Below, piece after piece: positions 1 to 64,000 of a stretch of 64,000 nucleotides of DNA. Position 1 is the first letter of the stretch. Each line of letters starts with the position of its first letter. The stretch covers positions 1 to 64,000 of the forward strand of contig DASUUK010000003.1 in the NCBI GenBank assembly GCA_036374135.1, in the 5' to 3' direction. Source of the stretch: Euzebyales bacterium. Lineage in GTDB: Bacteria; Actinomycetota; Nitriliruptoria; Euzebyales; JAHELV01. The position numbers were made by a program, and so were the translations under genes. Below the pieces are notes generated by a model. The model did not search any database. It had not been told where the DNA came from and saw nothing but the letters and a program-made list of their open reading frames with translations.

Positions 1-687
1 GAACGCCTCGTAGCCGTCCACGGCGTCCCGAGCGAGGTCGGGCGGGACGCAGCTGGGCGGGGCGGGGCCCTGCGCCGGGCCGCGCAGGTAGGGCGGCTCG
101 TCGGGCGGCGGAGGAACACGCCCGCTGCCGTCACGCAGCGGTACGCGGATGCGGGTGACGATCCATCCGCTGTCGCGCTGCTCGACGGTCGCCGTGACGG
201 GTTGCCGCCAGCCCGTCGCCTCGGTGACCACCCGGTCGGGGTCGTCGGCGTCGACCTGCTCCAGCGCGTTGAGCGCGCAGTCGGTGACCGTCGCCGTCGC
301 CCCGTCGTAGCGGACGTCCTCAGGCGTCGCAGACGGCTCGAGCGATCCCGTGACGACCACGCCGTCCCGCGAGTTCGCACGCAGCCTGCGCCGCACGTGG
401 TTCAGCGCCTGATCGGCCGCGACGTCCGCCAGCGCGACGGCATCGGCATCGCCCGCCGCCAGGGCCCCGACCGACGCCGTCGTGTAGCGCTCGTACGCGG
501 CCAGGGCCGCGTCCGTGGGCGTCGCGGGCAGCCTATCTGCCACGGCGGACTCGGACCCGGACGCCTGCGTGGAAGTCGTGCCGGAGGCCGGCGACGCCTC
601 GGACGTGGTGGCGAGATCCGCACCCGTGCACGCAGCCACGGCGGCCACCAGTGCCATGGCCAGCACGGCGTCGACACCTCGACGCAT
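1..687 (-). CDS. Secreted lipoprotein, C terminus beyond window edge
   Basis: From the ATG at 685-687 the frame stays open for 229 codons to base 1, so the C terminus is missing. The first 20 residues are a lipoprotein signal peptide: MRRG, a hydrophobic Ala/Val/Leu/Met run, then the lipobox VAAC with Cys20. A Ser/Thr/Ala-rich linker follows. The body around residues 55-120 (AALAAYERYTTAS, then ALNHVRRRLRAN) resembles the helix-rich start of NTF2-like secreted actinobacterial proteins, and the later part has strand-like stretches (SGWIVTRIRVPLRD). No enzyme motif is visible. It probably sits on the outer face of the cell membrane. Function unknown. Confidence 0.75.
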   Translation of the reverse strand, partial: MRRGVDAVLAMALVAAVAACTGADLATTSEASPASGTTSTQASGSESAVADRLPATPTDAALAAYERYTTASVGALAAGDADAVALADVAADQALNHVRRRLRANSRDGVVVTGSLEPSATPEDVRYDGATATVTDCALNALEQVDADDPDRVVTEATGWRQPVTATVEQRDSGWIVTRIRVPLRDGSGRVPPPPDEPPYLRGPAQGPAPPSCVPPDLARDAVDGYEAF

Positions 688-903
688 CGTCACGACCCCC
701 GTCCCCCTGGGCCTCCGGACCCGATCTCCGGTGCACGTCATAGCATGTCGACCCACCACGCCTCCCCTGTCCGAGGGGGCACGGCCTGGACACGGCGTCA
801 CTGGGCGAGTGCCCGCGGCACCCTCGAGCGCCGATACGGCACACGGACAGCCACCCACCGCGGCTACGCTGAGGGCGACGCATCGCTGGCATCGAGGAGT
901 GGC

Positions 904-1353
904 ATGGCACAGCCACCTGTCGCGTTCCCGTTCGCGGACTTCCTGATCAACCCGCAGACCAGCTGGACCCGGTTCTTCAACCCGCAGCTGTTCATCAGCG
1001 TCAACAGCAGCGACGCCCCGATCGAGAACCACGTGCTGTCGCGCGTGGGCAGCTACGGCAAGCAGTTGGGCACCATGCTCGACGCGGTCGAGGTCCTGGC
1101 GGCCCGGCTGTCGACCGATGAGCTCACGTCATCCGAGCGGGCGGCGATCGACGCGCTGACCGAACTCCGCGACGACGTCGAGGACGCGAAGGCCGAGTTC
1201 CGGGGTGAGCCGGCACCGGCGACACTGTCCCGGAGCGACGTCGACCGCATGCTGGACCGGCTCGATGACCTGCGGCGCGCAGACCCCCGCGCGCACCGGA
1301 CGTTGACCGACCAACTGCGCCGCGGCCTCGACGCCCAGCCGCCGGGCGATTGA
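904..1353 (+). CDS. Hypothetical cytosolic protein, 149 aa
   Basis: The ATG at 904 is chosen because GAGGAG lies 5 nt upstream, and because the longer in-frame extension has no ribosome site and overlaps antisense to the lipoprotein gene. A TACGCT -10-like element lies at 865-870. The N-terminal third contains FPFADFLINPQTSWTRF; the rest is charged and helical (DELTSSERAAIDALTELRDD, then RMLDRLDDLRRADP), which suggests a small helical bundle. There is no signal peptide or membrane span. I do not recognise the family. Confidence 0.6.
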   Translation: MAQPPVAFPFADFLINPQTSWTRFFNPQLFISVNSSDAPIENHVLSRVGSYGKQLGTMLDAVEVLAARLSTDELTSSERAAIDALTELRDDVEDAKAEFRGEPAPATLSRSDVDRMLDRLDDLRRADPRAHRTLTDQLRRGLDAQPPGD

Positions 1354-1439
1354 CGCGTACCGGCCCCAGCCGCCGGTCAACCACCACCGCGCCCACCGCA
1401 GGCGCACCACGCGCCTTCGCCGAGGGACCGAGCGCCTCG

Positions 1440-1560
1440 TGCGCCGCGCGAACGATCACACGGTCGCGTCGATGTCCTGGCACATCTCGACCGAGCGCCG
1501 TGCGCCCCGCGACCGATCACAGGGTCGCGTCGATCTCCTGGCACATCTCGGCAAGTGCCT
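1440..1560. repeat. Imperfect 61-bp tandem duplication over esterase 3' end
   Basis: Bases 1440-1500 and 1501-1560 align at a period of 61 bp with few mismatches. The shared cores are TCGCGTCGATGTCCTGGCAC at 1463-1482 and TCGCGTCGATCTCCTGGCAC at 1524-1543. The second copy holds the last codons and stop of the esterase gene (minus strand, ending MCQEIDATL); the first copy is a non-coding echo that would read MCQDIDATV. It looks like a local duplication that has begun to diverge. Confidence 0.75.
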
Positions 1561-2482
1561 GACGCGCCGCGGCCGCCAGCCCGGGGAACGACATGAAGCC
1601 GTGGCACATGCCGGCGTAGTCGGTGTAGCGGGCCGGTGTACCCTCAGCTCGGAGGCGGTCGGCGTACCGTCGTCCCTCGTCACGCAACGGATCGTGTTCC
1701 GCGGTGATGACCAGCGCGGGCGGCAGGTCGGCCAGGCTCGCGGCGTGCAGTGGCGAGATCCGCGGGTCGTACGGATCGACGGCGTCCTCCGTGTAGTGCC
1801 GGAGGTAGGCGATCCGGTCCGCGACCGGCAGCATCGGCGCGTCGTCGAGGTCGGTCCGCGGCCGTGTCTCCTGCGTCACGTCGACGGTCGGGTACAGCAG
1901 GATCTGCAACGCGATCGACGGACCCGCCCGGTCCCGAGCCATCTGGCAGACCACGGCCGCGAGGTTGCCGCCGGCGCTCGAGCCCAGCAGCGCGAGGCGC
2001 GACGGATCCCCTCCGAGCTCGTCACCGTGCTCGGCGATCCATGACACGGCCGCGTAGGCATCGTCCACTGCGGTGGGAAACCGGTGCTCGGGCGCCAGTC
2101 GATAGCCCGCCGAGACGACCAGCACCTGCGAGTGACGCGCGATCTGGCTGCACATCCACGTCGACTGCGCCACGTTGCCGACGACCCAGCCGCCGCCGTG
2201 GAGAAAGACCACGATCGGCGGGTCGGTGACACCGACTGGCGCATACGTCCGCAGCGGGATCGACCAGCCGGACCGCTCGATGCGACGATCGGCCACCGAC
2301 ACGCCGCGGGCACGCCCTCCGAACACCAACCGGGCGAGCGGGTTGCCCGGCAGCGTGCGCGCACGCTCCCGTTGCAGCTCGGCCGGCGTCAGGGCGTCGA
2401 CGGGGCGAACGACGCGACGCAAGACCGCGTCCAGCGCACGCAGCCGCACGTCGGCGCGGTCGGTCAGAGATCGGTCGCTCAC
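1517..2482 (-). CDS. Alpha/beta hydrolase esterase (hormone-sensitive lipase family)
   Basis: 321 aa from the GTG at 2480-2482; the frame continues to an ATG at 2530 but neither start has a convincing ribosome site. It carries the family IV esterase signatures: HGGGW at residues 95-99 (oxyanion hole), GSSAGG with nucleophile Ser169, a catalytic Asp near 264 (TAEHDPLRDEG) and His294 (MCHGFMSF). Expected to hydrolyse short acyl esters or lactones; substrate unknown. No signal peptide, so cytosolic. Its last codons lie in a 61-bp tandem duplication. It is transcribed away from the csbD-like gene that follows on the other strand. Confidence 0.88.
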   Translation of the reverse strand: MSDRSLTDRADVRLRALDAVLRRVVRPVDALTPAELQRERARTLPGNPLARLVFGGRARGVSVADRRIERSGWSIPLRTYAPVGVTDPPIVVFLHGGGWVVGNVAQSTWMCSQIARHSQVLVVSAGYRLAPEHRFPTAVDDAYAAVSWIAEHGDELGGDPSRLALLGSSAGGNLAAVVCQMARDRAGPSIALQILLYPTVDVTQETRPRTDLDDAPMLPVADRIAYLRHYTEDAVDPYDPRISPLHAASLADLPPALVITAEHDPLRDEGRRYADRLRAEGTPARYTDYAGMCHGFMSFPGLAAAARQALAEMCQEIDATL

Positions 2483-2623
2483 CGGACCGAGTATGCGCGC
2501 ACGCCCCTCGGCGTACGCGTCGCAGCGCACACGGCCGGACGTACGGCCGTACCGCGCGCCGATCCACGACGCATGTCACCCATGCCGGTGGGAAAGGTGT
2601 CGGCGACCACCGAAGGAGCAGTG

Positions 2624-2806
2624 ATGAGCGATCACACCAGCGAAGACGTGAAGGGCCGCGCGAAGGAGGCCACAGGCGCGATCACCGGCGACAAGAAGCT
2701 CAAGCGGGAGGGCAAGGTCGACCAGGCGAGCGCGTCGGTCAAGGAGAAGATCAGCGACGCCGCCGACGCGGCAAAGGACGCCGTCAACCCTGACCGGACC
2801 AGCTGA
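2624..2806 (+). CDS. CsbD-like stress protein, 60 aa
   Basis: A 60-residue hydrophilic protein with the CsbD pattern: DVKGRAKEATGAITGDKKLK, then EGKVDQASASVKEKISD. This family consists of small, charged, general-stress proteins of unknown mechanism found across bacteria. The ATG at 2624 has GAAGGAG 7 nt upstream; an upstream GTG at 2621 is less well placed. The next gene begins 9 nt after the stop, so the two may be cotranscribed. Confidence 0.85.
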   Translation: MSDHTSEDVKGRAKEATGAITGDKKLKREGKVDQASASVKEKISDAADAAKDAVNPDRTS

Positions 2807-2815
2807 CACGCGGCG

Positions 2816-3334
2816 ATGGCCGGCCTCAGCGCACTTCAGCTCATGGTGCCGGCCGCCGATCCCCTCCTGGCCGACCTCCGCCCGCGGTTGCCAGCGGGAG
2901 CAACGGTCCTGGATCCCGGCCACATCTCGTTCGGGTACCCGTGGCTGGACCCTGATGTGGCCCGGTCGGTGATCGACGACGTGGCGGCAGCGCTTGCCGC
3001 TGAGCTGCCCTTCGACATCGAACTGGGAGGCCCGGAGCGGTTTCCCGCCGACGCCCGCGACCGCACCACCGTCTACCTGGCCCCCGATCCGAAGGCGGCA
3101 CTCCATGCGCTGGCCTCGGTGATCGCTGACGCCTCTGACCACGCGATCGACGACTTCACGCCCCACTGCAGCCTCGTCCGGCTCCCCGCCGGTGTCGACC
3201 CTGGGCCGCTCGAGGTCCTCCTTCGCCCGCACCTGCCGGTCCACGCACGCCTCGACACGGTGGCCTTCCAGGTGGAGACCGACGGCCGGTGGACGACCGA
3301 ACGCAGGATGCACCTCGGACGGCCCGCGCCGTGA
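2816..3334 (+). CDS. 2H phosphoesterase / 2'-5' RNA ligase-like protein
   Basis: 172 aa. Two His-x-Ser/Thr motifs define the 2H superfamily: HISFG near residue 36 and HCSLV near residue 117, with the usual spacing of about 80 residues. Family members open 2',3'-cyclic phosphates or other phosphoesters on RNA or nucleotides, and some act as ligases in vitro. No other domain is present. The stop TGA overlaps the GTG start of the following kinase gene (GTGA at 3331-3334), so the two are translationally coupled; a role in nucleotide end repair with that kinase is only an inference. Confidence 0.75.
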   Translation: MAGLSALQLMVPAADPLLADLRPRLPAGATVLDPGHISFGYPWLDPDVARSVIDDVAAALAAELPFDIELGGPERFPADARDRTTVYLAPDPKAALHALASVIADASDHAIDDFTPHCSLVRLPAGVDPGPLEVLLRPHLPVHARLDTVAFQVETDGRWTTERRMHLGRPAP

Positions 3335-3846
3335 CGCCGCAGGTGTTCGTCGCCGTGGGCGGCATGCCGGCCTCGGGCAAGTCGACGGTGGCCGCGCTGC
3401 TCGCCCCGGCCCTCGGTCTGCCGCTGCTCGCCAAGGACACGATCAAGCACGGGCTGATGGACGCGCTCGGCGACCCCATCGAGATTGAACGGTCCCGGGA
3501 GCTGGGGCGCGCGGCCGTCTACGCCATGCTCGCGGTGGCTGCCGCCAACACCGGCGCCGTGCTCGACAGCACGTGGTACCCCTACGCCGAGCCGCTGCTG
3601 CGCGCGCTGCCATCGCCGGTGGTGCAGGTCCGCTGCCGATGCTCCGTCGAGGTCGCCCGCCGCCGTCATCGTGCGCGCATGCCCACCCGACGCACCGGTG
3701 ACCTGCAGGCGATTCGTCCGGACGACGAGCTGTGGTCTGATGTGCACCGCACCCCGCTGGCTGTCGGACCGGTGGTGGACGTCGACACCGAACGCTCCGT
3801 CGACGCCGAGACGCTGGCGGCGGACGTGCTCGCGTGGCTGGGCTGA
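3331..3846 (+). CDS. P-loop kinase, zeta-toxin/chloramphenicol-phosphotransferase-like
   Basis: 171 aa from a GTG that overlaps the stop of the preceding gene. Walker A is GMPASGKST at residues 11-19. LAKDTIKHGLMDAL follows, as in AAA-type small-molecule kinases, and then a conserved DSTWY motif. The Arg-rich segment EVARRRHRARMPTRR near residue 115 fits the lid of this kinase group. It likely phosphorylates a small molecule or nucleic-acid end using ATP. Coupling to a 2H phosphoesterase suggests a repair or salvage pair; the substrate is unknown. Confidence 0.7.
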   Translation: MTPQVFVAVGGMPASGKSTVAALLAPALGLPLLAKDTIKHGLMDALGDPIEIERSRELGRAAVYAMLAVAAANTGAVLDSTWYPYAEPLLRALPSPVVQVRCRCSVEVARRRHRARMPTRRTGDLQAIRPDDELWSDVHRTPLAVGPVVDVDTERSVDAETLAADVLAWLG

Positions 3847-3865
3847 CCGCACGGAGGGAGCAGCG

Positions 3866-4585
3866 ATGGTGGCCGACCGGTTCGACGACGTGGCAGCGCT
3901 CTCCTTCGACTGCTACGGCACGCTGATCGACTGGGAGACGGGCATCACCCGCGCGCTGCAGCCGTGGATCGAGCGACATGATCCGGCGGTGTCGCGGGAC
4001 CAGGTGCTCGCCGCGTTCTCGGCCAACGAGACGACGGTGCAGGGCGAGATGCCCGGTGCACGCTACCCGGTCGTGCTCGCGGAGGTCATGCGTCGCATCG
4101 GCGGCCGACTGGGGGCCCCGGTGTCGGACGCGGAGGCCGATGCCTTCGGCGGCTCGGTCGTCGACTGGCCCGCGTTCGGTGACTCGACCGACGCGCTCCG
4201 GCGGTTGTCCACGCGCTTCTCGCTGATCATCCTGTCCAACGTCGATCGCGCGTCGTTCGCGCACTCGAACGAACGTCTCGGTGTGACGTTCGACCGCATC
4301 GTCACCGCCGAGGACGTGGGGTCCTACAAGCCGGCGCCCGCGAACTTCGCGGCGCTGCTCGCCGCGGTCGAGGGCCTCGGCCTCGAGCGCCACCAGCTGG
4401 TCCACGTCGCCGAGAGCCTGTACCACGACCACCAGCCGGCGAAGGTCGTGGGGCTGCGGACGGTGTGGATCCACCGCCGCCACGCGCAGGCGGGGTTCGG
4501 CGCGACACCAGAGCCGCTCGGTGATGTGACACCCGACTGGCGGTTCACGTCGATGGCCGAGTTCGCCGACGCCGCCGGCGTCTGA
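3866..4585 (+). CDS. HAD-superfamily hydrolase, haloacid dehalogenase type II-like
   Basis: 239 aa. Motif I is SFDCYGTLIDW with nucleophile Asp15, which matches the L-2-haloacid dehalogenase/HAD-IA pattern. Motif II is IILSNVDR, and the Lys motif is EDVGSYKPAPANF. The motif IV region is HVAESLYHDHQPAKVVGL, with His and Asp where the second acidic pair usually lies. The substrate could be a 2-haloacid or a phosphorylated metabolite. GGAGGGAG lies 7 nt before the ATG. It starts 19 nt after the kinase gene, so it is probably in the same transcript. Confidence 0.85.
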   Translation: MVADRFDDVAALSFDCYGTLIDWETGITRALQPWIERHDPAVSRDQVLAAFSANETTVQGEMPGARYPVVLAEVMRRIGGRLGAPVSDAEADAFGGSVVDWPAFGDSTDALRRLSTRFSLIILSNVDRASFAHSNERLGVTFDRIVTAEDVGSYKPAPANFAALLAAVEGLGLERHQLVHVAESLYHDHQPAKVVGLRTVWIHRRHAQAGFGATPEPLGDVTPDWRFTSMAEFADAAGV

Positions 4586-4787
4586 GTCGCGCCGCAACAT
4601 TCGCGAAACAGACTTCCGTGGTCGTCGGCGATGCAGCAGATTGGGTGGTGCGCTCCCCGACGGAGCCACCGCGCGGCGACCCGGTGACGGGCATCGCACC
4701 CGGTGATGGTCACCGCGGTGACCGTGCCACCGTCGGTGACGACACCCCCGTGGCCGGCGGCACTCCCGCCGACCACCATGGAAGCTG

Positions 4788-6407
4788 ATGGCCACCCTCA
4801 CCCGACCTGACACCAGCGAGCGGTCGGCAGCGCCGCCGCCGACGGTGTACGCCGCGCTCGCCGGCGTGATCGCGGCGGGCGCCGCGCTGGCGGCGGGCGA
4901 GCTCGTCGCGGCGGCGGTGCCGGGCGCTCGCGCACCGGTCACGTCGATCGGGGCGGTGGTGATCGATCTCGCACCACCCGCGCTGAAGGACGCCGCGGTC
5001 GCGGTCCTCGGCACGGCCGACAAGCCCGTGCTGATCGCCTCGGTCGTGCTCGTGCTGGCGGGAGTCGCGGCGATGACCGGCGTGCTGGCCGTCCGGCGGT
5101 GGTGGACGGGCGTCGCCGGTGTCGTCGCACTGGGCCTGGTCGGGGTCGGCGCGGCGATCGCCGACGCCGGCGCGGCCGGTCCGGGTGCCGTGCTGCCCGC
5201 CGTCGGCGCGACCGTTGCCGGCATCATCGCGCTCCGGCTGCTGATCGCACCGCTCACGGTCAAGGACGCCGCCGCTGCCGGTGCGAGCCGCGCTGACGCC
5301 TCGTCCGCCGAGTCGACGGGCGTGCCGGACACCGGCGTCGACCGACGCGCCTTCCTCGGCGCGGCGGCCGCGGTGGGAGCGGTCGCCGTCGTCGCAGGCG
5401 CCGCGGGCCGGTGGCTCACGAGCCGGGCCGCAGCAATCAGCGAGTACGCGCGCGCCGTGCTGCCACAACCCGACGACCCGCTGCCACCGGCGCCAGCGGC
5501 GGCCTCGTTGGACGTCGAGGGCATCTCGCCGTTGGTCACACCCAACGAGACCTTCTACCGCATCGACACGGCGCTGCGGGTCCCGACCGTGAGCGTCGAC
5601 GACTGGACGCTGCGGATCACGGGCATGGTCGACGCGCCACGCGAGCTCACCATCGACGATCTGCTGGCCTATGAGATCGTGGAGGCGGACGTCACGCTCG
5701 CCTGTGTGTCCAACGAGGTCGGCGGCGACCTGGTCGGCAACGCCCGCTGGCGTGGTGTGCGCCTGGCCGACGTGCTGGCCGACGCCGGGGTGCGGCCGCA
5801 GGCGGACCAACTCGTGGGACGCGCCGTCGACGGCTTCACGACCGGGTCGCCGTTGGACGTCGTGCTGGACGGGCGGTCATCGTTGATCGCGGTCGGCATG
5901 AACGGCGAACCCCTCCCGCGCGCCCACGGGTTTCCAGCGCGCCTCGTCGTCCCAGGGCTGTACGGCTACGTGTCCGCCACGAAGTGGCTCAGCGAGCTGG
6001 AGCTGACGACCTTCGACGCGTTCGACGCCTACTGGATCCCCCGCGGGTGGGCCGAGCGTGCGCCGATCAAGACGCAGTCACGCATCGACGTCCCGCGGCC
6101 CGGCGCGACCGTGGTGGCGGGGCGGGTGGCGGTCGCCGGCGTCGCGTGGGCACAGACACGGGGGATCACACGGGTCGAGGTGCAGGTCGACGACGGCGAA
6201 TGGCGTGAGGCGCGGCTGGCCGACGAGTTGAGCGTCGACTCGTGGCGCCAATGGGTCCACACGTGGGACGCGACCCCCGGCGACCACACGTTGCGGGTCC
6301 GCGCCACGGACGGCGACGGCCGGACGCAGACCGCGGACCGCGTCCCGCCACGGCCGGACGGCGCGACCGGCCACCACAGCGTCAGCGTCGCCGTCACCGA
6401 GGCTTGA
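4788..6407 (+). CDS. Membrane-anchored molybdopterin oxidoreductase, sulfite-oxidase fold
   Basis: 539 aa. Residues 15-170 hold about four hydrophobic spans. A twin-Arg motif DRRAFLGAAAAVGAV (Arg186-Arg187) then starts another hydrophobic stretch, placing the catalytic part outside the membrane. Residues about 230-400 are the oxidoreductase molybdopterin-binding domain: TPNETFYRIDTALRVP, then TLACVSNEVGG with Cys306 as the expected Mo ligand, then ARWRGVRLADVLADAG. The C-terminal part (about 425-515) is the Mo-cofactor dimerisation domain. Actinobacterial homologues have this TM-plus-YedY/sulfite-oxidase layout; the natural substrate is not established. It stands alone, about 200 nt after the HAD gene. 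Confidence 0.85.
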   Translation: MATLTRPDTSERSAAPPPTVYAALAGVIAAGAALAAGELVAAAVPGARAPVTSIGAVVIDLAPPALKDAAVAVLGTADKPVLIASVVLVLAGVAAMTGVLAVRRWWTGVAGVVALGLVGVGAAIADAGAAGPGAVLPAVGATVAGIIALRLLIAPLTVKDAAAAGASRADASSAESTGVPDTGVDRRAFLGAAAAVGAVAVVAGAAGRWLTSRAAAISEYARAVLPQPDDPLPPAPAAASLDVEGISPLVTPNETFYRIDTALRVPTVSVDDWTLRITGMVDAPRELTIDDLLAYEIVEADVTLACVSNEVGGDLVGNARWRGVRLADVLADAGVRPQADQLVGRAVDGFTTGSPLDVVLDGRSSLIAVGMNGEPLPRAHGFPARLVVPGLYGYVSATKWLSELELTTFDAFDAYWIPRGWAERAPIKTQSRIDVPRPGATVVAGRVAVAGVAWAQTRGITRVEVQVDDGEWREARLADELSVDSWRQWVHTWDATPGDHTLRVRATDGDGRTQTADRVPPRPDGATGHHSVSVAVTEA

Positions 6408-6630
6408 CAGCGTGTCCACTGCGGTCGCCGTGGCGGCCGAGGACGGCACCTTCGAGATCTGCGCACCGCTCGGAGTCGGCGATCGACTCGACGGCGTCTG
6501 GCGGCGCAACCGCGCAGCGCAACACAGGACGAGTACGGCCGGGCTCGAGCGCAAGCGCCCCGCCGAACGCTGGCCGGGCGTGCGCGTCGCGGGCTGACCG
6601 GGCTCGGCGTCGCGGTCGCCGGTCACCCAC

Positions 6631-6636
6631 TACGAT
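6631..6636 (+). promoter_or_regulatory. Putative -10 element (TACGAT)
   Basis: TACGAT fits the actinobacterial TANNNT -10 pattern and lies 36 nt before the ATG of the truncated dehydrogenase gene; AGGAGG follows at 6657-6662. No convincing -35 was found. Confidence 0.35.
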
Positions 6637-6671
6637 CACCGCGACGACGACCGCAACAGGAGGATCACCGC

Positions 6672-6794
6672 ATGACCACGACGGCACGGGGGGTGGTGGC
6701 GCGGACCGAGGGTGAGCCCGTCACCGTCGAGGAGGTCATCGTGCCCGATTCCGGGTCGGGGGAGGCACTCGTCCGCTCGGTGGTGGTCTGGTGA
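6672..6794 (+). pseudogene. mscR: mscR remnant: S-(hydroxymethyl)mycothiol dehydrogenase reduced to its two ends
   Basis: A 40-codon frame with a good AGGAGG ribosome site. The first 33 residues (MTTTARGVVARTEGEP, then TVEEVIVPDSGSGEALVR) match the N terminus of the zinc- and NAD-dependent mycothiol-linked formaldehyde dehydrogenase. The last residues, LVRSVVVW, match its extreme C terminus (family ending LRSVVxx). About 320 middle residues, including the zinc and nucleotide-binding parts, are absent. The junction falls where both ends carry a GE-x-L-R-like sequence, as expected of an in-frame deletion between short similar sequences. The stop overlaps the GTG of the MBL gene (GTGA at 6791-6794), so coupling to the partner gene is preserved. 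An assembly collapse is the alternative. Confidence 0.7.
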
Positions 6795-7408
6795 CGGTCG
6801 AGCACCTCACGACCGACGGCGAGTTCACCCTCGACGGGCAGTCGTTCCACGTGACCAACAACGTCTGGCTCGTCGGCGACGACGACGAGGTCATCGTCAT
6901 CGACGCCGCGCACGATGCCGCGAGGATCTCGGAGGCGGTCGGTGGACGACGCGTGCCGATGATCGTGTGCACCCACGGCCACAACGATCACATCAACGCG
7001 GCGGTCGACGTCGCCGATCTGGTGGGTGCGCCGATCGCGCTGCATCCCAACGACCGCATGCTCTGGGACGCCGTGCACCCGCACAGGGCGCCCGATCTCG
7101 ACCTCGCCGACGGTCAGGTCATCTCGGTCGGCGGCACCCATCTGACGGTGCTGCACACGCCCGGCCACTCGCCCGGATCGGTGTGCCTGCACGGCGACGG
7201 GATCCTGTTCTCGGGGGACACCCTGTTCCAGGGTGGACCCGGCGCCACGGGGCGCTCCTACTCGGACTTCGACACGATCATCGCCTCGATCCGCGACCGC
7301 CTGCTCACGCTGCCGCAGGACACGGTGGTCCACACGGGCCACGGCGACAGGACGACGATCGGTGAGGAGTCCGGCTCACTGCCGGAGTGGATCGAGCGCG
7401 GTCACTGA
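6791..7408 (+). CDS. MBL-fold hydrolase, usual partner of mycothiol-dependent formaldehyde dehydrogenase
   Basis: 205 aa from a GTG overlapping the remnant's stop. Zinc motifs of the metallo-beta-lactamase fold are complete: THGHNDH near residue 58, HTPGHSPGS near 120, GDTLFQGGPGATGRSYSDF near 140, and a final HTGHGD near 183. In mycobacteria and other actinobacteria this subfamily follows mscR and is thought to act on the S-formylmycothiol product or a related thioester. Here the dehydrogenase is gone, so the enzyme is stranded or serves another glyoxalase-II-like reaction. Confidence 0.85.
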   Translation: MTVEHLTTDGEFTLDGQSFHVTNNVWLVGDDDEVIVIDAAHDAARISEAVGGRRVPMIVCTHGHNDHINAAVDVADLVGAPIALHPNDRMLWDAVHPHRAPDLDLADGQVISVGGTHLTVLHTPGHSPGSVCLHGDGILFSGDTLFQGGPGATGRSYSDFDTIIASIRDRLLTLPQDTVVHTGHGDRTTIGEESGSLPEWIERGH

Positions 7409-7509
7409 TCTGCGAGGGCTGCCGGGCGGCCGTCCTGCACGCACAATCACATGTCGTACGCGCGCCTGCAATTCGCAGACCCTGGTTCCGCGAAAGACGC
7501 GGCGGGCGG

Positions 7510-8127
7510 CTATCGGCGCTCTCTGAACATCAGGGCGATGCGGGGACCGGCGGAGGCGACCTTGGGCACGGCGTGCTCGCAGGTGCGTTGGCACGACCCG
7601 CCCATGACGAGCAGGTCGCCGCGTCCGACCGACCACGACAGGCTGGACCCGCCACCGCGCGGGCGGATGCGGAACGGGCGCGGCTCGCCCAGTGAGACGA
7701 TCGCCACGGTCGCCTGTGGCAGGTCGCGGACGATCCGGTCGCCGTGCCAGGTCACGCTGTCACGACCGTCGCGGTACAGGTTGCAGCTGATGCGGTCGAG
7801 TCGGACGCCGTAGCGGGCACTGAGCGCATCCGACAGCTCGCCGACGAGATCGAGCCCATCGGGCAGCGATCCCCGGTCGACGGTCGCGACCAGGCGCGGC
7901 CGCGGGACGTCCATGCCGCGGATGCGTTCGGTCCCGCTGTGCCACGGCAGGTGGCGCTCCGCCGCCGTGTACAGCCGGTCGGCACCGCGCACCCATCCCG
8001 GCAGCCGGTCGACCCACGCCCCGTCGTGCAGGTGGTACCGGCGCATGCCTGCGAAGTCGGCCGCGAAGGTCGGCGCGTCGTCAACCGTGTCGAGCAGCGA
8101 TCCCTGGAACGTCAAGGTGTCGGTCAT
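7510..8127 (-). CDS. AlkB-like 2-oxoglutarate/Fe(II) dioxygenase (DNA alkylation repair)
   Basis: 205 aa, ATG at 8125-8127. The facial triad is visible: WHGD gives His128 and Asp130, and EHAVPK gives His185. The Arg for 2-oxoglutarate is in GPRIALMF (Arg196). The nucleotide-recognition lid precedes it (CNLYRDGRDSVTWH), as in AlkB family proteins that reverse N-alkyl lesions in DNA or RNA. There is no Shine-Dalgarno; a TAGAGT -10 element ends 7 nt before the ATG, so the transcript is probably leaderless. A perfect LexA box abuts that element, so the gene is expected to be SOS-induced. Confidence 0.85.
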   Translation of the reverse strand: MTDTLTFQGSLLDTVDDAPTFAADFAGMRRYHLHDGAWVDRLPGWVRGADRLYTAAERHLPWHSGTERIRGMDVPRPRLVATVDRGSLPDGLDLVGELSDALSARYGVRLDRISCNLYRDGRDSVTWHGDRIVRDLPQATVAIVSLGEPRPFRIRPRGGGSSLSWSVGRGDLLVMGGSCQRTCEHAVPKVASAGPRIALMFRERR

Positions 8128-8134
8128 GCCGACC

Positions 8135-8140
8135 ACTCTA
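8135..8140 (-). promoter_or_regulatory. -10 element of leaderless alkB-like promoter
   Basis: On the minus strand TAGAGT (TANNNT) is separated from the ATG at 8127 by 7 nt, the arrangement typical of leaderless actinobacterial transcripts. The LexA box lies 1 nt further upstream, covering the -35 zone. Confidence 0.5.
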
Positions 8141-8141
8141 G

Positions 8142-8157
8142 TCGAACGCATGTTCGA
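8142..8157. promoter_or_regulatory. LexA (SOS) box, perfect palindrome
   Basis: TCGAACGCATGTTCGA is an exact TCGAAC-N4-GTTCGA site, the SOS box of actinobacterial LexA. It lies in the 60-bp gap between the divergent alkB-like and VOC genes and covers the -35 zone of both putative promoters, so LexA could repress both. Confidence 0.8.
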
Positions 8158-8172
8158 TGATCAACGTCCATC

Positions 8173-8178
8173 TAGACT
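8173..8178 (+). promoter_or_regulatory. Putative -10 element for VOC gene
   Basis: TAGACT lies 9 nt before the ATG at 8188, with no ribosome site between. Its -35 zone falls inside the LexA box. Confidence 0.35.
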
Positions 8179-8187
8179 GCGACGCGC

Positions 8188-8826
8188 ATGCTGGCCATCG
8201 ACCACGCGATCATCGCGGTGAACGACCCGGCGTCGTGGGCCGCGCGCGTGCGCGCCCGCGCCGGTCTGACGGCGGTTCCGGGTGGCCGGCACGTGGGCAC
8301 CGGCACGGGCAACTGGATCGTGCCGCTCGGGGACGCGTACCTCGAGCTGATGACCGTGGTGGACGATGCGGAAGCGCAGGACAGCCCGCTGGGTCGGTGG
8401 GTGATCGAACAGACCCGCCACGGGGACCGGCTCGCGGCCCTGTGCCTGCGCACCGACGCGATCGACGAGATCGCCGATCGACTCGGTCTCACACCGGAAG
8501 CGATGGCGCGACGCACCGAGGACGACGTCGAGCTGCGGTGGCGCCTGGTCGGCCTCGACGCCGCGCTGTCCGGCCACCAGCTGCCGTTCTTCATCCAGTG
8601 GGACACCGACGATGGTCGGCACCCCGGCCGGATGCCGGCCGAGCACGTCAACGCGCCGAGCGGCATCCCGTGGATCGAGTTCGGCGGCGATCAGCAACGG
8701 CTCGCGCGCTGGCTGGGCGAGCACGCGCTGCCGATCCGGTGCGTCGAGGAGCCGCCGGGACCGCGTACGGTGGCCGTGGCCACCGCGCAGCGGTTGGTCC
8801 GCATCACGACCACGGGCATCACCTGA
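8188..8826 (+). CDS. Glyoxalase-like (VOC) domain protein, 212 aa
   Basis: Begins MLAIDHAIIAVNDPASWAAR, the first strand-helix unit of the vicinal-oxygen-chelate fold with His6. It continues with GTGTGNWIVPLGDAYLELM, where the first paired metal Glu would lie. The second half (SGHQLPFFIQWDTDD, HPGRMPAEHVN) matches the glyoxalase-like group of single long-chain VOC proteins. Substrate unknown. It is divergent from the alkB-like gene, with only 60 bp and a LexA box between, so shared damage control is plausible though not typical for this family. Confidence 0.75.
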   Translation: MLAIDHAIIAVNDPASWAARVRARAGLTAVPGGRHVGTGTGNWIVPLGDAYLELMTVVDDAEAQDSPLGRWVIEQTRHGDRLAALCLRTDAIDEIADRLGLTPEAMARRTEDDVELRWRLVGLDAALSGHQLPFFIQWDTDDGRHPGRMPAEHVNAPSGIPWIEFGGDQQRLARWLGEHALPIRCVEEPPGPRTVAVATAQRLVRITTTGIT

Positions 8827-8830
8827 CGAA

Positions 8831-8861
8831 CCGTCGCCGTCGTGACTGACGACGGCGACGG
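8831..8861. terminator. Strong bidirectional hairpin terminator
   Basis: Arms CCGTCGCCGTCGT and ACGACGGCGACGG pair perfectly over 13 bp around the 5-nt loop GACTG. The hairpin sits between the stops of the convergent VOC gene (8826) and the ABM-domain gene (8887). No T-tract is present, as is common in high-GC actinobacteria. Confidence 0.75.
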
Positions 8862-8886
8862 GTCCCGGCGTGACGTCCTACCGGTC

Positions 8887-9186
8887 CTAGGGGGTCTTGG
8901 ACGCCAGCACGTCAGCGCGGTTGATCTCCGGCGGTGCGCTGAGCAGGCGGTCGGCGTTGTCCATCAGCGCGCCCGCGATGGGTCCTTCGAGGTGGGCGTT
9001 GCGCTGGGCCTCGCCAGGGAACGCATCGACGATCCAGAACGTCGATGTGTCGGTGCGCAACGCGAACCACACGGGCGTGCCCTCCTCCTGGTTCGCCAGG
9101 TCGACAGCGCCACGCAGGAACTCGGCGACCTCGTCCTCGAGTCCCTCGCGCGCGGTCAGCTTGACGACGAGTGCGACGGTGTTCAT
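8887..9186 (-). CDS. Antibiotic-biosynthesis monooxygenase (ABM) domain protein
   Basis: 99 aa. The ATG at 9184-9186 (MNTVALVVKL) is preferred to one 12 nt upstream because GGAGGAG is then well spaced. The alternating strand pattern VALVVKLTAREG, then WFALRTDTSTFWIVDAF and HLEGPIAGALM is that of the dimeric ferredoxin-like ABM fold. Members range from small quinone-forming monooxygenases to haem-degrading enzymes; many are of unknown role. It is a lone gene facing a strong terminator. Confidence 0.8.
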   Translation of the reverse strand: MNTVALVVKLTAREGLEDEVAEFLRGAVDLANQEEGTPVWFALRTDTSTFWIVDAFPGEAQRNAHLEGPIAGALMDNADRLLSAPPEINRADVLASKTP

Positions 9187-9270
9187 GGGCTCCTCCACAT
9201 GGTCACGCCCCCGTGCACCCGACCATAGGTGACGCGACGCGAGAGCGGGAGGGATCCTCGCCGCGGCCGC

Positions 9271-9471
9271 TCAGCCGCCCGTCGGGGCGCCCCCGGCGTC
9301 GGGCGGCAGCGCGGTCGCGTACTCCTCGTCGTCATGCAAGGGGTTGTCGTCACCGCTGATCTCGGAGAACAACTCGATGTCGCGGTGGCTGACCGTGCGG
9401 CTCATGCTTGCCGTCTGTCCGACGACCGGCACACCGCCGGGCCTGACGTCTGTCACGGTGGTCTCGGACAT
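9271..9471 (-). pseudogene. Truncated MaoC-like (R)-enoyl-CoA hydratase, 66 aa
   Basis: Residues 1-52 read like the start of an intact MaoC dehydratase (GQTASMSRTVSHRDIELFSE, then the hot-dog motif SGDDNPLHDDEEYA with the catalytic Asp and His). The homology stops there; a normal protein would continue for about 90 more residues. The last 14 residues (TALPPDAGGAPTGG) are low complexity. GGAG lies before the ATG at 9469-9471, so a stub is probably still translated. No missing MaoC sequence was found downstream in any frame. Confidence 0.65.
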
Positions 9472-9538
9472 GGACGCTCCTGACGTTCGCCCGTCCGGTC
9501 GCCGGTCACGTGAGGATCTCGCGGCCGGCGGAGTCCGT

Positions 9539-10654
9539 CTAGACGAAGATGTCGGTCGGCAGCAGCGCCGTCACGACCATGTTCGGCACGTCGGGCAGTG
9601 CCGCGATGCGCAGGTCGACCGCGACGCTGCAGAGCGCGTAGGCCTGCTGGCGGTCGAAGCCGCGCTCGGTGGTCAGGTGGTCGATCATCTCGCGCAGCGC
9701 CTCGCGGGTGGCGACCGTGACGTCCTCGGAGTGGTTCACGCCGTCGGCGTCGATGGACAGCCCGGTCGTCGCGTAGAACGCCCGCGGCGCTGCGATCTCC
9801 GGTGCGACCCAGTAGTCGGATCGCTCGAACCGCAGCCGCCGACGGTCGTGCCGCGCCGCCTCGCCCTTGCGGACATCGAATCGGAACGTGAACGTCGCCC
9901 GCATCTCGATGGCCGTGCCACAGCTCTCGTTGTCACCCTGGGCGTAGTGGGCGTCGCCACCCGAGAACAGCGCACCGTCGGTCCACACCGGGATGTACAG
10001 CCGCGCGCCGACGCCGCACTGGCGGATGTCGACGTTGCCGGCATTCTCACGCGGCGGGATCGTGCGCAGCGCGTCGTTGGCGATCGCCGGATCGTCGGGC
10101 ACGGCACCGGCCGGATCGGGGGGGAGCACCATGCCGCCCCGCTCGAGGAGGTCCTGTTCGCGGGCGGTGATCTGTGCCATCAGGTCACGCGAGGGCGCGA
10201 CACCGAACGTGCCCAGGAACGGCGCGGCCGGGATCCGGACACCCGGCAGGTCCTCGGACGTCGCGAACCCGGAGGCGAGATCCCACCGGATGAGGTGCGG
10301 CTCGGGAAAGTCCTCGCGGAGGAACCCGAAGCCCGGGATCTGCACCGTGAACCCGAAGTCGGCCGGGGTCACGTCCACGACGTCGACGACCAGCAGGTCG
10401 CCTGGCTCAGCGCCCTCGACGTACACCGGCCCCGTCAGCGGATGCACCGGCCCGAGGTCAGCGTTGGCCACGTCGTCAACGGTCGCGTCACTGGTGATCT
10501 GGCCGTCCAGCGCGTCGCGCGTGTCCATGACGACCTCATCGCCAGGATCGCAGCGGACCGCCGGTGGGACGTCCGGATGCCAGCGGTTGTGTCCAGTCGC
10601 GGGCTGCCCCGCCAGCGGCACCGCGTAGTCGGCACGGATCTCGTGTGTGGCCAT
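9539..10654 (-). CDS. Acetamidase/formamidase family amidohydrolase
   Basis: 371 aa. The ATG at 10652-10654 (MATHEIRADY) follows GGAGG; the in-frame 49-residue extension is rejected. Family features: GHNRWHPDVPPA near the start, PVHPLTGPVYVEGAEPGD around residue 70, then DLPGVRIPAAPFLGTFGVAP, the core GGDAHYAQGDNESCGTAIEM, and a C-terminal QAYALCSVAVDLRIAALPD. The family hydrolyses formamide, acetamide or similar short amides to ammonia and acid in the cytosol. No transporter gene is adjacent. Confidence 0.88.
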   Translation of the reverse strand: MATHEIRADYAVPLAGQPATGHNRWHPDVPPAVRCDPGDEVVMDTRDALDGQITSDATVDDVANADLGPVHPLTGPVYVEGAEPGDLLVVDVVDVTPADFGFTVQIPGFGFLREDFPEPHLIRWDLASGFATSEDLPGVRIPAAPFLGTFGVAPSRDLMAQITAREQDLLERGGMVLPPDPAGAVPDDPAIANDALRTIPPRENAGNVDIRQCGVGARLYIPVWTDGALFSGGDAHYAQGDNESCGTAIEMRATFTFRFDVRKGEAARHDRRRLRFERSDYWVAPEIAAPRAFYATTGLSIDADGVNHSEDVTVATREALREMIDHLTTERGFDRQQAYALCSVAVDLRIAALPDVPNMVVTALLPTDIFV

Positions 10655-10822
10655 GACAACCTCCGAGCGCACGCGGCGTCGGACGCAACGTACCCCGGCA
10701 CGGGCCCCGACGCGACAGAAGACCCGGGCAGGATCCCGGCCCGATCGGGAGCCTGCCCCCGTGACGACGGGAACACCGAGCCCGGATGGTCGCTCCGACA
10801 TCGATCACTCACAGGACCAACC

Positions 10823-11322
10823 ATGACAGACCCAACGGACAGCACGCTCCGCAGCGACGCACGGTCGCGGACCGCGACGGCCCGTCCCCGGGGGCGGGGC
10901 CGCCCAGCAGCCGTCGTCGGCGCATCGCCTTCCATGTGTGGCAACCCTGACGTCGCTGTGGGTGCTCGCCCTGGGCGTGTTCGGACTGCTCGAGGTCGTG
11001 ATGATGTGGCTGCCCCATTACACGCTCGTCGCGGCGGTCGGCGCTGAGAATCTGCCCGCCGACATCAAGGCCCACCGGGGTCACTTCAACACCCTGGGCA
11101 TCATCACGTGGACGCTCGTCACGGCGGTGCTCGTGCAGCTGCGCAAGCCAGAGCGGCGCGTGGCGGCCATGTCGCAGGCGCTGGGCATCGTCATGGCGGG
11201 CACGGTGCTCTGTGTCGAACATCTTCACCACGTGGCAGGTCACCGACAGGGCCCAGGCGATCGTCAAGGCGCGCGAAGCCGGTCTGGGGCGCCGGGTCGG
11301 CGACGGGCGCGCATCGGACTGA
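10823..11322 (+). pseudogene. Two-frameshift remnant of a small two-span membrane protein
   Basis: Coding potential moves between frames. From about 10862 one frame reads GPPSSRRRRIAFHV, then stops after three more codons. Dropping a duplicated TG at 10939-10940 continues it as ATLTSLWVLALGVFGLLEVV and further hydrophobic sequence up to IVMAGTVLC near 11213. There the frame shifts back and reads SNIFTTWQVTDRAQAIVKAR to a stop at 11320-11322. Stitched together it is a plausible protein of about 160 residues with two membrane spans. The start is unclear; an ATG at 10823 lies in a third frame. Either a decayed gene or two indel errors. Confidence 0.5.
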
Positions 11323-11355
11323 TGCGACACCGATCGCATGTGAACGCCCGAGGAG

Positions 11356-12612
11356 CTACGGCGGTGCCGGGTCCGCCAACGCCTCCAGTGCGGCGAGCAC
11401 GCGATCGACGTCGTCGGTGCCGTGGTAGTGGACGAAGCCGATCCGCACCGCGCCGCCGCTGTCGAGCAGGTCCAGCCGACGCATCGGCTCGACGGCGTAG
11501 TAGTGGCCCGCATAGGTCGCGATGCCGTCGGCCGCCAGCCGGCGCGCCACGTCGTCGGGCGTGCGATCCTCGACGGTCACCGCGAACGTCGGCGTGCGGC
11601 CGTCGACGGTCGCCGGGCCGTGCAACGTGACGTGCGGAAGGTCCGCGAGCCCCGCCAGGAACCGGTCGGTCAGCACGCGCTCGTGCGCGGCGATCGCGTC
11701 CATGCCGATCTCCTCGATGTAGGCCAGCGCCGCACCGACGCCGGCGATCGCCTCGAACGCCGCGGTGCCCTGCTGCCAGCGCTCGGGACCGCTGTCGGGC
11801 GCCGGTCGGACCTTGCGTGGTGTCCAGCGTGCCAGGAGCTCGGGGTCCGCCGACAACACACCGGCGTGCGGACCGAAGTACTTGTAGGGCGAGCTCACGA
11901 CCACATCGATGCCGGCCGCGCGCTGGTCGATCGCGACGTGCGGGGCGGCGTGGACGGCATCGGCGAACGTGACCGCACCGACCGAGCGTGCAGCCGACAC
12001 GAACGGCGCGGGATCGACGACGGTGCCCAGCGCGTTCGATGCCAACGGGAAGGCGACCAGCCGCGTGCGGTCGCCGACGCGCAGCGTGGCGAGGTCCAGC
12101 GTCCCCGTGCCGGGATCGAGGTCGACCCAGTCGATCTCCGCGCCGGTGCGCCGCGCCAGGTGCAGCCACGGCGAGACGTTGGCGTCGTGGTCCAGCCGGG
12201 TGCACACGATGCGATCGTCGATGGTGATCTCGTCGGCCAGCGCATCGGCCAGGTGCATGGTGAGCGCGGTCATGCTGGGCCCGAACACGATGCCGTCGGA
12301 CCAGCCGCCGACGACGGCGGAGGCGGACGCGCGCACGTCGGCGCACAGGGCGTCGGTCGCCCGCGAACGGGCGAACACGCCGTGGGCGTTGGCGTTGCCG
12401 GCCCGCAGGTAGGCGGCGATCGCGTCGATGACCTGCTGCGGGACCTGCGTGCCGCCGGGTGCGTCGGCGTGCACGACGGGCCGACCGTCGGGCGCGGTCG
12501 CACGCAGCGCCGGAAAGCGGGCGCGGACCGCATCGAGCGGGAACGTCGGTGGCGTCGAGTCGATGGTGGCGTCGGTGCGGTCGTCCGGGCGGCGGTCGTC
12601 GCGGTTCGTCAT
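11356..12612 (-). CDS. PLP-dependent class V aminotransferase, cysteine-desulfurase-like
   Basis: 418 aa from the ATG at 12610-12612. The N-terminal VHADAPGGTQVPQQVIDAI resembles the DGPGGTQVP signature of the stand-alone cysteine desulfurase-like group. The PLP Lys is in SSPYKYFGPH; the cofactor Asp/His is in VTFADAVHAAPH. The C-terminal domain has TFAVTVEDRTPDDVARRL and GHYYAVEPMRRL. No SufU, IscU or SufBCD neighbours occur, so a role in Fe-S assembly is not supported; other beta-elimination or transamination chemistry is possible. Confidence 0.85.
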   Translation of the reverse strand: MTNRDDRRPDDRTDATIDSTPPTFPLDAVRARFPALRATAPDGRPVVHADAPGGTQVPQQVIDAIAAYLRAGNANAHGVFARSRATDALCADVRASASAVVGGWSDGIVFGPSMTALTMHLADALADEITIDDRIVCTRLDHDANVSPWLHLARRTGAEIDWVDLDPGTGTLDLATLRVGDRTRLVAFPLASNALGTVVDPAPFVSAARSVGAVTFADAVHAAPHVAIDQRAAGIDVVVSSPYKYFGPHAGVLSADPELLARWTPRKVRPAPDSGPERWQQGTAAFEAIAGVGAALAYIEEIGMDAIAAHERVLTDRFLAGLADLPHVTLHGPATVDGRTPTFAVTVEDRTPDDVARRLAADGIATYAGHYYAVEPMRRLDLLDSGGAVRIGFVHYHGTDDVDRVLAALEALADPAPP

Positions 12613-12656
12613 CGGTCCATCCTTGCACCCACGCACGCATCGAGTCGCTGGAGCGG

Positions 12657-12678
12657 TACAATGCGGACCGCAGTCCGC
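12657..12678 (+). promoter_or_regulatory. Putative -10 TACAAT with adjoining operator-like palindrome
   Basis: TACAAT at 12657-12662 is a near-consensus -10. Directly after it GCGGAC-CGCA-GTCCGC (12663-12678) forms a perfect 6-bp inverted repeat at the expected transcription start, a position suited to a repressor. It precedes the VOC gene at 12700; no regulator gene is adjacent. Confidence 0.35.
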
Positions 12679-12699
12679 TTACGGTCCGAGGAGTTCGCG

Positions 12700-13218
12700 A
12701 TGGGCATCACCCGCCTCAACCACGCTGTGCTGTACGTCAGCGACGTCGAACGCAGCGTGGCCTTCTACTCCGAGGTGCTCGGCTTCACACGCGTCGACAT
12801 CGACATCCCGGGCATGGCGGCGGCGTTCATGCAGGCGCCCGGCTCGAACAACGACCACGACCTCGGGCTGTTCCAGATCGGCGCATCCGCCGGTGCGTCC
12901 CAGGCGGGGCGGTCCACCGTCGGCCTGTACCACCTGGCCTGGGAGGTCGACACGCTGGCCGCGATGCGCGAGCTCGCCGGGCGCCTGCAGGCCAACGGCG
13001 CCCTGGCCGGCGCCTCGGACCACGGGTCGACCAAGAGCCTGTACGGGCGCGATCCCGACGGCCTGGAGTTCGAGATCGCGTGGATCATCCCGGCCGGGAT
13101 GCTCGATGAGCAGGCACTGGCAGCGCGGACGCGGATCGGCCGTCTGGACCTGGACCGCGAGATCGAGCGCTACGGGGCCGACACACCGGGCGGCATCGGC
13201 ATCTCCCAGCCCGCCTGA
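12700..13218 (+). CDS. VOC-family dioxygenase/glyoxalase-like protein, 172 aa
   Basis: ATG at 12700 with GAGGAG 8 nt upstream. Starts ITRLNHAVLYVSDVERSVAF with metal His8, a first VOC module. The second module contains YHLAWEVDTLAAMREL and ends LYGRDPDGLEFEIAWIIP, holding the second His and the Glu ligand. The pattern is closest to catechol-2,3-dioxygenase-like single proteins. Substrate unknown. It is divergent from the class V aminotransferase gene and convergent with ilvE across a short hairpin. Confidence 0.82.
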   Translation: MGITRLNHAVLYVSDVERSVAFYSEVLGFTRVDIDIPGMAAAFMQAPGSNNDHDLGLFQIGASAGASQAGRSTVGLYHLAWEVDTLAAMRELAGRLQANGALAGASDHGSTKSLYGRDPDGLEFEIAWIIPAGMLDEQALAARTRIGRLDLDREIERYGADTPGGIGISQPA

Positions 13219-13219
13219 C

Positions 13220-13236
13220 CGCGCCCGAGGGGCGTG
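13220..13236. terminator. Short hairpin between convergent VOC and ilvE genes
   Basis: CGCCC and GGGCG pair around GAG (stem extends to 7 bp with one wobble) in the 20-bp gap between the two stops. Confidence 0.45.
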
Positions 13237-13238
13237 CG

Positions 13239-14231
13239 TCAGACCTGGGTCGTCCAGCCCCAGCGGTCGGGCGTCTCGCCCCGCTGCACGGCGAGCAGCG
13301 TCTCACGCAGCTTGCCGGTGTTGGGTCCGGGTGAACCGTCGCCGACGGTGATCTGCTGCCCCTCGTGGATCAGCGTTCCGATGGGCGCGAGCACGGCCGC
13401 TGTGCCCGACAGGGCCATCTCGACCTGAGGGGCGCGTTCGACGATCTCGTCGACGGTGACATCACGTTCCTCGACGTCGTAGCCCTGCTCGCGGGCGATC
13501 GTGAGGACCGAGTCGCGGGTCACGCCGTGCAGGAACGACCCGTCGAGGCCGCGGGTCACGATGCAGTGGCCGTCGATCATCAGGAAGTTCGCGGCCCCGG
13601 TCTCCTGGACGAGCCCGCCCGGCGAGAACAGCACCTGGTCGGCGCCGTGCTCCCGCGCGGCGCGACGCGTGATGCCCAGCGCCATCGCATAGTTGGCGCC
13701 GGTCTTGACCTGTCCGAACTGCGGGGTGGTCCGCGGCAACTCGGTCTCGATCATGACCGTCAGGGTGCGCGAGGTGTCGAAGTAGTCGCCGACCGGTGAC
13801 GAGATGACATACAGCAGCGCGGTCCGCGACGGGCGTGCGGCGGCGCCGATGTTCGGTTCGGTGCCGATCAGCACCGGCCGCAGGTACAGCGCGCCGGGTG
13901 GCTCCGGGACGTCGTCGCGGTTGGCGACCACGACGTCCCGGATCATCTCGGTCAGCAGATCCACCGGCGGCTCCGGCAGGCACAGCAGTTCGGCGCTGAT
14001 GCGCATGCGTTCCACGTGGCGGTCGAGTCGGAAGATGCGCTCGACGCCGTCGGTACCACGGTGTGCCTTGAGGCCTTCGAAGCAGGCGCTGCCATAGTGG
14101 AGGACGTGCGACGCAGGCGTCAGCGGGAGGCTGTCGGCGGATACCACCTCGTGGTCCTCGAAGCGGTCCGCTTCATAGACGCTGACCGCCATGCGGGCCG
14201 AGATCACCGATCCGAACGGCTTGCTGGCCAT
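13239..14231 (-). CDS. ilvE: Branched-chain amino acid aminotransferase
   Basis: 330 aa, class IV PLP aminotransferase. Shows LHYGSACFEGLKAHRG near residue 45, ALYLRPVLIGTEPNIG near 113, the PLP lysine in GQVKTGANYAMAL, the glycine-rich QETGAANFLMIDG, and SGTAAVLAPIG near the end. It interconverts Leu, Ile and Val with their 2-oxo acids in the cytosol. GGAGG is well placed before the ATG at 14229-14231. The gene stands alone; no ilv or leu gene is next to it. Confidence 0.92.
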   Translation of the reverse strand: MASKPFGSVISARMAVSVYEADRFEDHEVVSADSLPLTPASHVLHYGSACFEGLKAHRGTDGVERIFRLDRHVERMRISAELLCLPEPPVDLLTEMIRDVVVANRDDVPEPPGALYLRPVLIGTEPNIGAAARPSRTALLYVISSPVGDYFDTSRTLTVMIETELPRTTPQFGQVKTGANYAMALGITRRAAREHGADQVLFSPGGLVQETGAANFLMIDGHCIVTRGLDGSFLHGVTRDSVLTIAREQGYDVEERDVTVDEIVERAPQVEMALSGTAAVLAPIGTLIHEGQQITVGDGSPGPNTGKLRETLLAVQRGETPDRWGWTTQV

Positions 14232-14398
14232 CGCGCTTCCTCCCTGGCACCGCCCTGCTCCGTGCTCCTAGCATCGCAAATTCTGCACCGGCGCGCTGCC
14301 CGAGGTCACAGGGTCGGACCATGCGCCGATCACGGGTGCGCCTCGCCTCGCCGGTCTGCGGCGACCGCTGCTCTACGCTGACGCCGACCAGGAGGGTG

Positions 14399-15235
14399 AT
14401 GTCCGTGCGACGGTCAGCAGCACCGTGGGCGCGCCGGCGTGGAAGCCGCGCCCTGCCCGCGTTGGTGGCGGCAACGATCCTGGGGGTGTTGCTCGCGGCG
14501 TGCGGTGACGGCGCGGCCTCCACGATCGAGACCGCCGGGAGCCCGGGCACGACCGTCGACGAAGCCACCGAACCGGCCGGCGACGCGTCTGCGGCCCCGA
14601 CGGAGCCCACAAGCGCAGCCGAGCCGACGAGCGCGGCCGATCCCGCTCCGCAGGACACGGAACCAGCGGCGTCGGTCGACAATATCGACGATCTGCAGGA
14701 AGCTGCGCTCACGCCCGCAGACCTGCCGGACCCCGAAGCCGGTTTCAAGTGGGCCGTGCGGCGCGACGCCACCGCGCGGCGCCGGTCGTCCCAGTTGTTC
14801 GATCCGTGCCAGCCGACCGAGTATCCGACGGACCCGCAGCGCACCGAGGTCCGTGTTGTCGATCTGCAGGTGCAGGAGCCCAGCGGCGCCGCGCCCGAGA
14901 CGGCGAGCGTGCGTCAGAACCTGGCGCGGTACGCGTCAGCCGATGTCGCCGACGAGGCGTTGGCCGGGTTCCGCCGCGTGGCCACCGAGTGCGCGACGTC
15001 GACCGGAGACGACGGCACGCAGCTCACGACCGAGATCCTCGATGACGCCGACGGGCGGCTGCTGCTGCAGACAACGCCCCAGATCGGGCTGTTCACGTCC
15101 TACACCGTCGTCGAGCAGCGCGGCGACGTGGTGACGCTCGTGTCCTACGTCCCCGGAGAGGTCCGGGACGACGATGCCGGCGCACGCGAGGTCGCCGACG
15201 CCGTGAGCGCGGCACTGGACGCCGCCACGAGCTGA
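14399..15235 (+). CDS. Secreted lipoprotein, 278 aa
   Basis: The ATG at 14399 with GGAGGG 3 nt upstream gives an Arg-rich n-region (SVRRSAAPWARRRGSR), a hydrophobic core and the lipobox LLAAC with Cys35. A long Ala/Thr/Pro/Glu-rich linker follows to about residue 95. The folded part (LTPADLPDPEAGFKW to the end) has alternating strands and helices as in PknH-sensor or LppX-like actinobacterial lipoproteins, but I cannot name it. A TACGCT -10-like hexamer occurs near 14374. Expected to be anchored to the outer leaflet of the cell membrane. Confidence 0.75.
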   Translation: MSVRRSAAPWARRRGSRALPALVAATILGVLLAACGDGAASTIETAGSPGTTVDEATEPAGDASAAPTEPTSAAEPTSAADPAPQDTEPAASVDNIDDLQEAALTPADLPDPEAGFKWAVRRDATARRRSSQLFDPCQPTEYPTDPQRTEVRVVDLQVQEPSGAAPETASVRQNLARYASADVADEALAGFRRVATECATSTGDDGTQLTTEILDDADGRLLLQTTPQIGLFTSYTVVEQRGDVVTLVSYVPGEVRDDDAGAREVADAVSAALDAATS

Positions 15236-15345
15236 CCGGCGACATGATCGCCGACGCTCCGCGCACGGGCGCGGGAAGGTGGCCGCAGGTAGCACGATCA
15301 GGCTGTGGATCGCGGGATCCGGGCCGAACGGCGGGGCCGCCGACC

Positions 15346-16053
15346 TCAGGTCAGTGGTTGCGGGGGACGGTCGAGATCGGTGTGCAGGTGGCCGGTGTCG
15401 TTGAACCGGCGCACGATCCACCGGTCGTCGGGCAGCACGACCAGATGCGTCAGGGAACCGTTGTCGGCCCCGACGAACGCGAACGGCGTGCTGCCGGTCG
15501 CGAGGTGCACGATCATCCCGATGATGCCGCCGTGCGTGAAGGCCACGACCCGCTCGTCCGGATGATGGGCCGCGATCCGCCCGATCGCGGCGCTGACGCG
15601 TTTGCGCAGCGCGTCCATCGGTTCGCTGCCCGGGATGGGGTCCCAGCGCTGCTGCTCCCACATCTCGACCGCGATCGGGTGCCGTTCACGGATGTGCTTG
15701 CGGAACGCGGCGCCCTCCCACTCGCCCAGATACACCTCACGCAGGTCCGCTTCGACGGTCGGGGTGATGCCGGTCCGCGCGGCCAGTGGCGCTGCCGTCT
15801 GCACCGTCCGGCGCAGCGTGGTGACGTAGATCGCGGTCACGTCCTCGTCCGCGAGCCGGGCGGCGACCAACTCCGCCTCCTGCGTGCCGCGGGGGTCGAG
15901 GTCGGGATCGGCGTGCCCGTCGACCTGCACGATCGGGACGCCGACGCGGGCGGGAGCCGACTCGCCGTGCCGGATCAGGAGCAGATCCGTCGCGCCAGGC
16001 GGAAGCTGGAAGCGGTGCTGGCGGTACTCGGTCTGTTCGTCGTCGGACGGCAT
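15346..16053 (-). CDS. Histidine phosphatase (phosphoglycerate-mutase-like) protein
   Basis: 235 aa from the ATG at 16051-16053. The catalytic RHGES lies near residue 28. LRRTVQTAAPLA carries the second phosphate-binding Arg, EVYLGEWEG contains the acid/base Glu, and VAFTHGGIIG has the second catalytic His. This fits broad-specificity phosphatases such as SixA/CobC/GpmB relatives rather than true dPGM, which is longer. Soluble. It diverges from the RlmJ-like gene over 71 bp. Confidence 0.87.
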   Translation of the reverse strand: MPSDDEQTEYRQHRFQLPPGATDLLLIRHGESAPARVGVPIVQVDGHADPDLDPRGTQEAELVAARLADEDVTAIYVTTLRRTVQTAAPLAARTGITPTVEADLREVYLGEWEGAAFRKHIRERHPIAVEMWEQQRWDPIPGSEPMDALRKRVSAAIGRIAAHHPDERVVAFTHGGIIGMIVHLATGSTPFAFVGADNGSLTHLVVLPDDRWIVRRFNDTGHLHTDLDRPPQPLT

Positions 16054-16124
16054 GACCGCCACCGTAGACGCAGGGTTGCTCCACACGTGGGCCACGTCCG
16101 ATGATCTGAGCGGAGGAGGTCGCG

Positions 16125-17021
16125 TTGGCCAACAGGCACGCCGGGCGGATCGCCGACATACACAAGCACCTCATGCTCGCTGCCCTGCTGGCGGCCGACC
16201 GCCCGATCCTGTACGCGGAGACACACGCCGGCAACGCCGTGTACCCGGAGCAGGCGGGCATGGCGGGTGGTGTGGCAACGCCCCGTGATCCTGTCGCCGA
16301 ACGCGTGTACGGCGTCGCCCGCTTCCTCGATGCGCTCGCCGACGACCCGGCGCTGCGCGGCAGCGCGTACGCCGCCGTGCTCGGCGACCACGTCACCGGT
16401 TCGGCCACGATCCCCGGATCGCCGGCGGTTGCGATGGCTGTCCTGCGGAAGCACGCGACCTACCTGCTGTGCGACATCGACCCGGACAGCACCGCCGACA
16501 TCGAGCGGTGGGCGGTGACCACGGGCCTCGGCGACCGGGTGGCGACCGTGACAGCCGATGGGCTGCGGGCGGTTGGCCGACGGGTCCTGGGTGACGCTGC
16601 CGATCCCGCGACGACGTTCGTCCACGTCGACCCGTACGACCCGTTCGAGGCCCGCGAGGGCGGCGTCTCCGCCGTCGATCTGACCCGGACGATGATGGGT
16701 CAAGGCGTGGCCGTCATGTACTGGTTCGGCTTCGACGCGCCGCATGAGCGGATGTGGGCGGTCGATGCGCTGGCTGGTGCCGCACCGCTGTGGTGCGGCA
16801 TGCTCACGGTCACCGACGACGCTGGCGGCACACGCGACGACGGCGACCTCGGCGCCGCCACCACGCCGGGCGTCGGCAGCGGCGTCGTGTGCGCCAACGT
16901 CCCGGCGGAGGCGACCGCCCGGTGCGCGTTGCTCAGCCGTGCGCTGGCGGACGCGTACGCGGGGGTCCCGCTGCCGTCGGGGACGCCGGGCGGCCTGTCG
17001 TTCGAGGTCGTGCAGGCCTGA
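16125..17021 (+). CDS. RlmJ-like N6-adenine rRNA methyltransferase family protein
   Basis: 298 aa. The start is a TTG at 16125, with GGAGGAGG 6 nt before it; no ATG or GTG is available, because the upstream ATG at 16101 meets a stop. Features: NRHAGRIADIHKHLMLAAL and YAETHAGNAVYP resemble the RlmJ opening (HAGNHADVLKH, then DTHAG). IPGSPAVAMAVLRK matches the YPGSP segment, and the catalytic tetrapeptide region is HVDPYDPFE where RlmJ has DPPYE. RlmJ methylates A2030 of 23S rRNA; the altered catalytic motif leaves target and activity uncertain. Confidence 0.65.
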   Translation: MANRHAGRIADIHKHLMLAALLAADRPILYAETHAGNAVYPEQAGMAGGVATPRDPVAERVYGVARFLDALADDPALRGSAYAAVLGDHVTGSATIPGSPAVAMAVLRKHATYLLCDIDPDSTADIERWAVTTGLGDRVATVTADGLRAVGRRVLGDAADPATTFVHVDPYDPFEAREGGVSAVDLTRTMMGQGVAVMYWFGFDAPHERMWAVDALAGAAPLWCGMLTVTDDAGGTRDDGDLGAATTPGVGSGVVCANVPAEATARCALLSRALADAYAGVPLPSGTPGGLSFEVVQA

Positions 17022-17055
17022 GGGTGGAGGTGGCGCTGGCGGACGTGATCGGAGA

Positions 17056-17508
17056 TCAGGCCGCGGCGGTGGCGGATCCGTCGAACTGCGCGGGCACGAC
17101 GATCAGCGGCGTCGACGAGATCCGCGCGAGACGCTCGGCGAGCGAGCGGCGAAGCGCAGGACGCGTGCCTGCGGCCGCGAGGATCACGGCCGAGTGGTGC
17201 CGGTCGGCGTAGGCGCTGAGTGCCGACGCCGCGTCGTCGGCCGGCACCGTGATGGCGGCTGTCGGGACGCCCGCGTCGCGCACCGGTTCGGCGAGCAGGT
17301 CGACGTACGCCTCGGCCGCATCTGCAGGCGTGATCTCCTCGCCGGCGGCGAAGTCGGCGAGGCGCGCCGTCACCTTCGGCGTGTGGGGAAGGACCAACGC
17401 GAGCGACACGCCGGTGGTCGTCGCGACGCGCGCGGCGACGTCGACGACCTCGCGGTCGCGGGCCGAGCCGTCCAGCGCGACGAGGACGTGGGACATCGTC
17501 GCGGCCAT
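17056..17508 (-). CDS. Universal stress protein (UspA) domain
   Basis: 150 aa from the ATG at 17506-17508, or 146 from the in-frame ATG at 17496; the former has GGTGGG at a workable distance. MSHVLVALDGSARDREVVD is the usual N-terminal strand with the ATP-site Asp. The C terminus lacks a clean G-x2-G-x9-G-S/T ATP loop (AAAGTRPALRRSLAERLARI), so it may be a non-ATP-binding type. It begins 1 nt after the stop of mgsA and is coupled to it. Confidence 0.8.
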   Translation of the reverse strand: MAATMSHVLVALDGSARDREVVDVAARVATTTGVSLALVLPHTPKVTARLADFAAGEEITPADAAEAYVDLLAEPVRDAGVPTAAITVPADDAASALSAYADRHHSAVILAAAGTRPALRRSLAERLARISSTPLIVVPAQFDGSATAAA

Positions 17509-17509
17509 G

Positions 17510-17965
17510 TCAACCCACCAACTGCAGGCGCTCGTTGTGCCCGGCGTAGTCGGGCACGCGCCGCGCGTACTCGCTCGCCAGCAACGGCGACGACACGAGG
17601 AAGTCGGCCGACGCCCGGTTGCAGGCCACCGGGATGTTCCACACCACGCCGATGCGCAGCAGCGCTTTGACGTCGGGATCGTGCGGCTGGGCCTCGAGGG
17701 GATCCCAGAAGAAGACCATGGCGTCGATCTCGCCCTCGGAGATCCGGGCGCCGATCTGCATGTCACCGCCGAGCGGTCCGCTCTGCAGCCGCTCGACCGG
17801 AAGGCCCAGTTCGTGCTCGAGGATGTTGCCGGTCGTGCCGGTCGCGACCAGGTGGTGGTCGGCGAGTGCGTGGCGGTTGTACTCCGCCCACTCGACGAGG
17901 TCGGTCTTGCAGTTGTCGTGTGCGACGAGCGCGATGGTCTTGCGTCCGGTCAGGACGTCCGTCAT
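17510..17965 (-). CDS. mgsA: Methylglyoxal synthase
   Basis: 151 aa. Signature segments: IALVAHDNCKTDLVEW, then TGTTGNILEHELGLPV and SGPLGGDMQIGARISEG with the catalytic Asp in GGDMQIGA, then FFWDPLEAQPHDPDVKALLR with the catalytic His/Asp region. It converts dihydroxyacetone phosphate to methylglyoxal and phosphate, a bypass of lower glycolysis when phosphate is limiting. AAGGAGGAG precedes the ATG at 17963-17965. It is followed without a gap by a universal stress protein gene, so the two are one transcript. Confidence 0.93.
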   Translation of the reverse strand: MTDVLTGRKTIALVAHDNCKTDLVEWAEYNRHALADHHLVATGTTGNILEHELGLPVERLQSGPLGGDMQIGARISEGEIDAMVFFWDPLEAQPHDPDVKALLRIGVVWNIPVACNRASADFLVSSPLLASEYARRVPDYAGHNERLQLVG

Positions 17966-18306
17966 CGGCTCCTCCTTGTCTCTCGTGCAGTCCAGCACGC
18001 CCGCGCGCGGGTTCGCGTCAACGGGTGGCTGGCGGTCGGCTCCGGTGGGTTCTCACCGGAGGGGGTCGTGCTCCCGGAACCACAGCTAGCACCGCACGGG
18101 CGGCTGCGGGTTACATCTCGATGAGCACTTGGTCGCCGGGACGTAACACGATCGGCGACCCACGTCCCAACGCGGCCGGCGCGGCAGGCATTCCACAAGG
18201 GTCGCCCGACATCGGGTGGTACCAGGTGGGCGCCGTTCCCGCCACCACACGGCGATGTCGCTGCGCGTGTCGTGGCGGGCGCGGACCCTGTCTCCGCGGA
18301 AAGGCG
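17966..18306. other. Intergenic stretch, no confident gene
   Basis: 341 bp between mgsA and phoX-like genes. A minus-strand frame ending at 18111 reads PIVLRPGDQVLIEM, perhaps a 33-codon peptide starting near 18212, but it has no ribosome site. It could be the tail of a lost gene. Nothing else is seen. Confidence 0.4.
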
Positions 18307-19776
18307 CTAGAAGCCACCGCCTCCCCAGGGACCCCAGATGGCGAACGTCAGCCCGCTGCTCGCCTGGATGTTGCAGAACAGGGTCTCATGGTCGGGACTG
18401 AACGTCGCGCCGGCGAACTCGTCGTCGGTCCGGCCGGCGATGTTGTTCTTGGCGAAGTCGAAGATCTGACCCTGCCGTGTCAGCCCGCGCAGGAAGTTGC
18501 CTTCGTCACCGTCCTCACAGATCACGAGGGTGCCGGTCCTGCTGGTCGCGATGTTGTCGGGGAAGTCGAGCACGTCCCGGGAAGGCGATTCGTACAGCAG
18601 GTAGAGCTGCTCACGCGTCGTGTGGTACGCCCAGATCTGTCCGCGTCCGGCTCCGAACCCCGACGGATCCTCGTCACCCGGTGGTGTCTCGCCACCCTGG
18701 GTCGACGTGAAGTACACGACCGGGCCGGCCATGGCCGCACCCTCGAGCCTCGAAAAGATCGCACCACCACGTGCGCGGCCCTGGTCGCCGACCGCGACGA
18801 TCGCCTCGTCGTTCGTGAACCCGTCCACATCGGGATCGGGATCGTCGATGTCAACCCATTCGACCGGGTAGCTCGACCCCACCTCCGGGGCCGGAGCGGT
18901 CACACCGGACAGGTCGAGGTTCGGCTGCCCGGCGACGGCCAGCATCTGCAACCGCCCGCCGTCGTCGAGGCGCCCCCGCTTCATCGGGTCGGTCGGTGGC
19001 AGGTAGCGGTAGAAGCCGGACGGGAAGTTGAAGTTGTCCTCGGTCTCGTACACCGCGTTGGTCCGGCGGTCGTACTCCGCGGCCTCGTGGGCGAACCGGC
19101 CCGCGTTGCGGATCGGCTCGCGGTGCCCGCGCTCACCGGCCGGCACCTCGAACAGGTAGCCGTGCTTCTGGGTGAGCAGCGAGTTGTCCTGCCCGGTGAA
19201 GTCGTTGCCGACGTCGGGCCCGTTGACGGTCTCTTCGCACGTGACCCAACTGCCCCACGGCATCGGGCCGCCCGAGCAGTTCATCTGCGTGCCGTTGAGG
19301 CTGACGAAGCTGCGCTCGACGTTGCCGCGGCCGTCGACGAAGACGGTCGTCGTGCCGCCACCCGCCGCAGGATCGTAGGCGGTCGACGGATCACCGAACG
19401 CACCGACGGGACCGTTGACCTCGTGGTTGCGCACGAGCACCGACCGACCGCGCTGGTGACCCCGCTGCACCGGACGCACGTCATCGCCGAACGCGGCCAT
19501 GCCGTCGTGGCGACCGGGAATCACCGTGCCATCGGTGAGGGTGTCGCCGGTCGGGTCGAACGAGCGGTAGCTGAAGCCCTCGGGCAGCAGCAGGCGCTCC
19601 ACGCCGTCGCGCAGATCGGCGACCGGTGTCAGCGGACCGTAGCCCAACTGGCGGCTTTCGCCCGGTGCGGCGCGAGCCGCCGAGGCGAAGAATCCCTGGA
19701 ACGGTCCGGCCATCAGGCCGGCTCCGGTGACGGCAGCGCCCTGCCGCAGGAACGTGCGCCGATCTACATCTGTCAT
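18307..19776 (-). CDS. Secreted PhoX-family (DUF839) phosphatase
   Basis: 489 aa. A Tat signal opens the protein: DRRTFLRQGAAVTGAGLMAG, then an ARA-A cleavage-like site near residue 38. Family landmarks: LLLPEGFSYRSFDPTGD, the strand VRNHEVNGPVG, then GSWVTCEETVNGP with the conserved Glu pair, and the C-terminal GATFSPDHETLFCNIQ. PhoX enzymes are exported, Fe3+/Ca2+-dependent phosphomonoesterases induced by phosphate starvation; a few DUF839 members lack that activity. It diverges from another secreted hydrolase gene across 137 bp that contain a Pho-box-like repeat. Confidence 0.87.
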   Translation of the reverse strand: MTDVDRRTFLRQGAAVTGAGLMAGPFQGFFASAARAAPGESRQLGYGPLTPVADLRDGVERLLLPEGFSYRSFDPTGDTLTDGTVIPGRHDGMAAFGDDVRPVQRGHQRGRSVLVRNHEVNGPVGAFGDPSTAYDPAAGGGTTTVFVDGRGNVERSFVSLNGTQMNCSGGPMPWGSWVTCEETVNGPDVGNDFTGQDNSLLTQKHGYLFEVPAGERGHREPIRNAGRFAHEAAEYDRRTNAVYETEDNFNFPSGFYRYLPPTDPMKRGRLDDGGRLQMLAVAGQPNLDLSGVTAPAPEVGSSYPVEWVDIDDPDPDVDGFTNDEAIVAVGDQGRARGGAIFSRLEGAAMAGPVVYFTSTQGGETPPGDEDPSGFGAGRGQIWAYHTTREQLYLLYESPSRDVLDFPDNIATSRTGTLVICEDGDEGNFLRGLTRQGQIFDFAKNNIAGRTDDEFAGATFSPDHETLFCNIQASSGLTFAIWGPWGGGGF

Positions 19777-19863
19777 CGTCTCACCTTCGCTCAGACTGGC
19801 TGGAGCGTACTCAACGGGCGACTGTCGCACGATGGCCATTCGACGGCGTGAGTGGCGCCTGCC

Positions 19864-19881
19864 CTGTTCATGCTGTTTCAT
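19864..19881 (+). promoter_or_regulatory. Pho-box-like direct repeat
   Basis: CTGTTCATGCTGTTTCATGC contains two TTCATGC units with a 10-nt period, similar to the tandem TTCA/GTCAT repeats bound by PhoP/PhoB-type regulators. It lies between phoX-like and the secreted nuclease/phosphatase gene, about 30 nt before the latter's ATG. The exact consensus for this lineage is unknown. Confidence 0.4.
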
Positions 19882-19913
19882 GCACGTGCCGCAACGCGTA
19901 GAAAGGGCGGCAG

Positions 19914-21191
19914 ATGAGCAGCAGTCGACTGCAGCGTGCACTCGCGACCACACTGGCGGTGGTCATGGCGTTGGCGGTGGCCGCTCCGGCCGCCGCCGGT
20001 CCCGGGCGCGACGATGCGCCCGGACGGCAGACGCTGCGCGCCGCGACCTTCAACGCGTCGCTCAACCGGTTCAACCAGGGCGATCTGGCCGACGATCTGT
20101 CGACGCCCGACGATCCGCAGGCGCAACGCATCGCCGAGATCATCCAGCGTGTCCGTCCCGACGTGCTGCTCATCAACGAGTTCGACTACGACCCCTCGGC
20201 CGTCGACCTGTTCCGTGACAACTACCTGGAGGTCGCACAGGACGGGGCGGAGCCCATCACCTACCCGTACGCGTTCATCGACGAGTCCAACACCGGCGTC
20301 CTGCCCGACACCGAGGTCGACTTCGACGAGAATGGTGTGTTCGCCCTGCCCGGCGACGCATTCGGCTTCGGGTTCTTCCCCGGCCAGTTCGGGATGCTGG
20401 TGCTGTCGCGGTACCCGATCGCGACCGACGAGGTGCGCACGTTCCAGACGTTCCTGTGGCGTGACATGCCCGGCGCGTTGCTGCCGGACGACCCCGACAC
20501 GCCTGAGGAGCCTGGCGACTACTACACCGACGCCGAGCTCGACGTGTTCCGCCTGAGCTCCAAGAGCCACTGGGACGTGCCGATCGAGGTCGGACGCTCG
20601 ACGGTGCACATGCTGGCCGCCCACCCGACGCCGCCGGTGTTCGACGATCCGGTCATCGATCAGAACGGGCTGCGCAACCACGACGAGATCCGGTTCTGGG
20701 CGGACTACGTCCACCCGGGCCGCGGCGGCTACATCTACGACGACGACGGGGAGACCGGCGGTCTGGACCCCGGCGAGCCATTCGTCATCGTCGGCGACTA
20801 CAACGCCGATCCGTTCGACGGTGACAGCGTGGACGGCGCCGCGAACCAACTGCTCGACAGCCCGCGGGTCAACGACCGGATCGTGCCCTCGAGCGCGGGT
20901 GCCGCGACGGACTCGATCGAGGACGGTGGCGTGAACGTCGATCACGAGGGCGACCCCGCCAACGACACGGCCGACTTCAGCGACGCCCCGCCGTTCGGAG
21001 CGGGCAACCTGCGCGTCGACTACGTGCTGCCGAGCCGGCAGCTGACCATCCGCGACAGCGGCGTGTTCTGGCCGACGGAGGACGATCCGTTGTTCCGCCT
21101 GGTCGGCGACGATGACCCTGACGCCGGGGTCCCTCTCAGCTCGGACCATCGCCTGGTGTGGATCGACGTCAAAGTCCCCGGACGCAACTGA
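19914..21191 (+). CDS. Secreted endonuclease/exonuclease/phosphatase-fold protein
   Basis: 425 aa. Sec signal peptide: basic start, hydrophobic core TLAVVMALAVAAP, cleavage near AAAG. The EEP fold is clear: LRAATFNASLNRF (first strand and Asn), VLLINEFDYDP (metal Glu), FGMLVLSRYPI, MLAAHPTPP, VIVGDYNADPFDG (GDxN active-site motif), RVDYVLPS, and the closing LSSDHRLVWIDV (catalytic SDH). Long acidic insertions look lineage-specific. Expected to act outside the cell on nucleic acids or phosphoesters; pairing with PhoX suggests phosphate scavenging. AAGGG precedes the ATG. Confidence 0.88.
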   Translation: MSSSRLQRALATTLAVVMALAVAAPAAAGPGRDDAPGRQTLRAATFNASLNRFNQGDLADDLSTPDDPQAQRIAEIIQRVRPDVLLINEFDYDPSAVDLFRDNYLEVAQDGAEPITYPYAFIDESNTGVLPDTEVDFDENGVFALPGDAFGFGFFPGQFGMLVLSRYPIATDEVRTFQTFLWRDMPGALLPDDPDTPEEPGDYYTDAELDVFRLSSKSHWDVPIEVGRSTVHMLAAHPTPPVFDDPVIDQNGLRNHDEIRFWADYVHPGRGGYIYDDDGETGGLDPGEPFVIVGDYNADPFDGDSVDGAANQLLDSPRVNDRIVPSSAGAATDSIEDGGVNVDHEGDPANDTADFSDAPPFGAGNLRVDYVLPSRQLTIRDSGVFWPTEDDPLFRLVGDDDPDAGVPLSSDHRLVWIDVKVPGRN

Positions 21192-21249
21192 CGAGCGAGG
21201 CCTGTGGACAGCGGCCCGCAGACCTTCCCGGCCCAATTATCCTCCTGTA

Positions 21250-21265
21250 TCGAACACACATTCGA
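21250..21265. promoter_or_regulatory. Near-perfect LexA (SOS) box
   Basis: TCGAACACACATTCGA differs from TCGAAC-N4-GTTCGA at one base. It lies 17 nt before the ATG of the 148-residue unknown gene and just after a TATCCT -10-like hexamer at 21238-21243. Confidence 0.6.
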
Positions 21266-21282
21266 TGCGGGAGGATACGTCG

Positions 21283-21729
21283 ATGCACGTCCTGATGACA
21301 CCGATCACCGGATCCGCCAGGGCCGCCACGGAGGGTGCGCCACTCGACGGTGAACTGGCCGTGCTGCCGGTCGCAGCGACCGACGTGGGCGATGTCGGCG
21401 TCTTCCGCAACCGGTCGCGCCAGTTCGTCGGTCTGGACAGCCACGCCGACGCCTGCATCGTCGAGGTGGCCGAGCTCGATGTGTGCCCCGACGTGGTGCT
21501 GGCCCACATCCAGGAGTCAGCCGCGCGTCACGGACCACGTGACGAGCACCTGCTCGTGGCGCTGGCGGCGCAGATGACGGCGGAGATGCTGCACGTCGCG
21601 GAGCAGTTCCCGATCGGCACGATCCTCCATCGCGACGGCGACCTGGTGCGCGCGATCGTGCCGTTCCCTGACAGCCCCGGCCGGCGTCCGGTGTGCAGTC
21701 CAGGCAACGGCGGCCGTGGCCCGTGGTGA
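21283..21729 (+). CDS. Hypothetical protein, 148 aa, probable SOS gene
   Basis: The ATG at 21283 follows GGGAGG by 8 nt; an in-frame ATG at 21265 is rejected because it lies in the LexA box. The sequence starts MHVLMTPITGSARAATEG, has a beta-rich middle (DGELAVLPVAATDVGDVGVF) and a helix around residues 70-100 (VVLAHIQESAARHGPRDEHL, then LAAQMTAEML). No known domain, signal peptide or membrane span was recognised. One Cys pair region (ADACIVEVAELDVCPD) might bind metal. The upstream box suggests LexA repression. Confidence 0.65.
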   Translation: MHVLMTPITGSARAATEGAPLDGELAVLPVAATDVGDVGVFRNRSRQFVGLDSHADACIVEVAELDVCPDVVLAHIQESAARHGPRDEHLLVALAAQMTAEMLHVAEQFPIGTILHRDGDLVRAIVPFPDSPGRRPVCSPGNGGRGPW

Positions 21730-21771
21730 CAGCGAACGCGACGACCGACGGGGGCGTCGGCGCTGAACGGC

Positions 21772-22218
21772 TCAGCCGCGCTCGTCGCCCGGCGCAACGG
21801 TGGGCGTCGGTGGCGGCTCCGGCTGGTCGGGGGCGGGCATGAACGCGCGGTCCAACGCCATCCAGATGGTGCGCGTCCACGGTGAGATCAGGATCGGCAG
21901 CACCGCGGTGGCCACCAGTCCGATCACCAGCAGCGGCGTCCACGGCACGTCCGGCCACGTGATGACCATCGTCGCCACGAACCCCAGGCCGAACGCGCCC
22001 TCGATGACCGCGAACGCCACGATCATCGCGCCCAGCCAGTACCCCTCCTCCCGTTCGAAGACCAGCCCGCAGCGGGGGCACGGATCATGGATGGTGAGCA
22101 GGCTGGGGAACAGGTCGCCGTGGCCGCAGCGGGGGCACTGCCGTCGGAACCCGCGCGCGAGCAGACGGCCGCGTTGCGTTCCGCGAGCGATCAGGTCGCG
22201 GTCGGTCGGCGGTCTCAC
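21772..22218 (-). CDS. DUF983 small membrane protein with two CxxC motifs
   Basis: 148 aa from a GTG at 22216-22218 that overlaps the stop of the upstream exonuclease gene. An N-terminal zinc-ribbon-like pair (CPRCGHGDLFPS and CPRCGLVFEREEGYW) precedes two hydrophobic spans at about residues 63-85 and 93-112, and a Pro-rich tail. This is the DUF983 layout; the family is widespread in proteobacteria and actinobacteria and has no proven role, though often sited near haem-copper oxidase genes. Coupling here to a nuclease gene may just reflect compact packing. Confidence 0.85.
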   Translation of the reverse strand: MRPPTDRDLIARGTQRGRLLARGFRRQCPRCGHGDLFPSLLTIHDPCPRCGLVFEREEGYWLGAMIVAFAVIEGAFGLGFVATMVITWPDVPWTPLLVIGLVATAVLPILISPWTRTIWMALDRAFMPAPDQPEPPPTPTVAPGDERG

Positions 22219-23159
22219 GGCCCTCCACCCTCGCCCGCGCCTGCGGCCACCCGGTCGAGTGCGGCGAGCAGCCGGTTGCAGGACGCGTCGAGGGCCAGAC
22301 GATCAGCCAGCGCCAGGAGGCCCGCCGGATCAGCCGGTGTGTCGGGCAACGCGTCGTTGACCACGCCCGTGTCGAGGTCGGTCGCCACACGCACCACCGA
22401 GCGTGCCGCGACAAGGTAGTCGTACGAGGCGAGCACCTTGCGCCGGACCGACGCGGTCATGTCCGACGACCGGTCGGCCGCGGCCGCGAGCACGGCGTCC
22501 ACCGTGCCGTACGTGGTCATCAGCGTCGCCGCGGTCTTCTCGCCGATGCCCACGGCACCGGGCAGCCCGTCGCTCGGGTCGCCCCGGAGCAGGGCGTAGT
22601 CGGCGTAGGCTCGGCCGGGGATGTGGTAGCGCCCGGTGATCGCCGACTCGTCGATGACCTCGTGCCGCCCCACGCCGCGGGCGATGTAGAGGACCCGAAC
22701 GTCGCGGGCGTCGTCCACGGTCTGGAACAGATCGCGATCGCCCGTGACCACGTCGACGGGACGGGTGGCGCGCGCCGCGAGGGTGCCGATCACGTCGTCC
22801 GCCTCGTACCCGTCGACGCCGAGCCGGGCGATGCCGAACGCGTCCAGCACCTGCTCGATCAGCGGGACCTGGACGCTGAGCGGGTCGGGCACGCCCTCGG
22901 TGTCGCTCTCGGCCACACGATGGGTCTTGTATGTCGGGACCGCAGCGACGCGCCATGCCGGACGCCAGTCGGCGTCCATGCACGCGACCAGATGGGTGGG
23001 CCGCCGTACGCGTACGAGGTGTGCGATGAAGTCCAGCAAGCCGGACACGGCGTTGACCGGTGTGCCGTCCGCCGCGGTGCGCGGCGGCACACCGAAGAAC
23101 GCGCGGAAGTACAGCGACGGCGCGTCGAGCAGCATCAGGCGTCCGGCTCGGGTTCCCAC
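22215..23159 (-). CDS. 5'-3' exonuclease (FEN/Pol I N-terminal-like)
   Basis: 314 aa stand-alone version of the DNA polymerase I 5' nuclease domain. Motifs: LLDAPSLYFRAFFG (first Asp and Arg), VACMDADWRPAWR, YKTHR, then GYEADDVIGTLA and VTGDRDLFQTVDD for the metal-binding Asps, and the H3TH turn GDPSDGLPGAVGIGEKTAA. Such proteins process RNA primers and flaps alongside Pol I in actinobacteria. The start is ATG or a nearby codon at 23159, in only 28 bp from the divergent DUF1353 gene. Confidence 0.9.
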   Translation of the reverse strand: MGTRAGRLMLLDAPSLYFRAFFGVPPRTAADGTPVNAVSGLLDFIAHLVRVRRPTHLVACMDADWRPAWRVAAVPTYKTHRVAESDTEGVPDPLSVQVPLIEQVLDAFGIARLGVDGYEADDVIGTLAARATRPVDVVTGDRDLFQTVDDARDVRVLYIARGVGRHEVIDESAITGRYHIPGRAYADYALLRGDPSDGLPGAVGIGEKTAATLMTTYGTVDAVLAAAADRSSDMTASVRRKVLASYDYLVAARSVVRVATDLDTGVVNDALPDTPADPAGLLALADRLALDASCNRLLAALDRVAAGAGEGGGP

Positions 23160-23175
23160 GGCCCAAGGGTGCCAC

Positions 23176-23181
23176 TACCCT
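23176..23181 (+). promoter_or_regulatory. -10 element of likely leaderless promoter
   Basis: TACCCT (TANNNT) lies 6 nt before the ATG at 23188, and there is no ribosome site between. Confidence 0.4.
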
Positions 23182-23187
23182 GCGGCC

Positions 23188-23970
23188 ATGACCGACACCA
23201 CGCGCGACGGGCCACAGTGGCGCCACGGCTTCGACATCGACGGGCAGTCCGGCGGGCCGATCCGGCTCGCGCAGGTCGACCGCCGCTTCTTCGAGCTGCG
23301 CTCACGCATCGACTTCCGGGGTCACACCGGCCTGGAGGGTCGTGTGCCCGACGCGACCATCGCCAGGATCAGAACGCTCGATCCGCCAGAGCGGTTCCTG
23401 ACCGACCTCGGGTCCGTTCCCGGCCCGACGCGCTGGTTCCTCGGTAGCTACGGCGAGCACACGCCGGCCGTCATCATCCACGACTGGCTCATCCCGGTCT
23501 CCCGGACGTGCGGGCTGGACGGCATGACCGATCAGTACGCCGACCGGTACATGCGCTTCATGCTCGACGAGGTCGGCGTCCGCTGGCTCAAGCGGTGGAT
23601 CATGTGGGCGGCCGTGGCGCTGCGCACGCGCTACGCAGCCGGCGGACTGCGGCGGGTCTCGGTCGTGGCCTGGCTGGTCGCCGCACTGATCGGGCTGTCG
23701 ACGTTCCTGTACACGCTGCTGTTCGGCGAGATCGGCTGGGTCACCGTGGCCGCGGCGGTCGCGCCGGCGCTGTTCGCCGGCCTGTGGGGACGCCAGTACG
23801 GCGCGGGACTGATCGCCGGTCTCACGGTGCCGTGGCTGCTACCCCCGACCGTGCTCGCCGTCATCGGCTACGCGATCTACTGGGTGATCGAGAGCATCGC
23901 CGGTGTGGTGCTGGCCTGGCTCGGCCGTGCACCGCAAGACCCGGGCACCATGGCGGCGGAGGGCATGTGA
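23188..23970 (+). CDS. DUF1353 protein with C-terminal membrane spans
   Basis: 260 aa. Residues 1-150 are a DUF1353 domain: FLTDLGSVPGPTRWFLG, the core AVIIHDWLI with conserved His-Asp, and ADRYMRFMLDEVGV. DUF1353 is common in phage-related genes and resembles a peptidase-like fold. Residues 155-250 add about three to four hydrophobic spans (VVAWLVAALIGLSTFLYTL, and others), a layout seen in cellular rather than phage versions. No phage genes are nearby. Probably a membrane-tethered cytosolic domain; function unknown. Confidence 0.75.
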   Translation: MTDTTRDGPQWRHGFDIDGQSGGPIRLAQVDRRFFELRSRIDFRGHTGLEGRVPDATIARIRTLDPPERFLTDLGSVPGPTRWFLGSYGEHTPAVIIHDWLIPVSRTCGLDGMTDQYADRYMRFMLDEVGVRWLKRWIMWAAVALRTRYAAGGLRRVSVVAWLVAALIGLSTFLYTLLFGEIGWVTVAAAVAPALFAGLWGRQYGAGLIAGLTVPWLLPPTVLAVIGYAIYWVIESIAGVVLAWLGRAPQDPGTMAAEGM

Positions 23971-24334
23971 GGCACCGATCGGCCGGTCGTTCGCGACGAC
24001 CAGATCGCCGATGTCGGAGGCGATGTCGTCGGCGAGCCATCACCTCGCGTTGACGACGTCACGCCGACACGCCCCGTCGTGACGTCGTCGGAGAGCGGCG
24101 CTCGATCTCGTCGAACGGCACGGTGAGCCGCACGACCCGCAGCGGCACGTCCACCCAGCAGGGTCGGTTGTTCGGCTTACCTACCACGCACCAGGCGTCG
24201 TGTACGGCGTGGACATCCGCAGTCGGCGTGGCCGCGTTGTTCGGCGGCTCACCTGTCAGGTCACGACGTTCGTTGGCGGGCTTGCCTTTGTTGACGGCCC
24301 TGCGTGAGGATCTCCTCGAGGTCTGGAGGTCGCG
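23971..24334. other. Intergenic stretch, possible gene-end fragment
   Basis: 364 bp before the DUF1059-like gene. On the minus strand a frame ending at 24059 reads WVDVPLRVVRLTVPFDEIER, which looks like the end of a protein, but it has no matching upstream coding sequence. GC content falls towards 24300. No RNA gene or clear promoter was found. Confidence 0.35.
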
Positions 24335-24493
24335 ATGGCGCTGAGAATGACCTGCATGTGCGGGTATGTCATCGAGGGTGAGGACGACGACGAGTTCTGG
24401 AGGAATGCGCAGGGTCACATGGGTGTGTTGCACCCGGAGCTGGTCCGCAGCGTCACCCGCGAAGACATCCTCGCGCAGGCCGAGCAGCTCTAG
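24335..24493 (+). CDS. DUF1059-like small metal-binding protein, 52 aa
   Basis: ATG at 24335 with TGGAGG 7 nt upstream. The short protein has CMCGYVIEGEDDDEFWRNAQ, then GHMGVLHPELVRSVTREDIL. The CxC pair and the His...HPEL segment match the DUF1059 small-protein pattern, predicted to bind a metal. Its stop overlaps the stop of the SARP gene on the other strand by a few bases, so the two are convergent with no terminator space. It is too short to be found by usual length filters. Confidence 0.75.
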   Translation: MALRMTCMCGYVIEGEDDDEFWRNAQGHMGVLHPELVRSVTREDILAQAEQL

Positions 24494-25248
24494 TCGGCGG
24501 TGCGCAGCAGCCGTCTGTGAACGGTCTGCACGACGGGGCTGGGCGCGATTCCGAGCTCGTCTCGGAGCAGGACCCGTAGCCGCTCGTAGGCGCGGAGCGC
24601 CTCAGCGACGTTGCCGCGACGTTCCAGCGCTTCCATGAGCAGGCAGTGCCCACTTTCGCGGTAGGGCGCGAGTTCGGTCAGCATCCTGGCGCGTTCCTCT
24701 GCCTGCGCGAGCGCGGGGCCGCCGAGACCCAGGCTGGCGGCGGCGAAACACTCGAGCCCACGCAGTCGGACCTCTTCCAACCGGCGTCGCCATGCGTCGA
24801 TCCATGGCGCTTCGAGCCCCATGAGGAACGGCCTGGTGGCGACGTGGTAGGCGATTCCTGCCGGACCCCATGCCTGCGCCCATTGTCCTTCGGCGATGTA
24901 GGACTCCGCGCGGTGCGCGCCTTCCAGGGCTGCCTCGGCGTCGACGAAGGTCGCCGGCGGCAGCCGCAGCTCGATCTCTGCCCGTCCGTGGAGCCGGTCG
25001 GCGCCCAGGCTGCGGCGGAGCTTGGACAGCGCCACGTTCAGCGCGCTTGCCGCTTCGGCGGGATGGTCGTCGCCCCAGCCGGCCACGAGCAGCTCGTCGC
25101 GAGGCGATGGACGGCCCCGCTTCAGGGCCAGGTACGCGAACAGGATGCGCCCCTTGCGGCCGGGCAGGGCCTGTTCGACGCGGGAGCCGTCGATGTCGGC
25201 CACGTACCGCCCGCAGAGCTGGATCCTGGCCTTGGTCCACTCACCCAT
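24490..25248 (-). CDS. SARP-type transcriptional activator
   Basis: 252 aa. An N-terminal OmpR-like winged helix (QLCGRYVADIDGSRVEQALP, GRKGRILFAYLAL, DELLVAGWGDDHP, ALNVALSKLRRSLG) is followed from about residue 100 by the bacterial transcriptional activator (BTAD) helical repeats, with the signature ALERRGNVAEALRAYERLRV and LRDELGIAPSP near the end. SARPs activate secondary metabolism or local operons by binding direct repeats. There is no ATPase or TPR extension, so it is a minimal SARP. The likely target is not adjacent in the same direction; the SnoaL-like gene is divergent across 143 bp. Confidence 0.88.
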   Translation of the reverse strand: MGEWTKARIQLCGRYVADIDGSRVEQALPGRKGRILFAYLALKRGRPSPRDELLVAGWGDDHPAEAASALNVALSKLRRSLGADRLHGRAEIELRLPPATFVDAEAALEGAHRAESYIAEGQWAQAWGPAGIAYHVATRPFLMGLEAPWIDAWRRRLEEVRLRGLECFAAASLGLGGPALAQAEERARMLTELAPYRESGHCLLMEALERRGNVAEALRAYERLRVLLRDELGIAPSPVVQTVHRRLLRTAD

Positions 25249-25391
25249 CGGGGCCCCGGATCAACGGTCCTCGCCGTCCGTACGTGACAGCAAGCATACG
25301 GAAAGCTCGACGAAAGGCGCGGGAACGGTCCGCGCAATCAGCGGTCGCCACACTGCTCGTCCTCGACCGTCACGACCGCGGAGGAGAAGTC

Positions 25392-25823
25392 ATGAACGCG
25401 AGCAACGTCGAGACCCATCGCGCCGGCCACGACGCCTTCAACGATCGGAATTTCGCAGCCATGACCGCGCGCTACGCCGATACCATCGTCTGGACGGACC
25501 ACGCCCAGGGCCGAACGTTCACAACGCCCCGGGAGTTCAAGGACGACTTCCTCGCCGGATGGGTGCTGTCCTCCGGCGACATCCGCATCACCGACCCCCA
25601 CTACGTCGACGCTGGAGCGACGGTGCTGTGCACGTTCACCGTCGTCGGCACCCACGATGGCCAGTTGGGCCCGTTCCCCGCCACCGGTAAACAGTTCGCA
25701 CTGGCGCTGTGCGAGATGTGGCACTTCGACACCCAGGGGCACGTGGTTGGTGGGGACCTGTACTACGACCAGGTCTCGCTGCTCACCCAGCTGGGCCTGA
25801 TGCCGCAGCCGTCGGCAGCATAG
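25392..25823 (+). CDS. SnoaL/NTF2-like polyketide-cyclase-type protein
   Basis: 143 aa, GGAGAAG before the ATG at 25392. Starts VETHRAGHDAFNDRNFAAM, then RYADTIVWTDHAQGRTFTT and the C-terminal CEMWHFDTQGHVVGGDLYYD. This is the ester cyclase/SnoaL variant of the NTF2 fold. Relatives act on polyketide or steroid-like substrates, or bind small molecules. It is divergent from the SARP gene, and might be its target, but no polyketide synthase is in the window. Confidence 0.8.
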   Translation: MNASNVETHRAGHDAFNDRNFAAMTARYADTIVWTDHAQGRTFTTPREFKDDFLAGWVLSSGDIRITDPHYVDAGATVLCTFTVVGTHDGQLGPFPATGKQFALALCEMWHFDTQGHVVGGDLYYDQVSLLTQLGLMPQPSAA

Positions 25824-25941
25824 GCGGCGTCGCGAGCGGAGACGCGACACCGCGATGGATCACATGCGGGTGCTGTGCCGCGGATGCTGGACGCCGTGTC
25901 GCTCCCGGGACGACGTTGCGAGCGCACGGGATTTTCTGGTC

Positions 25942-26061
25942 ATGACTGCTGTCACTGCGCCGATTCGTGAGCCTGGCGTGCACCGACGCCGGGCGGTCGT
26001 CCTCAACGCCGACATCGCCTCCTATTGTCGGCTGATGGCAGACGACGAGGCGGCGACCGTT
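25942..26061 (+). pseudogene. Class III adenylate/guanylate cyclase stub
   Basis: Starts at an ATG at 25942. Residues 17-42 (HRRRAVVLNADIASYCRLMA, then DDEAATVARN) match the first strand and helix of class III nucleotide cyclase domains (RRLAVVLAADVAGYSRLM...), including the metal-binding Asp. The match ends at about 26061. The frame runs on without cyclase motifs, and no GDG motif is found in any frame before the START-domain gene at 26356. A truncated gene. Confidence 0.55.
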
Positions 26062-26355
26062 GCGCGGAACCGACGCGACCGACCAGGCCGTCACGTCCCA
26101 CCGGTCGGGGCCATCGCACACTTGTGTGATGGTGGCGCTCGAGCGCAGGACATGCTCGCGGCGTTTGAGCGTGCTTCGCGGTGCCCGACAATCGGGCTGG
26201 TCACCCGCCCGGATCATGTGCCGACGCACCGGCTGCCGTCCCTGCACGGCGGTGTGGACGATGTCCGTGTCGTGATGGACGCGGCCAAGAGCAGGCAGAC
26301 CGACAACTTCATGTCGGGGCGCCTCCGGTGCCAGCTGCGTACGGAAGGATCCTCG

Positions 26356-26817
26356 ATGGCCTCCCAGCCGGATGAACTGACCCTGCACCTGGAGAGCGTG
26401 GTGGACGCCCGGCCATCACGGGTGTTCGACGCGTTGACTGATGCCGACGAGGTGGCTCGGTGGTGGGGTCCTCACGGGTTCACGACCTCGGTTATCGAAC
26501 TCGATCTGAAGGTCGGCGGGAGGTACCGGTTCGCGATGCAACCTCCGGAAGGCGAGATGTTTCATCTCCACGGCGAGTTCCGCGAGATGCACGCCCCCTC
26601 TCAGCTCGTGTACACCTTCCGCTGGGAGCCGCCCGATCCGCAGGATGTCGAAACAGCGGTGAACATCTCGCTGACGGACCTCGGTGGATCGACCCGACTC
26701 ACCCTGGATCAGGGCGTGTTCGCCACCGAGGCGCGAACGGCACTTCACGAGCAAGGGTGGAGCGAAAGTCTTGAACGTCTGAGAACGTTCCTATCCTCGA
26801 ATGAAGCGCATGCATAA
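26356..26817 (+). CDS. SRPBCC/AHSA1 (START-like) domain protein
   Basis: 153 aa from the ATG at 26356, with GGAAGG 9 nt upstream; the much longer open frame upstream is the decayed cyclase and is not part of it. Typical AHSA1 motifs: VVDARPSRVFDALTDADEVA, RWWGPHGFTTSV, LDLKVGGRYRFAMQPPEGE, and the closing HEQGWSESLERLRTFL. This fold binds hydrophobic ligands and is often paired with an ArsR repressor, which is absent here. Cytosolic; ligand unknown. Confidence 0.85.
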   Translation: MASQPDELTLHLESVVDARPSRVFDALTDADEVARWWGPHGFTTSVIELDLKVGGRYRFAMQPPEGEMFHLHGEFREMHAPSQLVYTFRWEPPDPQDVETAVNISLTDLGGSTRLTLDQGVFATEARTALHEQGWSESLERLRTFLSSNEAHA

Positions 26818-26918
26818 CGAACTTCTTGACGCGGGACAGCACAAACCCTGCCCTCTGAACGGCCCCCATTGACACCAGCACCCGCACCAGGCATCCACAC
26901 CGAACACTGCCCAGCCGT

Positions 26919-27047
26919 TCAAGAGCATACCTTCAGGCCGTCGACGTAGTCGTCGGGCATCAGCCCGCGGTACGCCGCCTGCCAGGCGCGCACGACCAGC
27001 GCACCCATCGCCGCCGCGTCGCTGGGCCCCGCTGTACGCACGTGCAT
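26919..27047 (-). pseudogene. GNAT acetyltransferase stub, 42 codons
   Basis: From the ATG at 27045-27047 the protein reads HVRTAGPSDAAAMGALVVR, then AWQAAYRGLMPDDYVDGL and stops after KVCS. That is the N-terminal strand and helices of GNAT N-acetyltransferases; the acetyl-CoA-binding R-x-x-G-x-G/A part is absent. An upstream ATG at 27083 would add 12 residues. The neighbouring 26818-26918 holds nothing coding. Confidence 0.6.
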
Positions 27048-27273
27048 CTCGGATCCGCCGGTCACGTTGACGCCGGGCAACATAACCGAGATGCCCTCGC
27101 TTCGGAAGACTGAGGAGCGACTCGACGGGCTCCGAGCGGGCTCGTGCCAACCACATATCGGATGTCGATGGGACCGAACCGTAAGACCGCCTCCCGATTC
27201 CCGACCCCGACGGCCCGCTCAACCCTGGCCGCGCGTAGTGTCAGGGCCGGTAGAAGCGGCGGCCAGAGCAGCG

Positions 27274-27564
27274 TCAACCGAGCGCTGCGCACAAAGCCGA
27301 GAGGTCGCCCTCCAACTCCTGATGTGGACCGCTCACGACGATCACCTCGCCGGTCGACGCGTCAAAGACGACTCGGCCGGCGTCAATCAGCACAATCCCA
27401 GCACCCGGCGCGTTGAAATGGAACACCAATCCGAAGAAGCTCTCGGTCGTCGGCTCACCGTTCTCGAAGTCGATGACCACAGTCCAAGCATCGTGACCTG
27501 ATACCGATGCGCCGGTCTCCGGGTTGGTCGCCGTGCCGTCGTCGCTCAGATCCGCGATGAGCAT
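27274..27564 (-). pseudogene. C-terminal half of an actinobacterial secreted protein
   Basis: 96 codons from an ATG at 27562-27564; the frame is open further upstream. The sequence (NPETGASVSGHDAWTVVID, TESFFGLVFHFNAPGAGIVL, DAGRVVFDASTGEVIVVSGP, EGDLSALCAALG) matches the C-terminal half of a family of small exported proteins of unknown function, which begin with a signal peptide and a PPTTE-x-FxF-x-D segment. That N-terminal half lies head-to-head on the other strand at 27576-27806. Alone it has no export signal. Confidence 0.6.
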
Positions 27565-27575
27565 TCGCGTGTTAG

Positions 27576-27806
27576 TTCCTTGCCTCGGTCGTACTGGCGA
27601 TGATGGCTGTCGCTGTGCCGGCTACCGCTGTGCCACCGACGACGGAATCGTTTGAGTTCGTCGATGAGTTCGTCGACGAGGAATCCTGCAGCTTCCCTAT
27701 CGAGGTGACCTTTGTCGGGGGCGGGACCGAGCGAACCTTTTGCAGCGAAGACGGCACAGTTAAGAAGGTGATCGTTAACCTACCTCCATTGGCAATGCGC
27801 CGGTGA
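27576..27806 (+). pseudogene. N-terminal half of the same secreted protein, inverted
   Basis: A stop at 27573-27575 is followed by an open frame FLASVVLAMMAVAVPATAVP, the hydrophobic core and cleavage site of a signal peptide, then TTESFEFVDEFVDEESC, SFPIEVTFVGGGTERTFC and EDGTVKKVIVNLPPL, where homology ends. The first in-frame ATG is 27600, inside the signal core, so the natural start has been lost. Family members continue with the segment now found on the opposite strand at 27274-27564. Confidence 0.6.
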
Positions 27807-28226
27807 GCCCGCCAGCCGGAGGCCGTTCACGACTCACCCGACCACCCGCTCCGGAATGGCGTGAGCCCGAGCAGGGCGCGACTGCCGCGGCCGGCTTGGC
27901 ACGGCTGGAAGATCCGCTGTGTAAACCGGGTACTCGGCACGTAGCGGAGGTGTGGGCCAGCCCTCCGCATGATCAGGGGTCCGTCGAATCGGTAGCATTC
28001 CGGCGGCGGACTTGAAGGCGCATGACGAGAGGGGCAGAGCGCGTGGGCAGCAGAGATATCCATCGACGGATGGGGGCAGCGGACATTGTCGTCATGCTCC
28101 GGGACCTTCTCGAAGACGAATGTCACGACGCTCGCCCGCAGCCGACTCGATCCAGCACCCGCGACCTCCCTTGAGTTCGCGGTAGCAGAATGCGAGCGGC
28201 CGTCTACATCGCCTCGCCCTGCCCGA
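27807..28226. other. Non-coding interval in decayed region
   Basis: 420 bp. A 50-codon plus-strand frame at 28022-28174 (GSRDIHRRMGAADIVVMLRD) has a TAGCAT hexamer upstream but no ribosome site or known relatives. A long minus-strand frame lacks domain signals. No confident gene. Confidence 0.35.
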
Positions 28227-28805
28227 GTGAGAAGTCTCAGCCCTTCACAACGGACCGCGGTTTGCCATCGGGACGGCTTCATCGACCGGCTCAGTCCAGA
28301 ACGCTGACGGCTGGTCTACCCAGGAGCGATCCGCGTGCTGTCGCTTGAGCTGCCCGGCGCGATCGATGCCCACCCAGATGGACCCTGGGCGTACCGCGCA
28401 AACGCGCCGGTGTGGTGGGACCTGTGGCCAACGGTCGATCACCTGACCCCGCGGGCACGCTCGGGTACGAACGCCGAGGACAACCTCGCTTGCGTGTCCT
28501 GGTGGCGCAACGATACCAAAGGCGATCGAACACTTGCCGAGACCGGCTGGACGCTTCAAGCTCCCGGCTCGCCAGACGAGTGGGACGGCCTCCTCGAATG
28601 GTTCGTCGATCGCGTACGCCGCCGGCCGCATCTTGCTGAGGATGCAACGGTTCGCAGCTATGTCATAGCCGCGTCATCGGTCATCGCCGTCGATGTCGAC
28701 GTGAGCGGGGTCGCCATAGAATCCGCCGCCACGGTGGCTGCCTCGCCGCAGCCGGACCGTGACCGTCACGACAGGCCGACGATGCGCTGTCGAAAGTCGG
28801 TCTGA
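28227..28805 (+). pseudogene. HNH-endonuclease-type protein with in-frame TGA
   Basis: From a GTG at 28227 the frame reads RSLSPSQRTAVCHRDGFIDR, then LSPER, a TGA stop at 28305-28307, and in the same frame RLVYPGAIRVLSLELPG, then WWDLWPTVDHLTPRARSGTN (the HNH DH-x-P-x-x-x-GG-like core) and ETGWTLQAPGSPDEWDGLLE. Both sides of the stop match one family of stand-alone HNH proteins. Only the stop interrupts it. A restart at GTG 28335 would lack the first strand. The tail after residue 120 is unrelated low-complexity sequence. Confidence 0.65.
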
Positions 28806-29301
28806 GCGACGAACAGCCGGGGGGCCTACCACAGCCACCTGTCACAGACCGCGCCCAAGACTTGGCTGGCAAGCAGCGGGACCTGGCGGGTCATTCAACA
28901 TCCCAGCCGTCAACGCATCCTCGAGCGACTGGTCGACGGCAACTGGAGCATGTACGAGGAGGGCCACAGCTCCGACCGACTGCTCGCGCTCGCCGCCGAG
29001 ACAGACCGCCAAAACGGCATTCCGACTAGCGACCCACACCGGCGCTGCTGGCTCAACATCGAACCGTGACGCCATGCGAACGTCACAACCGCCGGCCACG
29101 GTACGGGGTTCCGGCATCCGGGACGCCGATATGACGGCCGAGCATGGACTGGACCCTACTCAACACTAATGGATTCCATCCAATTCCGCCCCACCTTGCC
29201 GGAAACGGGCGGCCAACGGCAGCCGGGAGACTCATTTCCGAGGGGTTGACGGAATAGGAACCTGCTACTGAATTGATCAGGCCTAGTGGATACAAGACCC
29301 G
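28806..29301. other. Interval with one start-less frame
   Basis: 496 bp. A plus-strand frame from the stop at 28803 to a TGA at 29067-29069 reads TWRVIQHPSRQRILERLVDG, then NWSMYEEGHSSDRLLALAAE, which looks coding, but it has no ATG, GTG or TTG near its start. It may be the tail of a gene whose beginning is lost. The rest, towards 29301, is AT-richer and empty. Confidence 0.4.
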
Positions 29302-30120
29302 TCAAGTTAGGTTGTCGCCAACGGGTCGATCGGAGTGTCCTTCCGCACAGCTGTGGAGCTGCGCGTCGCCCAAGTCAAAGCTAGATCTCGGCATCCATCC
29401 TTGAGCAATTCTGATCCAGGACGCTGATCGATTGTGATCCTCGTAAGAACAAATGGCGGTAAGGCTGCCCCCAACAGTGATATCTTCGGCACGTTGTGAA
29501 GTGACTAAGCGTAAATCGCGGATCGGTCGTCGATAAGTGTGCGCCGCACTTACTACCTCCAATCGCGGAAAGGTGGTGGTCCACTCGTCAGCTTTTTGGT
29601 CGAACAGGACCTCGGATATTCTTGGCCCCGCTGTTCCATGCTGGGCCTTCACATCCCAGAATGCGATCTCTACCTTGACATCGGTACCGTCGCGAAACTG
29701 CTTGTCGCGAGCATCTTTCATGTAGTGCTTCACTTCAACCTTGTACGTATTGCGATCCTCGGCTGAGGCGAATGATAATATCTCGGCCCAAGCCGACTGC
29801 TGCCAGCCAGGGTCGGCGCGCATATTGTTGTACTGGTCGACGGCGTCTCCTACGAGCATTGCGGAGGCGCGATCAGTTCGTCCCACGGCAGCCCGTTCAA
29901 AGAACCGGTGAACAAGTTCGCGGGCCTCATCATCGTCGAGATTCTTGTACTCAGAAGCGCACACGATGGGAACTGCCTGCCACTGACAGACGTTCTCTCG
30001 GACCTCGTTGTCTCGGGCGGCCCAAGCAAGCACAGCAATTACGGCAGCAGCGATGACGGCGGGCACACTGCGTCCCGACCGCCTGCCGTAGCTGTACGCC
30101 TCAGACTGCACATTGCTCAC
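29302..30120 (-). CDS. Membrane-anchored protein with NTF2-like and SH3-like regions, foreign composition
   Basis: 272 aa from a GTG at 30118-30120, with GGAGGG 6 nt upstream; the ORF extends further but without ribosome sites. A short cytosolic start is followed by one membrane span (SVPAVIAAAVIAVLAWAA, about residues 19-37). An outside domain then begins LDDDEARELVHRFFERAAVG, typical of NTF2-like stress-sensor domains, and the C-terminal 70 residues (VGGSLTAICSYED, WIRIAQGWMPRSSFDL) resemble a bacterial SH3. Base composition is unlike its neighbours (28 of 60 G/C in 29401-29460), a sign of transfer. Function unknown. Confidence 0.7.
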   Translation of the reverse strand: MSNVQSEAYSYGRRSGRSVPAVIAAAVIAVLAWAARDNEVRENVCQWQAVPIVCASEYKNLDDDEARELVHRFFERAAVGRTDRASAMLVGDAVDQYNNMRADPGWQQSAWAEILSFASAEDRNTYKVEVKHYMKDARDKQFRDGTDVKVEIAFWDVKAQHGTAGPRISEVLFDQKADEWTTTFPRLEVVSAAHTYRRPIRDLRLVTSQRAEDITVGGSLTAICSYEDHNRSASWIRIAQGWMPRSSFDLGDAQLHSCAEGHSDRPVGDNLT

Positions 30121-30561
30121 CGCGGTCCCTCCGCACAGGTGACTAACTGGCAACCCTAGACAACAACGGACAACACCAAATGTCACGAGAACGATTTCTG
30201 AACTCTCGGCCGCTGTTGCATCACCGCCAACCAGCGCGAGCCGGGACGGCACGCTGTCAATCTCGTGTCCTTGACAGGGCCGAGAGTGATCGTCCAACGA
30301 CATGCTCGAACGAGACCGATGTGTGCGTTTCCGGCCGAACATCCCCCCGCACAGCTCAGCTCGACCTCGGAGAGGCTTCGGCACCCGGTAGGGTGCAATC
30401 CGTCCGCGACTGGTTGTCGGACAGCGCGGACGGGTTCGATGCGGGTGGTTCGACGCCCCGACGCCCCGGACCGGCGCACCACTTGGGCTCCGCGCGATCC
30501 GCCGGACGGTGGCGACAGCGCTGTCCGCCGACGCCACGTCGGCGGGTCGAGTACAACTCAC
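30121..30561. other. Intergenic stretch, no gene seen
   Basis: 441 bp between the divergent membrane-protein and DUF1028 genes. Open frames here are short or lack ribosome sites and domain signals. A GTACAACT sequence just before 30562 could serve as a weak -10. Confidence 0.4.
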
Positions 30562-31509
30562 GTGACAGGTCAAGGTCGAGGATGGAAGGACGGCCCGATC
30601 ACCTACTCGATCGTGGCGCGCTGCGCCGAGACCGGGCGACTGGGCGTCGCGATCGCGAGCCAGGCGCTGGCCGTCGGCCGCCTCGCGGCGTTCGCCGATG
30701 CAGGAGTCGGCGCGGTCGTCACCCAGAGCGTCGTGCTGATGGCGCACGGACCGCGCGTGCTCGACGGGCTGCGCGACGGCATGGGCGCCGCGGAGGCGGT
30801 CGCCGCGTCGCTCGACGCCGATGAAGGGTCAGCGCTGCGACAGCTCGCCGCGGTCGACACCCACGGGACGGTGGCGGCGTTCACGGGTGACCGGTGCATG
30901 GGGCACGCGGGGCACGTGACGGGAGACGGCTGGTCCGCGCAGGCGAACCTCGCGTCCGACCCCGGGGTGTGGGCGGCGATGGGCGCGGCCTACCGGGATC
31001 ACAGCGGTCCGCTCGAGCAGCGGCTTCTCGCAGCCCTCGACGCGGCCGAGGCCGCCGGCGGTGATCTGCGCGGGCGGCAGTCAGCGGCGCTGCGCGTCGT
31101 CGCGCCGGCGCCGACTGGTGACCTGCTCACCGACGTCGTCATCGATGTGCGGGTCGACGATCACCCGGAGCCGTTGCGTGAGCTGCGCCGCCTGGTCGGC
31201 CTGGCCGTCGGGTTCCATCGGCTCGAAGTCGCCGAGCAGGCACTCGGCAGGGGCGAGGAGGACGAGGCGGTGCGTCTCGGTGGCGCCGTGGTCGTAGCGC
31301 ACCCCGACGAGGTCCCGTACCGGTCAGCCTTCGCCATGCTGCTGATCGCGACCGGCCAGATCGACCGGGCACGCGAGGAACTGGCACAGGCGACCACCGC
31401 AAGCGGGGACGACCGGTGGCGCCTGCTGCTCCGGCGTGCCGCCGACGCCGGGCTCATCGACGACGACGCCGTCGCCGCCGTCCTGCGAGACCGGACCCCG
31501 ACGGACTGA
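30562..31509 (+). CDS. DUF1028 Ntn-hydrolase-like protein
   Basis: 315 aa if the GTG at 30562 is used. Family members begin near ITYSIVAR, 13 codons later, where only an ATC follows a GGAAGGA ribosome site, so the start is uncertain. The DUF1028 core is clear: TYSIVARCAETGRLGVAIAS, ADAGVGAVVTQSVV, and AALRVVAPAP. The fold resembles Ntn hydrolases and the family is thought to be a heterotypic amidohydrolase or lactonase, unproven. A C-terminal helical repeat (about residues 215-310) is TPR-like. Soluble. Confidence 0.82.
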   Translation: MTGQGRGWKDGPITYSIVARCAETGRLGVAIASQALAVGRLAAFADAGVGAVVTQSVVLMAHGPRVLDGLRDGMGAAEAVAASLDADEGSALRQLAAVDTHGTVAAFTGDRCMGHAGHVTGDGWSAQANLASDPGVWAAMGAAYRDHSGPLEQRLLAALDAAEAAGGDLRGRQSAALRVVAPAPTGDLLTDVVIDVRVDDHPEPLRELRRLVGLAVGFHRLEVAEQALGRGEEDEAVRLGGAVVVAHPDEVPYRSAFAMLLIATGQIDRAREELAQATTASGDDRWRLLLRRAADAGLIDDDAVAAVLRDRTPTD

Positions 31510-31898
31510 TCCGATCCGTCCCCCGACCACAGATCGCCGCCAGTTGCTGGACGAGCACGTCCGGCCGGAGCGACGTTGAGGCTCGCCTCGCAACGACGTT
31601 CGCAATTGCATCGTTGGTGCTGACTGATCTGACTGGAAGTGTTTATTTCACCACGGTGTACAACATCGTCAGCCGAGATGGAACCGACGGCGAGCAACTC
31701 ACGGACTTCTCGAAGCAGATTCGCAATCTCATCTGTCATGGGTCCGACGGGTGTGAGAAATCCGACTCGCCTCATGCACGGTACCCCGCCGGTCCTGCGC
31801 CACGGACGCGATTCTCGAACGACGAAATGGGGCGACCGAGCAATCGTCGCCCGAAGTGACGCGTGCGAGCGGGTGCCTTCGAATCGCAACGGAGGTGT
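31510..31898. other. Intergenic stretch, weak small frame only
   Basis: 389 bp. A minus-strand frame starting near 31739 (MTDEIANLLREVRELLAVGS, then ISADDVVHR) has a SHOCT-like look but no ribosome site, and it runs into non-coding-looking sequence. Local composition is AT-rich around 31600-31700. No confident gene. Confidence 0.35.
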
Positions 31899-32612
31899 TC
31901 AGCCCGTCGTGCGCCGGTGTTCGAGCCCGTCCAGTATCAGATCGAGACCGAACTCGAACTCGATCTGGTCATCACACCACCCCAACGAGCTGTCGCCCTC
32001 GTCGTGCGCGACCTCCGAGAGCATCGCCAGCAGGTGGGGAAACTGGTCCGCGTGCTCCTCGAGCAGGGCGGCGGTCTCCGCGCCCGCGGCCTCGGGATCG
32101 TCGGGCTCGAAGAGCTCCTGGGTGAACCCGAGCGCGCGACTTCCCAATGCGTGCAGTGCGTGATGTGCGACGTCATATGAGAAACCACCGGATTTCAGGA
32201 TGCCGAGCACGCCATCGAAGTAGCGCACCATCGCCGGGATCGTCTTCGTGCGCGTCTCGAGCACCCGGGGCGCCCACCTGTGCCGGAGCAGCACCTGCCG
32301 GGCGGTGAGGACGCGCACGCGCAGCGCCGTCTGCCAGTCGTCCCCCGGTTCCGGTCCGTCCGCCTGCTCCACCGCAGCGAGGATCTCGTCGAGTACGACG
32401 TCGACCACGCCGTCCAGGATCGCCTCCTTGTTGGGCACGTGGTGGTACAGCGACATCGCTTCGACCCCGAGCTGCCGGGCGAGCCCGCGCATCGTGAGCG
32501 CGTCGAGGCCGCTTTCATCGGCCAACTCGACGGCCGCGCGAAGCACGCGCTCACGGCTCAGCGGGACGCGGGCAACCTCGGTCGACACGTCGACAGCACT
32601 GTCAGATGCCAT
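31899..32612 (-). CDS. TetR-family regulator with TetR-type C-terminal domain
   Basis: 237 aa from the ATG at 32610-32612, GAGAGGTG upstream. The HTH is SRERVLRAAVELADESGLDA, then TMRGLARQLGVEAMSLYHHV and NKEAILDGVVDVV. That VEAMSLYHHVPNKEAIL variant and the C-terminal FGLDLILDGLE place it with the tetracycline-repressor-type (TetR_C) group. Such proteins repress a neighbouring exporter or enzyme; no obvious target is adjacent. TACATAGTA at about 32641-32649 near its promoter could be part of an operator. Confidence 0.87.
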   Translation of the reverse strand: MASDSAVDVSTEVARVPLSRERVLRAAVELADESGLDALTMRGLARQLGVEAMSLYHHVPNKEAILDGVVDVVLDEILAAVEQADGPEPGDDWQTALRVRVLTARQVLLRHRWAPRVLETRTKTIPAMVRYFDGVLGILKSGGFSYDVAHHALHALGSRALGFTQELFEPDDPEAAGAETAALLEEHADQFPHLLAMLSEVAHDEGDSSLGWCDDQIEFEFGLDLILDGLEHRRTTG

Positions 32613-33214
32613 GGACACCTCTCGTCGGGCCATCCTACCCGTACATAGTAAGTCTGAGCGCGTCGACATCATACGCGCCTGCGCCACGCGAGGCGGTACC
32701 GGTTGTGATCGGCTCGCAAACTGGACACCGCCGCGCCTGGAAGATTGAAATCCTCACCGCCACATGGATCGGCGATCATGTCGCACGGACGGGCCAGAAG
32801 GGTTGACATTTCTTTGTCCGGCGGAGCCGGTCCTCCAGTCGTTCGTGGAATAGCCCCATGCAGTTTCGCAACGCAGGAACAAGCCACCACAAGACGCTGA
32901 AGCACGGCGTGGCGATCACAGACAGACATGGCGAGGTCGATCACAGCGACGCTATTGTGTCAACAGTGTTTGTGATGCTCAGGCGTTGACAGCGATGGCG
33001 GGAAGCTGAGATGGCACCGAAGGTGCACTATGTTTGGCACCATTGACAAGGCCGTCAGACGGTAGCGCCGGAGACCGCGACGTCGCGGAGTGGACGCTCG
33101 GTGAGGGTCGGACCGGCCGGCTCATGCCGGGCATTGGACAGATCGCCACCCGTCGGCGACCATGGGTGACGCGAGTGTGACAGCCAAGTGCGGTCGCAGA
33201 ACGTGAGGTCGCCG
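32613..33214. other. Large intergenic interval
   Basis: 602 bp between divergent tetR and exported-protein genes. Contains the AT-rich patch 32940-33060 and a TTGACA at 33043-33048 without a matching -10. No open frame with a ribosome site or domain signal and no RNA gene were recognised. It marks the right edge of the gene-poor stretch. Confidence 0.4.
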
Positions 33215-33727
33215 GTGACAGCGAAGGGTACGGCCGGGCCACTGAGGCGCATCGTCGTCTCGGGGTTGGCCGCGCTCAGCATGCTCCTGCTCGCGGCACC
33301 CGGCGCCGCCGCCGACATCGTGCTCACGCTGTCGGTCGACCGCGAGGCGCGGATCACCGCACTCGACGCGGCGGGCGCGGGAGTGACCGATGGCACCTTC
33401 TCACTCGCAGATGCCGACGAGGTGCGGGCACACGGCGCGGTGCACGACGAGTTCGTGTCGGTCGACGATGAGCTCGGACCCAAGATCGTGCGCGCTGTCG
33501 AGACCTACACCCTCGATGACGGCAGCTCGTTCACGATCCGGTCGGTCGGCCGACGGACGTCCAGCGACGGGGCGACGCTGACGCTGTCGACGACCGTGGT
33601 GCTCATGGACGGCACCGGCGCCTACGCCGGGTTGACCGCCCAGGGCGTCGGCACCACGGTCGTGGATCTGACCAGCCGGACGGTCCACAGCCGCTACGAC
33701 CTCGACATGCGCGCTGACGCCGCGTAG
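33215..33727 (+). CDS. Exported hypothetical protein, 170 aa
   Basis: GTG at 33215, chosen because GAGG lies 7-8 nt before it; a GTG at 33188 lacks a site. Signal peptide: GPLRRIVVSGLAALSMLLLA, cleavage near GAAAD. The mature part is beta-rich and acidic (ADIVLTLSVDREARITALDA, DGSSFTIRSVGRRT, DGTGAYAGLTAQGVGTTVV). The last motif resembles dirigent/allene-oxide-cyclase-like barrels, in which GTGAYAGLxGxG recurs, but that assignment is weak. Secreted; function unknown. Confidence 0.65.
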   Translation: MTAKGTAGPLRRIVVSGLAALSMLLLAAPGAAADIVLTLSVDREARITALDAAGAGVTDGTFSLADADEVRAHGAVHDEFVSVDDELGPKIVRAVETYTLDDGSSFTIRSVGRRTSSDGATLTLSTTVVLMDGTGAYAGLTAQGVGTTVVDLTSRTVHSRYDLDMRADAA

Positions 33728-33760
33728 CTCCGGTCCACCGACGGGCGGGAACCTACCGTC

Positions 33761-34357
33761 ATGTGCCGGCGTCGAAGCGGCATGGGTGTGATGGGCGCGG
33801 CGTCGCGAGGCACCGGACTTCCACTGGCGCTGGTCTGTGTCACCCTGTCCGCATGCGGTGCAGCCGCGACGCCCTCCTCCACGAGTGATTCATCTGCCGC
33901 GCCGTCACGTCCGGTCCCCGGTGTCGTGCGTTCCGAGCCCCCGACCGCGGCACCGTCCGAGCCCGATGAAACGGTCTCCCAGCAGCCGCCGCCGCTGGTC
34001 ATCGCATCGGACGCCGGAGTGGCCACGTACGACGCCTACACCTACTGCTGGAGCGCCGAAGGCGTCGGCGTGTGCGCCGACGGTGTGCCCACGCTCGACG
34101 TCCGCGCGCGAATCGCGGGCGCGACGACCCTCGAGTTCCCGGTCGACGGATGGACGCTGACGGCGAGCCGACGGCTCGACCGCGACGGAACCGACACAGC
34201 GCCCGTGGCGCTGCGTCAGCGCGACGACACCGTCTGGCTGATCGCCGACCCGCTGCCCGCCGGTCCTCACGTGATCGAGGTGTCCGGTCGCGGGCCCGAG
34301 GGTGATGCCTTCTGGGCCATCCCGGTCGACGTCGTGATCGCCGACGGCGCATCCTGA
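33761..34357 (+). CDS. Lipoprotein, 198 aa
   Basis: The ATG at 33761 or the in-frame ATG at 33782 both give a signal peptide ending in the lipobox LSAC (Cys32 from the first). A Ser/Pro/Thr linker to about residue 75 leads to a compact beta-type domain: DAYTYCWSAEGVGVCADGVP with a likely disulfide, LEFPVDGWTLTAS, and GPHVIEVSGRGPEGDAFWAI. The shape suggests an Ig-like extracellular domain. Its role is unknown. Confidence 0.7.
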   Translation: MCRRRSGMGVMGAASRGTGLPLALVCVTLSACGAAATPSSTSDSSAAPSRPVPGVVRSEPPTAAPSEPDETVSQQPPPLVIASDAGVATYDAYTYCWSAEGVGVCADGVPTLDVRARIAGATTLEFPVDGWTLTASRRLDRDGTDTAPVALRQRDDTVWLIADPLPAGPHVIEVSGRGPEGDAFWAIPVDVVIADGAS

Positions 34358-34409
34358 TCCGCGACGCGCGGTACGGTCCCGACCGGACACCCACGATCGG
34401 AGCTCTTCG

Positions 34410-35900
34410 ATGGCTGCCAACGGTGACGGCGGACAGCTGCGGATCTCGGTGTCGCTGTCCGGTGGGGCAAGCCTGGGCGCCTATCACGCCGGGGTGCTCG
34501 CAGCGCTCACGACAGCCGTCCAGGCGCTGCCTGACGACGAGCTGCGTCTGGACGCGATCGGTGGCGCGTCCGCCGGCGCGCTGGCATCGATGTTCGCCGC
34601 GCACGGTCTGCTCAACGGGCTCGACACCGCCGAGCTGCTCTACCAGGCATGGGTCGAGCAGGTGTCGCTCGAGATGTTGCGCGGCCGCGGATCGGACGCG
34701 CCCCTCGGGTTCCGCCAACTGCGGGAGCTGCTGCCGGGGGAGCTCGACGTCGACCGTTGGTCCCGGTCGCCGCACGGACCGCAGGACACACCGATCGGCC
34801 TGCATGTCTCGCTCACCGGCCTGCGCGGACTGCGGTTCGATCTCGAGACCGTTGACGGGCGCGTGATGCCGGCGATGACCTACGCCGACTGGGGCGAGTT
34901 CGTGCTGCAGCCCCGTGGCGGCGTCGAGCAGCTCCTCACCCCCGAGGGCGCGTCCGTGCTGGACTTCGTGCTGGCGTCCGCGGCGAATCCCGCCGGCTTC
35001 GGACCCGAACTGCTCGACCGCACGTACGACCGTGACGCGTTCGCGTCACGGCGGATCGAAGACCTTCCCGGCGACGGACGGCTCTGGTACACCGACGGCA
35101 GCAGCATCTCCTCCGAACCGATCGGCCGCGTGCTGTCGCTGCTCGACCGCGTCGACGACGGCGCGCGCGACGCCCGCAGGATCCAACTGATGGTCGACCC
35201 ACTGTCGGAGATCCCGAAGGACTCGAACGCCTGGACCGCCGACGCCGACCGTCCGACGTGGCTCGAGTCGCTCTCGCGGACGCTGGAGATCATGCCCGAG
35301 CAGGTCCTCCACGACGACCTGCGACGTGTGCAGCACGTCAACAACCGCTTCCAACGACTCGACGACCTGGTCGACACGTTGGCACCCCACCTCGGCGAGG
35401 GCGCGGTTGCGGCGCTCCATGACGTGTTCGACGACGACGCGCTGCCGGAGCGCGACGCCGACGCAGCGACGGCCCTGCGTGAGGTCGTCAGCCGCGTGGC
35501 TGGCCTGCACGGCAAGAGCCCGGTGCACCTGGACTTCGTGTCCCCGCTGCTGGTGGCCGACCGCCACGATCGCGACGTCCCGGGGCTGCTGGCGGGCGAG
35601 CTCATGAGCGACTTCGGCGGGTTCGCCGACCGCCGACTGCGGCGCAGCGACTTCGCGCTGGGCTACGAGTGCGTGCTGGCGTGGCTTCCCGAAGGACTGT
35701 CGCGCGTCGACGCCGCCGACGACGTCATCGCGACAGCGATCGACGCCGCCGAACGCCACCAGCGCCACCGCTGGGCCGACGTCGAGATGGGCCACGCCGG
35801 GATGTCGGACCTGCCCCGCAGCAGCCGCCTGCAACTGCTCCGCCTCGGCGTGCAGACGCTGCGTGTCATCGCCCACGACGTGTGGCGGATGATCCGCTGA
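34410..35900 (+). CDS. Patatin-like phospholipase/acyl hydrolase
   Basis: 496 aa. Oxyanion-hole glycines in LSGGASLGAYHAGVLAAL near residue 18, nucleophile Ser in GGASAGALASM near 54, and the Asp of the dyad in WYTDGSS near 229. The long remaining part is helical and characteristic of a large actinobacterial patatin group. It releases fatty acids from lipids; no signal peptide or span, so it is cytosolic or peripheral. A TACGGT hexamer occurs about 40 nt before the ATG at 34410; GGAG precedes the ATG. Confidence 0.83.
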   Translation: MAANGDGGQLRISVSLSGGASLGAYHAGVLAALTTAVQALPDDELRLDAIGGASAGALASMFAAHGLLNGLDTAELLYQAWVEQVSLEMLRGRGSDAPLGFRQLRELLPGELDVDRWSRSPHGPQDTPIGLHVSLTGLRGLRFDLETVDGRVMPAMTYADWGEFVLQPRGGVEQLLTPEGASVLDFVLASAANPAGFGPELLDRTYDRDAFASRRIEDLPGDGRLWYTDGSSISSEPIGRVLSLLDRVDDGARDARRIQLMVDPLSEIPKDSNAWTADADRPTWLESLSRTLEIMPEQVLHDDLRRVQHVNNRFQRLDDLVDTLAPHLGEGAVAALHDVFDDDALPERDADAATALREVVSRVAGLHGKSPVHLDFVSPLLVADRHDRDVPGLLAGELMSDFGGFADRRLRRSDFALGYECVLAWLPEGLSRVDAADDVIATAIDAAERHQRHRWADVEMGHAGMSDLPRSSRLQLLRLGVQTLRVIAHDVWRMIR

Positions 35901-35994
35901 CGCTGCGGATCACTGCACCCTCGCGTGCGAGCGACCGGTGGCGGGCCGCGGCGCAGGCGTCAGATCGCGACTCGACCGCGTCGACGACCGCGCA

Positions 35995-36000
35995 TAAGCT
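35995..36000 (+). promoter_or_regulatory. -10 element of likely leaderless promoter
   Basis: TAAGCT (TANNNT) ends 6 nt before the ATG at 36007, and no ribosome site intervenes. Confidence 0.45.
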
Positions 36001-36006
36001 CTCCGC

Positions 36007-36303
36007 ATGGATCCGCTGCGCGCCGAGGACCCCGCCGAGACGGTGGTGGCGTGGGAAGCCGTCGAGGAACTGCTCGACGTCGTACCGGAGGGCACGGCCA
36101 AGGACGTGCTGCGGATGACCGCCGCGGGCTGGTCGGTGGGTGAGATCGCCGCACACCTGGGCATCGACGACGACGCCGTCGAGGTGCACGCCGCACGCGG
36201 CCGCATCCGGGTCCTCACAGCGGCGGTCGCCGCCTCGGGTGATGACGCGGGGGATGAGACCCCGCCATCCCCGGAGCACGGTGTCGACGACCGCCGCCGA
36301 TGA
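36007..36303 (+). CDS. Small HTH protein, sigma-region-4-like
   Basis: 98 aa. The centre (DVLRMTAAGWSVGEIAAHLG, then IDDDAVEVHAARGRIRV) is a helix-turn-helix like that of sigma-70 region 4/LuxR-type DNA-binding ends, with no other sigma region. The tail is acidic and disordered. It probably binds DNA or a sigma/RNA-polymerase partner. The stop overlaps the ATG of the next gene (ATGA at 36300-36303), so the two are coupled. The start is probably leaderless. Confidence 0.7.
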   Translation: MDPLRAEDPAETVVAWEAVEELLDVVPEGTAKDVLRMTAAGWSVGEIAAHLGIDDDAVEVHAARGRIRVLTAAVAASGDDAGDETPPSPEHGVDDRRR

Positions 36304-36968
36304 CCACGGCCATCTACCTGGAGCATGGCGCGCGGAAGACGTTCGCGTGCGCCGTCGACTGGCCGGGCTGGTGCCGCGTGGCGCAGGGCGACGACGCGGC
36401 CATCGCGCTGCTCGCCTCCTATGCCGAGCGCTACGCGGCCGTGGCCGCCGAGGCCGCCTTCGCGTTCCCCCACGCATCTGCGTCCGACGACGTCGTGGGC
36501 GACCTCGAGGTGGTCGAGCACGTGCGCGGTTCCGGTGCCACGGACTTCGGCGCCCCGGATGCGATCCCCGACGTGGACCGGCAGCCGTGGGACGCCACGA
36601 CCGCCCGTCGTCACGCTGATCTGCTGGCGGCCTCGTGGCGCATCTTCGACCGCGTCGTCGCGTCCGCTCCGGCTGAGCTGCGCAAGGGCCCGCGCGGGGG
36701 CGGCCGCGACAGGGACGAGATCGCAGAGCACGTCGCCGAGTCCGAGCGCTCCTACGCGCGCCAGCTCGGTGTGCGCTACACACCGACGGGCTTCGCCGAG
36801 CCGGGCGCACCGGCCGCGATGCGTGAGGATCTGTACGGCGTGCTCCGCGACAGCCGGACGGCCGATCCCCTGAACGGGACCAGGGGCTGGCCACCACGCT
36901 ACGCCGCTCGGCGGCTGGCCTGGCACGTGCTCGACCACGCCTGGGAGATCGAGGACAAGTCCAACTGA
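36300..36968 (+). CDS. DinB-like / four-helix metalloprotein, 222 aa
   Basis: Starts TTAIYLEHGARKTFACAVDW and WPGWCRVAQGDD, then a helical bundle. HVAESERSYARQLG and RRLAWHVLDHAWEIED supply His residues placed as in DinB/YfiT-type bundles (one His early, HxxxH late), fit to bind a divalent metal. Relatives include thiol-transferases using mycothiol or bacillithiol, and proteins of unknown role. Coupled to the small HTH protein in the same transcript, which may regulate it. Confidence 0.7.
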   Translation: MTTAIYLEHGARKTFACAVDWPGWCRVAQGDDAAIALLASYAERYAAVAAEAAFAFPHASASDDVVGDLEVVEHVRGSGATDFGAPDAIPDVDRQPWDATTARRHADLLAASWRIFDRVVASAPAELRKGPRGGGRDRDEIAEHVAESERSYARQLGVRYTPTGFAEPGAPAAMREDLYGVLRDSRTADPLNGTRGWPPRYAARRLAWHVLDHAWEIEDKSN

Positions 36969-37007
36969 TCGCGACCGCGGATCCCACGGCTCGACGGCCG
37001 CGTCCGC

Positions 37008-37013
37008 TAGCGT
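37008..37013 (+). promoter_or_regulatory. -10 element of likely leaderless promoter
   Basis: TAGCGT (TANNNT) lies 8 nt before the GTG at 37022; there is no ribosome site. Confidence 0.4.
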
Positions 37014-37021
37014 CGGCCGAC

Positions 37022-37891
37022 GTGTCGAAGCGCTCCACCCCCAACCACCGCACGGGCGGACCGTCCCCTGACCGCTACGGCGGTGATGTCCTCGCCGCCC
37101 GGCGTGCGCGCCGCGACGCCAGACCGCCGGAGATCCCCGCCGAGCCGGGACTGCAGGTCGAGCACCGCGTCACCGGGTTCGCAGGTCAGGTGGTCGCCGT
37201 CGACGGATCCGCGATCACCCTGCGCGACCTGCGTGGCCGCCAGCGCCACTTCCCCCTGAGTCCCGGAGCGTTCCGGATCGACGGTCGCGCCGTGACGCTG
37301 GTGCGACCGCGGCCGGCCCCGACCTCCGCGACATCGCCCTTGACGGCGTCGGGATCGGTGGCGACGCCGCGGTCGGCGCCCCGAGTGGCACGCGCCAGCC
37401 GGATCTACGTCGAGGGCACCCACGACGCCGAACTGCTCGAGAAGGTGTGGGGCGACGATCTGCGCGACGCCGGCGTCGTGGTCGAGCCACTCGGTGGCAT
37501 CGACGACCTCGCCGATGCCGTGCGCGCCTTCGGGCCGGCACCGCAGCGTCGGCTCGGCGTGCTGGTCGACCACCTGGTGCCCGGCACGAAGGAGCATCGC
37601 ATCGCGGCGGCGATCACCCATCCGCAGGTGCTGATCACCGGGCATCCCTACGTCGACGTCTGGGAGGGCGTGCGGCCACGCACGCTCGGCATGACGGCCT
37701 GGCCGACCGTGCCGCCAGGCCAGGCGTGGAAGGAGGGCGTCTGCCGCGCCCTTCGTGTCGACGCCGATCCGCCCGCGTTCTGGCGTCGCCTGCTCCGCTC
37801 GATCAACAGCTACGCGGACCTGGAGCCGGCCCTGGTCGGGGCGGTCGAGCAACTGCTCGACTTCGTTGCTCCCCCACCCTCCACAGACTGA
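37022..37891 (+). CDS. DUF3097 protein with Toprim-like segment
   Basis: 289 aa from a GTG. N-terminal DRYGGDVLAARRARRD and GLQVEHRVTGFAGQVVAVDG, then the family core RIYVEGTHDAELLEKVWGDD, VVVEPLGGIDDL and RRLGVLVDHLVPGTKEHRIA. The EGxxDAE and DHL-x-PGxKE motifs resemble the acidic residues of Toprim domains, suggesting nucleic-acid or nucleotide chemistry. The family is nearly restricted to actinobacteria and has no known role. The middle 95-120 is a low-complexity linker. Confidence 0.85.
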   Translation: MSKRSTPNHRTGGPSPDRYGGDVLAARRARRDARPPEIPAEPGLQVEHRVTGFAGQVVAVDGSAITLRDLRGRQRHFPLSPGAFRIDGRAVTLVRPRPAPTSATSPLTASGSVATPRSAPRVARASRIYVEGTHDAELLEKVWGDDLRDAGVVVEPLGGIDDLADAVRAFGPAPQRRLGVLVDHLVPGTKEHRIAAAITHPQVLITGHPYVDVWEGVRPRTLGMTAWPTVPPGQAWKEGVCRALRVDADPPAFWRRLLRSINSYADLEPALVGAVEQLLDFVAPPPSTD

Positions 37892-38006
37892 CCGGCACCA
37901 GCGGCCCCGACCCTTTGCCGCGACCATGCACGTCGCGCATCATGTTGGGTAGGCACTGGTCGTCCGGCGCCGGACCGCGCCGGACGTCGGCGGAGAGGAC
38001 GGACAC

Positions 38007-39356
38007 ATGCCGGTCCAGAACGCGGGACCCGCCCGGGCGGCGACCGTGCTGGCGCGCAGGTACCGCGTGGACGCCCGGATCGCCGCGGGCGGGATGGGCA
38101 CCGTCCACCGCGGCTGGGACGTGCGGTTGGACCGCGCGGTGGCCGTCAAGTTGCTGCACCCCCACCTGGCCGAGGACGACGAGGTGCGCGCGCGGTTCCA
38201 CGCGGAGGCGCGTCACGCCGCGCGCGTCCGCCACCCGAACGTCGTGGCGGTCCTGGACGCCGACGAGCACGATGACCAGCCGTTCATCGTCATGGAGCTC
38301 GTCGACGGGCCGTCGCTGCGCGAGCAGCTGGTCCGGCGGGCGCGTCTGTCGCCAGCGATGCTGCTCGATGAGCTGACCGGTGTGTGCGCGGGGCTCGGGG
38401 CCGTCCACGCCGTCGACCTCGTGCACCGCGACGTCAAGCCTGAGAACCTCCTGCACGACCCCGAGGGACGGGTCCGCGTGGCCGACTTCGGCATCGCGCG
38501 TGCGCTCGACTCGACGAGTCTGACGCCCGCCGGCACGTTGCTGGGCAGCGTGCAGTACATGGCGCCCGAAGTCGTGCTGGGGTCGGCGGCGACGGCGGCC
38601 AGCGACCAGTACTCGGTGGGCATCATCGCATTCGAGGCGCTGACAGGCGAGACGCCCCTACCGGCGGAGGTCCCGATGGCGGTCGCGCTGCGCCACGCCC
38701 GCGAACAGGTCCCGGCGCCGAGCGCCGTCCTGCCCGCCATCACCCCGGCCGTGGACCACGTCGTGACCACCGCGACGGCCAGGGACCCCGACGACCGGTT
38801 CGCGTCACTGGACGCGCTGCTCACGGAACTGCGTGCCGCGGTCGGATCGACCGGAACCTCTGACGATGCGTGGCCACCGCGCGTGCGGACTGCGGCGCTG
38901 CGCACGCCCCACACAGCGACCGGCCGACGGTCGGCCGGGCCGGGGCGGCAGCCCGCTCCACAGCGCTGGGATGAGGCGGGCGGTGCCCGTCAGCCGGTGC
39001 ACCACCCGGATCAGCACGAGCCGCGTGCGCAGCCCGTTGCGGCACACGCGCGCCGCCGCGCACGCAGACGTGGCGCGCCCGCCGCTGATGACCACCGCAA
39101 CCCGGCGGGTGCGGCACCCGCGCCGGCACCCCTGCAGCGCCCGATCTACGTCCGCGCACGGATGAGTGCCCTGGCGCTCGTGGCGCTGGCGTTCACCCTG
39201 TTCGAGGCCGGCATGATCGGAGCGCCGCTGCTGGGCGTGCTCGCGCTGCGACGCATCGACCGGTCGCACGGCGCCCTGCGCGGTGAGGCCGTCGCCGCCC
39301 TGGCGATCGTGATCGGGCTGCTGCGTCTGGCGGGACGGGTGGTCGCGCAGGCGTGA
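38007..39356 (+). CDS. Ser/Thr protein kinase with C-terminal membrane segment
   Basis: 449 aa. Kinase domain at residues 19-285: AAGGMGTVH glycine loop, VAVKLL with Lys48, HRDVKPEN with Asp142, ADFGIAR with Asp160 of DFG, GSVQYMAPEV, and DQYSVGIIAFEALTG. A basic, Pro/Ala/Arg-rich linker (290-375) leads to two hydrophobic stretches (ALALVALAFTLFEAGMIG and VAALAIVIGLL) with a DUF4190-like middle GAPLLGVLALRRIDRSHG. So an intracellular kinase tethered at the membrane, without an extracellular sensor. It is convergent with the KUP gene; control of K+ uptake is conceivable but unproven. Confidence 0.9.
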   Translation: MPVQNAGPARAATVLARRYRVDARIAAGGMGTVHRGWDVRLDRAVAVKLLHPHLAEDDEVRARFHAEARHAARVRHPNVVAVLDADEHDDQPFIVMELVDGPSLREQLVRRARLSPAMLLDELTGVCAGLGAVHAVDLVHRDVKPENLLHDPEGRVRVADFGIARALDSTSLTPAGTLLGSVQYMAPEVVLGSAATAASDQYSVGIIAFEALTGETPLPAEVPMAVALRHAREQVPAPSAVLPAITPAVDHVVTTATARDPDDRFASLDALLTELRAAVGSTGTSDDAWPPRVRTAALRTPHTATGRRSAGPGRQPAPQRWDEAGGARQPVHHPDQHEPRAQPVAAHARRRARRRGAPAADDHRNPAGAAPAPAPLQRPIYVRARMSALALVALAFTLFEAGMIGAPLLGVLALRRIDRSHGALRGEAVAALAIVIGLLRLAGRVVAQA

Positions 39357-39371
39357 CGGCGGCCGCCGTCA
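39354..39371. terminator. Perfect palindrome holding both convergent stop codons
   Basis: TGACGGCGGCCGCCGTCA is an 18-bp palindrome; its first three bases are the kinase gene's TGA stop and its last three are the KUP gene's stop on the other strand. As RNA it forms a 7-bp stem with GGCC loop, so it may terminate both transcripts. Confidence 0.6.
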
Positions 39372-41279
39372 GATGTCGACCGGGCTTCCGATCTCGATCA
39401 CCCGCTGCAGTGGCAGGTGGAACAGTTGCGTGACGTTCGAGGCGTTGCGGTTCATCACGACGAACAGGCGCTCTCGCCACAGGGGCATGCCGGGCCGGTC
39501 GGTCGCGTGCACGTCCTCGTGCCCGACGACGTAGGTGATGTCGTCGTCATCGAACCCCGTGCGATGGAAGACCTTCCGCTTCAGGGCCTCGGGCACGTCG
39601 AACTGGTCGCGGAACCCGTAGCGCAGGGTGACACGCGCGAACCCCTTATCGAGGCGCTCGACCTTCGCCCGACGGGCCCACGGCACGTGCGCTGCACCGG
39701 CGAGGTGCACGTGCAGCAGCACGATGCGCTCGTGCAGCGCATTGTTGTGACGGAGGTTGACCAGCAACGACGCCGGGATCTGGGCGGGGTCCGCGGTCAG
39801 GTAGTAGGCGGTGCCCGGCACGCGCGGGGTGTTGGGATCGAGCCGCCCGATGAAGCCGTCGACGGGTACCAGGCCCTTGCGTTGCCGCGCACCGACGACG
39901 GACCGTCCCCGGCGCCATGTCGTGATCAGCGTGTAGACCACCGCGCCGACCACGAGTGGGAACCAGCCCCCGTCCGGGATCTTGAACATGTTGCCGACGA
40001 AGAAGGCGAGATCGACGACGAGGAAGCCGGCACACAGCGCCAGCGTCCGACGGGGTGACCACCCGAACTGCTCGCGCGCGACCACGTAGAACAGCAGCGT
40101 CGTGACCACCATGGTCGTGGTGACGGCGACACCGTAGGCGGCCGCAAGGCCGCTGGACGTCCGGAACCCCAGCACCAGGCCGATGCAGGCGATCATCAGC
40201 GTCCAGTTCATCCCGGGGATGTAGACCTGCCCCTCCTGCTCCTCGGACGTGTGACGGACGCGCAACCGCGGCAGGTAGCCCATCTGTACGGCCTGCATGC
40301 TCAGCGAGAAGACACCGCTGATGAGCGCCTGCGACGCGATGACCGTCGCAATGGTCGCGAGCACGACCAGCGGCACCGTCGCCCACCCGGGGGCCAGGCG
40401 ATAGAACGGGTTGTCGATCGCCTCCGGACGATCAAGCAGCAGCGCACCCTGGCCGAAGTAGTTGAGCACGAGCCCGGGGAGCACGACAGCGAACCATGCG
40501 GCCTGGATGGGCCGGCGTCCGAAGTGGCCCATGTCGGCGTACAACGCCTCGCCGCCGGTGACGACCAGGAACACCGATCCGAGCACGAGCACGCCGGTGA
40601 AGCCGTTGGCAGCGAAGAACGCCACGCCATAGGTGGGGCTGACCGCCGCCAGCACCGAAGGATGGGCCACGATGCCCGCGACGCCGAGGATCGCGAGTGT
40701 GGCGAACCACACGACCATGACCGGACCGAACACGGCGCCCACCGCACCGGTTCCCCGCCGCTGGAACGCGAACAGGCCGACGAGGATGGCGACGGCCATC
40801 GGGATGATCAGCGGGTCGAGCGCATCGGTCGCGACCGAGACCCCCTCGACGGCCGAGAGCACCGAGATCGCCGGGGTGATCATGCCGTCGCCGTACAGCA
40901 GCGCCGTGCCGAACAGGCCGACCAGAACCAGCGCCCGCCGCCGACCCTTGCCGTGGTAGTCGCCCGACCGTGGCACGAGCGCCGTCAGCGCGAGGATGCC
41001 GCCCTCACCATCGTGGTCGGCGCGCATCACGAAGACCAGGTACTTGATCGAGATCACGATGATCAGCGACCACAGGATCAGCGACAGCACTCCGAGGACG
41101 TTGGCGGGGTCGGGTTCGATCGCACGTTCGGCGAACGACTCCCGGAACGCGTACAGCGGGCTCGTGCCGATGTCGCCGTAGACCACGCCCAACGCGCCCA
41201 GCGACAGCGTCGCCAGACGCTTCGCCCGGTCCCGGCTGTCCTCAGGCAGGGCGACCTGAGATCTGTTGACCACGCCCAT
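39369..41279 (-). CDS. kup: KUP/Kup-type K+ uptake permease
   Basis: 636 aa from the ATG at 41277-41279 with GGAGG 12 nt upstream; a GTG at 41306 would add 9 residues. The family signature GALGVVYGDIGTSPLYAF is near residue 27. About 12 hydrophobic spans fill residues 20-440, including GDGMITPAISVLSAVEG and TGGEALYADMGHFGR. The cytosolic C-terminal domain ends IDP-like DVHATDRPGMPLWRERLFVV. It imports K+ with H+ at the cell membrane. No c-di-AMP riboswitch was seen in the short leader. Confidence 0.93.
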   Translation of the reverse strand: MGVVNRSQVALPEDSRDRAKRLATLSLGALGVVYGDIGTSPLYAFRESFAERAIEPDPANVLGVLSLILWSLIIVISIKYLVFVMRADHDGEGGILALTALVPRSGDYHGKGRRRALVLVGLFGTALLYGDGMITPAISVLSAVEGVSVATDALDPLIIPMAVAILVGLFAFQRRGTGAVGAVFGPVMVVWFATLAILGVAGIVAHPSVLAAVSPTYGVAFFAANGFTGVLVLGSVFLVVTGGEALYADMGHFGRRPIQAAWFAVVLPGLVLNYFGQGALLLDRPEAIDNPFYRLAPGWATVPLVVLATIATVIASQALISGVFSLSMQAVQMGYLPRLRVRHTSEEQEGQVYIPGMNWTLMIACIGLVLGFRTSSGLAAAYGVAVTTTMVVTTLLFYVVAREQFGWSPRRTLALCAGFLVVDLAFFVGNMFKIPDGGWFPLVVGAVVYTLITTWRRGRSVVGARQRKGLVPVDGFIGRLDPNTPRVPGTAYYLTADPAQIPASLLVNLRHNNALHERIVLLHVHLAGAAHVPWARRAKVERLDKGFARVTLRYGFRDQFDVPEALKRKVFHRTGFDDDDITYVVGHEDVHATDRPGMPLWRERLFVVMNRNASNVTQLFHLPLQRVIEIGSPVDI

Positions 41280-41389
41280 GTCGACGTCCGACCTCCGACG
41301 TGCCACGCACGTGGCGCGACAGATCTACCCCAGCCTGACACGTCCACGCCTGCTGCGATGGATGCGTCGCCGCCCGCCGCCGTCGGCCA

Positions 41390-41395
41390 TAGGCT
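41390..41395 (+). promoter_or_regulatory. -10 element before short leader ORF
   Basis: TAGGCT (TANNNT) lies 8 nt before the ATG at 41404 of a 12-codon ORF, a spacing typical of leaderless transcripts. Confidence 0.4.
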
Positions 41396-41403
41396 GTCGC
41401 TCC

Positions 41404-41442
41404 ATGTCTTCAGCCGAGATCCCAGACAGGGCACGGCCATGA
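41404..41442 (+). CDS. 12-codon leader ORF overlapping the Nudix start
   Basis: ATG at 41404 reads MSSAEIPDRARP and stops at TGA 41440-41442, which overlaps the Nudix ATG at 41439 (ATGA). The -10 element 8 nt upstream would make it leaderless. The Nudix start itself has no clear ribosome site (CAGGGCACGGCC), so ribosomes ending on this leader could reinitiate there. It contains no runs of one amino acid that would suggest classic attenuation. Confidence 0.45.
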   Translation: MSSAEIPDRARP

Positions 41443-41957
41443 CACCGTCGCGTGGCCTGGCCTGGCGCGCCTACACCGTGGTGCTCACGGTCTTCCGCCG
41501 GCTGCCTCCACCGGTCCGGCGGATGCTGGTACGCAGCGGCACGCCGAGCTTCACGGTAGGAGCCGTCTGTGCCATCGATCACGACGGTCGGTACCTGGTG
41601 CTGCGCCAGCCACACCGACCCGGGTGGAGCCTGCCCGGCGGCCTGCTGGATCGCGGAGAGTCGGCGGCCGAGGGTGTCGAGCGTGAGGTCCGCGAGGAGA
41701 CGGGCCTGCGCGTCGAGGTCGGCCTGCCGCTCAGCGTGAAGGTGAACGCCCGTGTCCGCCGCGTGGACGTGATCTACCGGATCGCGGTCGACGAGCGACC
41801 GTCGGTCATTGTGGGAGGCGAGGCGCGGGAGGCCAGCTGGCTGCCACCGGACCAGGTGCTCGTCGGCGCTGACGGACCGACCCGCGAGATCATGGATCTG
41901 CTGGGACGGGTCGGAGTCGCCGGTGCGACGGACGGCAGGGTCGTGGGCGCCGCGTGA
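41439..41957 (+). CDS. Nudix hydrolase, 172 aa
   Basis: Nudix box is complete: GGLLDRGESAAEGVEREVRE, then ETGL, around residues 69-92. The upstream strand is FTVGAVCAIDHDGRYLVLRQ. Family enzymes cleave NDP-X compounds such as ADP-ribose, NDP-sugars or oxidised nucleotides. An N-terminal helix-rich 30 residues (RAYTVVLTVFRRLPPPV) may contact the membrane. It ends overlapping the start of a nucleotidyltransferase gene (GTGA), so a shared nucleotide-sugar role is plausible. Confidence 0.88.
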   Translation: MTPSRGLAWRAYTVVLTVFRRLPPPVRRMLVRSGTPSFTVGAVCAIDHDGRYLVLRQPHRPGWSLPGGLLDRGESAAEGVEREVREETGLRVEVGLPLSVKVNARVRRVDVIYRIAVDERPSVIVGGEAREASWLPPDQVLVGADGPTREIMDLLGRVGVAGATDGRVVGAA

Positions 41958-42784
41958 CCGATCTCGTCGGCATCGCGCTCGCCGCGGGCGCCGGTACGCG
42001 GCTACGGCCACTCACCGAGTTGCGCCCGAAGGCGTTGTGCCCTGTCGGCAACGTCGCCCTGGTAGACCGCGCCCTTGAGCACCTGCGCGGCTGGACCGAC
42101 GACGTCGCCGTCAACTGCCACCACCTCGCCGATCAGATCGTGACCCACGTCGGCGCCACGGCCCATCTGTCCGTCGAGCGTCCCCGCGCACTGGGTACGG
42201 CCGGCGCGCTGGGGCAGCTGGGCGCGTGGATCGACGGTCGTGACGTCCTGCTGGTCAACGCGGACGCCTACCTCACGGCGCCGACCGGGGGCGGGACGCT
42301 CGACCGCCTGATGGCCGGTTGGGACCGCCAGCGCTGCCGGCTGCTGGTCACCCCGACCGACGGGGGCGGCGACTTCGTCCACGACGGCGCGCCGGTCCGC
42401 TACGTGGGTGTGTGCCTGTTGCCGTGGGCGTCGGTGTCGAAGCTGCGAGCGGAACCGACCGGCCTGTACGAGGTCCTGTGGCGCCCCGAACTGGCGGCGG
42501 GCCGCCTGGATCTCGTCGGCCACCTCGGCACCGCCATCGACTGCGGCACACCGTCGGACTATCTCCGGGCCAACCTGCACGCGTCCGGTGGCGCCTCCGT
42601 GATCGGCGAGGGCGCCACCGTCGACGGCGACGTCGAGCGCTGCGTGGTGTGGCCTGGCGCGACGGTGTCGGCCGAGGAGCACCTGGTCGAGTGCATCCGC
42701 GCCGGGTCGGCAGCCGAGCCGATGACGGTCTCCGCGCCGTTGGGCGATGCGCCCACGCCGGCGGGTGACGGCGCCACCCGGTAG
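41954..42784 (+). CDS. NDP-sugar pyrophosphorylase-like nucleotidyltransferase
   Basis: 276 aa from a GTG overlapping the Nudix stop. The Rossmann signature ALAAGAGTRLRPLTELRPKA with the catalytic Arg and Lys begins near residue 8. LLVNADAYL holds the metal Asp. AIDCGTPSDYLRANLHASGG comes before a short left-handed beta-helix-like end (ASVIGEGATVDGDVERCVVW). Closest in layout to mannose-1-phosphate guanylyltransferase or MurNAc-1-phosphate uridylyltransferase. It makes an activated sugar in the cytosol; specificity cannot be read. Confidence 0.83.
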   Translation: MTDLVGIALAAGAGTRLRPLTELRPKALCPVGNVALVDRALEHLRGWTDDVAVNCHHLADQIVTHVGATAHLSVERPRALGTAGALGQLGAWIDGRDVLLVNADAYLTAPTGGGTLDRLMAGWDRQRCRLLVTPTDGGGDFVHDGAPVRYVGVCLLPWASVSKLRAEPTGLYEVLWRPELAAGRLDLVGHLGTAIDCGTPSDYLRANLHASGGASVIGEGATVDGDVERCVVWPGATVSAEEHLVECIRAGSAAEPMTVSAPLGDAPTPAGDGATR

Positions 42785-42892
42785 CGCACGTCCGCGAGCC
42801 TCCCACCCTCCGATCCCGCTGGTCGACGGGGCGACGTCGCGGGTGTAGCGACCGCCGACGTCGATGCACGGCGACACGAGTTGTGCACGTCG

Positions 42893-44239
42893 TCAGGCGT
42901 CCGTGGTCGGCGCCACGTCGGTGAACGCACCGTGCCGGAACGCGTCGACGAACAGCTGGTGGTCGGTGCGCACCTGCTCGGCGTAGCCGCGGGCGAAGTC
43001 GGTGAGCTCGTCGGTCAGTCCGTCGACGTCGTCGTGCACCCCCGCGCTGATGACGTCCTCCACGCTGACGTTGACGAGATCGGTGTCGCTGTCGTCGTCG
43101 GCGACGCAGTGGATCTTGGCGGTGGCGCGACCGAGCTGGTCGACCACCGTCGCCATCTCCTCGGGGGTGTTGAGCTCGTCCCATTCGAGGTCGAGCTCGT
43201 AGGGCGAGTACTCGCTGACGACGCAGCCCTGACCGTCGAGGTCGGTCCATCCGAGGTACCGGTCGGCGTGCGCCTGCAACGCCCGTTGCGAGACAGCGGT
43301 TCGGTGCCCGTGATGCTCGAAGTGGTCGCGGATCTGCTCGTCGTCGACCACCTTCCCGAGCGCCGCGGCGTTGGCCTGCTTGATCGACAGGACGACGTCG
43401 TTGCCGACTGCCTGGCTCGACCCCTCGATCAGCACGTTGTACATCGGTAGTCCCGCACTGCCGATGCCGATGCCGGCCTTGCGCACGACGTCGAGCACAG
43501 CGAAGCGCACCCGCACGTCCCGCTTGCTGTCGGGGATCGTCTCCTTGTAGTACTCGAACGCGTCGAGCACGCGCGTGCGGTCCTCGTCCTCCAACGTGGC
43601 GACCGACGAGTGGTCGGCGAAGCGGCGCTGGTAGTTCTCGACGATCGTCCCGAGATCCAGGATCGTCGCCCGGGTCCGCAGCTTGGCCTGCTGCAGCGTG
43701 TGCAGCACGGCGCCCTGCGCGTTGTCGAGCGTCAGTGCCCACTCGGTGTCGTCGTGGACGTCGACGTAGTGGTTGACCTGGTCGACGTAGCACCGCACGT
43801 AGTGGGCGACCAGATCATCGATCACATCATCGGGCAGCGCCTTCAGCCAGCACACCAGCGCGAGGCTGGCGACGAACCGCCGCAGGTCCCACGTCCACGG
43901 CCCGAGGTAGGCCTCATCGAAGTCGTTGACGTCGAACACGAGCCGGCCGTCGGCGTCCATGTACGTCCCGAAGTTCTCGCAGTGCAGATCGCCCTGGATC
44001 CAGACGCGATCGCCGTGCTCGGCCATCCACCGGCCGTCGCGGCCGCCGAACGATCCCTCGGGTCCGAGGTCGGTGAAGAACAGGATCGCCGAACCGCGGT
44101 AGAACGCGAACGGGTCGCGCGCCATCTTGCGGAACCGCGTGCGGAACGCGTCGGGCGCCGCGGCCATCCGTTCCGAGAACATCGACTGCAGCGTGTCCAC
44201 GATCATCTCGGAGCGCTGGTCATCGGCCACGGGCGGCAT
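42893..44239 (-). CDS. DUF2252 kinase-fold protein
   Basis: 448 aa. Family motifs: RTRFRKMARDPFAFYRGSA, WIQGDLHCENFGTYMDADG with a kinase-like HGDxHxxN loop, VFDVNDFDEAYLGPWTWDL (DFD) and SVKQ-like VVLSIKQANAAALGK. DUF2252 proteins share the aminoglycoside-phosphotransferase fold, and the DLHxxN and DFD motifs suggest a working phosphotransferase of unknown target. Long for the fold because of helical inserts. It stands alone, upstream of nothing on the same strand within 90 nt. Confidence 0.88.
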   Translation of the reverse strand: MPPVADDQRSEMIVDTLQSMFSERMAAAPDAFRTRFRKMARDPFAFYRGSAILFFTDLGPEGSFGGRDGRWMAEHGDRVWIQGDLHCENFGTYMDADGRLVFDVNDFDEAYLGPWTWDLRRFVASLALVCWLKALPDDVIDDLVAHYVRCYVDQVNHYVDVHDDTEWALTLDNAQGAVLHTLQQAKLRTRATILDLGTIVENYQRRFADHSSVATLEDEDRTRVLDAFEYYKETIPDSKRDVRVRFAVLDVVRKAGIGIGSAGLPMYNVLIEGSSQAVGNDVVLSIKQANAAALGKVVDDEQIRDHFEHHGHRTAVSQRALQAHADRYLGWTDLDGQGCVVSEYSPYELDLEWDELNTPEEMATVVDQLGRATAKIHCVADDDSDTDLVNVSVEDVISAGVHDDVDGLTDELTDFARGYAEQVRTDHQLFVDAFRHGAFTDVAPTTDA

Positions 44240-44335
44240 CCTCTCGCACGGGGGACGGGTCCTGTGGACCCTTCCCGCAGCGGCGGCGCCTGACCCCCCG
44301 TCGCCGGCCTGTGCTCGGTGGACCGGACCTGGCCG

Positions 44336-45529
44336 TCACCCGCCCGGCAGTGTGATCCGCATGGTGGTGCCCGCGGGTGAGGTCTCGGCGATGTCGAGCG
44401 TTCCTCCGTGCGCCGCGACGAGGTCACGGCTGATGGTAAGCCCCAACCCCGTGCCCGACGACCCGGCGCCCTTGTGGAAGCGTTCGAACACCAGATCGAC
44501 CTGGTCGGTGGGGATGCCGACGCCGGTGTCGCGGACGTCGAGCACCACGCCCCCGGCCCCCTCACGGACCACGACGGTGACGTCACCACCCGGGGGTGTC
44601 GCTCCGATGGCGTTGCCGACCAGGTTCGACACGACCTGGTGGATCCGCGCCCGATCGACGTCGATCACCGGCACGGGCACGGCGTCGACCCGCAGCTGCA
44701 CCTCCTCGTCGATGGCGACACGCGCGAGGTGGTCGACCGCGTCCCGTGCCACCTCCCCGATGTCGCTCGGCTCACGGTGGAGCACGAGTGCCCCGGACTC
44801 GGCCAGGCTCAACGTCCGCAGGTCGTCGAGCAGCCGTTCCACGACGGCGATGTCGTCCAGCAGCTGGCGCAGGTGGTCGGGGTCGACCGGCCGCACGCCG
44901 TCGACCATCGCCTCGAGGTCGCCGCGAAGGACGGTCAGCGGCGTCCGCAGCTCGTGACCGACGTCCGCCAGCAGCTGGCGACGCTGCTCGTCGGCCGCCT
45001 GGAGTCTGGCCGCCATGCGGTTGAACGAGGCGAGCACGGGTCGCGTGAGCACCGGGCCCGTCGCGTCGACCCGCGTGTCGTAGTCGCCATCGGCCAACCG
45101 CCCGGCGGCACCGATCAGCCGGCGGATGGGCGCCCATGTCCTCCACAGCACCGTCGCTGCGCCGGCGACGAGGACCGCCATGACGATCCACACCGCCGCG
45201 ACCGCCAGCGCCCCGTCGGCGCCGCCGATCGTGGACGCCACCACCAGCCCCAGGAAGACCGGCGCGGCGAGGACGAGCAGCACGACCGCCAGCAGCTTGC
45301 GCCCGACCCGCCGCCCGAAGGCCGCCCATTCCTGGCTGCCGGGGCCGTGGCGCGGCGGCCACGGCTCACCGTCGGGCCACCACGGTGGTGGCTGACCGCT
45401 GCGCCACGGCGGCCCGCCACGCCGCGCCTCGTGCCACGGACCGCCCCGGAGCCGCTGCCCGTGACCGCCGTCGTCCATGGACCACCGCGGCCTCGACGGT
45501 CCGTTCCGGTCACCGTCGCGATCACGCAT
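44336..45529 (-). CDS. Sensor histidine kinase, HAMP type
   Basis: 397 aa. ATG at 45527-45529 overlaps the last codons of the response-regulator gene by 8 nt. The cytosolic N terminus is rich in Trp, Pro, Arg and Gly (PPWWPDGEPWPPRHGPG), a motif recurring in this kinase group. Two spans follow (residues about 80-100 and 105-130), then HAMP. The H-box is LADVGHELRTPLTVL; N-box NLVGNAIGATPPGG; G1 DTGVGIPTDQ; G2 GTGLGLTISRDLVAAHGG. There is almost no extracellular loop, so it senses within the membrane or through the neighbouring membrane protein. Confidence 0.92.
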   Translation of the reverse strand: MRDRDGDRNGPSRPRWSMDDGGHGQRLRGGPWHEARRGGPPWRSGQPPPWWPDGEPWPPRHGPGSQEWAAFGRRVGRKLLAVVLLVLAAPVFLGLVVASTIGGADGALAVAAVWIVMAVLVAGAATVLWRTWAPIRRLIGAAGRLADGDYDTRVDATGPVLTRPVLASFNRMAARLQAADEQRRQLLADVGHELRTPLTVLRGDLEAMVDGVRPVDPDHLRQLLDDIAVVERLLDDLRTLSLAESGALVLHREPSDIGEVARDAVDHLARVAIDEEVQLRVDAVPVPVIDVDRARIHQVVSNLVGNAIGATPPGGDVTVVVREGAGGVVLDVRDTGVGIPTDQVDLVFERFHKGAGSSGTGLGLTISRDLVAAHGGTLDIAETSPAGTTMRITLPGG

Positions 45530-46202
45530 CGCTGAACCGGTAGCCGACGCCGTGGACGGTCTGGACGTACCGCGGTCGGCGGGGATCGGGCTCCAGCTTG
45601 CGCCGGATGTTCTTGACGTGCGCGTCGACCGCCCGTTCGTAGGTCTCGAACGCGACCCCGTGCACCGCGTCGAGCAGCTGCGCCCGCGTGAACACACGGC
45701 CGGGCTGGGCCGCCAGCGTGGCGACCAGCTCGAACTCGGTGGGGGTCAGGTCGACCTCGTCACCGCCCACTGTGACCCGCATCTTCGGGCGGTCGACGAC
45801 GACCGCGCCGACACGCAGCACACGGGTGTCGGGGTCCGCCATGTCGACGCGTCGGAGCACCGCGCGCAGCCGCGCGACCAGCTCGCGGGGGCTGAACGGC
45901 TTGGTGACGTAGTCGTCCGCACCGAGCTCGAGCCCCACGATCCGGTCGGACTCCTCGGTGCGGGCGGTCAGGATGATGATCGGCACGTTCGAGGCCGCGC
46001 GCAGCTCGCGTGTGACGTCGAGGCCATCCATGCCGGGCAGGCCGAGGTCGAGCACGATCGCGTCGAGCGCGTGGTCGCGGGCCGCCTGCAGCGCGCCGGG
46101 CCCGTCGGACGCCTCGACGACCGAGAAGCCCGCCTGGCGCAGGTAGTCGCGCACCAGGCGGGTGATCCTCAGCTCGTCGTCGACCACGAGGACGGTCGCC
46201 AT
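45522..46202 (-). CDS. OmpR-family response regulator
   Basis: 226 aa. Receiver domain with acidic pair VDDE, phosphoacceptor Asp52 (VLDLGLPGMDG) and Lys101 (YVTKPFS). C-terminal winged helix: VDLTPTEFELVATLAAQPG, RAQLLDAVHG, AVDAHVKNIRRKLEPDP, HGVGYRF. It overlaps the histidine kinase gene and follows the His-rich membrane protein gene by 22 nt, so the three form one transcript. The start has no clear ribosome site, so coupling is likely. Confidence 0.93.
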   Translation of the reverse strand: MATVLVVDDELRITRLVRDYLRQAGFSVVEASDGPGALQAARDHALDAIVLDLGLPGMDGLDVTRELRAASNVPIIILTARTEESDRIVGLELGADDYVTKPFSPRELVARLRAVLRRVDMADPDTRVLRVGAVVVDRPKMRVTVGGDEVDLTPTEFELVATLAAQPGRVFTRAQLLDAVHGVAFETYERAVDAHVKNIRRKLEPDPRRPRYVQTVHGVGYRFSDA

Positions 46203-46224
46203 GCCGGCCATTGTGGCCGACATG

Positions 46225-46698
46225 TCAGATGACGTCGCGGTTGTCGGTGTCGTCGCGCGTGGGGTCGGGGACCTCACGGTCGATGTCCATGCGTGCGTGG
46301 GCCTTGAGGTGCCAGTCCTCCGCGCGCTGCTCGAACCATGCGCGCGGGTCGCGGACCTCGTCGCGGTCGTCACTGTCGCCCGTGTCACGTCCCCGGGGAC
46401 CGTCCGACCACGGCGGCGCCCAGGGATCGCCGGACCAGCCGTGCCGGCCGGGGCCGTTCCCGCGGTGCGGGCCGTGGTGGTGACCGTGCCGGCCGGAGCC
46501 CCTCCCCCAGAACGCCCGGGCGATGAACCCGAACAGCAGGAAGAAGAACGCCAGCTTGAGCAGCATGAAGAACGGCCACATGACCGCGGCGCCGACCGAC
46601 GCCGCTCCCGCGGTCGCCGCGCCACCGAACATCATCGCACCGAGCACGAACGCTCCGAAGCCGACCAGCGCCACGGGTGCGAATCCACTGCGTCCCAT
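46225..46698 (-). CDS. His-rich small membrane protein, first gene of two-component operon
   Basis: 157 aa, GAGAGGAGG before the ATG at 46696-46698. Two hydrophobic spans (about residues 5-25 and 37-65: MWPFFMLLKLAFFFLLFGFI) are followed by a His/Gly-rich stretch GRHGHHHGPHRGNGPGRHGW that could bind Zn, Ni or Cu. A charged, helical cytosolic tail (DPRAWFEQRAEDWHLKAHAR) completes it. Position and composition suggest it feeds a signal to the short-loop kinase encoded downstream; this is inference. Confidence 0.75.
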   Translation of the reverse strand: MGRSGFAPVALVGFGAFVLGAMMFGGAATAGAASVGAAVMWPFFMLLKLAFFFLLFGFIARAFWGRGSGRHGHHHGPHRGNGPGRHGWSGDPWAPPWSDGPRGRDTGDSDDRDEVRDPRAWFEQRAEDWHLKAHARMDIDREVPDPTRDDTDNRDVI

Positions 46699-46864
46699 CG
46701 TTGCCTCCTCTCGGGACCGGTGGTCCCTCGTCGTTGTGTGAGGCAATGGTCGCCAGCAGATGTGGAGGACCTGTGAACGCCGTGGGGAGGTTTCCGCCAC
46801 CACCGCCGAGCTGAGCACAGCACCCCGGGTTGCGCCCACACCGGCGACCGGGCGCCCCGGGTGC

Positions 46865-47260
46865 TCAGGTCAGTTCGCTGATCTCCAGCAGGTGGCCGTC
46901 GGGGTCGCGGAAGAACGCGCGGATCTCGCCGCCGCGATCGACCGGTTCGGTCAGGAAGTCCGCGCCGCGGCCGTGTAGCAGCTCGTACGTCGCGCGACAG
47001 TCGGTGACGCGGAAGATCAGCTCCGCACTCACGCGGTCCGGGTCCGCCGGTGGTGCGAACGTCACGCCCGGCTTGTCCGGCGTCGGTCCCGCACCCGTGA
47101 CGAGCAGCAACCAGTTGCCGAGCAGGTCGAGCACCACCGACGTGCCGCCGTACTCTCCGTACACCGTCGCGTCGAGCACGTTCACGTACCAGTCCCGACC
47201 GGCCTGCGCGTCGGCGACGACGAACATGTGCGTCATGGCCGAGGCGGAGAACGCATCCAT
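46865..47260 (-). CDS. Glyoxalase/VOC (PhnB-like) protein, 131 aa
   Basis: ATG at 47258-47260. Begins SASAMTHMFVVADAQAGRDW, then YVNVLDATVYGEYGGTSVVL, and closes FFRDPDGHLLEISELT with the metal Glu. One VOC module pair; dimer expected. Such proteins are often resistance proteins or isomerases; substrate unknown. Confidence 0.82.
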   Translation of the reverse strand: MDAFSASAMTHMFVVADAQAGRDWYVNVLDATVYGEYGGTSVVLDLLGNWLLLVTGAGPTPDKPGVTFAPPADPDRVSAELIFRVTDCRATYELLHGRGADFLTEPVDRGGEIRAFFRDPDGHLLEISELT

Positions 47261-47341
47261 CACACCGCACGATACCGGACCGCCCGGGACCGGTGCGGCG
47301 CCGTGGCCGGCCGGGACGGGCTGTGACGGCGCCAGATCGAT

Positions 47342-47372
47342 TTGAACTGCGGCGTCACTCTGTGCGTAGTCT
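47342..47372 (+). promoter_or_regulatory. Putative promoter for CHRD gene
   Basis: TTGAAC at 47342-47347 and TAGTCT at 47367-47372 are separated by 19 bp, slightly wide. The CHRD gene starts 78 nt downstream. Confidence 0.3.
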
Positions 47373-47449
47373 TCCACACAACGGCGCCGCCCCTCGGGCT
47401 CCCGTCCGGCGGGAGCGGCGCACATCGGTACGCGAACGAGGGGCACGCG

Positions 47450-47935
47450 ATGCGACGGATCAGACTGCTCGTCCTGGTGATGATGATGACCCTGGCTGGC
47501 ATCGCCTCACCGGCCAGCGCCGCACCGGAGAACTTCACGACCCACCTGACCGGCGCCGAAGAGGTGCCTGCCGTCGATACCGACGCCCAGGGACAGGCGA
47601 TCTTCCAGGTCGACGACGACGGTGACGCGATCTCCTACCGGCTCAACGTGGCGAACATCTCCGACGTGCTGATGGCCCATCTGCACCTGGGTGAGGCTGG
47701 CGCCAACGGCGGTATCGTCGTGTGGCTGTATCCGGATGGACCGCCACCGCAGCTCATCCCAGGACGCACGCAGGGCACGTTGGCGACCGGGACGATCACG
47801 GCTGACGATCTCGTGGGCGACCTCGCGGGTGCCGGCCTCGACGCGCTGATCGAGGCGATGCGCGCCGGTGAGATCTACGTGAACGTCCACACGCTGAGCT
47901 CGCCGGGCGGAGAGATCCGCGGCCAGATCGACTGA
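47450..47935 (+). CDS. Secreted CHRD-domain protein
   Basis: 161 aa. Signal peptide RRIRLLVLVMMMTLAGIASP, cleavage near ASA-AP. The CHRD domain fills the rest: FTTHLTGAEEVPAVDTDAQG, QAIFQVDDDGDAISYRLNVA, MAHLHLGEAGANGGIVVWLY, and the closing IYVNVHTLSSPGGEIRGQID. Bacterial CHRD proteins resemble chordin repeats; their function is unknown. It ends at a strong hairpin terminator. Confidence 0.88.
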   Translation: MRRIRLLVLVMMMTLAGIASPASAAPENFTTHLTGAEEVPAVDTDAQGQAIFQVDDDGDAISYRLNVANISDVLMAHLHLGEAGANGGIVVWLYPDGPPPQLIPGRTQGTLATGTITADDLVGDLAGAGLDALIEAMRAGEIYVNVHTLSSPGGEIRGQID

Positions 47936-47945
47936 CGTCGGGGAT

Positions 47946-47985
47946 CTACTGACCCGGCGCGCGGCCGCGCCTGCCGGGTCAGTAG
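47946..47985. terminator. Bidirectional hairpin terminator
   Basis: CTACTGACCCGGC (47946-47958) and GCCGGGTCAGTAG (47973-47985) are a perfect 13-bp stem with a 14-nt, itself palindromic, loop. It lies between the CHRD stop and the LD-carboxypeptidase stop; the latter's TGA is in the right arm. Confidence 0.75.
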
Positions 47986-48998
47986 GTGAGCAGGCGCAGT
48001 CCGATGTCGTCGCCGTCGACGCGCACCTCGATCTCACCGCCGATGGGAAGGGTGAACATCGGCGACGTGTGGCCGTAGTCGGCGTTGGCCACGATCGGCA
48101 GCCCACGCAGCGCCGGGATGTCGGTGATGCGGGTCAGCAGTTCGCGGGTCATGTGGCTGTCGCGCTGGAAGCGGCCGATGACGACGCCGCGCACCTGCGT
48201 ACCCACGTGCGCGAGGTGCTGCAGCAGCGCGTGGAGCAGACGGTCGAAGTGGTGTGGCTGCGACTCGAAGTCGTCCTCGAGGACCAGCACGCACGCCTCG
48301 AGGTCCGGCATGTGCGGCGTGCCGGGCAGCAATGACAGCGTCGCCAGGTTCGCGCCGATGATGCGACCGGTCACCACGCCGTCACCACCGAGCGACCACC
48401 AGCCGTCGTTGCGCTGCGGATGGCGGTCATCCTGGTCGAGGAACCAGGCGTCGTCGGTCCACTCCGCCGCCGGCCACAGCGCGAGCGGGCCGTCGTGGCC
48501 GCCGGCACCCGGCGCGAACACGGTGCGACGGAACCAGTCGAACGTGTCCGCGAAGTGATCACGCATCCCGAAGCTCGACCAGTGCGGACCTGAGTAGGTG
48601 AGCATCCCGGTGTGGGCCAGCAGCGCGTGGTTCAACGCCGTGATGTCGCTGTAGCCGCAGAAGACCTTCGGGTTGGCACCGATCAGGTCCCAGTCGAGGT
48701 GCTCGAGCAACTGGTTGCTGTTGAAGCCGCCGATGACCGTGAGGATCCCGGCGACGTCGGGGTCGGCGAAGGCGTCGTGCAGGTCCGCGATCCGGGAGGA
48801 CACGGCCGAGGAGTCGAACGCGTCATGTTCGTCGACGCGCGCACCGAAGGTGATCTCGAGCCCGAGCGACCGCAGGCGGTCGTTGGTCGCGTCGTGCCCT
48901 GCGCGTCCGATGATGCCGCGACTGCGCGAGGGGGCGATCACACGCACCTGGTCGCCGTCGCGCAGCTTGCGCGGTCGTTGCAGTTCGGGCAGTGCCAT
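47979..48998 (-). CDS. LD-carboxypeptidase / S66 family peptidase
   Basis: 339 aa. GDQVRVIAPSRS near the start, GGFNSNQLLEHLDWDLI, the nucleophile Ser in CGYSDITALNHALLA, and late HTSPMFTLPIGG carrying the catalytic His; the Glu is in CVLVLEDDFESQPH. S66 members cut the L,D bond of tetrapeptide stems in murein recycling, or inactivate microcin C (MccF type). The wide insertion after residue 160 (WFLDQDDRHPQRNDGWWSLG) is more like MccF. Cytosolic. Confidence 0.87.
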   Translation of the reverse strand: MALPELQRPRKLRDGDQVRVIAPSRSRGIIGRAGHDATNDRLRSLGLEITFGARVDEHDAFDSSAVSSRIADLHDAFADPDVAGILTVIGGFNSNQLLEHLDWDLIGANPKVFCGYSDITALNHALLAHTGMLTYSGPHWSSFGMRDHFADTFDWFRRTVFAPGAGGHDGPLALWPAAEWTDDAWFLDQDDRHPQRNDGWWSLGGDGVVTGRIIGANLATLSLLPGTPHMPDLEACVLVLEDDFESQPHHFDRLLHALLQHLAHVGTQVRGVVIGRFQRDSHMTRELLTRITDIPALRGLPIVANADYGHTSPMFTLPIGGEIEVRVDGDDIGLRLLTY

Positions 48999-49060
48999 GC
49001 GACCCCCTCCGCGTCGCGCACGTCGGCGGGACCGGAAGGCCCGTCGCCGACGTCACCGCG

Positions 49061-50254
49061 TCACGCGCCGTACTTCTCGAGCTTGCCGGCGCTGGCCAGC
49101 ATGATCGGCATGAGGTCCATCGTCGGACGCTGACCCAGCAGCCCGCCGGCGCACGCGCGCTCCCCGAAGCTCGCCACGTCGTCGCGTCCGACGTGAGGAC
49201 CCCACAGCAGCGTCGGCACCGGGTGCCAGGAGTGTCCCGACAGCTGCGTGGGCGACGAGTGGTCACCGGTGACCGCGATCACGTCGGGCTGGAGGGCGAC
49301 CAGGTCGGGGACGATGGCGTCGAGCTCCTCGATGGCCGCGACCTTCTCGTCGCGCTTGCCGTCGTGGCCGGCCTCGTCGGTCTTCTTGTGGTGCATGAAG
49401 AAGTAGTCGTAGTCGTTCCAGTGCTCGCGGAGCGACTCCACCTGCCCGTCGAGGCCGGAGGGCTTGGGCAGCGTGTCCATGCCGCACAGCTTGGCGACAC
49501 CGCGGTACATCGGGTAGATCGCGACAGTCGCGGCGCGCAGCCTGTAGCGGTCAGCGAAGCTCGGAAGATCGTGGTGCGTGTCGAACCCTCGCAGCAGCAA
49601 CGCGTCGGCCCCGTCCTGATCGGCGAGCGCGTCGCGGATCGCGCTGTCGACGTTGCGCAGCACGTCCGCGGTGTGTTCGGCAGCGGGGTCGAGCGGCGCA
49701 GGATCCTTCGGCGGTACGCCGGTCTTCTGGGGGTCGAGGTCGGCGATGCGGTGGTCGAGCCCGTCCCCGCGGACCACGCACAGCACCCGGTGCGACGAGA
49801 TGTGCCGGAACGTCACCTCGACGCCATCGACTCTGACCTCGTCGTTGAGCACATCGGTCAGTGCCTGCGCCTTGTCGTCGGCGATGCGCCCCGCACGGCG
49901 GTCCGTGACGTTGCCGTCGTCGTCGAGCAGGCACAGGTTGCCGCGCGCGGCGATGTCGCCGGGCTGCAGGTCGAACTCGACGCCGGTGGCCGACAGCACG
50001 CCGCGGCCGAGCTCGTACTCGGTCGGGTCGTAACCGAACAGAGCGAGGTGACCGGGACCGGAGCCCGCGGTGATGCCGGGGCCCGTCGGCAGGGTGAGAC
50101 CGACGATGCCCTCGGCGGCCAGCCGGTCGAGGTTGGGGGACTCGGCCTGCTCGAGCTCGCTGTCGAACTGCGCGTCGGCGTATCCACCGAGTCCGTCCAT
50201 GACGACGAGAAGGATGTGGCAGGTGGCGTCGTTGAGAAGTGACTGCAGGTTCAT
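49061..50254 (-). CDS. apgM: 2,3-bisphosphoglycerate-independent phosphoglycerate mutase, archaeal type
   Basis: 397 aa from the ATG at 50252-50254; the frame is open far upstream by chance antisense to nothing real. Alkaline-phosphatase-like metal motifs: VVMDGLGGYAD near residue 17, the Ser nucleophile region ITAGSGPGHLALFGYDP near 61, KTDEAGHDGKRDEKV near 288, and VTGDHSSP near 328. It interconverts 3- and 2-phosphoglycerate in glycolysis. Followed on the same strand by the S66 peptidase gene, 62 nt away. Confidence 0.9.
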   Translation of the reverse strand: MNLQSLLNDATCHILLVVMDGLGGYADAQFDSELEQAESPNLDRLAAEGIVGLTLPTGPGITAGSGPGHLALFGYDPTEYELGRGVLSATGVEFDLQPGDIAARGNLCLLDDDGNVTDRRAGRIADDKAQALTDVLNDEVRVDGVEVTFRHISSHRVLCVVRGDGLDHRIADLDPQKTGVPPKDPAPLDPAAEHTADVLRNVDSAIRDALADQDGADALLLRGFDTHHDLPSFADRYRLRAATVAIYPMYRGVAKLCGMDTLPKPSGLDGQVESLREHWNDYDYFFMHHKKTDEAGHDGKRDEKVAAIEELDAIVPDLVALQPDVIAVTGDHSSPTQLSGHSWHPVPTLLWGPHVGRDDVASFGERACAGGLLGQRPTMDLMPIMLASAGKLEKYGA

Positions 50255-50334
50255 GACAGGTCCGATCGGCCGAACGGTTGGGCGCTGTTTGGAAGTCGTT
50301 CCCACTGGGCGGCCCAGCGAACGTGGTGGGTGGC

Positions 50335-51606
50335 TCAGTCGCGGCGGCCCGGCAGCAGCCCCGACAGTGCGGCAGCGGCCAGCGCGCAGAGCAGAACCAG
50401 GCCGAGCCCCCACCGCAGGCCCGCATCGTCGGCGACGACGCCGATGAGCGGCGGCACGATCAGGAAGCTCAACCTGGCGATCCACGACGCGATCGCGATG
50501 CCGTCCGCACTGCGGACGCCGGGGATGTCGCCGGCGGCGGCGAACCCCAGCGGGAACAGTGTCGCCACACCCAGACCGGCCAGTCCGAAACCAGCGATCA
50601 CGACGGCCGGCACCGGTCCCGCCGCAGCTGCGAGCATGCCGACGGCGGCCAGCAGAGAGCCGGTCCGGGCCACGCGCGCCGCGCCGAAACGGTCGACGAA
50701 CCGGTCGCCGGTCACGCGACCCACGACCATCAGCGTCTGTGCGGCGACGAAGCCGAGGCCGGCCACGAAGGGTCCGGCCCCGAGCGTCTCGCGCAGGTGC
50801 ACGGCGGCCCAGGACGCGGCCGAGTCCTCGACCGCGCCACCCATGGTGGGCAGCGCGGCCAACCCGAGCAGCAGCCAGGGCGCGGTGCGCAGCGCCTGGA
50901 GCACGCCCCGGCCCCCGTGTCCGTCGGCGGCGGGCTCGGGTTCCGGCGGCGGACCGGCGACCGGGTTCGGCGACGCCCCGGTCTGCGCCGTCCGCTCCGT
51001 CTCCTCGTGGCCGGGCAGCTGCCAGCGTGCCGACACCAGCAGCACGACGGTGAGCAGGAGCGCGACACCGGTCAGGTGAGCGACCCGCGGGACGTCGAGC
51101 CCGACCGCCGTGGCACCGATCAGGCCGCCGGCCACGGCGCCCGCGCTCCACAGCGCGTGGAAGCTGTTGATGATGCTGCGGCCGTAGCGCCGCTGGACCC
51201 GCAGCGCATGTGCGTTCATCGCGGCGTCGGTCACCGCGTCGGCCGCGCCCATCGCGAACAGCGAGCCCGCGAATGCCAGCCAGGTCGGTGCCACGGCCAC
51301 CAACGGCATCGTCGCCGTACCGAGCACCGCACACACGGTCGCCGTCCGCCCCGATCCGAAGCGGGCGGTCAGTGCGCCCGCGGCGGCGCCGAGCGCCAGC
51401 CCACCCAGCGGTCCGGCGGCCCACCCGACGCCGAATGCGGTGTTGGTGAGATCCAGCTCGCTCTTGATGGCCGGAAGCCACGGCACGACGTTGGCGATGA
51501 TCAGGCCGTTGACGCAGAACAGCACCGCCACGGACAGCCGGGCACGCCGGACGACGTCGTCGGGCACCGACGACGTCGGCGGGGGGAGGAACGAGTGGGT
51601 CGCCAT
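50335..51606 (-). CDS. MFS transporter
   Basis: 423 aa from the ATG at 51604-51606 (MATHSFLPPPTSSVPDD). Twelve hydrophobic spans in two halves with a central loop rich in Pro/Glu (NPVAGPPPEPEPAADGHG). The first loop carries the MFS motif-A-like GALTARFGSGRTATVCA; RVTGDRFVDRFGAARV is its counterpart in the second half. The sequence pattern is of the FucP/YfkF-like sugar or drug porters. Substrate unknown. No ribosome site is obvious. Confidence 0.85.
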   Translation of the reverse strand: MATHSFLPPPTSSVPDDVVRRARLSVAVLFCVNGLIIANVVPWLPAIKSELDLTNTAFGVGWAAGPLGGLALGAAAGALTARFGSGRTATVCAVLGTATMPLVAVAPTWLAFAGSLFAMGAADAVTDAAMNAHALRVQRRYGRSIINSFHALWSAGAVAGGLIGATAVGLDVPRVAHLTGVALLLTVVLLVSARWQLPGHEETERTAQTGASPNPVAGPPPEPEPAADGHGGRGVLQALRTAPWLLLGLAALPTMGGAVEDSAASWAAVHLRETLGAGPFVAGLGFVAAQTLMVVGRVTGDRFVDRFGAARVARTGSLLAAVGMLAAAAGPVPAVVIAGFGLAGLGVATLFPLGFAAAGDIPGVRSADGIAIASWIARLSFLIVPPLIGVVADDAGLRWGLGLVLLCALAAAALSGLLPGRRD

Positions 51607-51694
51607 ACGACCACGGCAGTCTGACATCGCCGGGCGTGCGCGGCCGCGGGCACGGGCCCGAGGATGCGCCAACAGCCGCTAACATGTGAGGATC

Positions 51695-51706
51695 TGTTCA
51701 TACGAT
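51695..51706 (+). promoter_or_regulatory. Possible SmtB/ArsR operator half-site over -10
   Basis: TGTTCATACGAT carries TGTTCATA, one half of the usual TATGAACA/TGTTCATA operator of SmtB-type zinc sensors, and overlaps the -10-like TACGAT (51701-51706) upstream of the sensor gene. The other half is not well conserved. Confidence 0.3.
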
Positions 51707-51720
51707 CTGGTGGCGATGTC

Positions 51721-52089
51721 ATGCAGCAGCACGCCACGCTCCGGCCACCGCCGGGCACCGACCACGAACTGGTCGCGGCCGTGCTGCGCGACCAACCCGA
51801 CGACGATCAGATCGGCCGTCTGGCCGACGTCTTCGCGCTGCTGGGCGATCCCGGCCGGCTGCGGCTGCTCGCCGCGCTGCTCAGCAGCGACGAGCTCTGC
51901 GTGACAGACCTGGCCGTGGTCAGTGGGCTGAGCGAGTCGGCGACGTCGCACGCTCTGCGGCTGTTGCGCGCCCACACCGTCGTCCGTGCCCGACGGGTGG
52001 GTCGCCACGTGCACTACTCGCTCCGGGACGGGCACGTCCGGACCCTGCTGGCGACCGCGATCGACCACGTGACGCATGACCGTGGGTAG
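51721..52089 (+). CDS. SmtB/ArsR-family metal sensor
   Basis: 122 aa. Winged helix: ADVFALLGDPGRLRLLAALL, SSDELCVTDLAVVSGLSESA, TSHALRLLRAHTVVRARRVG, RHVHYSLRDGHV. The ELCVxDL element and the C-terminal helix DGHVRTLLATAIDHVTHD place Asp and His residues as in the alpha-5 zinc site of SmtB/CzrA. So it probably releases its operator when Zn2+ (or Cd/Co) rises. It overlaps the exporter gene downstream by 14 nt. Confidence 0.9.
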   Translation: MQQHATLRPPPGTDHELVAAVLRDQPDDDQIGRLADVFALLGDPGRLRLLAALLSSDELCVTDLAVVSGLSESATSHALRLLRAHTVVRARRVGRHVHYSLRDGHVRTLLATAIDHVTHDRG

Positions 52090-53047
52090 GTACCACGAGG
52101 TTCCTCGGCGGACCGCGGACCGGGATCTGTCACGGCGCCGTGACCGTGCGCTGTGGATCGCGCTGGTGCTCAACGGCGGCTTCATGGTCGCCGAGCTCGT
52201 CGGCGGTCTGGTGTTCAGCTCGCTGGCACTGCTGGCCGACGCGGCCCACATGCTGTCGGACGCGGCCGGTCTGGCGATCGCGCTCGTCGCGCAACGCCTG
52301 GTCGACCGCCCGGCGTCCGTGCGGCACACGTACGGCATGCAGCGGGCCGAGGTGCTGGGAGCGCAGGCCAACGGCGTGCTGCTGCTGGCCACCGCCGGCT
52401 GGATCCTGTTCGAGGGCGCCCGTCGCATCGGGGATCCACCGGACGTCGCCGGCACCGGCGTGCTGATCGTCGCCGTGCTGGGTCTGGCCGTCAACGTCGG
52501 CAGCGCCGTCATGCTGGCGCGCGCGTCCGGTCGCAGCCTGAACATGCGCGGCGCCTACACCCACATGCTGGCCGACGCGGCGGGATCGGTCGGCGTCATC
52601 GTGGCCGCGGTCGCCGTGATCGCCTTCGGCGCGAACTGGGTCGACCCGGCCGCGTCGATCATCATCGGGCTGTTGGTGATCCGGACCTCCTGGGGGCTGC
52701 TGCGCGACACCACCCACGTGCTGCTCGAGGGCGCCCCCGACTCGATCGACGCCGCCGAGGTGGAGCAGTGGCTGGGGATGGCAGCGGGCGTGGCATCGGT
52801 GCATCACATCCACCTGTGGCATCTGACGTCGGAGACCACGGCGCTGTCGGCACACGTCGTGCTGGAGGGTCGTCCGAGCCTGCACCAGGCCCAGGCCCAC
52901 GGCGACATCCTCAAGGACCAACTTGCCGAGCGCTTCGCGATCGCCCACACCACGCTGGAGCTCGAGTGCCATCAGTGCGAACCCGAGCCGGCGGACGTCG
53001 TGTCAGCCGTCGAACCGCCGCAGCCGCAGGGAGTGGAGCGCGACTGA
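52076..53047 (+). CDS. Cation diffusion facilitator (Zn2+/Cd2+/Co2+ efflux)
   Basis: 323 aa. Six spans (residues about 25-215). Metal sites ADAAHMLSDAAGLAIAL in span 2 and HMLADAAGSVGVIV in span 5 show the H/DxxxD pairs of Zn-CDF proteins; the loop is short and not His-rich. The cytosolic domain has VASVHHIHLWHLTSETTALS, HVVLEGRP, and the end LELECHQC with two Cys that may aid binding. Exports divalent metal with H+ exchange. Start overlaps the sensor gene, so the pair is one self-regulated operon. Confidence 0.92.
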   Translation: MTVGRYHEVPRRTADRDLSRRRDRALWIALVLNGGFMVAELVGGLVFSSLALLADAAHMLSDAAGLAIALVAQRLVDRPASVRHTYGMQRAEVLGAQANGVLLLATAGWILFEGARRIGDPPDVAGTGVLIVAVLGLAVNVGSAVMLARASGRSLNMRGAYTHMLADAAGSVGVIVAAVAVIAFGANWVDPAASIIIGLLVIRTSWGLLRDTTHVLLEGAPDSIDAAEVEQWLGMAAGVASVHHIHLWHLTSETTALSAHVVLEGRPSLHQAQAHGDILKDQLAERFAIAHTTLELECHQCEPEPADVVSAVEPPQPQGVERD

Positions 53048-53123
53048 GACGCTCGAGAACGCCATCGCCACTCCGCCACGCGTCCGGTCGGTGAACCCCA
53101 CTCGGGTGGGTGGAACCTATGGA

Positions 53124-54515
53124 TCACGCCGCCGCGCGACGGGGCAGGCGGAGGGTGAACGTGGTCCCGTCGCCCTGCTGGCTGACCACCGTCAGCTCGC
53201 CGCCGTGCAACCGCGCGTTCTCCCGGGCGATCGCCAGCCCGAGCCCCGTGCCCCCCGCACTGCGCGACCGGTCGACCTTGTAGAAGCGCTCGAAGATGCG
53301 CTGCAGGTGATGCGGCGCGATGCCGTCACCGTGGTCGGTCACGTCGACGCACACGTCGTCGCCGGACGACCGGACGGTCACGACGACCGGCGGGCCCCCG
53401 TACGTCCGAGCGTTGCCGACGAGGTTGCCGATGATCGCATCCAGACGACGCGCATCCATCAGCACGGTGACGCCGTCGTCGTCGCCGCGGACCTGGACGT
53501 CGCCGTCCCACCCCCGCGAGCGCAACGCGCCGGCGATCCCCCGCGTCACGTCGACCCGTTCCAGGGTCACCTCCGCCGCCCCGGCATCCATGCGCGAGAT
53601 CTCCATGAGGTCCTCGACCAGCGCGGCGAGCCGCCGGCTCTCGACCACGACCAGCCGTGCCGCGCGACGTCCGGCGTCGGTGAGGCCGTCGGTGTTGGCC
53701 TCCAGCACCTCGCACGCGGTCGTGAGCGCCGTCAGCGGCGTCCGCAGCTCGTGTGAGACGTCCGAGACGAAGCGGCGCTGCCCGGCCTCCAGCTCCCGCA
53801 GCTCGCCGATGTTGCGGCGCAGTGCCGCCGTCATCGCGTTGAACGCGCGGGCGAGCTCGGCCAGCTCGTCGTCGCCCTCGACCTCCAGGCGCGCGTCGAG
53901 GTCACCCGCGGCGACCGAACGCACGGCCGCCCGGGTGCGCGCGATGGGACGCAGCAGACCGGACGCGGCGGCCGCACCGACCGCGGCCGACACGACGACG
54001 AGCGCGCCGCTGGTCGCGGCGAGCACCGCGGCCAGACGCGACAGGTCCTGGCCGGTCCGCTGCTGCGGGAAGAACAGGTACAGCTCCGGCCCGGTGGGCA
54101 CCACCGCGCCGCCGACCACGATGACCGGCTCACCGCCAGCGGTCGTCCGCTGCGCCACGACGCGGCCGTTGGCGACCGGTCCACGCACGACGTCGGGCAC
54201 CTGCGCCGCCGTGAACCGTGGCGCGGTCGTGAGCGTCCTGTCGCCCAGCGTGGCGACCACCTCGGCGGTGCTGCGTGCCCTGACCTGCGTGAGGAACCGG
54301 CGCAGCTGTGGCGCCGTCGGCTCGAGCGGGAGCGTGGCGGCCGCGTCCTCCAGGTGGACGCGCGCCTCGCGTGACGCCTGCTCGATGTTCGACCGCCACG
54401 TGTCGCCTCGCACGATCGCGAATGAGATGCCGGCGACGGCGACAGCGACCAGCGCGGAGACCATCGCGAAGGTCAGGGTCAGCCGGGCGCGCAGACCCAG
54501 CGGACGTCTGCTCAC
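53124..54515 (-). CDS. MtrB-like sensor histidine kinase
   Basis: 463 aa from a GTG overlapping the regulator's stop (GTGA at 54512-54515). Span 1 is TLTFAMVSALVAVAVAGISF; an extracellular domain of about 130 residues and span 2 (VLAATSGALVVVSAAVGAAA) follow. HAMP is LLRPIARTRAAVRSVAAGDL. H-box is RFVSDVSHELRTPLTALT with His255; N-box IIGNLVGNARTYGG; G1 DHGDGIAPHHL; F-box FERFYKVDRSRS; G2 GTGLGLAIARENARLHGG. The RRFVSDVSHELRTPL text and gene context recall actinobacterial MtrB, though the partner gene order is different. Confidence 0.9.
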   Translation of the reverse strand: MSRRPLGLRARLTLTFAMVSALVAVAVAGISFAIVRGDTWRSNIEQASREARVHLEDAAATLPLEPTAPQLRRFLTQVRARSTAEVVATLGDRTLTTAPRFTAAQVPDVVRGPVANGRVVAQRTTAGGEPVIVVGGAVVPTGPELYLFFPQQRTGQDLSRLAAVLAATSGALVVVSAAVGAAAASGLLRPIARTRAAVRSVAAGDLDARLEVEGDDELAELARAFNAMTAALRRNIGELRELEAGQRRFVSDVSHELRTPLTALTTACEVLEANTDGLTDAGRRAARLVVVESRRLAALVEDLMEISRMDAGAAEVTLERVDVTRGIAGALRSRGWDGDVQVRGDDDGVTVLMDARRLDAIIGNLVGNARTYGGPPVVVTVRSSGDDVCVDVTDHGDGIAPHHLQRIFERFYKVDRSRSAGGTGLGLAIARENARLHGGELTVVSQQGDGTTFTLRLPRRAAA

Positions 54516-55204
54516 CGGGGCGTCACCAGCTTGTAGCCGACGCCCCGGACCGTCTGGATCAGTGTGGGCTCGGCCGGATCCGGCTCGATCTTCGCGCGCA
54601 GGCGCTGGACGCAGACGTCGACCAGACGCGAGTCCCCGAGGTACTCGTACTCCCACACCCGTTCGAGCAGCAGTTGCCGCGTGAACACCTGCCCGGGGCG
54701 GGCCGACAGCTCGAGCAGCAGGCGCAGCTCGGTCGGCGTGAGGTGGACCTCCTCGCCTGCCTTCTCGACGACCATGCCCGTCGGATCGATCGTGACGTCG
54801 TCGAACCGGCGCACGCCCTCGTCCGGCGCACCGGCGCCCCGCCGTAGCACCGCCTTGATGCGCGCGAGCAGCACCCGCATCTCGAACGGCTTCGTCACGT
54901 AGTCGTCCGCGCCTGACTCGAGGCCGAGCACGACGTCGATCGGGTCGCTGCGGGCGGTCAGCATGATGATCGGCACACGGTCGGTGCGGCGGATCTCGCG
55001 GCAGACCTCCAGGCCGTCGCGACCCGGCAGCATCACGTCGAGCAGCACCAGGTCGGGGCGCCGCTGCCGCCACTGCTCGATCGCCGCATCACCCGTGGCG
55101 GCCGTGCCGACGCGGTGTCCGTAGCTGGACAGCGCGAGGGCGACCGCCTCGCTTGTCGAGGGGTCGTCTTCGACGAGCAGGATGTCGGCCACGGGCTGCA
55201 TCAT
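54512..55204 (-). CDS. MtrA-like OmpR-family response regulator
   Basis: 230 aa, first ATG of two at 55202-55204. Receiver: acidic VEDDP, phosphoacceptor Asp56 (LVLLDVMLPGRDGLEV), Lys105 (YVTKPFE). The run PIDVVLGLESGADDYVTKPF is very close to MtrA. Winged helix: VHLTPTELRLLLELSARPGQ, LVDVCVQRLRAKIEPDPAEP and TVRGVGYKL. MtrA governs cell-wall hydrolases, division and replication timing in actinobacteria. A GTNAC-N6-GTNAC repeat upstream of the GerMN gene fits its binding site. A hairpin lies just before this gene. Confidence 0.9.
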   Translation of the reverse strand: MMQPVADILLVEDDPSTSEAVALALSSYGHRVGTAATGDAAIEQWRQRRPDLVLLDVMLPGRDGLEVCREIRRTDRVPIIMLTARSDPIDVVLGLESGADDYVTKPFEMRVLLARIKAVLRRGAGAPDEGVRRFDDVTIDPTGMVVEKAGEEVHLTPTELRLLLELSARPGQVFTRQLLLERVWEYEYLGDSRLVDVCVQRLRAKIEPDPAEPTLIQTVRGVGYKLVTPR

Positions 55205-55258
55205 TGCAGCTTCGCCGCCGCTGGTCGGTGGTGCCTCCCCGGACGCGGGAGCGGGCCG

Positions 55259-55286
55259 GTGCCCGGCCACCGCAGTGGCCGGGCAC
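55259..55286. terminator. Hairpin between GerMN gene and mtrA-like gene
   Basis: GTGCCCGGCCAC and GTGGCCGGGCAC form a perfect 12-bp stem with loop CGCA, 30 nt after the GerMN stop and 55 nt before the regulator ATG. It could terminate or attenuate read-through, lowering regulator expression relative to the GerMN protein. Confidence 0.65.
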
Positions 55287-55316
55287 GGCTCTCCCACCGG
55301 TGCAGGCACGTGCAGC

Positions 55317-56588
55317 TCAGGGCGAGATGCGCGACGACCGGTGCAACGCCCCACGCATCGCGCCACGGGTCGCCGCGTTCACGGTACCGGTGACCCGCAC
55401 ACCCTCGGCGCGTTGGAGCACCCGGGTCGCGCGGCGCGCGTTGTAGCCGAAGTAGCCGTCGATCGGCAGCGGGCGCTGGGGCGGCCTGGCGCTGCTGGCG
55501 AAGTGACCGTGCTGGACCGTGTTCAGCTGCACCTTCCAGTCGCGAACGTCGGCGCCACGCATGCCGCGTCGCAGCGTGCGGACCCGTGCGCCATGCTTGA
55601 CGTCGATGACGATCCGCGTCGGGCCGGCGAGCTCGATCACCCGGAAGCCGGTCCGGCCACGCAGGCCGGCACCGAAGGTCGACTGGCCCTCGAACTGCCC
55701 GCCGTAGCGCACGGTGCGCAGTGTCGGCAGCTTCGGGGTCAACGACGCCGGGCTGAACAACCGGGGGAAGCCGATCTCGTCGAGGTCGATGGTGCGGGCC
55801 TGCAGATCGATCTGCAGCGCAGTGTTGGCATTGGTGGCGATCGGCCGGCCGCTGCCACCCTGCCGCGCCACGGCGGCGTAGCGGATGGTGTAGGCGGGGC
55901 GTCCGCCGTCGAACTCGAACACCATGCGGTCGTAGCCGTCATGGCGCGCGGCGCGGATGGTGCGCAGCGTCGCCTCGGCACCGCTCGTGCGCCGGACCAT
56001 CGACCGGTTGGTCAACGCCGATCGCGTGCCACCGACGGGTGCGACGACAGGCACGCCACGACCGAGCCACTCGTAGAACGTCGCCTCGCTGCCATTGATC
56101 GAGTAGCGGGCGGTGTCGACGGTCGGGAACTGCGTGGCGGTCGCGTTGAGCTGCGACAGCAGGCTGGTCGATCCGCATGCCGTCGACGCGTTGGGTATCA
56201 CCTCGCGCAGGTCGCCGAAGTCGATGCGCGCGGTCCCATCGCGCAGGCTGACCGACCGCAGCATGCCCGCCGTCTCCGACGAGAACGCTGTGGCCAGAGG
56301 TCGGCTCGCCGCCTCCTCCTCGGTCGGTCCCTTCAACAACTCCTCCATCGCGCCGGTCAGGACCGCAGGTGCCTCAACGGTGCGGCTGAACCGCGCCAGC
56401 ACGTCGCACTCGCTGCCCGACGGCGTGAAGTACACGTTGACGCGCACGGTGTGGTCCGACGCCCTGGCCGAGCCGACCGGGACCAGCACGGTCAGCAGCG
56501 TCAGGATCGCGAGCCACACGAGTGCGCCGCGTCCGCCGCGACGGCGTGGGTCGACGCCCGGTGCCGCCGCCGATGTCGTGATGGTCAT
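55317..56588 (-). CDS. Exported GerMN protein with beta domain and peptidoglycan-binding end
   Basis: 423 aa. N-terminal anchor ALVWLAILTLLTVLVPVGSA, probably cleaved near ARA. Residues 45-160: GerMN domain (VNVYFTPSGSECDV, APAVLTGAMEELLKGPTEEE, IDFGDLREVIPNASTACG). Residues 190-345: AMIN-like beta domain (DRMVFEFDGGRPAYTI, RTGFRVIELAGPTRIVIDVK). Residues 350-420: peptidoglycan-binding repeat (LRRGMRGADVRDWKVQLN, IDGYFGYNARRATRVLQR). So it sits outside the membrane and touches the wall. It is encoded just ahead of an MtrAB-like pair, where LpqB (also GerMN) normally follows them. Likely a sensor partner or wall-remodelling aid. Confidence 0.85.
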   Translation of the reverse strand: MTITTSAAAPGVDPRRRGGRGALVWLAILTLLTVLVPVGSARASDHTVRVNVYFTPSGSECDVLARFSRTVEAPAVLTGAMEELLKGPTEEEAASRPLATAFSSETAGMLRSVSLRDGTARIDFGDLREVIPNASTACGSTSLLSQLNATATQFPTVDTARYSINGSEATFYEWLGRGVPVVAPVGGTRSALTNRSMVRRTSGAEATLRTIRAARHDGYDRMVFEFDGGRPAYTIRYAAVARQGGSGRPIATNANTALQIDLQARTIDLDEIGFPRLFSPASLTPKLPTLRTVRYGGQFEGQSTFGAGLRGRTGFRVIELAGPTRIVIDVKHGARVRTLRRGMRGADVRDWKVQLNTVQHGHFASSARPPQRPLPIDGYFGYNARRATRVLQRAEGVRVTGTVNAATRGAMRGALHRSSRISP

Positions 56589-56709
56589 GATCGCCCTCCG
56601 CGTCGATGGATCGCACGCGCCGCGATCCAGGTGTCGCACCGGTCCGCCGGGGGTCCGATGCCGTCAGGTAGAGGATGGGACGGCAGGTTCGCAGCCGGTT
56701 CGCGACCGG

Positions 56710-56725
56710 GTAACCGTTGCGTAAC
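56710..56725. promoter_or_regulatory. MtrA-type direct repeat GTAAC-N6-GTAAC
   Basis: GTAACCGTTGCGTAAC at 56710-56725 equals GTNAC-N6-GTNAC, the box described for actinobacterial MtrA. It lies in the 224-bp gap between the divergent GerMN and surE-like genes, 122 nt upstream of the GerMN ATG. Confidence 0.55.
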
Positions 56726-56812
56726 GACTGACGCGGCCGGTCGCCACGGCCGACCGGTGCCGGGTGCCAGACTGGCCGCCCGGGTCCCCCGAGGGGAACG
56801 GAGCACCGCACG

Positions 56813-57505
56813 ATGCGCCGCATGCTGCTGACCAACGACGACGGCGTGGACTCTCCGGCGCTCGTGCCGCTCGCCCGCACGCTGGCCGGCAGGGGCGACG
56901 TCACCGTGGTCGTGCCGGACCGCCAGCGGTCGTGGATCGGCAAGGCGCTGTCGCGCACCGGTGAGGTCGCGCTGGCCACGACCCGGCGCGGCGACGTGCC
57001 CATCACGACGTGCACCGGCTACCCGGCCGACGCGACCCAGCTCGGTGTGCATCAGGTGTGCGACGAACGGCCGGACGTGCTGGTGTCGGGCATCAACCTG
57101 GGTCTCAACCACGGGTCGGCGTTCCCGCTGTCGTCGGGCACCGTCGGCGCCGCCATCGAGGGATGGATCACCGGCGTCCCGGCGATCGCGTTCTCGACCG
57201 GTGTCGACGGGGACGGTTACCGCGCGTGGCGCCCCCAGATCAGTTCACCTCCCACGGCCGACGCGTGGGTACGCCTGGCCGAGGCCCGCGCGACGCCTGA
57301 AGGTCCACGTCGGGATGACTCGGTGATCGCGCTCCGCTCCGACGGACGTCGCCACGGACGCCGCCGATGCTGGCCGACGCCGCGGTCGGGTCAGCTCACG
57401 CCGGCCGGTTCGCGGGCGCGGGGACGCCCCCGACCAGGGGGTCGTGGCGCTGCACGATGCCGACCCCGCGGTTGCCCCGTCGCGCGCGCAGCGCCAGGAC
57501 CGTGA
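56813..57505 (+). pseudogene. surE: SurE 5'-nucleotidase with damaged C terminus
   Basis: The first 160 residues are a normal SurE: LLTNDDGVDSPALVPLARTL with the metal Asp pair, VVVPDRQRSWIGKALS, PDVLVSGINLGLNHG, and FPLSSGTVGAAIEGWITGVP. After AWVRLAEA (near 57290) the frame becomes Arg-rich with no homology to the end at 57505, and runs over the 3' end of the convergent EamA gene. A different frame near 57435 reads PDQGVVALHDADPAV, which resembles a SurE end, so one or more deletions or frameshifts are likely. It may have lost activity because the C-terminal hairpins build the dimer. Confidence 0.65.
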
Positions 57506-58394
57506 TCGTGGCGACCAGGACACCGGCGCCGAGCCACTGTGTGGGCGTCAACGTCGAACCGAACACGACCGCGCCGAGCGTGATGGCCGTCACCGGGAAC
57601 GTGAGCTCGGCGATCGTCGCGGCCGACGCCGGTGTCGTCCGCAGGCCGCGGTAGTACAGCAGCAGCGCGGCGAGCCCGGGGATGAGGGCGAGCAACAGCA
57701 ACGGTCCCAGCTGGTCGGAGCCGACGACCAGCGCCGCGGGACCGCCGGTCCACACGGCGATGACCGCTGCCGCGGGCAGGCCGAACACGAACCGCATGGC
57801 CGTCAGCTCCACGAAGGGGATGCCGGTCGCCAGACCACGGCCGAGGACCGTCCCGAGACCCCACAGCGTGGCGGCACCGACCGCCAGCGCACCTGCAGCG
57901 GCGGCCGGCGCAGTGATCCCGGCGGGATCGGCGAACGTGATGAGCCACGCCCCGCCCAGCCCGCCGACCAGGAACAGCCAGTAGCGCGGCGTCAACCGTT
58001 CCCCCAACAGGACGTGTGCGCCGGCGACGGCGATCAGCGGCTGCAGCTTCTGCAGCAGCAGCGGCGTGACCGGGTCGCCGAACCGGAAGGCGGCCGTGAA
58101 CAGCATCGTCGCGACCGCCGAGGCGCCGATGCCGATCACAGCCACGGCGACGCGATCCCGGGACGGCAGGGTCCGCCACGTCCGCGAGGTCCGGCCGAGC
58201 ACCGGGATCAGCAGCAGCACGACGATCGCGTGCTCCCAGGCGACCACCACCGATGGCGCGAGCTCCAGCGCGAGCCCCTGACGGAACAACCCGTCGGTGC
58301 CCCACAGCGCGGCGGCCAGACCGACCAGCACGACGCCAGGAAGCGTGGCGCCGGCGACCCGTGACGTCGTGCCCTGTGTACCCGTCTGCTCCAC
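57396..58394 (-). CDS. EamA/DMT-family permease
   Basis: 332 aa from a GTG at 58392-58394 (MEQTGTQG) with GGAG about 9 nt upstream. Ten hydrophobic spans in two EamA repeats: first GLAAALWGTDGLFRQGLALE, end of first repeat LLLQKLQPLIAVAGAHVLLG, second LAVGAATLWGLGTVLGRGLA, end PVTAITLGAVVFGSTLTPTQ. Exports metabolites such as amino acids or drugs; substrate unknown. Its last codons overlap the antisense tail of the damaged surE frame. Confidence 0.87.
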   Translation of the reverse strand: MEQTGTQGTTSRVAGATLPGVVLVGLAAALWGTDGLFRQGLALELAPSVVVAWEHAIVVLLLIPVLGRTSRTWRTLPSRDRVAVAVIGIGASAVATMLFTAAFRFGDPVTPLLLQKLQPLIAVAGAHVLLGERLTPRYWLFLVGGLGGAWLITFADPAGITAPAAAAGALAVGAATLWGLGTVLGRGLATGIPFVELTAMRFVFGLPAAAVIAVWTGGPAALVVGSDQLGPLLLLALIPGLAALLLYYRGLRTTPASAATIAELTFPVTAITLGAVVFGSTLTPTQWLGAGVLVATITVLALRARRGNRGVGIVQRHDPLVGGVPAPANRPA

Positions 58395-58564
58395 GTCGCG
58401 CGCTCCTGTCACCGGCAGCCGCCAGCGCCGTCCGTCGTCACGACCAGTCTGTCCGACGAGCGGCGACTTGGCGGCGAGCACGCTCCGCAGATGTCGGACA
58501 TCGCGGTGGCGCGTGCGCGTGGAGTCGTTCTGCCGGGGTGGCCTCCGCGTTCCCCGGCCCGGTG

Positions 58565-58879
58565 TCACTGACCGAGCTCGCTGGCCAGCGTCTCGGGATC
58601 GATCAGTCCACCGGCCGCCGCCAGCGCACCCGCCGTGGTCACCGCGCGATCGTAGACGGCCGCGAAGTAGTGCTCGGCCGCCATCTCGTGGCCGGGCAGC
58701 GGCGGCGGCCCCAGCGACCGTGGCACCGCGGCCGGGTCGGTCGTCATGCGAACGTCGCCGTGCGAGTCGGGCAGCACGGACGAGCCGCCCCAGAAGCTGA
58801 CGTCCATGCGCTGCTGGCGGTTGCGGTTGCGCTGTCCGCCCGAACGGTTCCGTCGTCGGCGGCTCCTGCTCCGAGTCAT
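58565..58879 (-). CDS. Small protein with Arg/Asn-rich basic head, 104 aa
   Basis: Starts TRSRSRRRRNRSGGQRNRNR, a strongly basic tail suited to binding nucleic acid, then MDVSFWGGSSVLPDSHGDVR. The conserved-looking C-terminal half is DPAAVPRSLGPPPLPGHEMA, then AEHYFAAVYDRAVTTAGALA and AAGGLIDPETL. I recognise the SLGPPPLPGHE-x-x-AEHYFA segment as typical of an actinobacterial family with no known role. It begins 34 nt after the stop of the SNF2 helicase gene on the same strand and is likely cotranscribed with it. Confidence 0.72.
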   Translation of the reverse strand: MTRSRSRRRRNRSGGQRNRNRQQRMDVSFWGGSSVLPDSHGDVRMTTDPAAVPRSLGPPPLPGHEMAAEHYFAAVYDRAVTTAGALAAAGGLIDPETLASELGQ

Positions 58880-58913
58880 GATGTGTGCCTACCGCTGTCG
58901 CTACTTGAGGCAC

Positions 58914-61900
58914 TCATGATGTGCGCCCTCCCACGCCGATCGGTTCGGCGTCGGCGTACTCGTCGGTCAACAGCGCATCCGTGTCGATGCCCAGGGCGCG
59001 CCGCAGCTGGTCGCTGTCGAGGTCGTCGACCGAGCTCGACTTGGGCAGCGCCAGGTCGGCGATCCGCCGCTTGCCGGCGACGACCTCCTCGACGCGCTCG
59101 TCGACCGTGCCCGGGCACACCAGGCGGTGTGCGATGACCGTCTTGTCCTGGCCGATGCGCCACGCGCGGTCGCGGGCCTGGTCCTCGACGGCCGGGTTCC
59201 ACCACCGGTCGTAGAGCACCACGTGACTCGCCGACGTCAGGTTCAGCCCGGTGCCGCCGGCCTTCAGCGACAGCACCAGCGCGCCTGGTCCCGTGCCCTC
59301 CTGGAACTCGCGGATCATGGCGTCACGGGCGGTGCGCGTCAGCCCACCGTGGTAGCACGCGATCGGCACGCCCGTGCGGTCGCTCAGGTGCCGAGCCAGC
59401 TGCTCACCCCAGGTTGCGAAGTGGGTGAACACCAGCATCCGCTCGCCGGCCTCGAACACGTCGTCGGTGATCTCCTCCAGGCGTGCGAGCTTGCCGGACC
59501 GACCGGCGAGCGGGCCACCGTCGCCCGTGTAGGCCTCCGGGTGGTTGCAGATCTGCTTGAGCGCAGTGATCGCCGCGAGCACCGCCCCCTTTGGACGATT
59601 GCCGAGCTCGTCGCCGGCCTGCTCGGCGACCAACTCGTCGAGCACGGCCTGGTACAGGCCGACCTGCTCGGCCGTCATCGGGCAGTGGTTGAGCTTGTCG
59701 ATGCGGTCGGGCAGCTCCGCAGCGATGACCGGCTCGGCCTTGGTGCGCCGGAACACGAGGACGCCGTTGAGGGTTCGCAGGGCGGACTCGGCCGTCGTCC
59801 CGGCGACGCCCGCCTGGTGCATCTGCGACACGAACGTCGCACGGTCGCCCACCAGACCGGGGTTGACGAAGTCCATCAGCGCCCACAGATCGCCCAGGCC
59901 GTTCTCGATGGGCGTGCCCGTGAGCACGATGCGGTTGCCGGCCTCGAGCCCGCGCAGCGCCTGCGCCGTCACGCTGAGCGGGTTCTTGATGACCTGCGCC
60001 TCGTCGAGGACGACCTTGTTCCACCTGACGTCGGTCAGGCCTTCGATGTCGCGGACGGCGGTGCCGTACGTGGTCACCAGCACGTCGGCGCCGGTGATCT
60101 CCTCGGCGATGTCGGCGGCGTCGGTACGTCCGGTGCCGTGGTGGATGACCGTCCGCAGCCCTGGCACGAACCGGTCGGCCTCCCGCGCCCAGTTGCCCAC
60201 CACCGCGCTCGGCGCGATGACGAGGGACGGACCCCGGTCGCGGTGCCGCCACAGGTGCGCCAGCACGGTCGGGGTCTTGCCCAGACCCATGTCGAGCGCG
60301 AGACAGCCACCGAGGCCGGCGTTGTCGAGGAACTCCAGCCACGCGAGAGCGTTCCCCTGATAGCCACGCAGCTCGCCGTTGAACCCTGAAGGCCGCGTCG
60401 GCGGGTGCTCGGGGATCTCGGCGGCACTGCGGAGCAGATCCGCCGCCCAGCCCTCGCCCGACACCGACACCGCGCGGCCGAGCGCCGTCCCGTCGAGCCC
60501 CAGGGCGTAGCGGAGCATGTCCGCACCCGTCAGCTTCGTACGGTTCGCCCGCTCCGCGAGTGCCTCCGCGGCAGCCTCGAGGTCGGCGTGGTCGACCTCC
60601 ACCCACTGTCCGTGCGACCGGACCATCGGCCGCGACTCGGACGCCAGGCGCCGGATGTCGTCCGCCGTCAGCTCGACGTCGTCGAACACCGCCGACCAGC
60701 GGACGCTGGTCAGCTGCTGCGCGCCGACCGCCGTCTCGGCCTCGACAGATGTCACACGCAGTGACGGCGTCGCCTTGCGGCGGGCCAGCGGCGGCACCTG
60801 GACGTCGAACCCGGCCGCGGCAAGCATCGGCCCGATGTCGGCCATCAGGTCCCAGGCCTCGTCCTGGCTGAGCACCACCTGGCCACGACGGGCGTCGCGG
60901 CTGCGCATCAGCGGCTCGTACAGACGCTCGAGACGCTCGAGCTCGCGCTTGAGCGCCTCCTTGCGGTTGTGGCTGGCGCGTGACATGGCCGCCTCGACCG
61001 TCGCGTCCGACCGGCCGTTGTCGTCGGTCAGCGTGCGCAGCAGCCACGCCCCACCGTCGTCGGGGGGATCGAGCTTGACCGTCAGTGAGACCTTCAACGC
61101 GCCTGTGGCGCCCAGGGCCCAGGTCCGCAGGCCCTTGGCGATCTCGATGCCGTGCTGGTGCGGCGCCTCGAACCGATCACCGTCGAGGTTGCACAGCAGC
61201 GTCTCCGCGACGTCGGACGCGTTGCGCGGCTGCGGCGGTGGCGACGGCACCTCGACGCGCCCGGCGCCGTCGCGGCAGATGGCGTCGACGAAGCCCGCGA
61301 CCACGGTCTGGGTCACCGCGCGAGCGTCGCGCTGACGCTCGAGCACCGCGACGGTCCCCGGCATGGTGCTCGTCAGCTCGGAGATCTCGTCGTGGTCGAT
61401 GAGTGCCGGTTCCCAGTTGACCGAGAAGTAGGAACGGTTGCCGGGCGCGTCGCCGACCTTGTTCAGCTGCGGGACGGCCCGGCCCTGCGCGACAAGCCGC
61501 ACGGCCAGCGCGGCTGCGAGCCCCATCCAGGTCATGCTGGTTCCGCGGTCGTCGTCGGAATCGGCGCCGAGCGACACCAACCAGCCGAGGCTGGTGCTGA
61601 CCGGCGCGGAGACCGCGGCCGCGGTCGAGCCGTCCGGAAGCGTGATGTCGTCTGCGGGCTCCCAGCGGTCCGCGGAGGCCCCGGCGGACGTGAGGCGTTC
61701 GAGCACCTGGTCGGCGGGCTCGGGCGTGGCGCGGTGGCCGGCGGCCCACGCCACGATCCGGTCGCGGTGCCACGACAGCTGCAGCTGCGCGACGCCCGAC
61801 ACGAGCGGCACGTCGTCGGTGTCGTCGGCGGTGTCGTCGTCGATCTCGCGGCGGTCGTCCCGCTCGGGTTGCGACAGCTCCTCGCCGGTCAGCTCGGTGA

Positions 61901-62141
61901 GCATACGCTCCACCCGCTGCAGCTCATCGGCGAAGTCGTCCAGCACCAGGCCGCGCTCAGGACCGGTCACCTGCTCGGCGACGCGGTCGATCGTCGCCTG
62001 CACGTCGCCACGGAGCTCGCGCAGCGCGATGATCCACGCTTCGGTGTTCTGCTCCAGGAACGAGACGTGCTCGTCCGACGCGACGCCGTCGAGGTGGGCC
62101 TGTGCCCAGGCCTTCGTCTGCTGCGGGCTCACTGCTTGCAT
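58914..62141 (-). CDS. SNF2-family DEAD/DEAH helicase, 1075 aa
   Basis: From the ATG at 62139-62141. Residues 1-440 have no recognised fold. Residues 440-600 match the SNF2 helicase-associated domain, with DDVELTADDIRRLASESRPM and VRSHGQWVEVDHADL. The motor follows: motif I DMGLGKT (Lys622), motif II DEAQ (Asp713), motif III VLTGTPIENGL, motif V SLKAGGTGLNLTSASHVVLY, motif VI QARDRAWRIGQ. SNF2/HepA-type ATPases move along DNA to free stalled RNA polymerase, aid repair or defence. It is followed by the small basic protein. No methylase or nuclease partner is adjacent. Confidence 0.92.
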   Translation of the reverse strand: MQAVSPQQTKAWAQAHLDGVASDEHVSFLEQNTEAWIIALRELRGDVQATIDRVAEQVTGPERGLVLDDFADELQRVERMLTELTGEELSQPERDDRREIDDDTADDTDDVPLVSGVAQLQLSWHRDRIVAWAAGHRATPEPADQVLERLTSAGASADRWEPADDITLPDGSTAAAVSAPVSTSLGWLVSLGADSDDDRGTSMTWMGLAAALAVRLVAQGRAVPQLNKVGDAPGNRSYFSVNWEPALIDHDEISELTSTMPGTVAVLERQRDARAVTQTVVAGFVDAICRDGAGRVEVPSPPPQPRNASDVAETLLCNLDGDRFEAPHQHGIEIAKGLRTWALGATGALKVSLTVKLDPPDDGGAWLLRTLTDDNGRSDATVEAAMSRASHNRKEALKRELERLERLYEPLMRSRDARRGQVVLSQDEAWDLMADIGPMLAAAGFDVQVPPLARRKATPSLRVTSVEAETAVGAQQLTSVRWSAVFDDVELTADDIRRLASESRPMVRSHGQWVEVDHADLEAAAEALAERANRTKLTGADMLRYALGLDGTALGRAVSVSGEGWAADLLRSAAEIPEHPPTRPSGFNGELRGYQGNALAWLEFLDNAGLGGCLALDMGLGKTPTVLAHLWRHRDRGPSLVIAPSAVVGNWAREADRFVPGLRTVIHHGTGRTDAADIAEEITGADVLVTTYGTAVRDIEGLTDVRWNKVVLDEAQVIKNPLSVTAQALRGLEAGNRIVLTGTPIENGLGDLWALMDFVNPGLVGDRATFVSQMHQAGVAGTTAESALRTLNGVLVFRRTKAEPVIAAELPDRIDKLNHCPMTAEQVGLYQAVLDELVAEQAGDELGNRPKGAVLAAITALKQICNHPEAYTGDGGPLAGRSGKLARLEEITDDVFEAGERMLVFTHFATWGEQLARHLSDRTGVPIACYHGGLTRTARDAMIREFQEGTGPGALVLSLKAGGTGLNLTSASHVVLYDRWWNPAVEDQARDRAWRIGQDKTVIAHRLVCPGTVDERVEEVVAGKRRIADLALPKSSSVDDLDSDQLRRALGIDTDALLTDEYADAEPIGVGGRTS

Positions 62142-62503
62142 CAGGGTGTTCGTGCTGATAGCTCTCTCGTTTCGTGCTCCGTCCGCGGCGCGTACCGCGC
62201 CCCGGACCGCACCTGCACATCTGCCTGTCGACGAGCTGCCGCGGGTCCGCACGACAGGTCGTCGTGCCACAGTGCGCGGCGTGGACGCCACGCGTCACCG
62301 CATCGGCCGCAGCCTCGCCGCGTCGAACCCCGGTCGACCGGCCAGACTCCGCCTTGAGGACGTGCCGCTCATCGCGACGCGCCAGTCGTGCACCGTTCGG
62401 CTGCTCCCCTGCCGCGAACTCAGCATCCGCACCGATGTGCCCGCGACAACGACCAGTCTACCCAGCGCGGCCTCATTTGATGTGAACGATGTGCCATGCG
62501 TCA
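62142..62503. other. Intergenic stretch upstream of SNF2 gene
   Basis: 362 bp between the stop of the DUF1990 gene and the SNF2 start, both minus strand. It must hold the SNF2 promoter; no TANNNT with a convincing -35 stands out. No short gene or hairpin was recognised. Confidence 0.4.
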
Positions 62504-63928
62504 CTATTCCCTCAGCACCGGCCCGATCGCGCCCTGATCGCGAGTCACGAGATCCCGCATGCGCTGGGTGGCGTTCCGCGCGAAGCGCAGCTGCAACGGA
62601 CGGCCGAACACCCACATCCCGAGGCGGACGAGCGGGTTGTCGATGTGCGCGCGCTGCGAGTACACGTGCATCCGGAACTCGACCTGCCCGGTGTCGAGCC
62701 ACTTGCGGATCTCGAAGTCCATCTGGCCACGCTCGAGGTGCCCCGCCAGGGTCCGGTAGTTCCAACCCCACCGGCGCGCCGGGCGACCGTCGACGGCCCC
62801 GGTGACGTCCAGGACCTCGCCGACCCGCAGGCCCAGCGGGAAGCGCAGGAACAGGAACCGGCCCTCCAGCAGCATCTCGCGCTCGGACAGTGGCACGTCG
62901 TCGAACCACACCGCGCGCACCAGGTCGGGATCGGCGAACTCGTACCGCTCGCATGCCCGGCGCGCGATCTCCCACGGTCCGCCGTCCACCGGCGGCCCCG
63001 GCGGCTCGCTCGGCAGCTCCACCCGGTAATCGTCGAGGTTCCACCCGGCCTCCGGCGTGCGCACGTCGTGCTCGGCCGGGTCGAAGTTGTAGCCGCGGCC
63101 CGACAGCTCGAACAGCGTGCGGCGTGCCCTGGCCGAGACTGGTGCGGTCTGGTGCACGGGGCGATCGCCGTCGGGTCCGAGCCACGTGCCTGTCTCGTGA
63201 CGTTCCGTGTTGACCGCCACGTTGCTCATCACGATCCCGCCGGCCAGTCTGGGCATCCGCGCACAGAAATGCGCCCACATGAACGCCTGCGCCTCTCGCG
63301 CCACTGGCAGCGCGTCGTACAGCAGCCGGAACGAGCGGTCACCGCTGCGCGCCCAGGTCTCGATCGAGAAGCGGACGTGACCTCGCCCGGTGGTCCCGGC
63401 GCTGAACTCGATCTCGCCCGCCTCCATGTGCCCGTCGAGCGTGACGAAGCGGAAGCTGCACGGTGTGCGGTCGATGACCCGCACCGGCCCGTCCCAGGGG
63501 CCCGGCAGGCGGACCACGAGCTCGCTGCCCACCTGCAGCGACCGCGCGGCCTCGTCGTCGCCCGTCTCGAAGCGCGACACCTCGCCGGGGGCCGCGGCAT
63601 TCAGATCCGATGCGAGGGCGGCGATCAGATCCTTCGGGCCCTTCTCGGCGTCGGTGAAGTCGATCCAGAAGTGCCGGTGATACAGCGATCCGAGGCCGTC
63701 GCGCACCCGCTGGACCGTGTCCGGATCGCCGGGCAGGTCGCGGTCGAAGTCGGGGAGGTCGCGCTCCTCCTCAGCGAAGCGATCACGCCGGTACGACGGC
63801 ACCCGCATGAACAGGTAGCGCAGGCTCGTGACGAACAGACCGCCCAGCCAGCGCGCGACCTTGGCGTGGGTCGACCGCCGTGCCGGCGGGCCGCTGCTAG
63901 CGTTGCGGCTCCGATGATCCGTAGGCAC
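62504..63928 (-). CDS. DUF1990-type protein, two related halves, 474 aa
   Basis: Both halves carry DUF1990-like text. First half: VRVIDRTPCSFRFVTLDGHM, EAGEIEFSAGTTGRGHVRFS. Second half: VFDVTGAVDG-like EVLDVTGAVDGRPARRWGWN, RTLAGHLERGQMDFEIRKWL, HVYSQRAHIDNPLVRLGMWV and FGRPLQLRFARNATQRM, the family's typical end. DUF1990 proteins occur mainly in actinobacteria, cyanobacteria and plants and have no known function. A near-terminal basic segment (GGLFVTSLRYLFMRVPSYRR) is mildly hydrophobic and may touch the membrane. No operon partner. Confidence 0.8.
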   Translation of the reverse strand: MPTDHRSRNASSGPPARRSTHAKVARWLGGLFVTSLRYLFMRVPSYRRDRFAEEERDLPDFDRDLPGDPDTVQRVRDGLGSLYHRHFWIDFTDAEKGPKDLIAALASDLNAAAPGEVSRFETGDDEAARSLQVGSELVVRLPGPWDGPVRVIDRTPCSFRFVTLDGHMEAGEIEFSAGTTGRGHVRFSIETWARSGDRSFRLLYDALPVAREAQAFMWAHFCARMPRLAGGIVMSNVAVNTERHETGTWLGPDGDRPVHQTAPVSARARRTLFELSGRGYNFDPAEHDVRTPEAGWNLDDYRVELPSEPPGPPVDGGPWEIARRACERYEFADPDLVRAVWFDDVPLSEREMLLEGRFLFLRFPLGLRVGEVLDVTGAVDGRPARRWGWNYRTLAGHLERGQMDFEIRKWLDTGQVEFRMHVYSQRAHIDNPLVRLGMWVFGRPLQLRFARNATQRMRDLVTRDQGAIGPVLRE

Positions 63929-64000
63929 ACGCGTTCACTACCCCGTCCGATCGCGGTCACGCGTCGGCCCGTGCGACGTCGCACGAGGATCCTGGCGACC

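Follow-up and report, generated by a model that had tools for sequence, protein, structure and literature searches.

Whether a single LexA operator can serve two genes transcribed away from each other, one for an AlkB-like dioxygenase and the other for a VOC-fold protein, is the question raised by this Euzebyales locus. The locus was analysed within the whole 64-kb stretch of DNA, referred to here as the window, in which it comprises the following features:

7510..8127, minus strand: alkB-like Fe(II)/2-oxoglutarate dioxygenase gene (205 aa), assigned by a Pfam 2OG-FeII_Oxy_2 match, an ALKBH3 match and motifs
8135..8140, minus strand: predicted alkB -10 element TAGAGT, separated from the box by 1 nt and from the ATG by 7 nt, with TANNNT at the same spot in 4/4 species of the genus
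8142..8157, no strand assigned: putative LexA operator (SOS box) TCGAACGCATGTTCGA, a perfect palindromic match kept in 4/4 species of the genus
8173..8178, plus strand: predicted VOC -10 element TAGACT, separated from the box by 15 nt and from the ATG by 9 nt, with TANNNT at a distance of 14-15 nt to the box in 4/4 species of the genus
8188..8826, plus strand: VOC-fold (Glyoxalase_3) gene (212 aa), assigned by a Pfam match and a structure model

The boundaries of the intergenic stretch proposed in the original prediction, 8128-8187, proved correct, with alkB starting at 8127 on the minus strand and the VOC gene at 8188 on the plus strand, and the 16-mer put forward as a perfect LexA box between the divergent genes was found at 8142-8157 exactly as written. 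Both of the predicted TANNNT elements, TAGAGT and TAGACT, are also present at 7 and 9 nt from their respective ATGs, and the box overlaps both predicted promoters. The proposal that it lies over both -35 zones held for the VOC promoter, where a 17-nt spacer puts the hexamer at 8150-8155, but failed for alkB. Here the box occupies the promoter spacer, ending 1 nt upstream of the -10 element, and a -35 element would fall at the far edge of the box. An upstream in-frame alkB ATG at 8151 sits within the box; conservation of the protein with three relatives starts at the 8127 start. From the conserved spacing between -10 element and start codon, leaderless promoters are plausible for both genes.

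The alkB product matched the Pfam family 2OG-FeII_Oxy_2 (PF13532) above the cut-off (E = 7.4e-12), and its best match in the PDB was human ALKBH3 (E = 1.9e-9). The motifs WHGD, HAVPK and RIALMFR provide HxD...H and RxxxxxR patterns, which we take to be the iron triad and the 2-oxoglutarate motif, respectively. Convergent to alkB lies a metallo-beta-lactamase-fold gene (window 6791-7408) with weak similarity to glyoxalase II, and a counterpart was seen beside alkB in one of three relatives within the flanks examined. The VOC product matched Glyoxalase_3 (PF13468) with an E-value of 3e-36 and 125.6 bits against a cut-off of 25.1, and its AlphaFold model (pLDDT 93.5) aligned with 3p8a, an uncharacterised Staphylococcus protein, over 202 residues with a Z score of 18.0 and an rmsd of 2.9 Å. 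Solved structures added nothing on the function of the VOC product, the sequence match being an uncharacterised protein and the best fold match the same entry, 3p8a.

The operator sequence is rare. TCGAAC-N4-GTTCGA (TCGAACNNNNGTTCGA) has one perfect match within the window, that at 8142-8157, where dinucleotide shuffles gave a mean of 0.01. Markov models of the window put the rate of perfect boxes at about 0.33 per Mb, and the genome (3.98 Mb, 115 contigs) holds them in five places. An RNA element was rejected, since no Rfam family reached its gathering threshold anywhere in the window.

The layout is kept within the genus. The comparison covered all four genomes of the family, which belong to one genus and, by common ancestry, are not independent. 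In each of them alkB and the VOC gene are adjacent and divergent, and a box with no or one mismatch is always found at -30 from the alkB start. The alkB side reads box, 1 nt, TANNNT, 7 nt, ATG in all four; on the VOC side, TANNNT stands 14-15 nt from the box and 7 to 11 nt before the start codon, again in 4/4 genomes. Mean pairwise identity is 0.89 at the 12 consensus positions of the box, 0.38 at its four central bases and 0.48 over the first 14 nt of the spacer between the box and the VOC -10 element.

The genome also encodes the circuit into which such an operator would fit. Its LexA (domain E = 1.0e-26) keeps the catalytic Ser and Lys and the Ala-Gly cleavage site, and three one-mismatch boxes lie upstream of the lexA start. 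RecA is encoded as well, with matches in three pieces (L022, L020 and L021) of one uninterrupted 1159-aa frame (G000:C103:18135-21293, minus strand); this split suggests two inteins, and the first recA match is preceded by a two-mismatch box. The four further perfect boxes are located at imuA', which stands upstream of a Y-family polymerase gene, at dnaE2, at an Rv2578c-like radical SAM gene and at a dienelactone-hydrolase-type gene, the first three of these four being SOS-type genes. The dnaE2 arrangement of box, 1 nt, TAGACT, 8 nt and ATG is nearly the same as that of alkB. Based on these perfect boxes and the dnaE2 layout, the palindrome fits the operator used by the SOS genes of this genome.

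Several side observations concern the same set of boxes. The best match of the radical SAM gene (L004, 3-1556, minus strand) was the intein-containing Rv2578c family model, below cut-off. The perfect box at the dienelactone-hydrolase-type gene (L001, 1389) overlaps its possible start, and we know of no SOS member of such a kind. A one-mismatch box, TCGAACACACATTCGA, occupies window positions 21250-21265. The 17 nt that separate it from an ATG at 21283 include a GGGAGG stretch, and the gene behind this ATG matches DUF7715. On contig C66 (L005), an identical box precedes a gene for an HNH endonuclease. Divergent from lexA is a gene (L023, 305-901, minus strand) that looks like a LysM-type membrane protein, as do SOS division inhibitors of the YneA kind. 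An Ada-type zinc-binding domain is encoded elsewhere, on contig C64, so that position does not indicate Ada control of alkB.

We then consider how far the association of box and alkB extends. In a phylum sample of 396 genomes, alkB was detected at E ≤ 1e-25 in 67, which together with two from a search of the order gave 69 loci. With alkB starts extrapolated from the alignment and possibly off in some loci, a box with up to two mismatches was present between -70 and +20 at 50 of the 69, where their own flanks would predict 1.96, and one with up to one mismatch at 34 against 0.12 expected; many of these loci come from related species and do not represent 69 independent events. A wider zone of -150 to +20 gave a box at 53/69 loci, 25/38 genera and 12/16 families, the genus and family counts including one box at -119 in family f2 that is probably due to chance and without which the families number 11. 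Among the 53 loci, the gap between the box and a following TANNNT is 0-1 nt in 25 cases and 7-9 nt in 17, where a locus may count twice. Row L060 of alignment A2, taken from the wrong strand, was excluded. Within the same order, family f3 has a one-mismatch box just upstream of alkB in all four loci, while none of the five alkB loci of family f2 has one near the start (the weak match at -119 being the only one), and none was found at the five loci of family f6. LexA control of alkB is therefore not universal. The original prediction had considered SOS control of alkB sensible but not the common arrangement; for this phylum the latter view is wrong, given the 50 loci with a box and two published species. 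For the AlkB-like gene itself, SOS control has good support: the box is perfect and conserved, and the genome has a LexA circuit of its own.

Specifically, alkB of Streptomyces venezuelae (vnz_32390) is reported as a LexA ChIP-seq target that mitomycin C induces 11-fold, with tCGAAC-N4-GNNCGa as the LexA consensus of that species (PMC9380542). A LexA-regulated alkB would be common to both organisms, although the box printed for S. venezuelae alkB is atypical (PMC9380542), whereas the Euzebyales box is a perfect palindrome and is common to a divergent VOC gene. In Mycobacterium tuberculosis, alkB, imuA', imuB, dnaE2, a DNA repair photolyase, HNH endonucleases and lexA are described as RecA-dependent, and the putative AlkB Rv1000c is placed among the SOS-box-regulated genes (PMC8151990). 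The Euzebyales boxes at imuA', dnaE2, alkB, the Rv2578c-family radical SAM gene and the HNH gene resemble this regulon; unlike at the Euzebyales locus, no VOC gene is named in the passages on the M. tuberculosis regulon (PMC8151990). The open-access literature likewise yielded no VOC or glyoxalase gene under LexA, and the breadth of actinobacterial alkB SOS control seen here was not met in the literature searched. SOS control of alkB in actinobacteria is already published; of the two genes, only the VOC gene would be a new SOS member, and a plausible one. Divergent LexA promoters are themselves familiar: the divergent SOS pair uvrA-ssb is under LexA in Escherichia coli, and Tapias and Barbe (1999) reportedly described the pair in Sinorhizobium meliloti. 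The genes there are different ones, and both partners belong to repair or replication.

The VOC gene has a much narrower distribution. At E ≤ 1e-15 it was detected in 4/66 genomes of the class, all of one genus, and relatives at E ≤ 1e-10 in 61/396 genomes of the phylum sample. We examined 31 loci outside the genus, comprising 26 loci from 26 non-genus genomes, out of 57 in which a match had been detected, and five from a further collection of genome contigs; some may be near-duplicates (L126/L128 and possibly L125/L046). A box with up to two mismatches within 250 nt upstream was found at none of the 31, so that SOS control of the VOC gene across the phylum was rejected, and alkB was detected beside none of them within the fetched flanks. 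The box at orthologous VOC promoters thus stands at 4/4 in the genus and 0/31 elsewhere. From this difference, box and alkB probably form the older association, with the VOC gene brought within reach of the box by its position in this genus. Pairing in one genus, together with boxless relatives outside it, argues that the box likely belongs to alkB first; co-repression of the VOC gene is likely from the geometry.

We propose, with reasonable though far from complete confidence, that one LexA operator governs the divergent alkB/VOC promoter pair. Control of the alkB arm by LexA is very probable, and this arm resembles an ordinary part of the SOS regulon of actinobacteria; for the VOC arm, the geometry kept in all four species of the genus makes LexA control somewhat favoured. 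That the operator might instead serve alkB alone, leaving the neighbouring VOC promoter weakly or not repressed, we regard as rather unlikely. Such a reading would agree with the phylum-wide association of box and alkB, with the confinement of the VOC gene to one genus of its class and with the boxless relatives elsewhere. However, all four species keep a -10-like element at a distance of 14-15 nt to the box despite a diverged spacer, and this spacing puts the VOC -35 region within the box, where LexA would be expected to keep polymerase out. A chance origin of the palindrome, or its use by another regulator, is very improbable: weak matches are indeed common in the genome (14 with up to two mismatches in the window, against 3.2 expected), but a perfect intergenic match with so low an expectation is kept in the genus and agrees with the boxes that this genome carries at lexA, imuA' and dnaE2.

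Under the shared-operator model, a LexA dimer would occupy 8142-8157 in the undamaged cell and block RNA polymerase at both promoters, lying between -35 and -10 at alkB and over the -35 at the VOC gene. Upon damage, RecA-stimulated self-cleavage of LexA would free both promoters. AlkB would then demethylate alkylated bases, and the probable target of the VOC-fold protein would be a small reactive molecule or a compound that causes damage. AlkB has been reported to release glyoxal from etheno adducts. More speculatively, and on present evidence doubtful, the SOS response of this genus may have recruited the VOC-fold enzyme as the partner of AlkB in a two-gene damage module, in which it would remove an alkylation-linked toxic small molecule (e.g. 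glyoxal) or bind a DNA-damaging compound.

Overall, these results suggest that alkB is broadly under LexA control in the phylum and that such control is not an oddity of this locus. Given the broad occurrence of alkB boxes, oxidative demethylation in actinobacteria is probably under the control of the SOS response and not of Ada alone. If the VOC arm holds true, a small-molecule enzyme would join the SOS output of one genus, providing a testable partner for AlkB.

Follow-up and report, generated by a model that had tools for sequence, protein, structure and literature searches.

Do the two short open frames that lie head to head on opposite strands between 27274 and 27806 of the window (the whole 64,000-nucleotide stretch of Euzebyales DNA analysed here) derive from one gene and, if they do, was that gene broken once or does part of it turn back and forth as a switch? 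The first-pass annotation had described the frames as the two halves of a secreted-protein gene split by an in-place inversion, and both are present in that arrangement (Table 1). The plus-strand frame, here called the N-half, opens with FLASVVLAMMAVAVPATAVPPTTESFEF and closes with VIVNLPPLAMRR at its stop; its full reading is FLASVVLAMMAVAVPATAVPPTTESFEFVDEFVDEESCSFPIEVTFVGGGTERTFCSEDGTVKKVIVNLPPLAMRR, and its coding part is 27576-27803. An in-frame TAG (27573-27575) stands immediately 5' of it and its sole start codon, the ATG at 27600, falls inside the hydrophobic signal core; thus the N-half frame is without its natural start. The C-half, read on the minus strand from 27564 to 27274, encodes MLIADLSDDGTATNPETG...LCAALG in a frame that is open upstream to at least 27600.

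Table 1. Window positions of the features of the split gene
Feature	Position	Strand	Description
N-terminal half	27576..27806	+	putative turned segment; signal core to VIVNLPP, startless
C-terminal half	27274..27579	-	ATG at 27564, with the open frame continuing upstream of it
Candidate original start and n-region	27802..27837	-	GTG AGT CGT GAA CGG..., MSRERPPAGGLT; in frame with the C-terminal half
NTRMLIADLSDDG stretch before TATN	27535..27576	-	most of the join surplus, or a counterpart of VKKVIVN (N-terminal half) on the same family strand

Relatives were sought first with the two halves joined into one query; a later version, joined without surplus residues, was used for searching only, not as evidence for the join. 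Among 396 genomes of the phylum, tblastn with the joined query matched unbroken single ORFs in G255 (E = 1.4e-8, query residues 7-157) and G381 (E = 2.7e-8, residues 28-170), together with a weaker match to an intact paralogue in the window's own genome (E = 4.5e-4). A profile search yielded members in eight further genomes; the profile that called them in included the joined window query, and the G255, G381 and paralogue matches had been found earlier with the joined sequence itself. On an independent profile of length 166, built from 11 aligned relatives with the window gene left out, the N-half matches positions 8-73 (48 bits) and the C-half positions 67-165 (37 bits), against at most 11 bits across 2000 shuffles per half. 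Taken alone, the N-half is 34% identical to the G255 ORF (E = 1.6e-8), and the C-half is closest to the G381 ORF (31% over 96 ungapped residues, E = 1.5e-7), both E-values being computed for a nominal 3-million-residue database. As judged from these alignments, one secreted-protein family accounts for both halves, which complement each other as the first-pass annotation had held; the halves do not belong to different families.

Every relative that we collected is a single ORF, so that none repeats the split arrangement. Family members are secreted proteins of about 150-195 residues (mean 172) that carry the signal and the whole body in one ORF, whereas the window copy is spread over two strands and has lost its start; it is a broken family member, not a working one. 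The motifs that its halves have in common with G255, G381 and the paralogue are those of the family: a signal core, PP..E..F...FVD...C.FP, DG.V, TN..TG, G....PG.G......GR.V and a closing C-A-L. The paralogue (L024, G000:C1:3742-4251, minus strand) is near the G255 protein, and the motif HPIREINPFS is common to those two. All tested members fall below the cut-off of every Pfam model; neither Pfam, NCBIfam nor solved structures supplied a name, and no solved relative was found. Matches to DUF6196 and to TATA-box-binding proteins were weak, far under the cut-offs, and were rejected. This is a widespread but unnamed family of actinobacterial type, with members of about 170 residues.

A GTG at 27837 on the minus strand had been predicted as the original start, and we found it in frame with the C-half, with no stop between it and the right breakpoint. 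No other in-frame start occurs in the interval from about 27801 to the next stop upstream, at 27975, and a GGAG lies 11 nt upstream of the GTG (by eye). If the middle were flipped back, this GTG would supply the missing start; the evidence is permissive, as many pairs of breakpoints (left about 27574-27598, right about 27775-27805) restore an open frame of 187 codons. The earlier expectation that the halves would join in order holds only approximately. An exact flip gives a protein of 187 residues whose join is about 9-17 residues too long relative to the relatives, the number varying with breakpoint placement, and this protein scores 76.4 bits in two domains; when 17 surplus residues are left out, the resulting 170 residues score 84.9 bits in one domain. 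With its excess length and surplus join, the protein that a flip would restore falls short of a clean member of the family.

The join itself carries a further complication. Its flanks, VKKVIVNLPP and TRMLIADLSDD, both fit one and the same family strand and do so better than most random flanks (the real flank is equalled by about 5% of these on the C side, by 0.5-2% on the N side), and the halves overlap at profile positions 67-73. This overlap hints at a second event or at two paralogues, with a C-side signal, from the NTRMLIADLSDDG stretch, of only about 3 bits, a gain that about 5% of random flanks equal. Because the surplus residues lie where both halves weakly match one strand, a second event, an insertion particular to a subfamily, or remnants of two paralogues are each possible. 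A search of the window turned up no template for the surplus 40-50 nt.

We consider it probable that the gene was killed by a one-time inversion of about 200-230 bp within one gene copy, possibly accompanied by a small insertion. An in-place inversion is the simplest cause, as first proposed, given complementary halves that score far above shuffles and single-ORF relatives that cover both in order. It is also favoured because the start of the N-half is missing exactly where the C-half begins, with an in-frame minus-strand GTG beyond the right breakpoint; because no second family gene was found at this locus; because the surplus-free join makes one domain of nearly the mean length of the relatives; and because the neighbourhood contains other debris, namely a truncated GNAT fragment and a gene-poor stretch within a variable region. 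Counting against it are the excess length and lower score of the exact flip, the match of both join flanks to one family strand, which is impossible from one standard gene, the permissive nature of the start codon test, and the failure to find a close intact homologue.

Under the inversion, the original gene would have run on the minus strand from about 27837 to 27274 and encoded a small secreted protein. One breakpoint would lie just past the start and n-region (right, about 27775-27805) and the other roughly half-way along the gene, so that the start and C-half would have been kept on the minus strand while the signal core and N-half were turned to the plus strand. The mechanism would be repeat-free, either end joining or template switching, and the join surplus suggests that a small insertion accompanied or preceded the inversion. 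The outcome would be two fragments without function, left in a part of the variable region that is decaying. We infer, then, that a single gene copy gave rise to both halves, that one repeat-free event separated them and that the gene is dead.

The surroundings show where this took place. A region from the 5'-3' exonuclease gene (ending near 23.2 kb) to a patatin-like gene, 23196-34426, is variable: the interval lengths found among congeners G001, G002 and G003 are only about 2.1, 4.1 and 4.5 kb, and the DNA there has no significant match to the window. Conserved DNA resumes at about 34.4 kb in two congeners and 36.0 kb in one. The gene thus sits in a region whose content differs among the congeners. 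Long tblastx lists for the congener interval were disregarded as chains of chance pieces. Between 26.8 and 30.3 kb, coding-signal selection chose no ORF; about 3.4 kb of the surroundings are without a convincing gene, and the GC content, 0.705 over the window, stays mostly at 0.61-0.68 between 26.75 and 29.25 kb.

At lower window coordinates, the DNA of a fragment at 26929-27093 shows 93% identity to the beginning of an acetyltransferase-like ORF that is intact in congener G003 (L047:1095-1700). It is a truncated, GNAT-like front on the minus strand, to which 27137-27182 also belongs; the GNAT label was given by eye, with no Pfam hit. Most aligned DNA between the window genome and G003 is 75-80% identical, against 93% for this fragment, which by its identity may have been transferred recently and then truncated. 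On the other side, an open frame at 28335-28805 has weak similarity to HNH endonucleases (E = 0.004-0.007, below the Pfam cut-off) and is possibly another gene remnant. GC falls to 0.53 around 29250-29750 (within 29250-30750), and a 481-residue minus-strand ORF at 29302-30747 matched no Pfam family.

We looked widely for an intact close copy of the gene. The window's own genome holds the distant paralogue and no close intact copy; the congeners lack the gene at this locus. Only distant members were found in the class, and two further classes gave no closer one; viral contigs and plasmids yielded no intact close copy. A scan of a genome collection with peptide patterns and a motif pattern also returned nothing, a weak silence, as such scans catch close relatives only.

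The main rival to a single inversion derives the halves from two separate paralogues, or from a tandem pair that rearranged in a more complex way; each copy would have been truncated, and a deletion or inversion between them would have left the remains head to head. We regard this as a possible but distinctly less favoured history. It would explain why the same family strand apparently occurs in both halves, and it agrees with the best relatives being different for the two and with the genome carrying at least one other family member. Against this, it calls for several events and leaves a near-perfect complementarity to coincidence, no other remnant of the family lies nearby, and on the C side (the NTRMLIADLSDD stretch) the overlap amounts to about 3 bits.

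An assembly error, with an intact gene on the real chromosome, seems improbable. Such an error is conceivable in a draft genome of 115 contigs (96% complete, 2.6% contamination); however, the segment ends share no repeat of more than 6 nt between the strands, so that the assembler had no obvious path to a turned segment, an exact flip yields no clean family member, and neighbouring genes are broken too.

The first-pass annotation had offered a one-off lesion and a phase-variable switch as alternatives, of which the lesion is favoured and the switch is not supported. A segment that flips back and forth, turning the secreted protein on and off, would fit the intragenic geometry and the open frame with a start that a flip restores. 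The inverted repeats and invertase that such a switch called for were looked for: the longest exact match between the segment ends is 6 nt, which is also the mode for 2000 random window pairs, a repeat scan gave nothing at the segment ends, and about 45 window ORFs, scanned with Pfam, included no recombinase (the survey covered the window, and one acting from elsewhere in the genome is possible). By comparison, invertons carry inverted repeats of 10-40 nt (PMC11892184). As a flip also does not restore the normal family length and the surroundings are decayed, we consider a phase-variable switch very unlikely, and an intragenic switch needing neither recognisable inverted repeats nor a neighbouring recombinase exceedingly so. 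No Rfam family was found within the window.

It is scarcely credible that the fragments are expressed as separate working small proteins: both frames are open and an AAGGAA lies about 11 nt upstream of the minus-strand ATG at 27564 (by eye), but the N-half ORF would begin inside its own signal core, the C-half has no signal, the arrangement is absent from all relatives collected, and no promoter-like site was found for the fragments, the last being weak evidence.

Intragenic invertons and gene-altering programmed inversions (Chanin et al. 2024 and Milman et al. 2023, both as cited in PMC11892184) resemble this locus in having an invertible-looking intragenic segment whose flip alters the encoded protein; the window segment differs from them in lacking end repeats of 10-40 nt and in having no recombinase found among the surveyed window ORFs. 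A second comparison class is that of pseudogenes made by small inversions without repeats, with which the locus has in common halves on opposite strands, one lost start, no inverted repeats and a decayed neighbourhood; unlike a clean simple inversion, it has surplus residues at its join. We read the locus as ordinary gene decay; it leaves the view of phase variation unchanged. It offers a small and fairly clear instance of gene breakage through a short repeat-free rearrangement, and such lesions escape ordinary annotation because each half resembles a separate small ORF. The secreted family to which it belongs, which has no Pfam model, may deserve a name.
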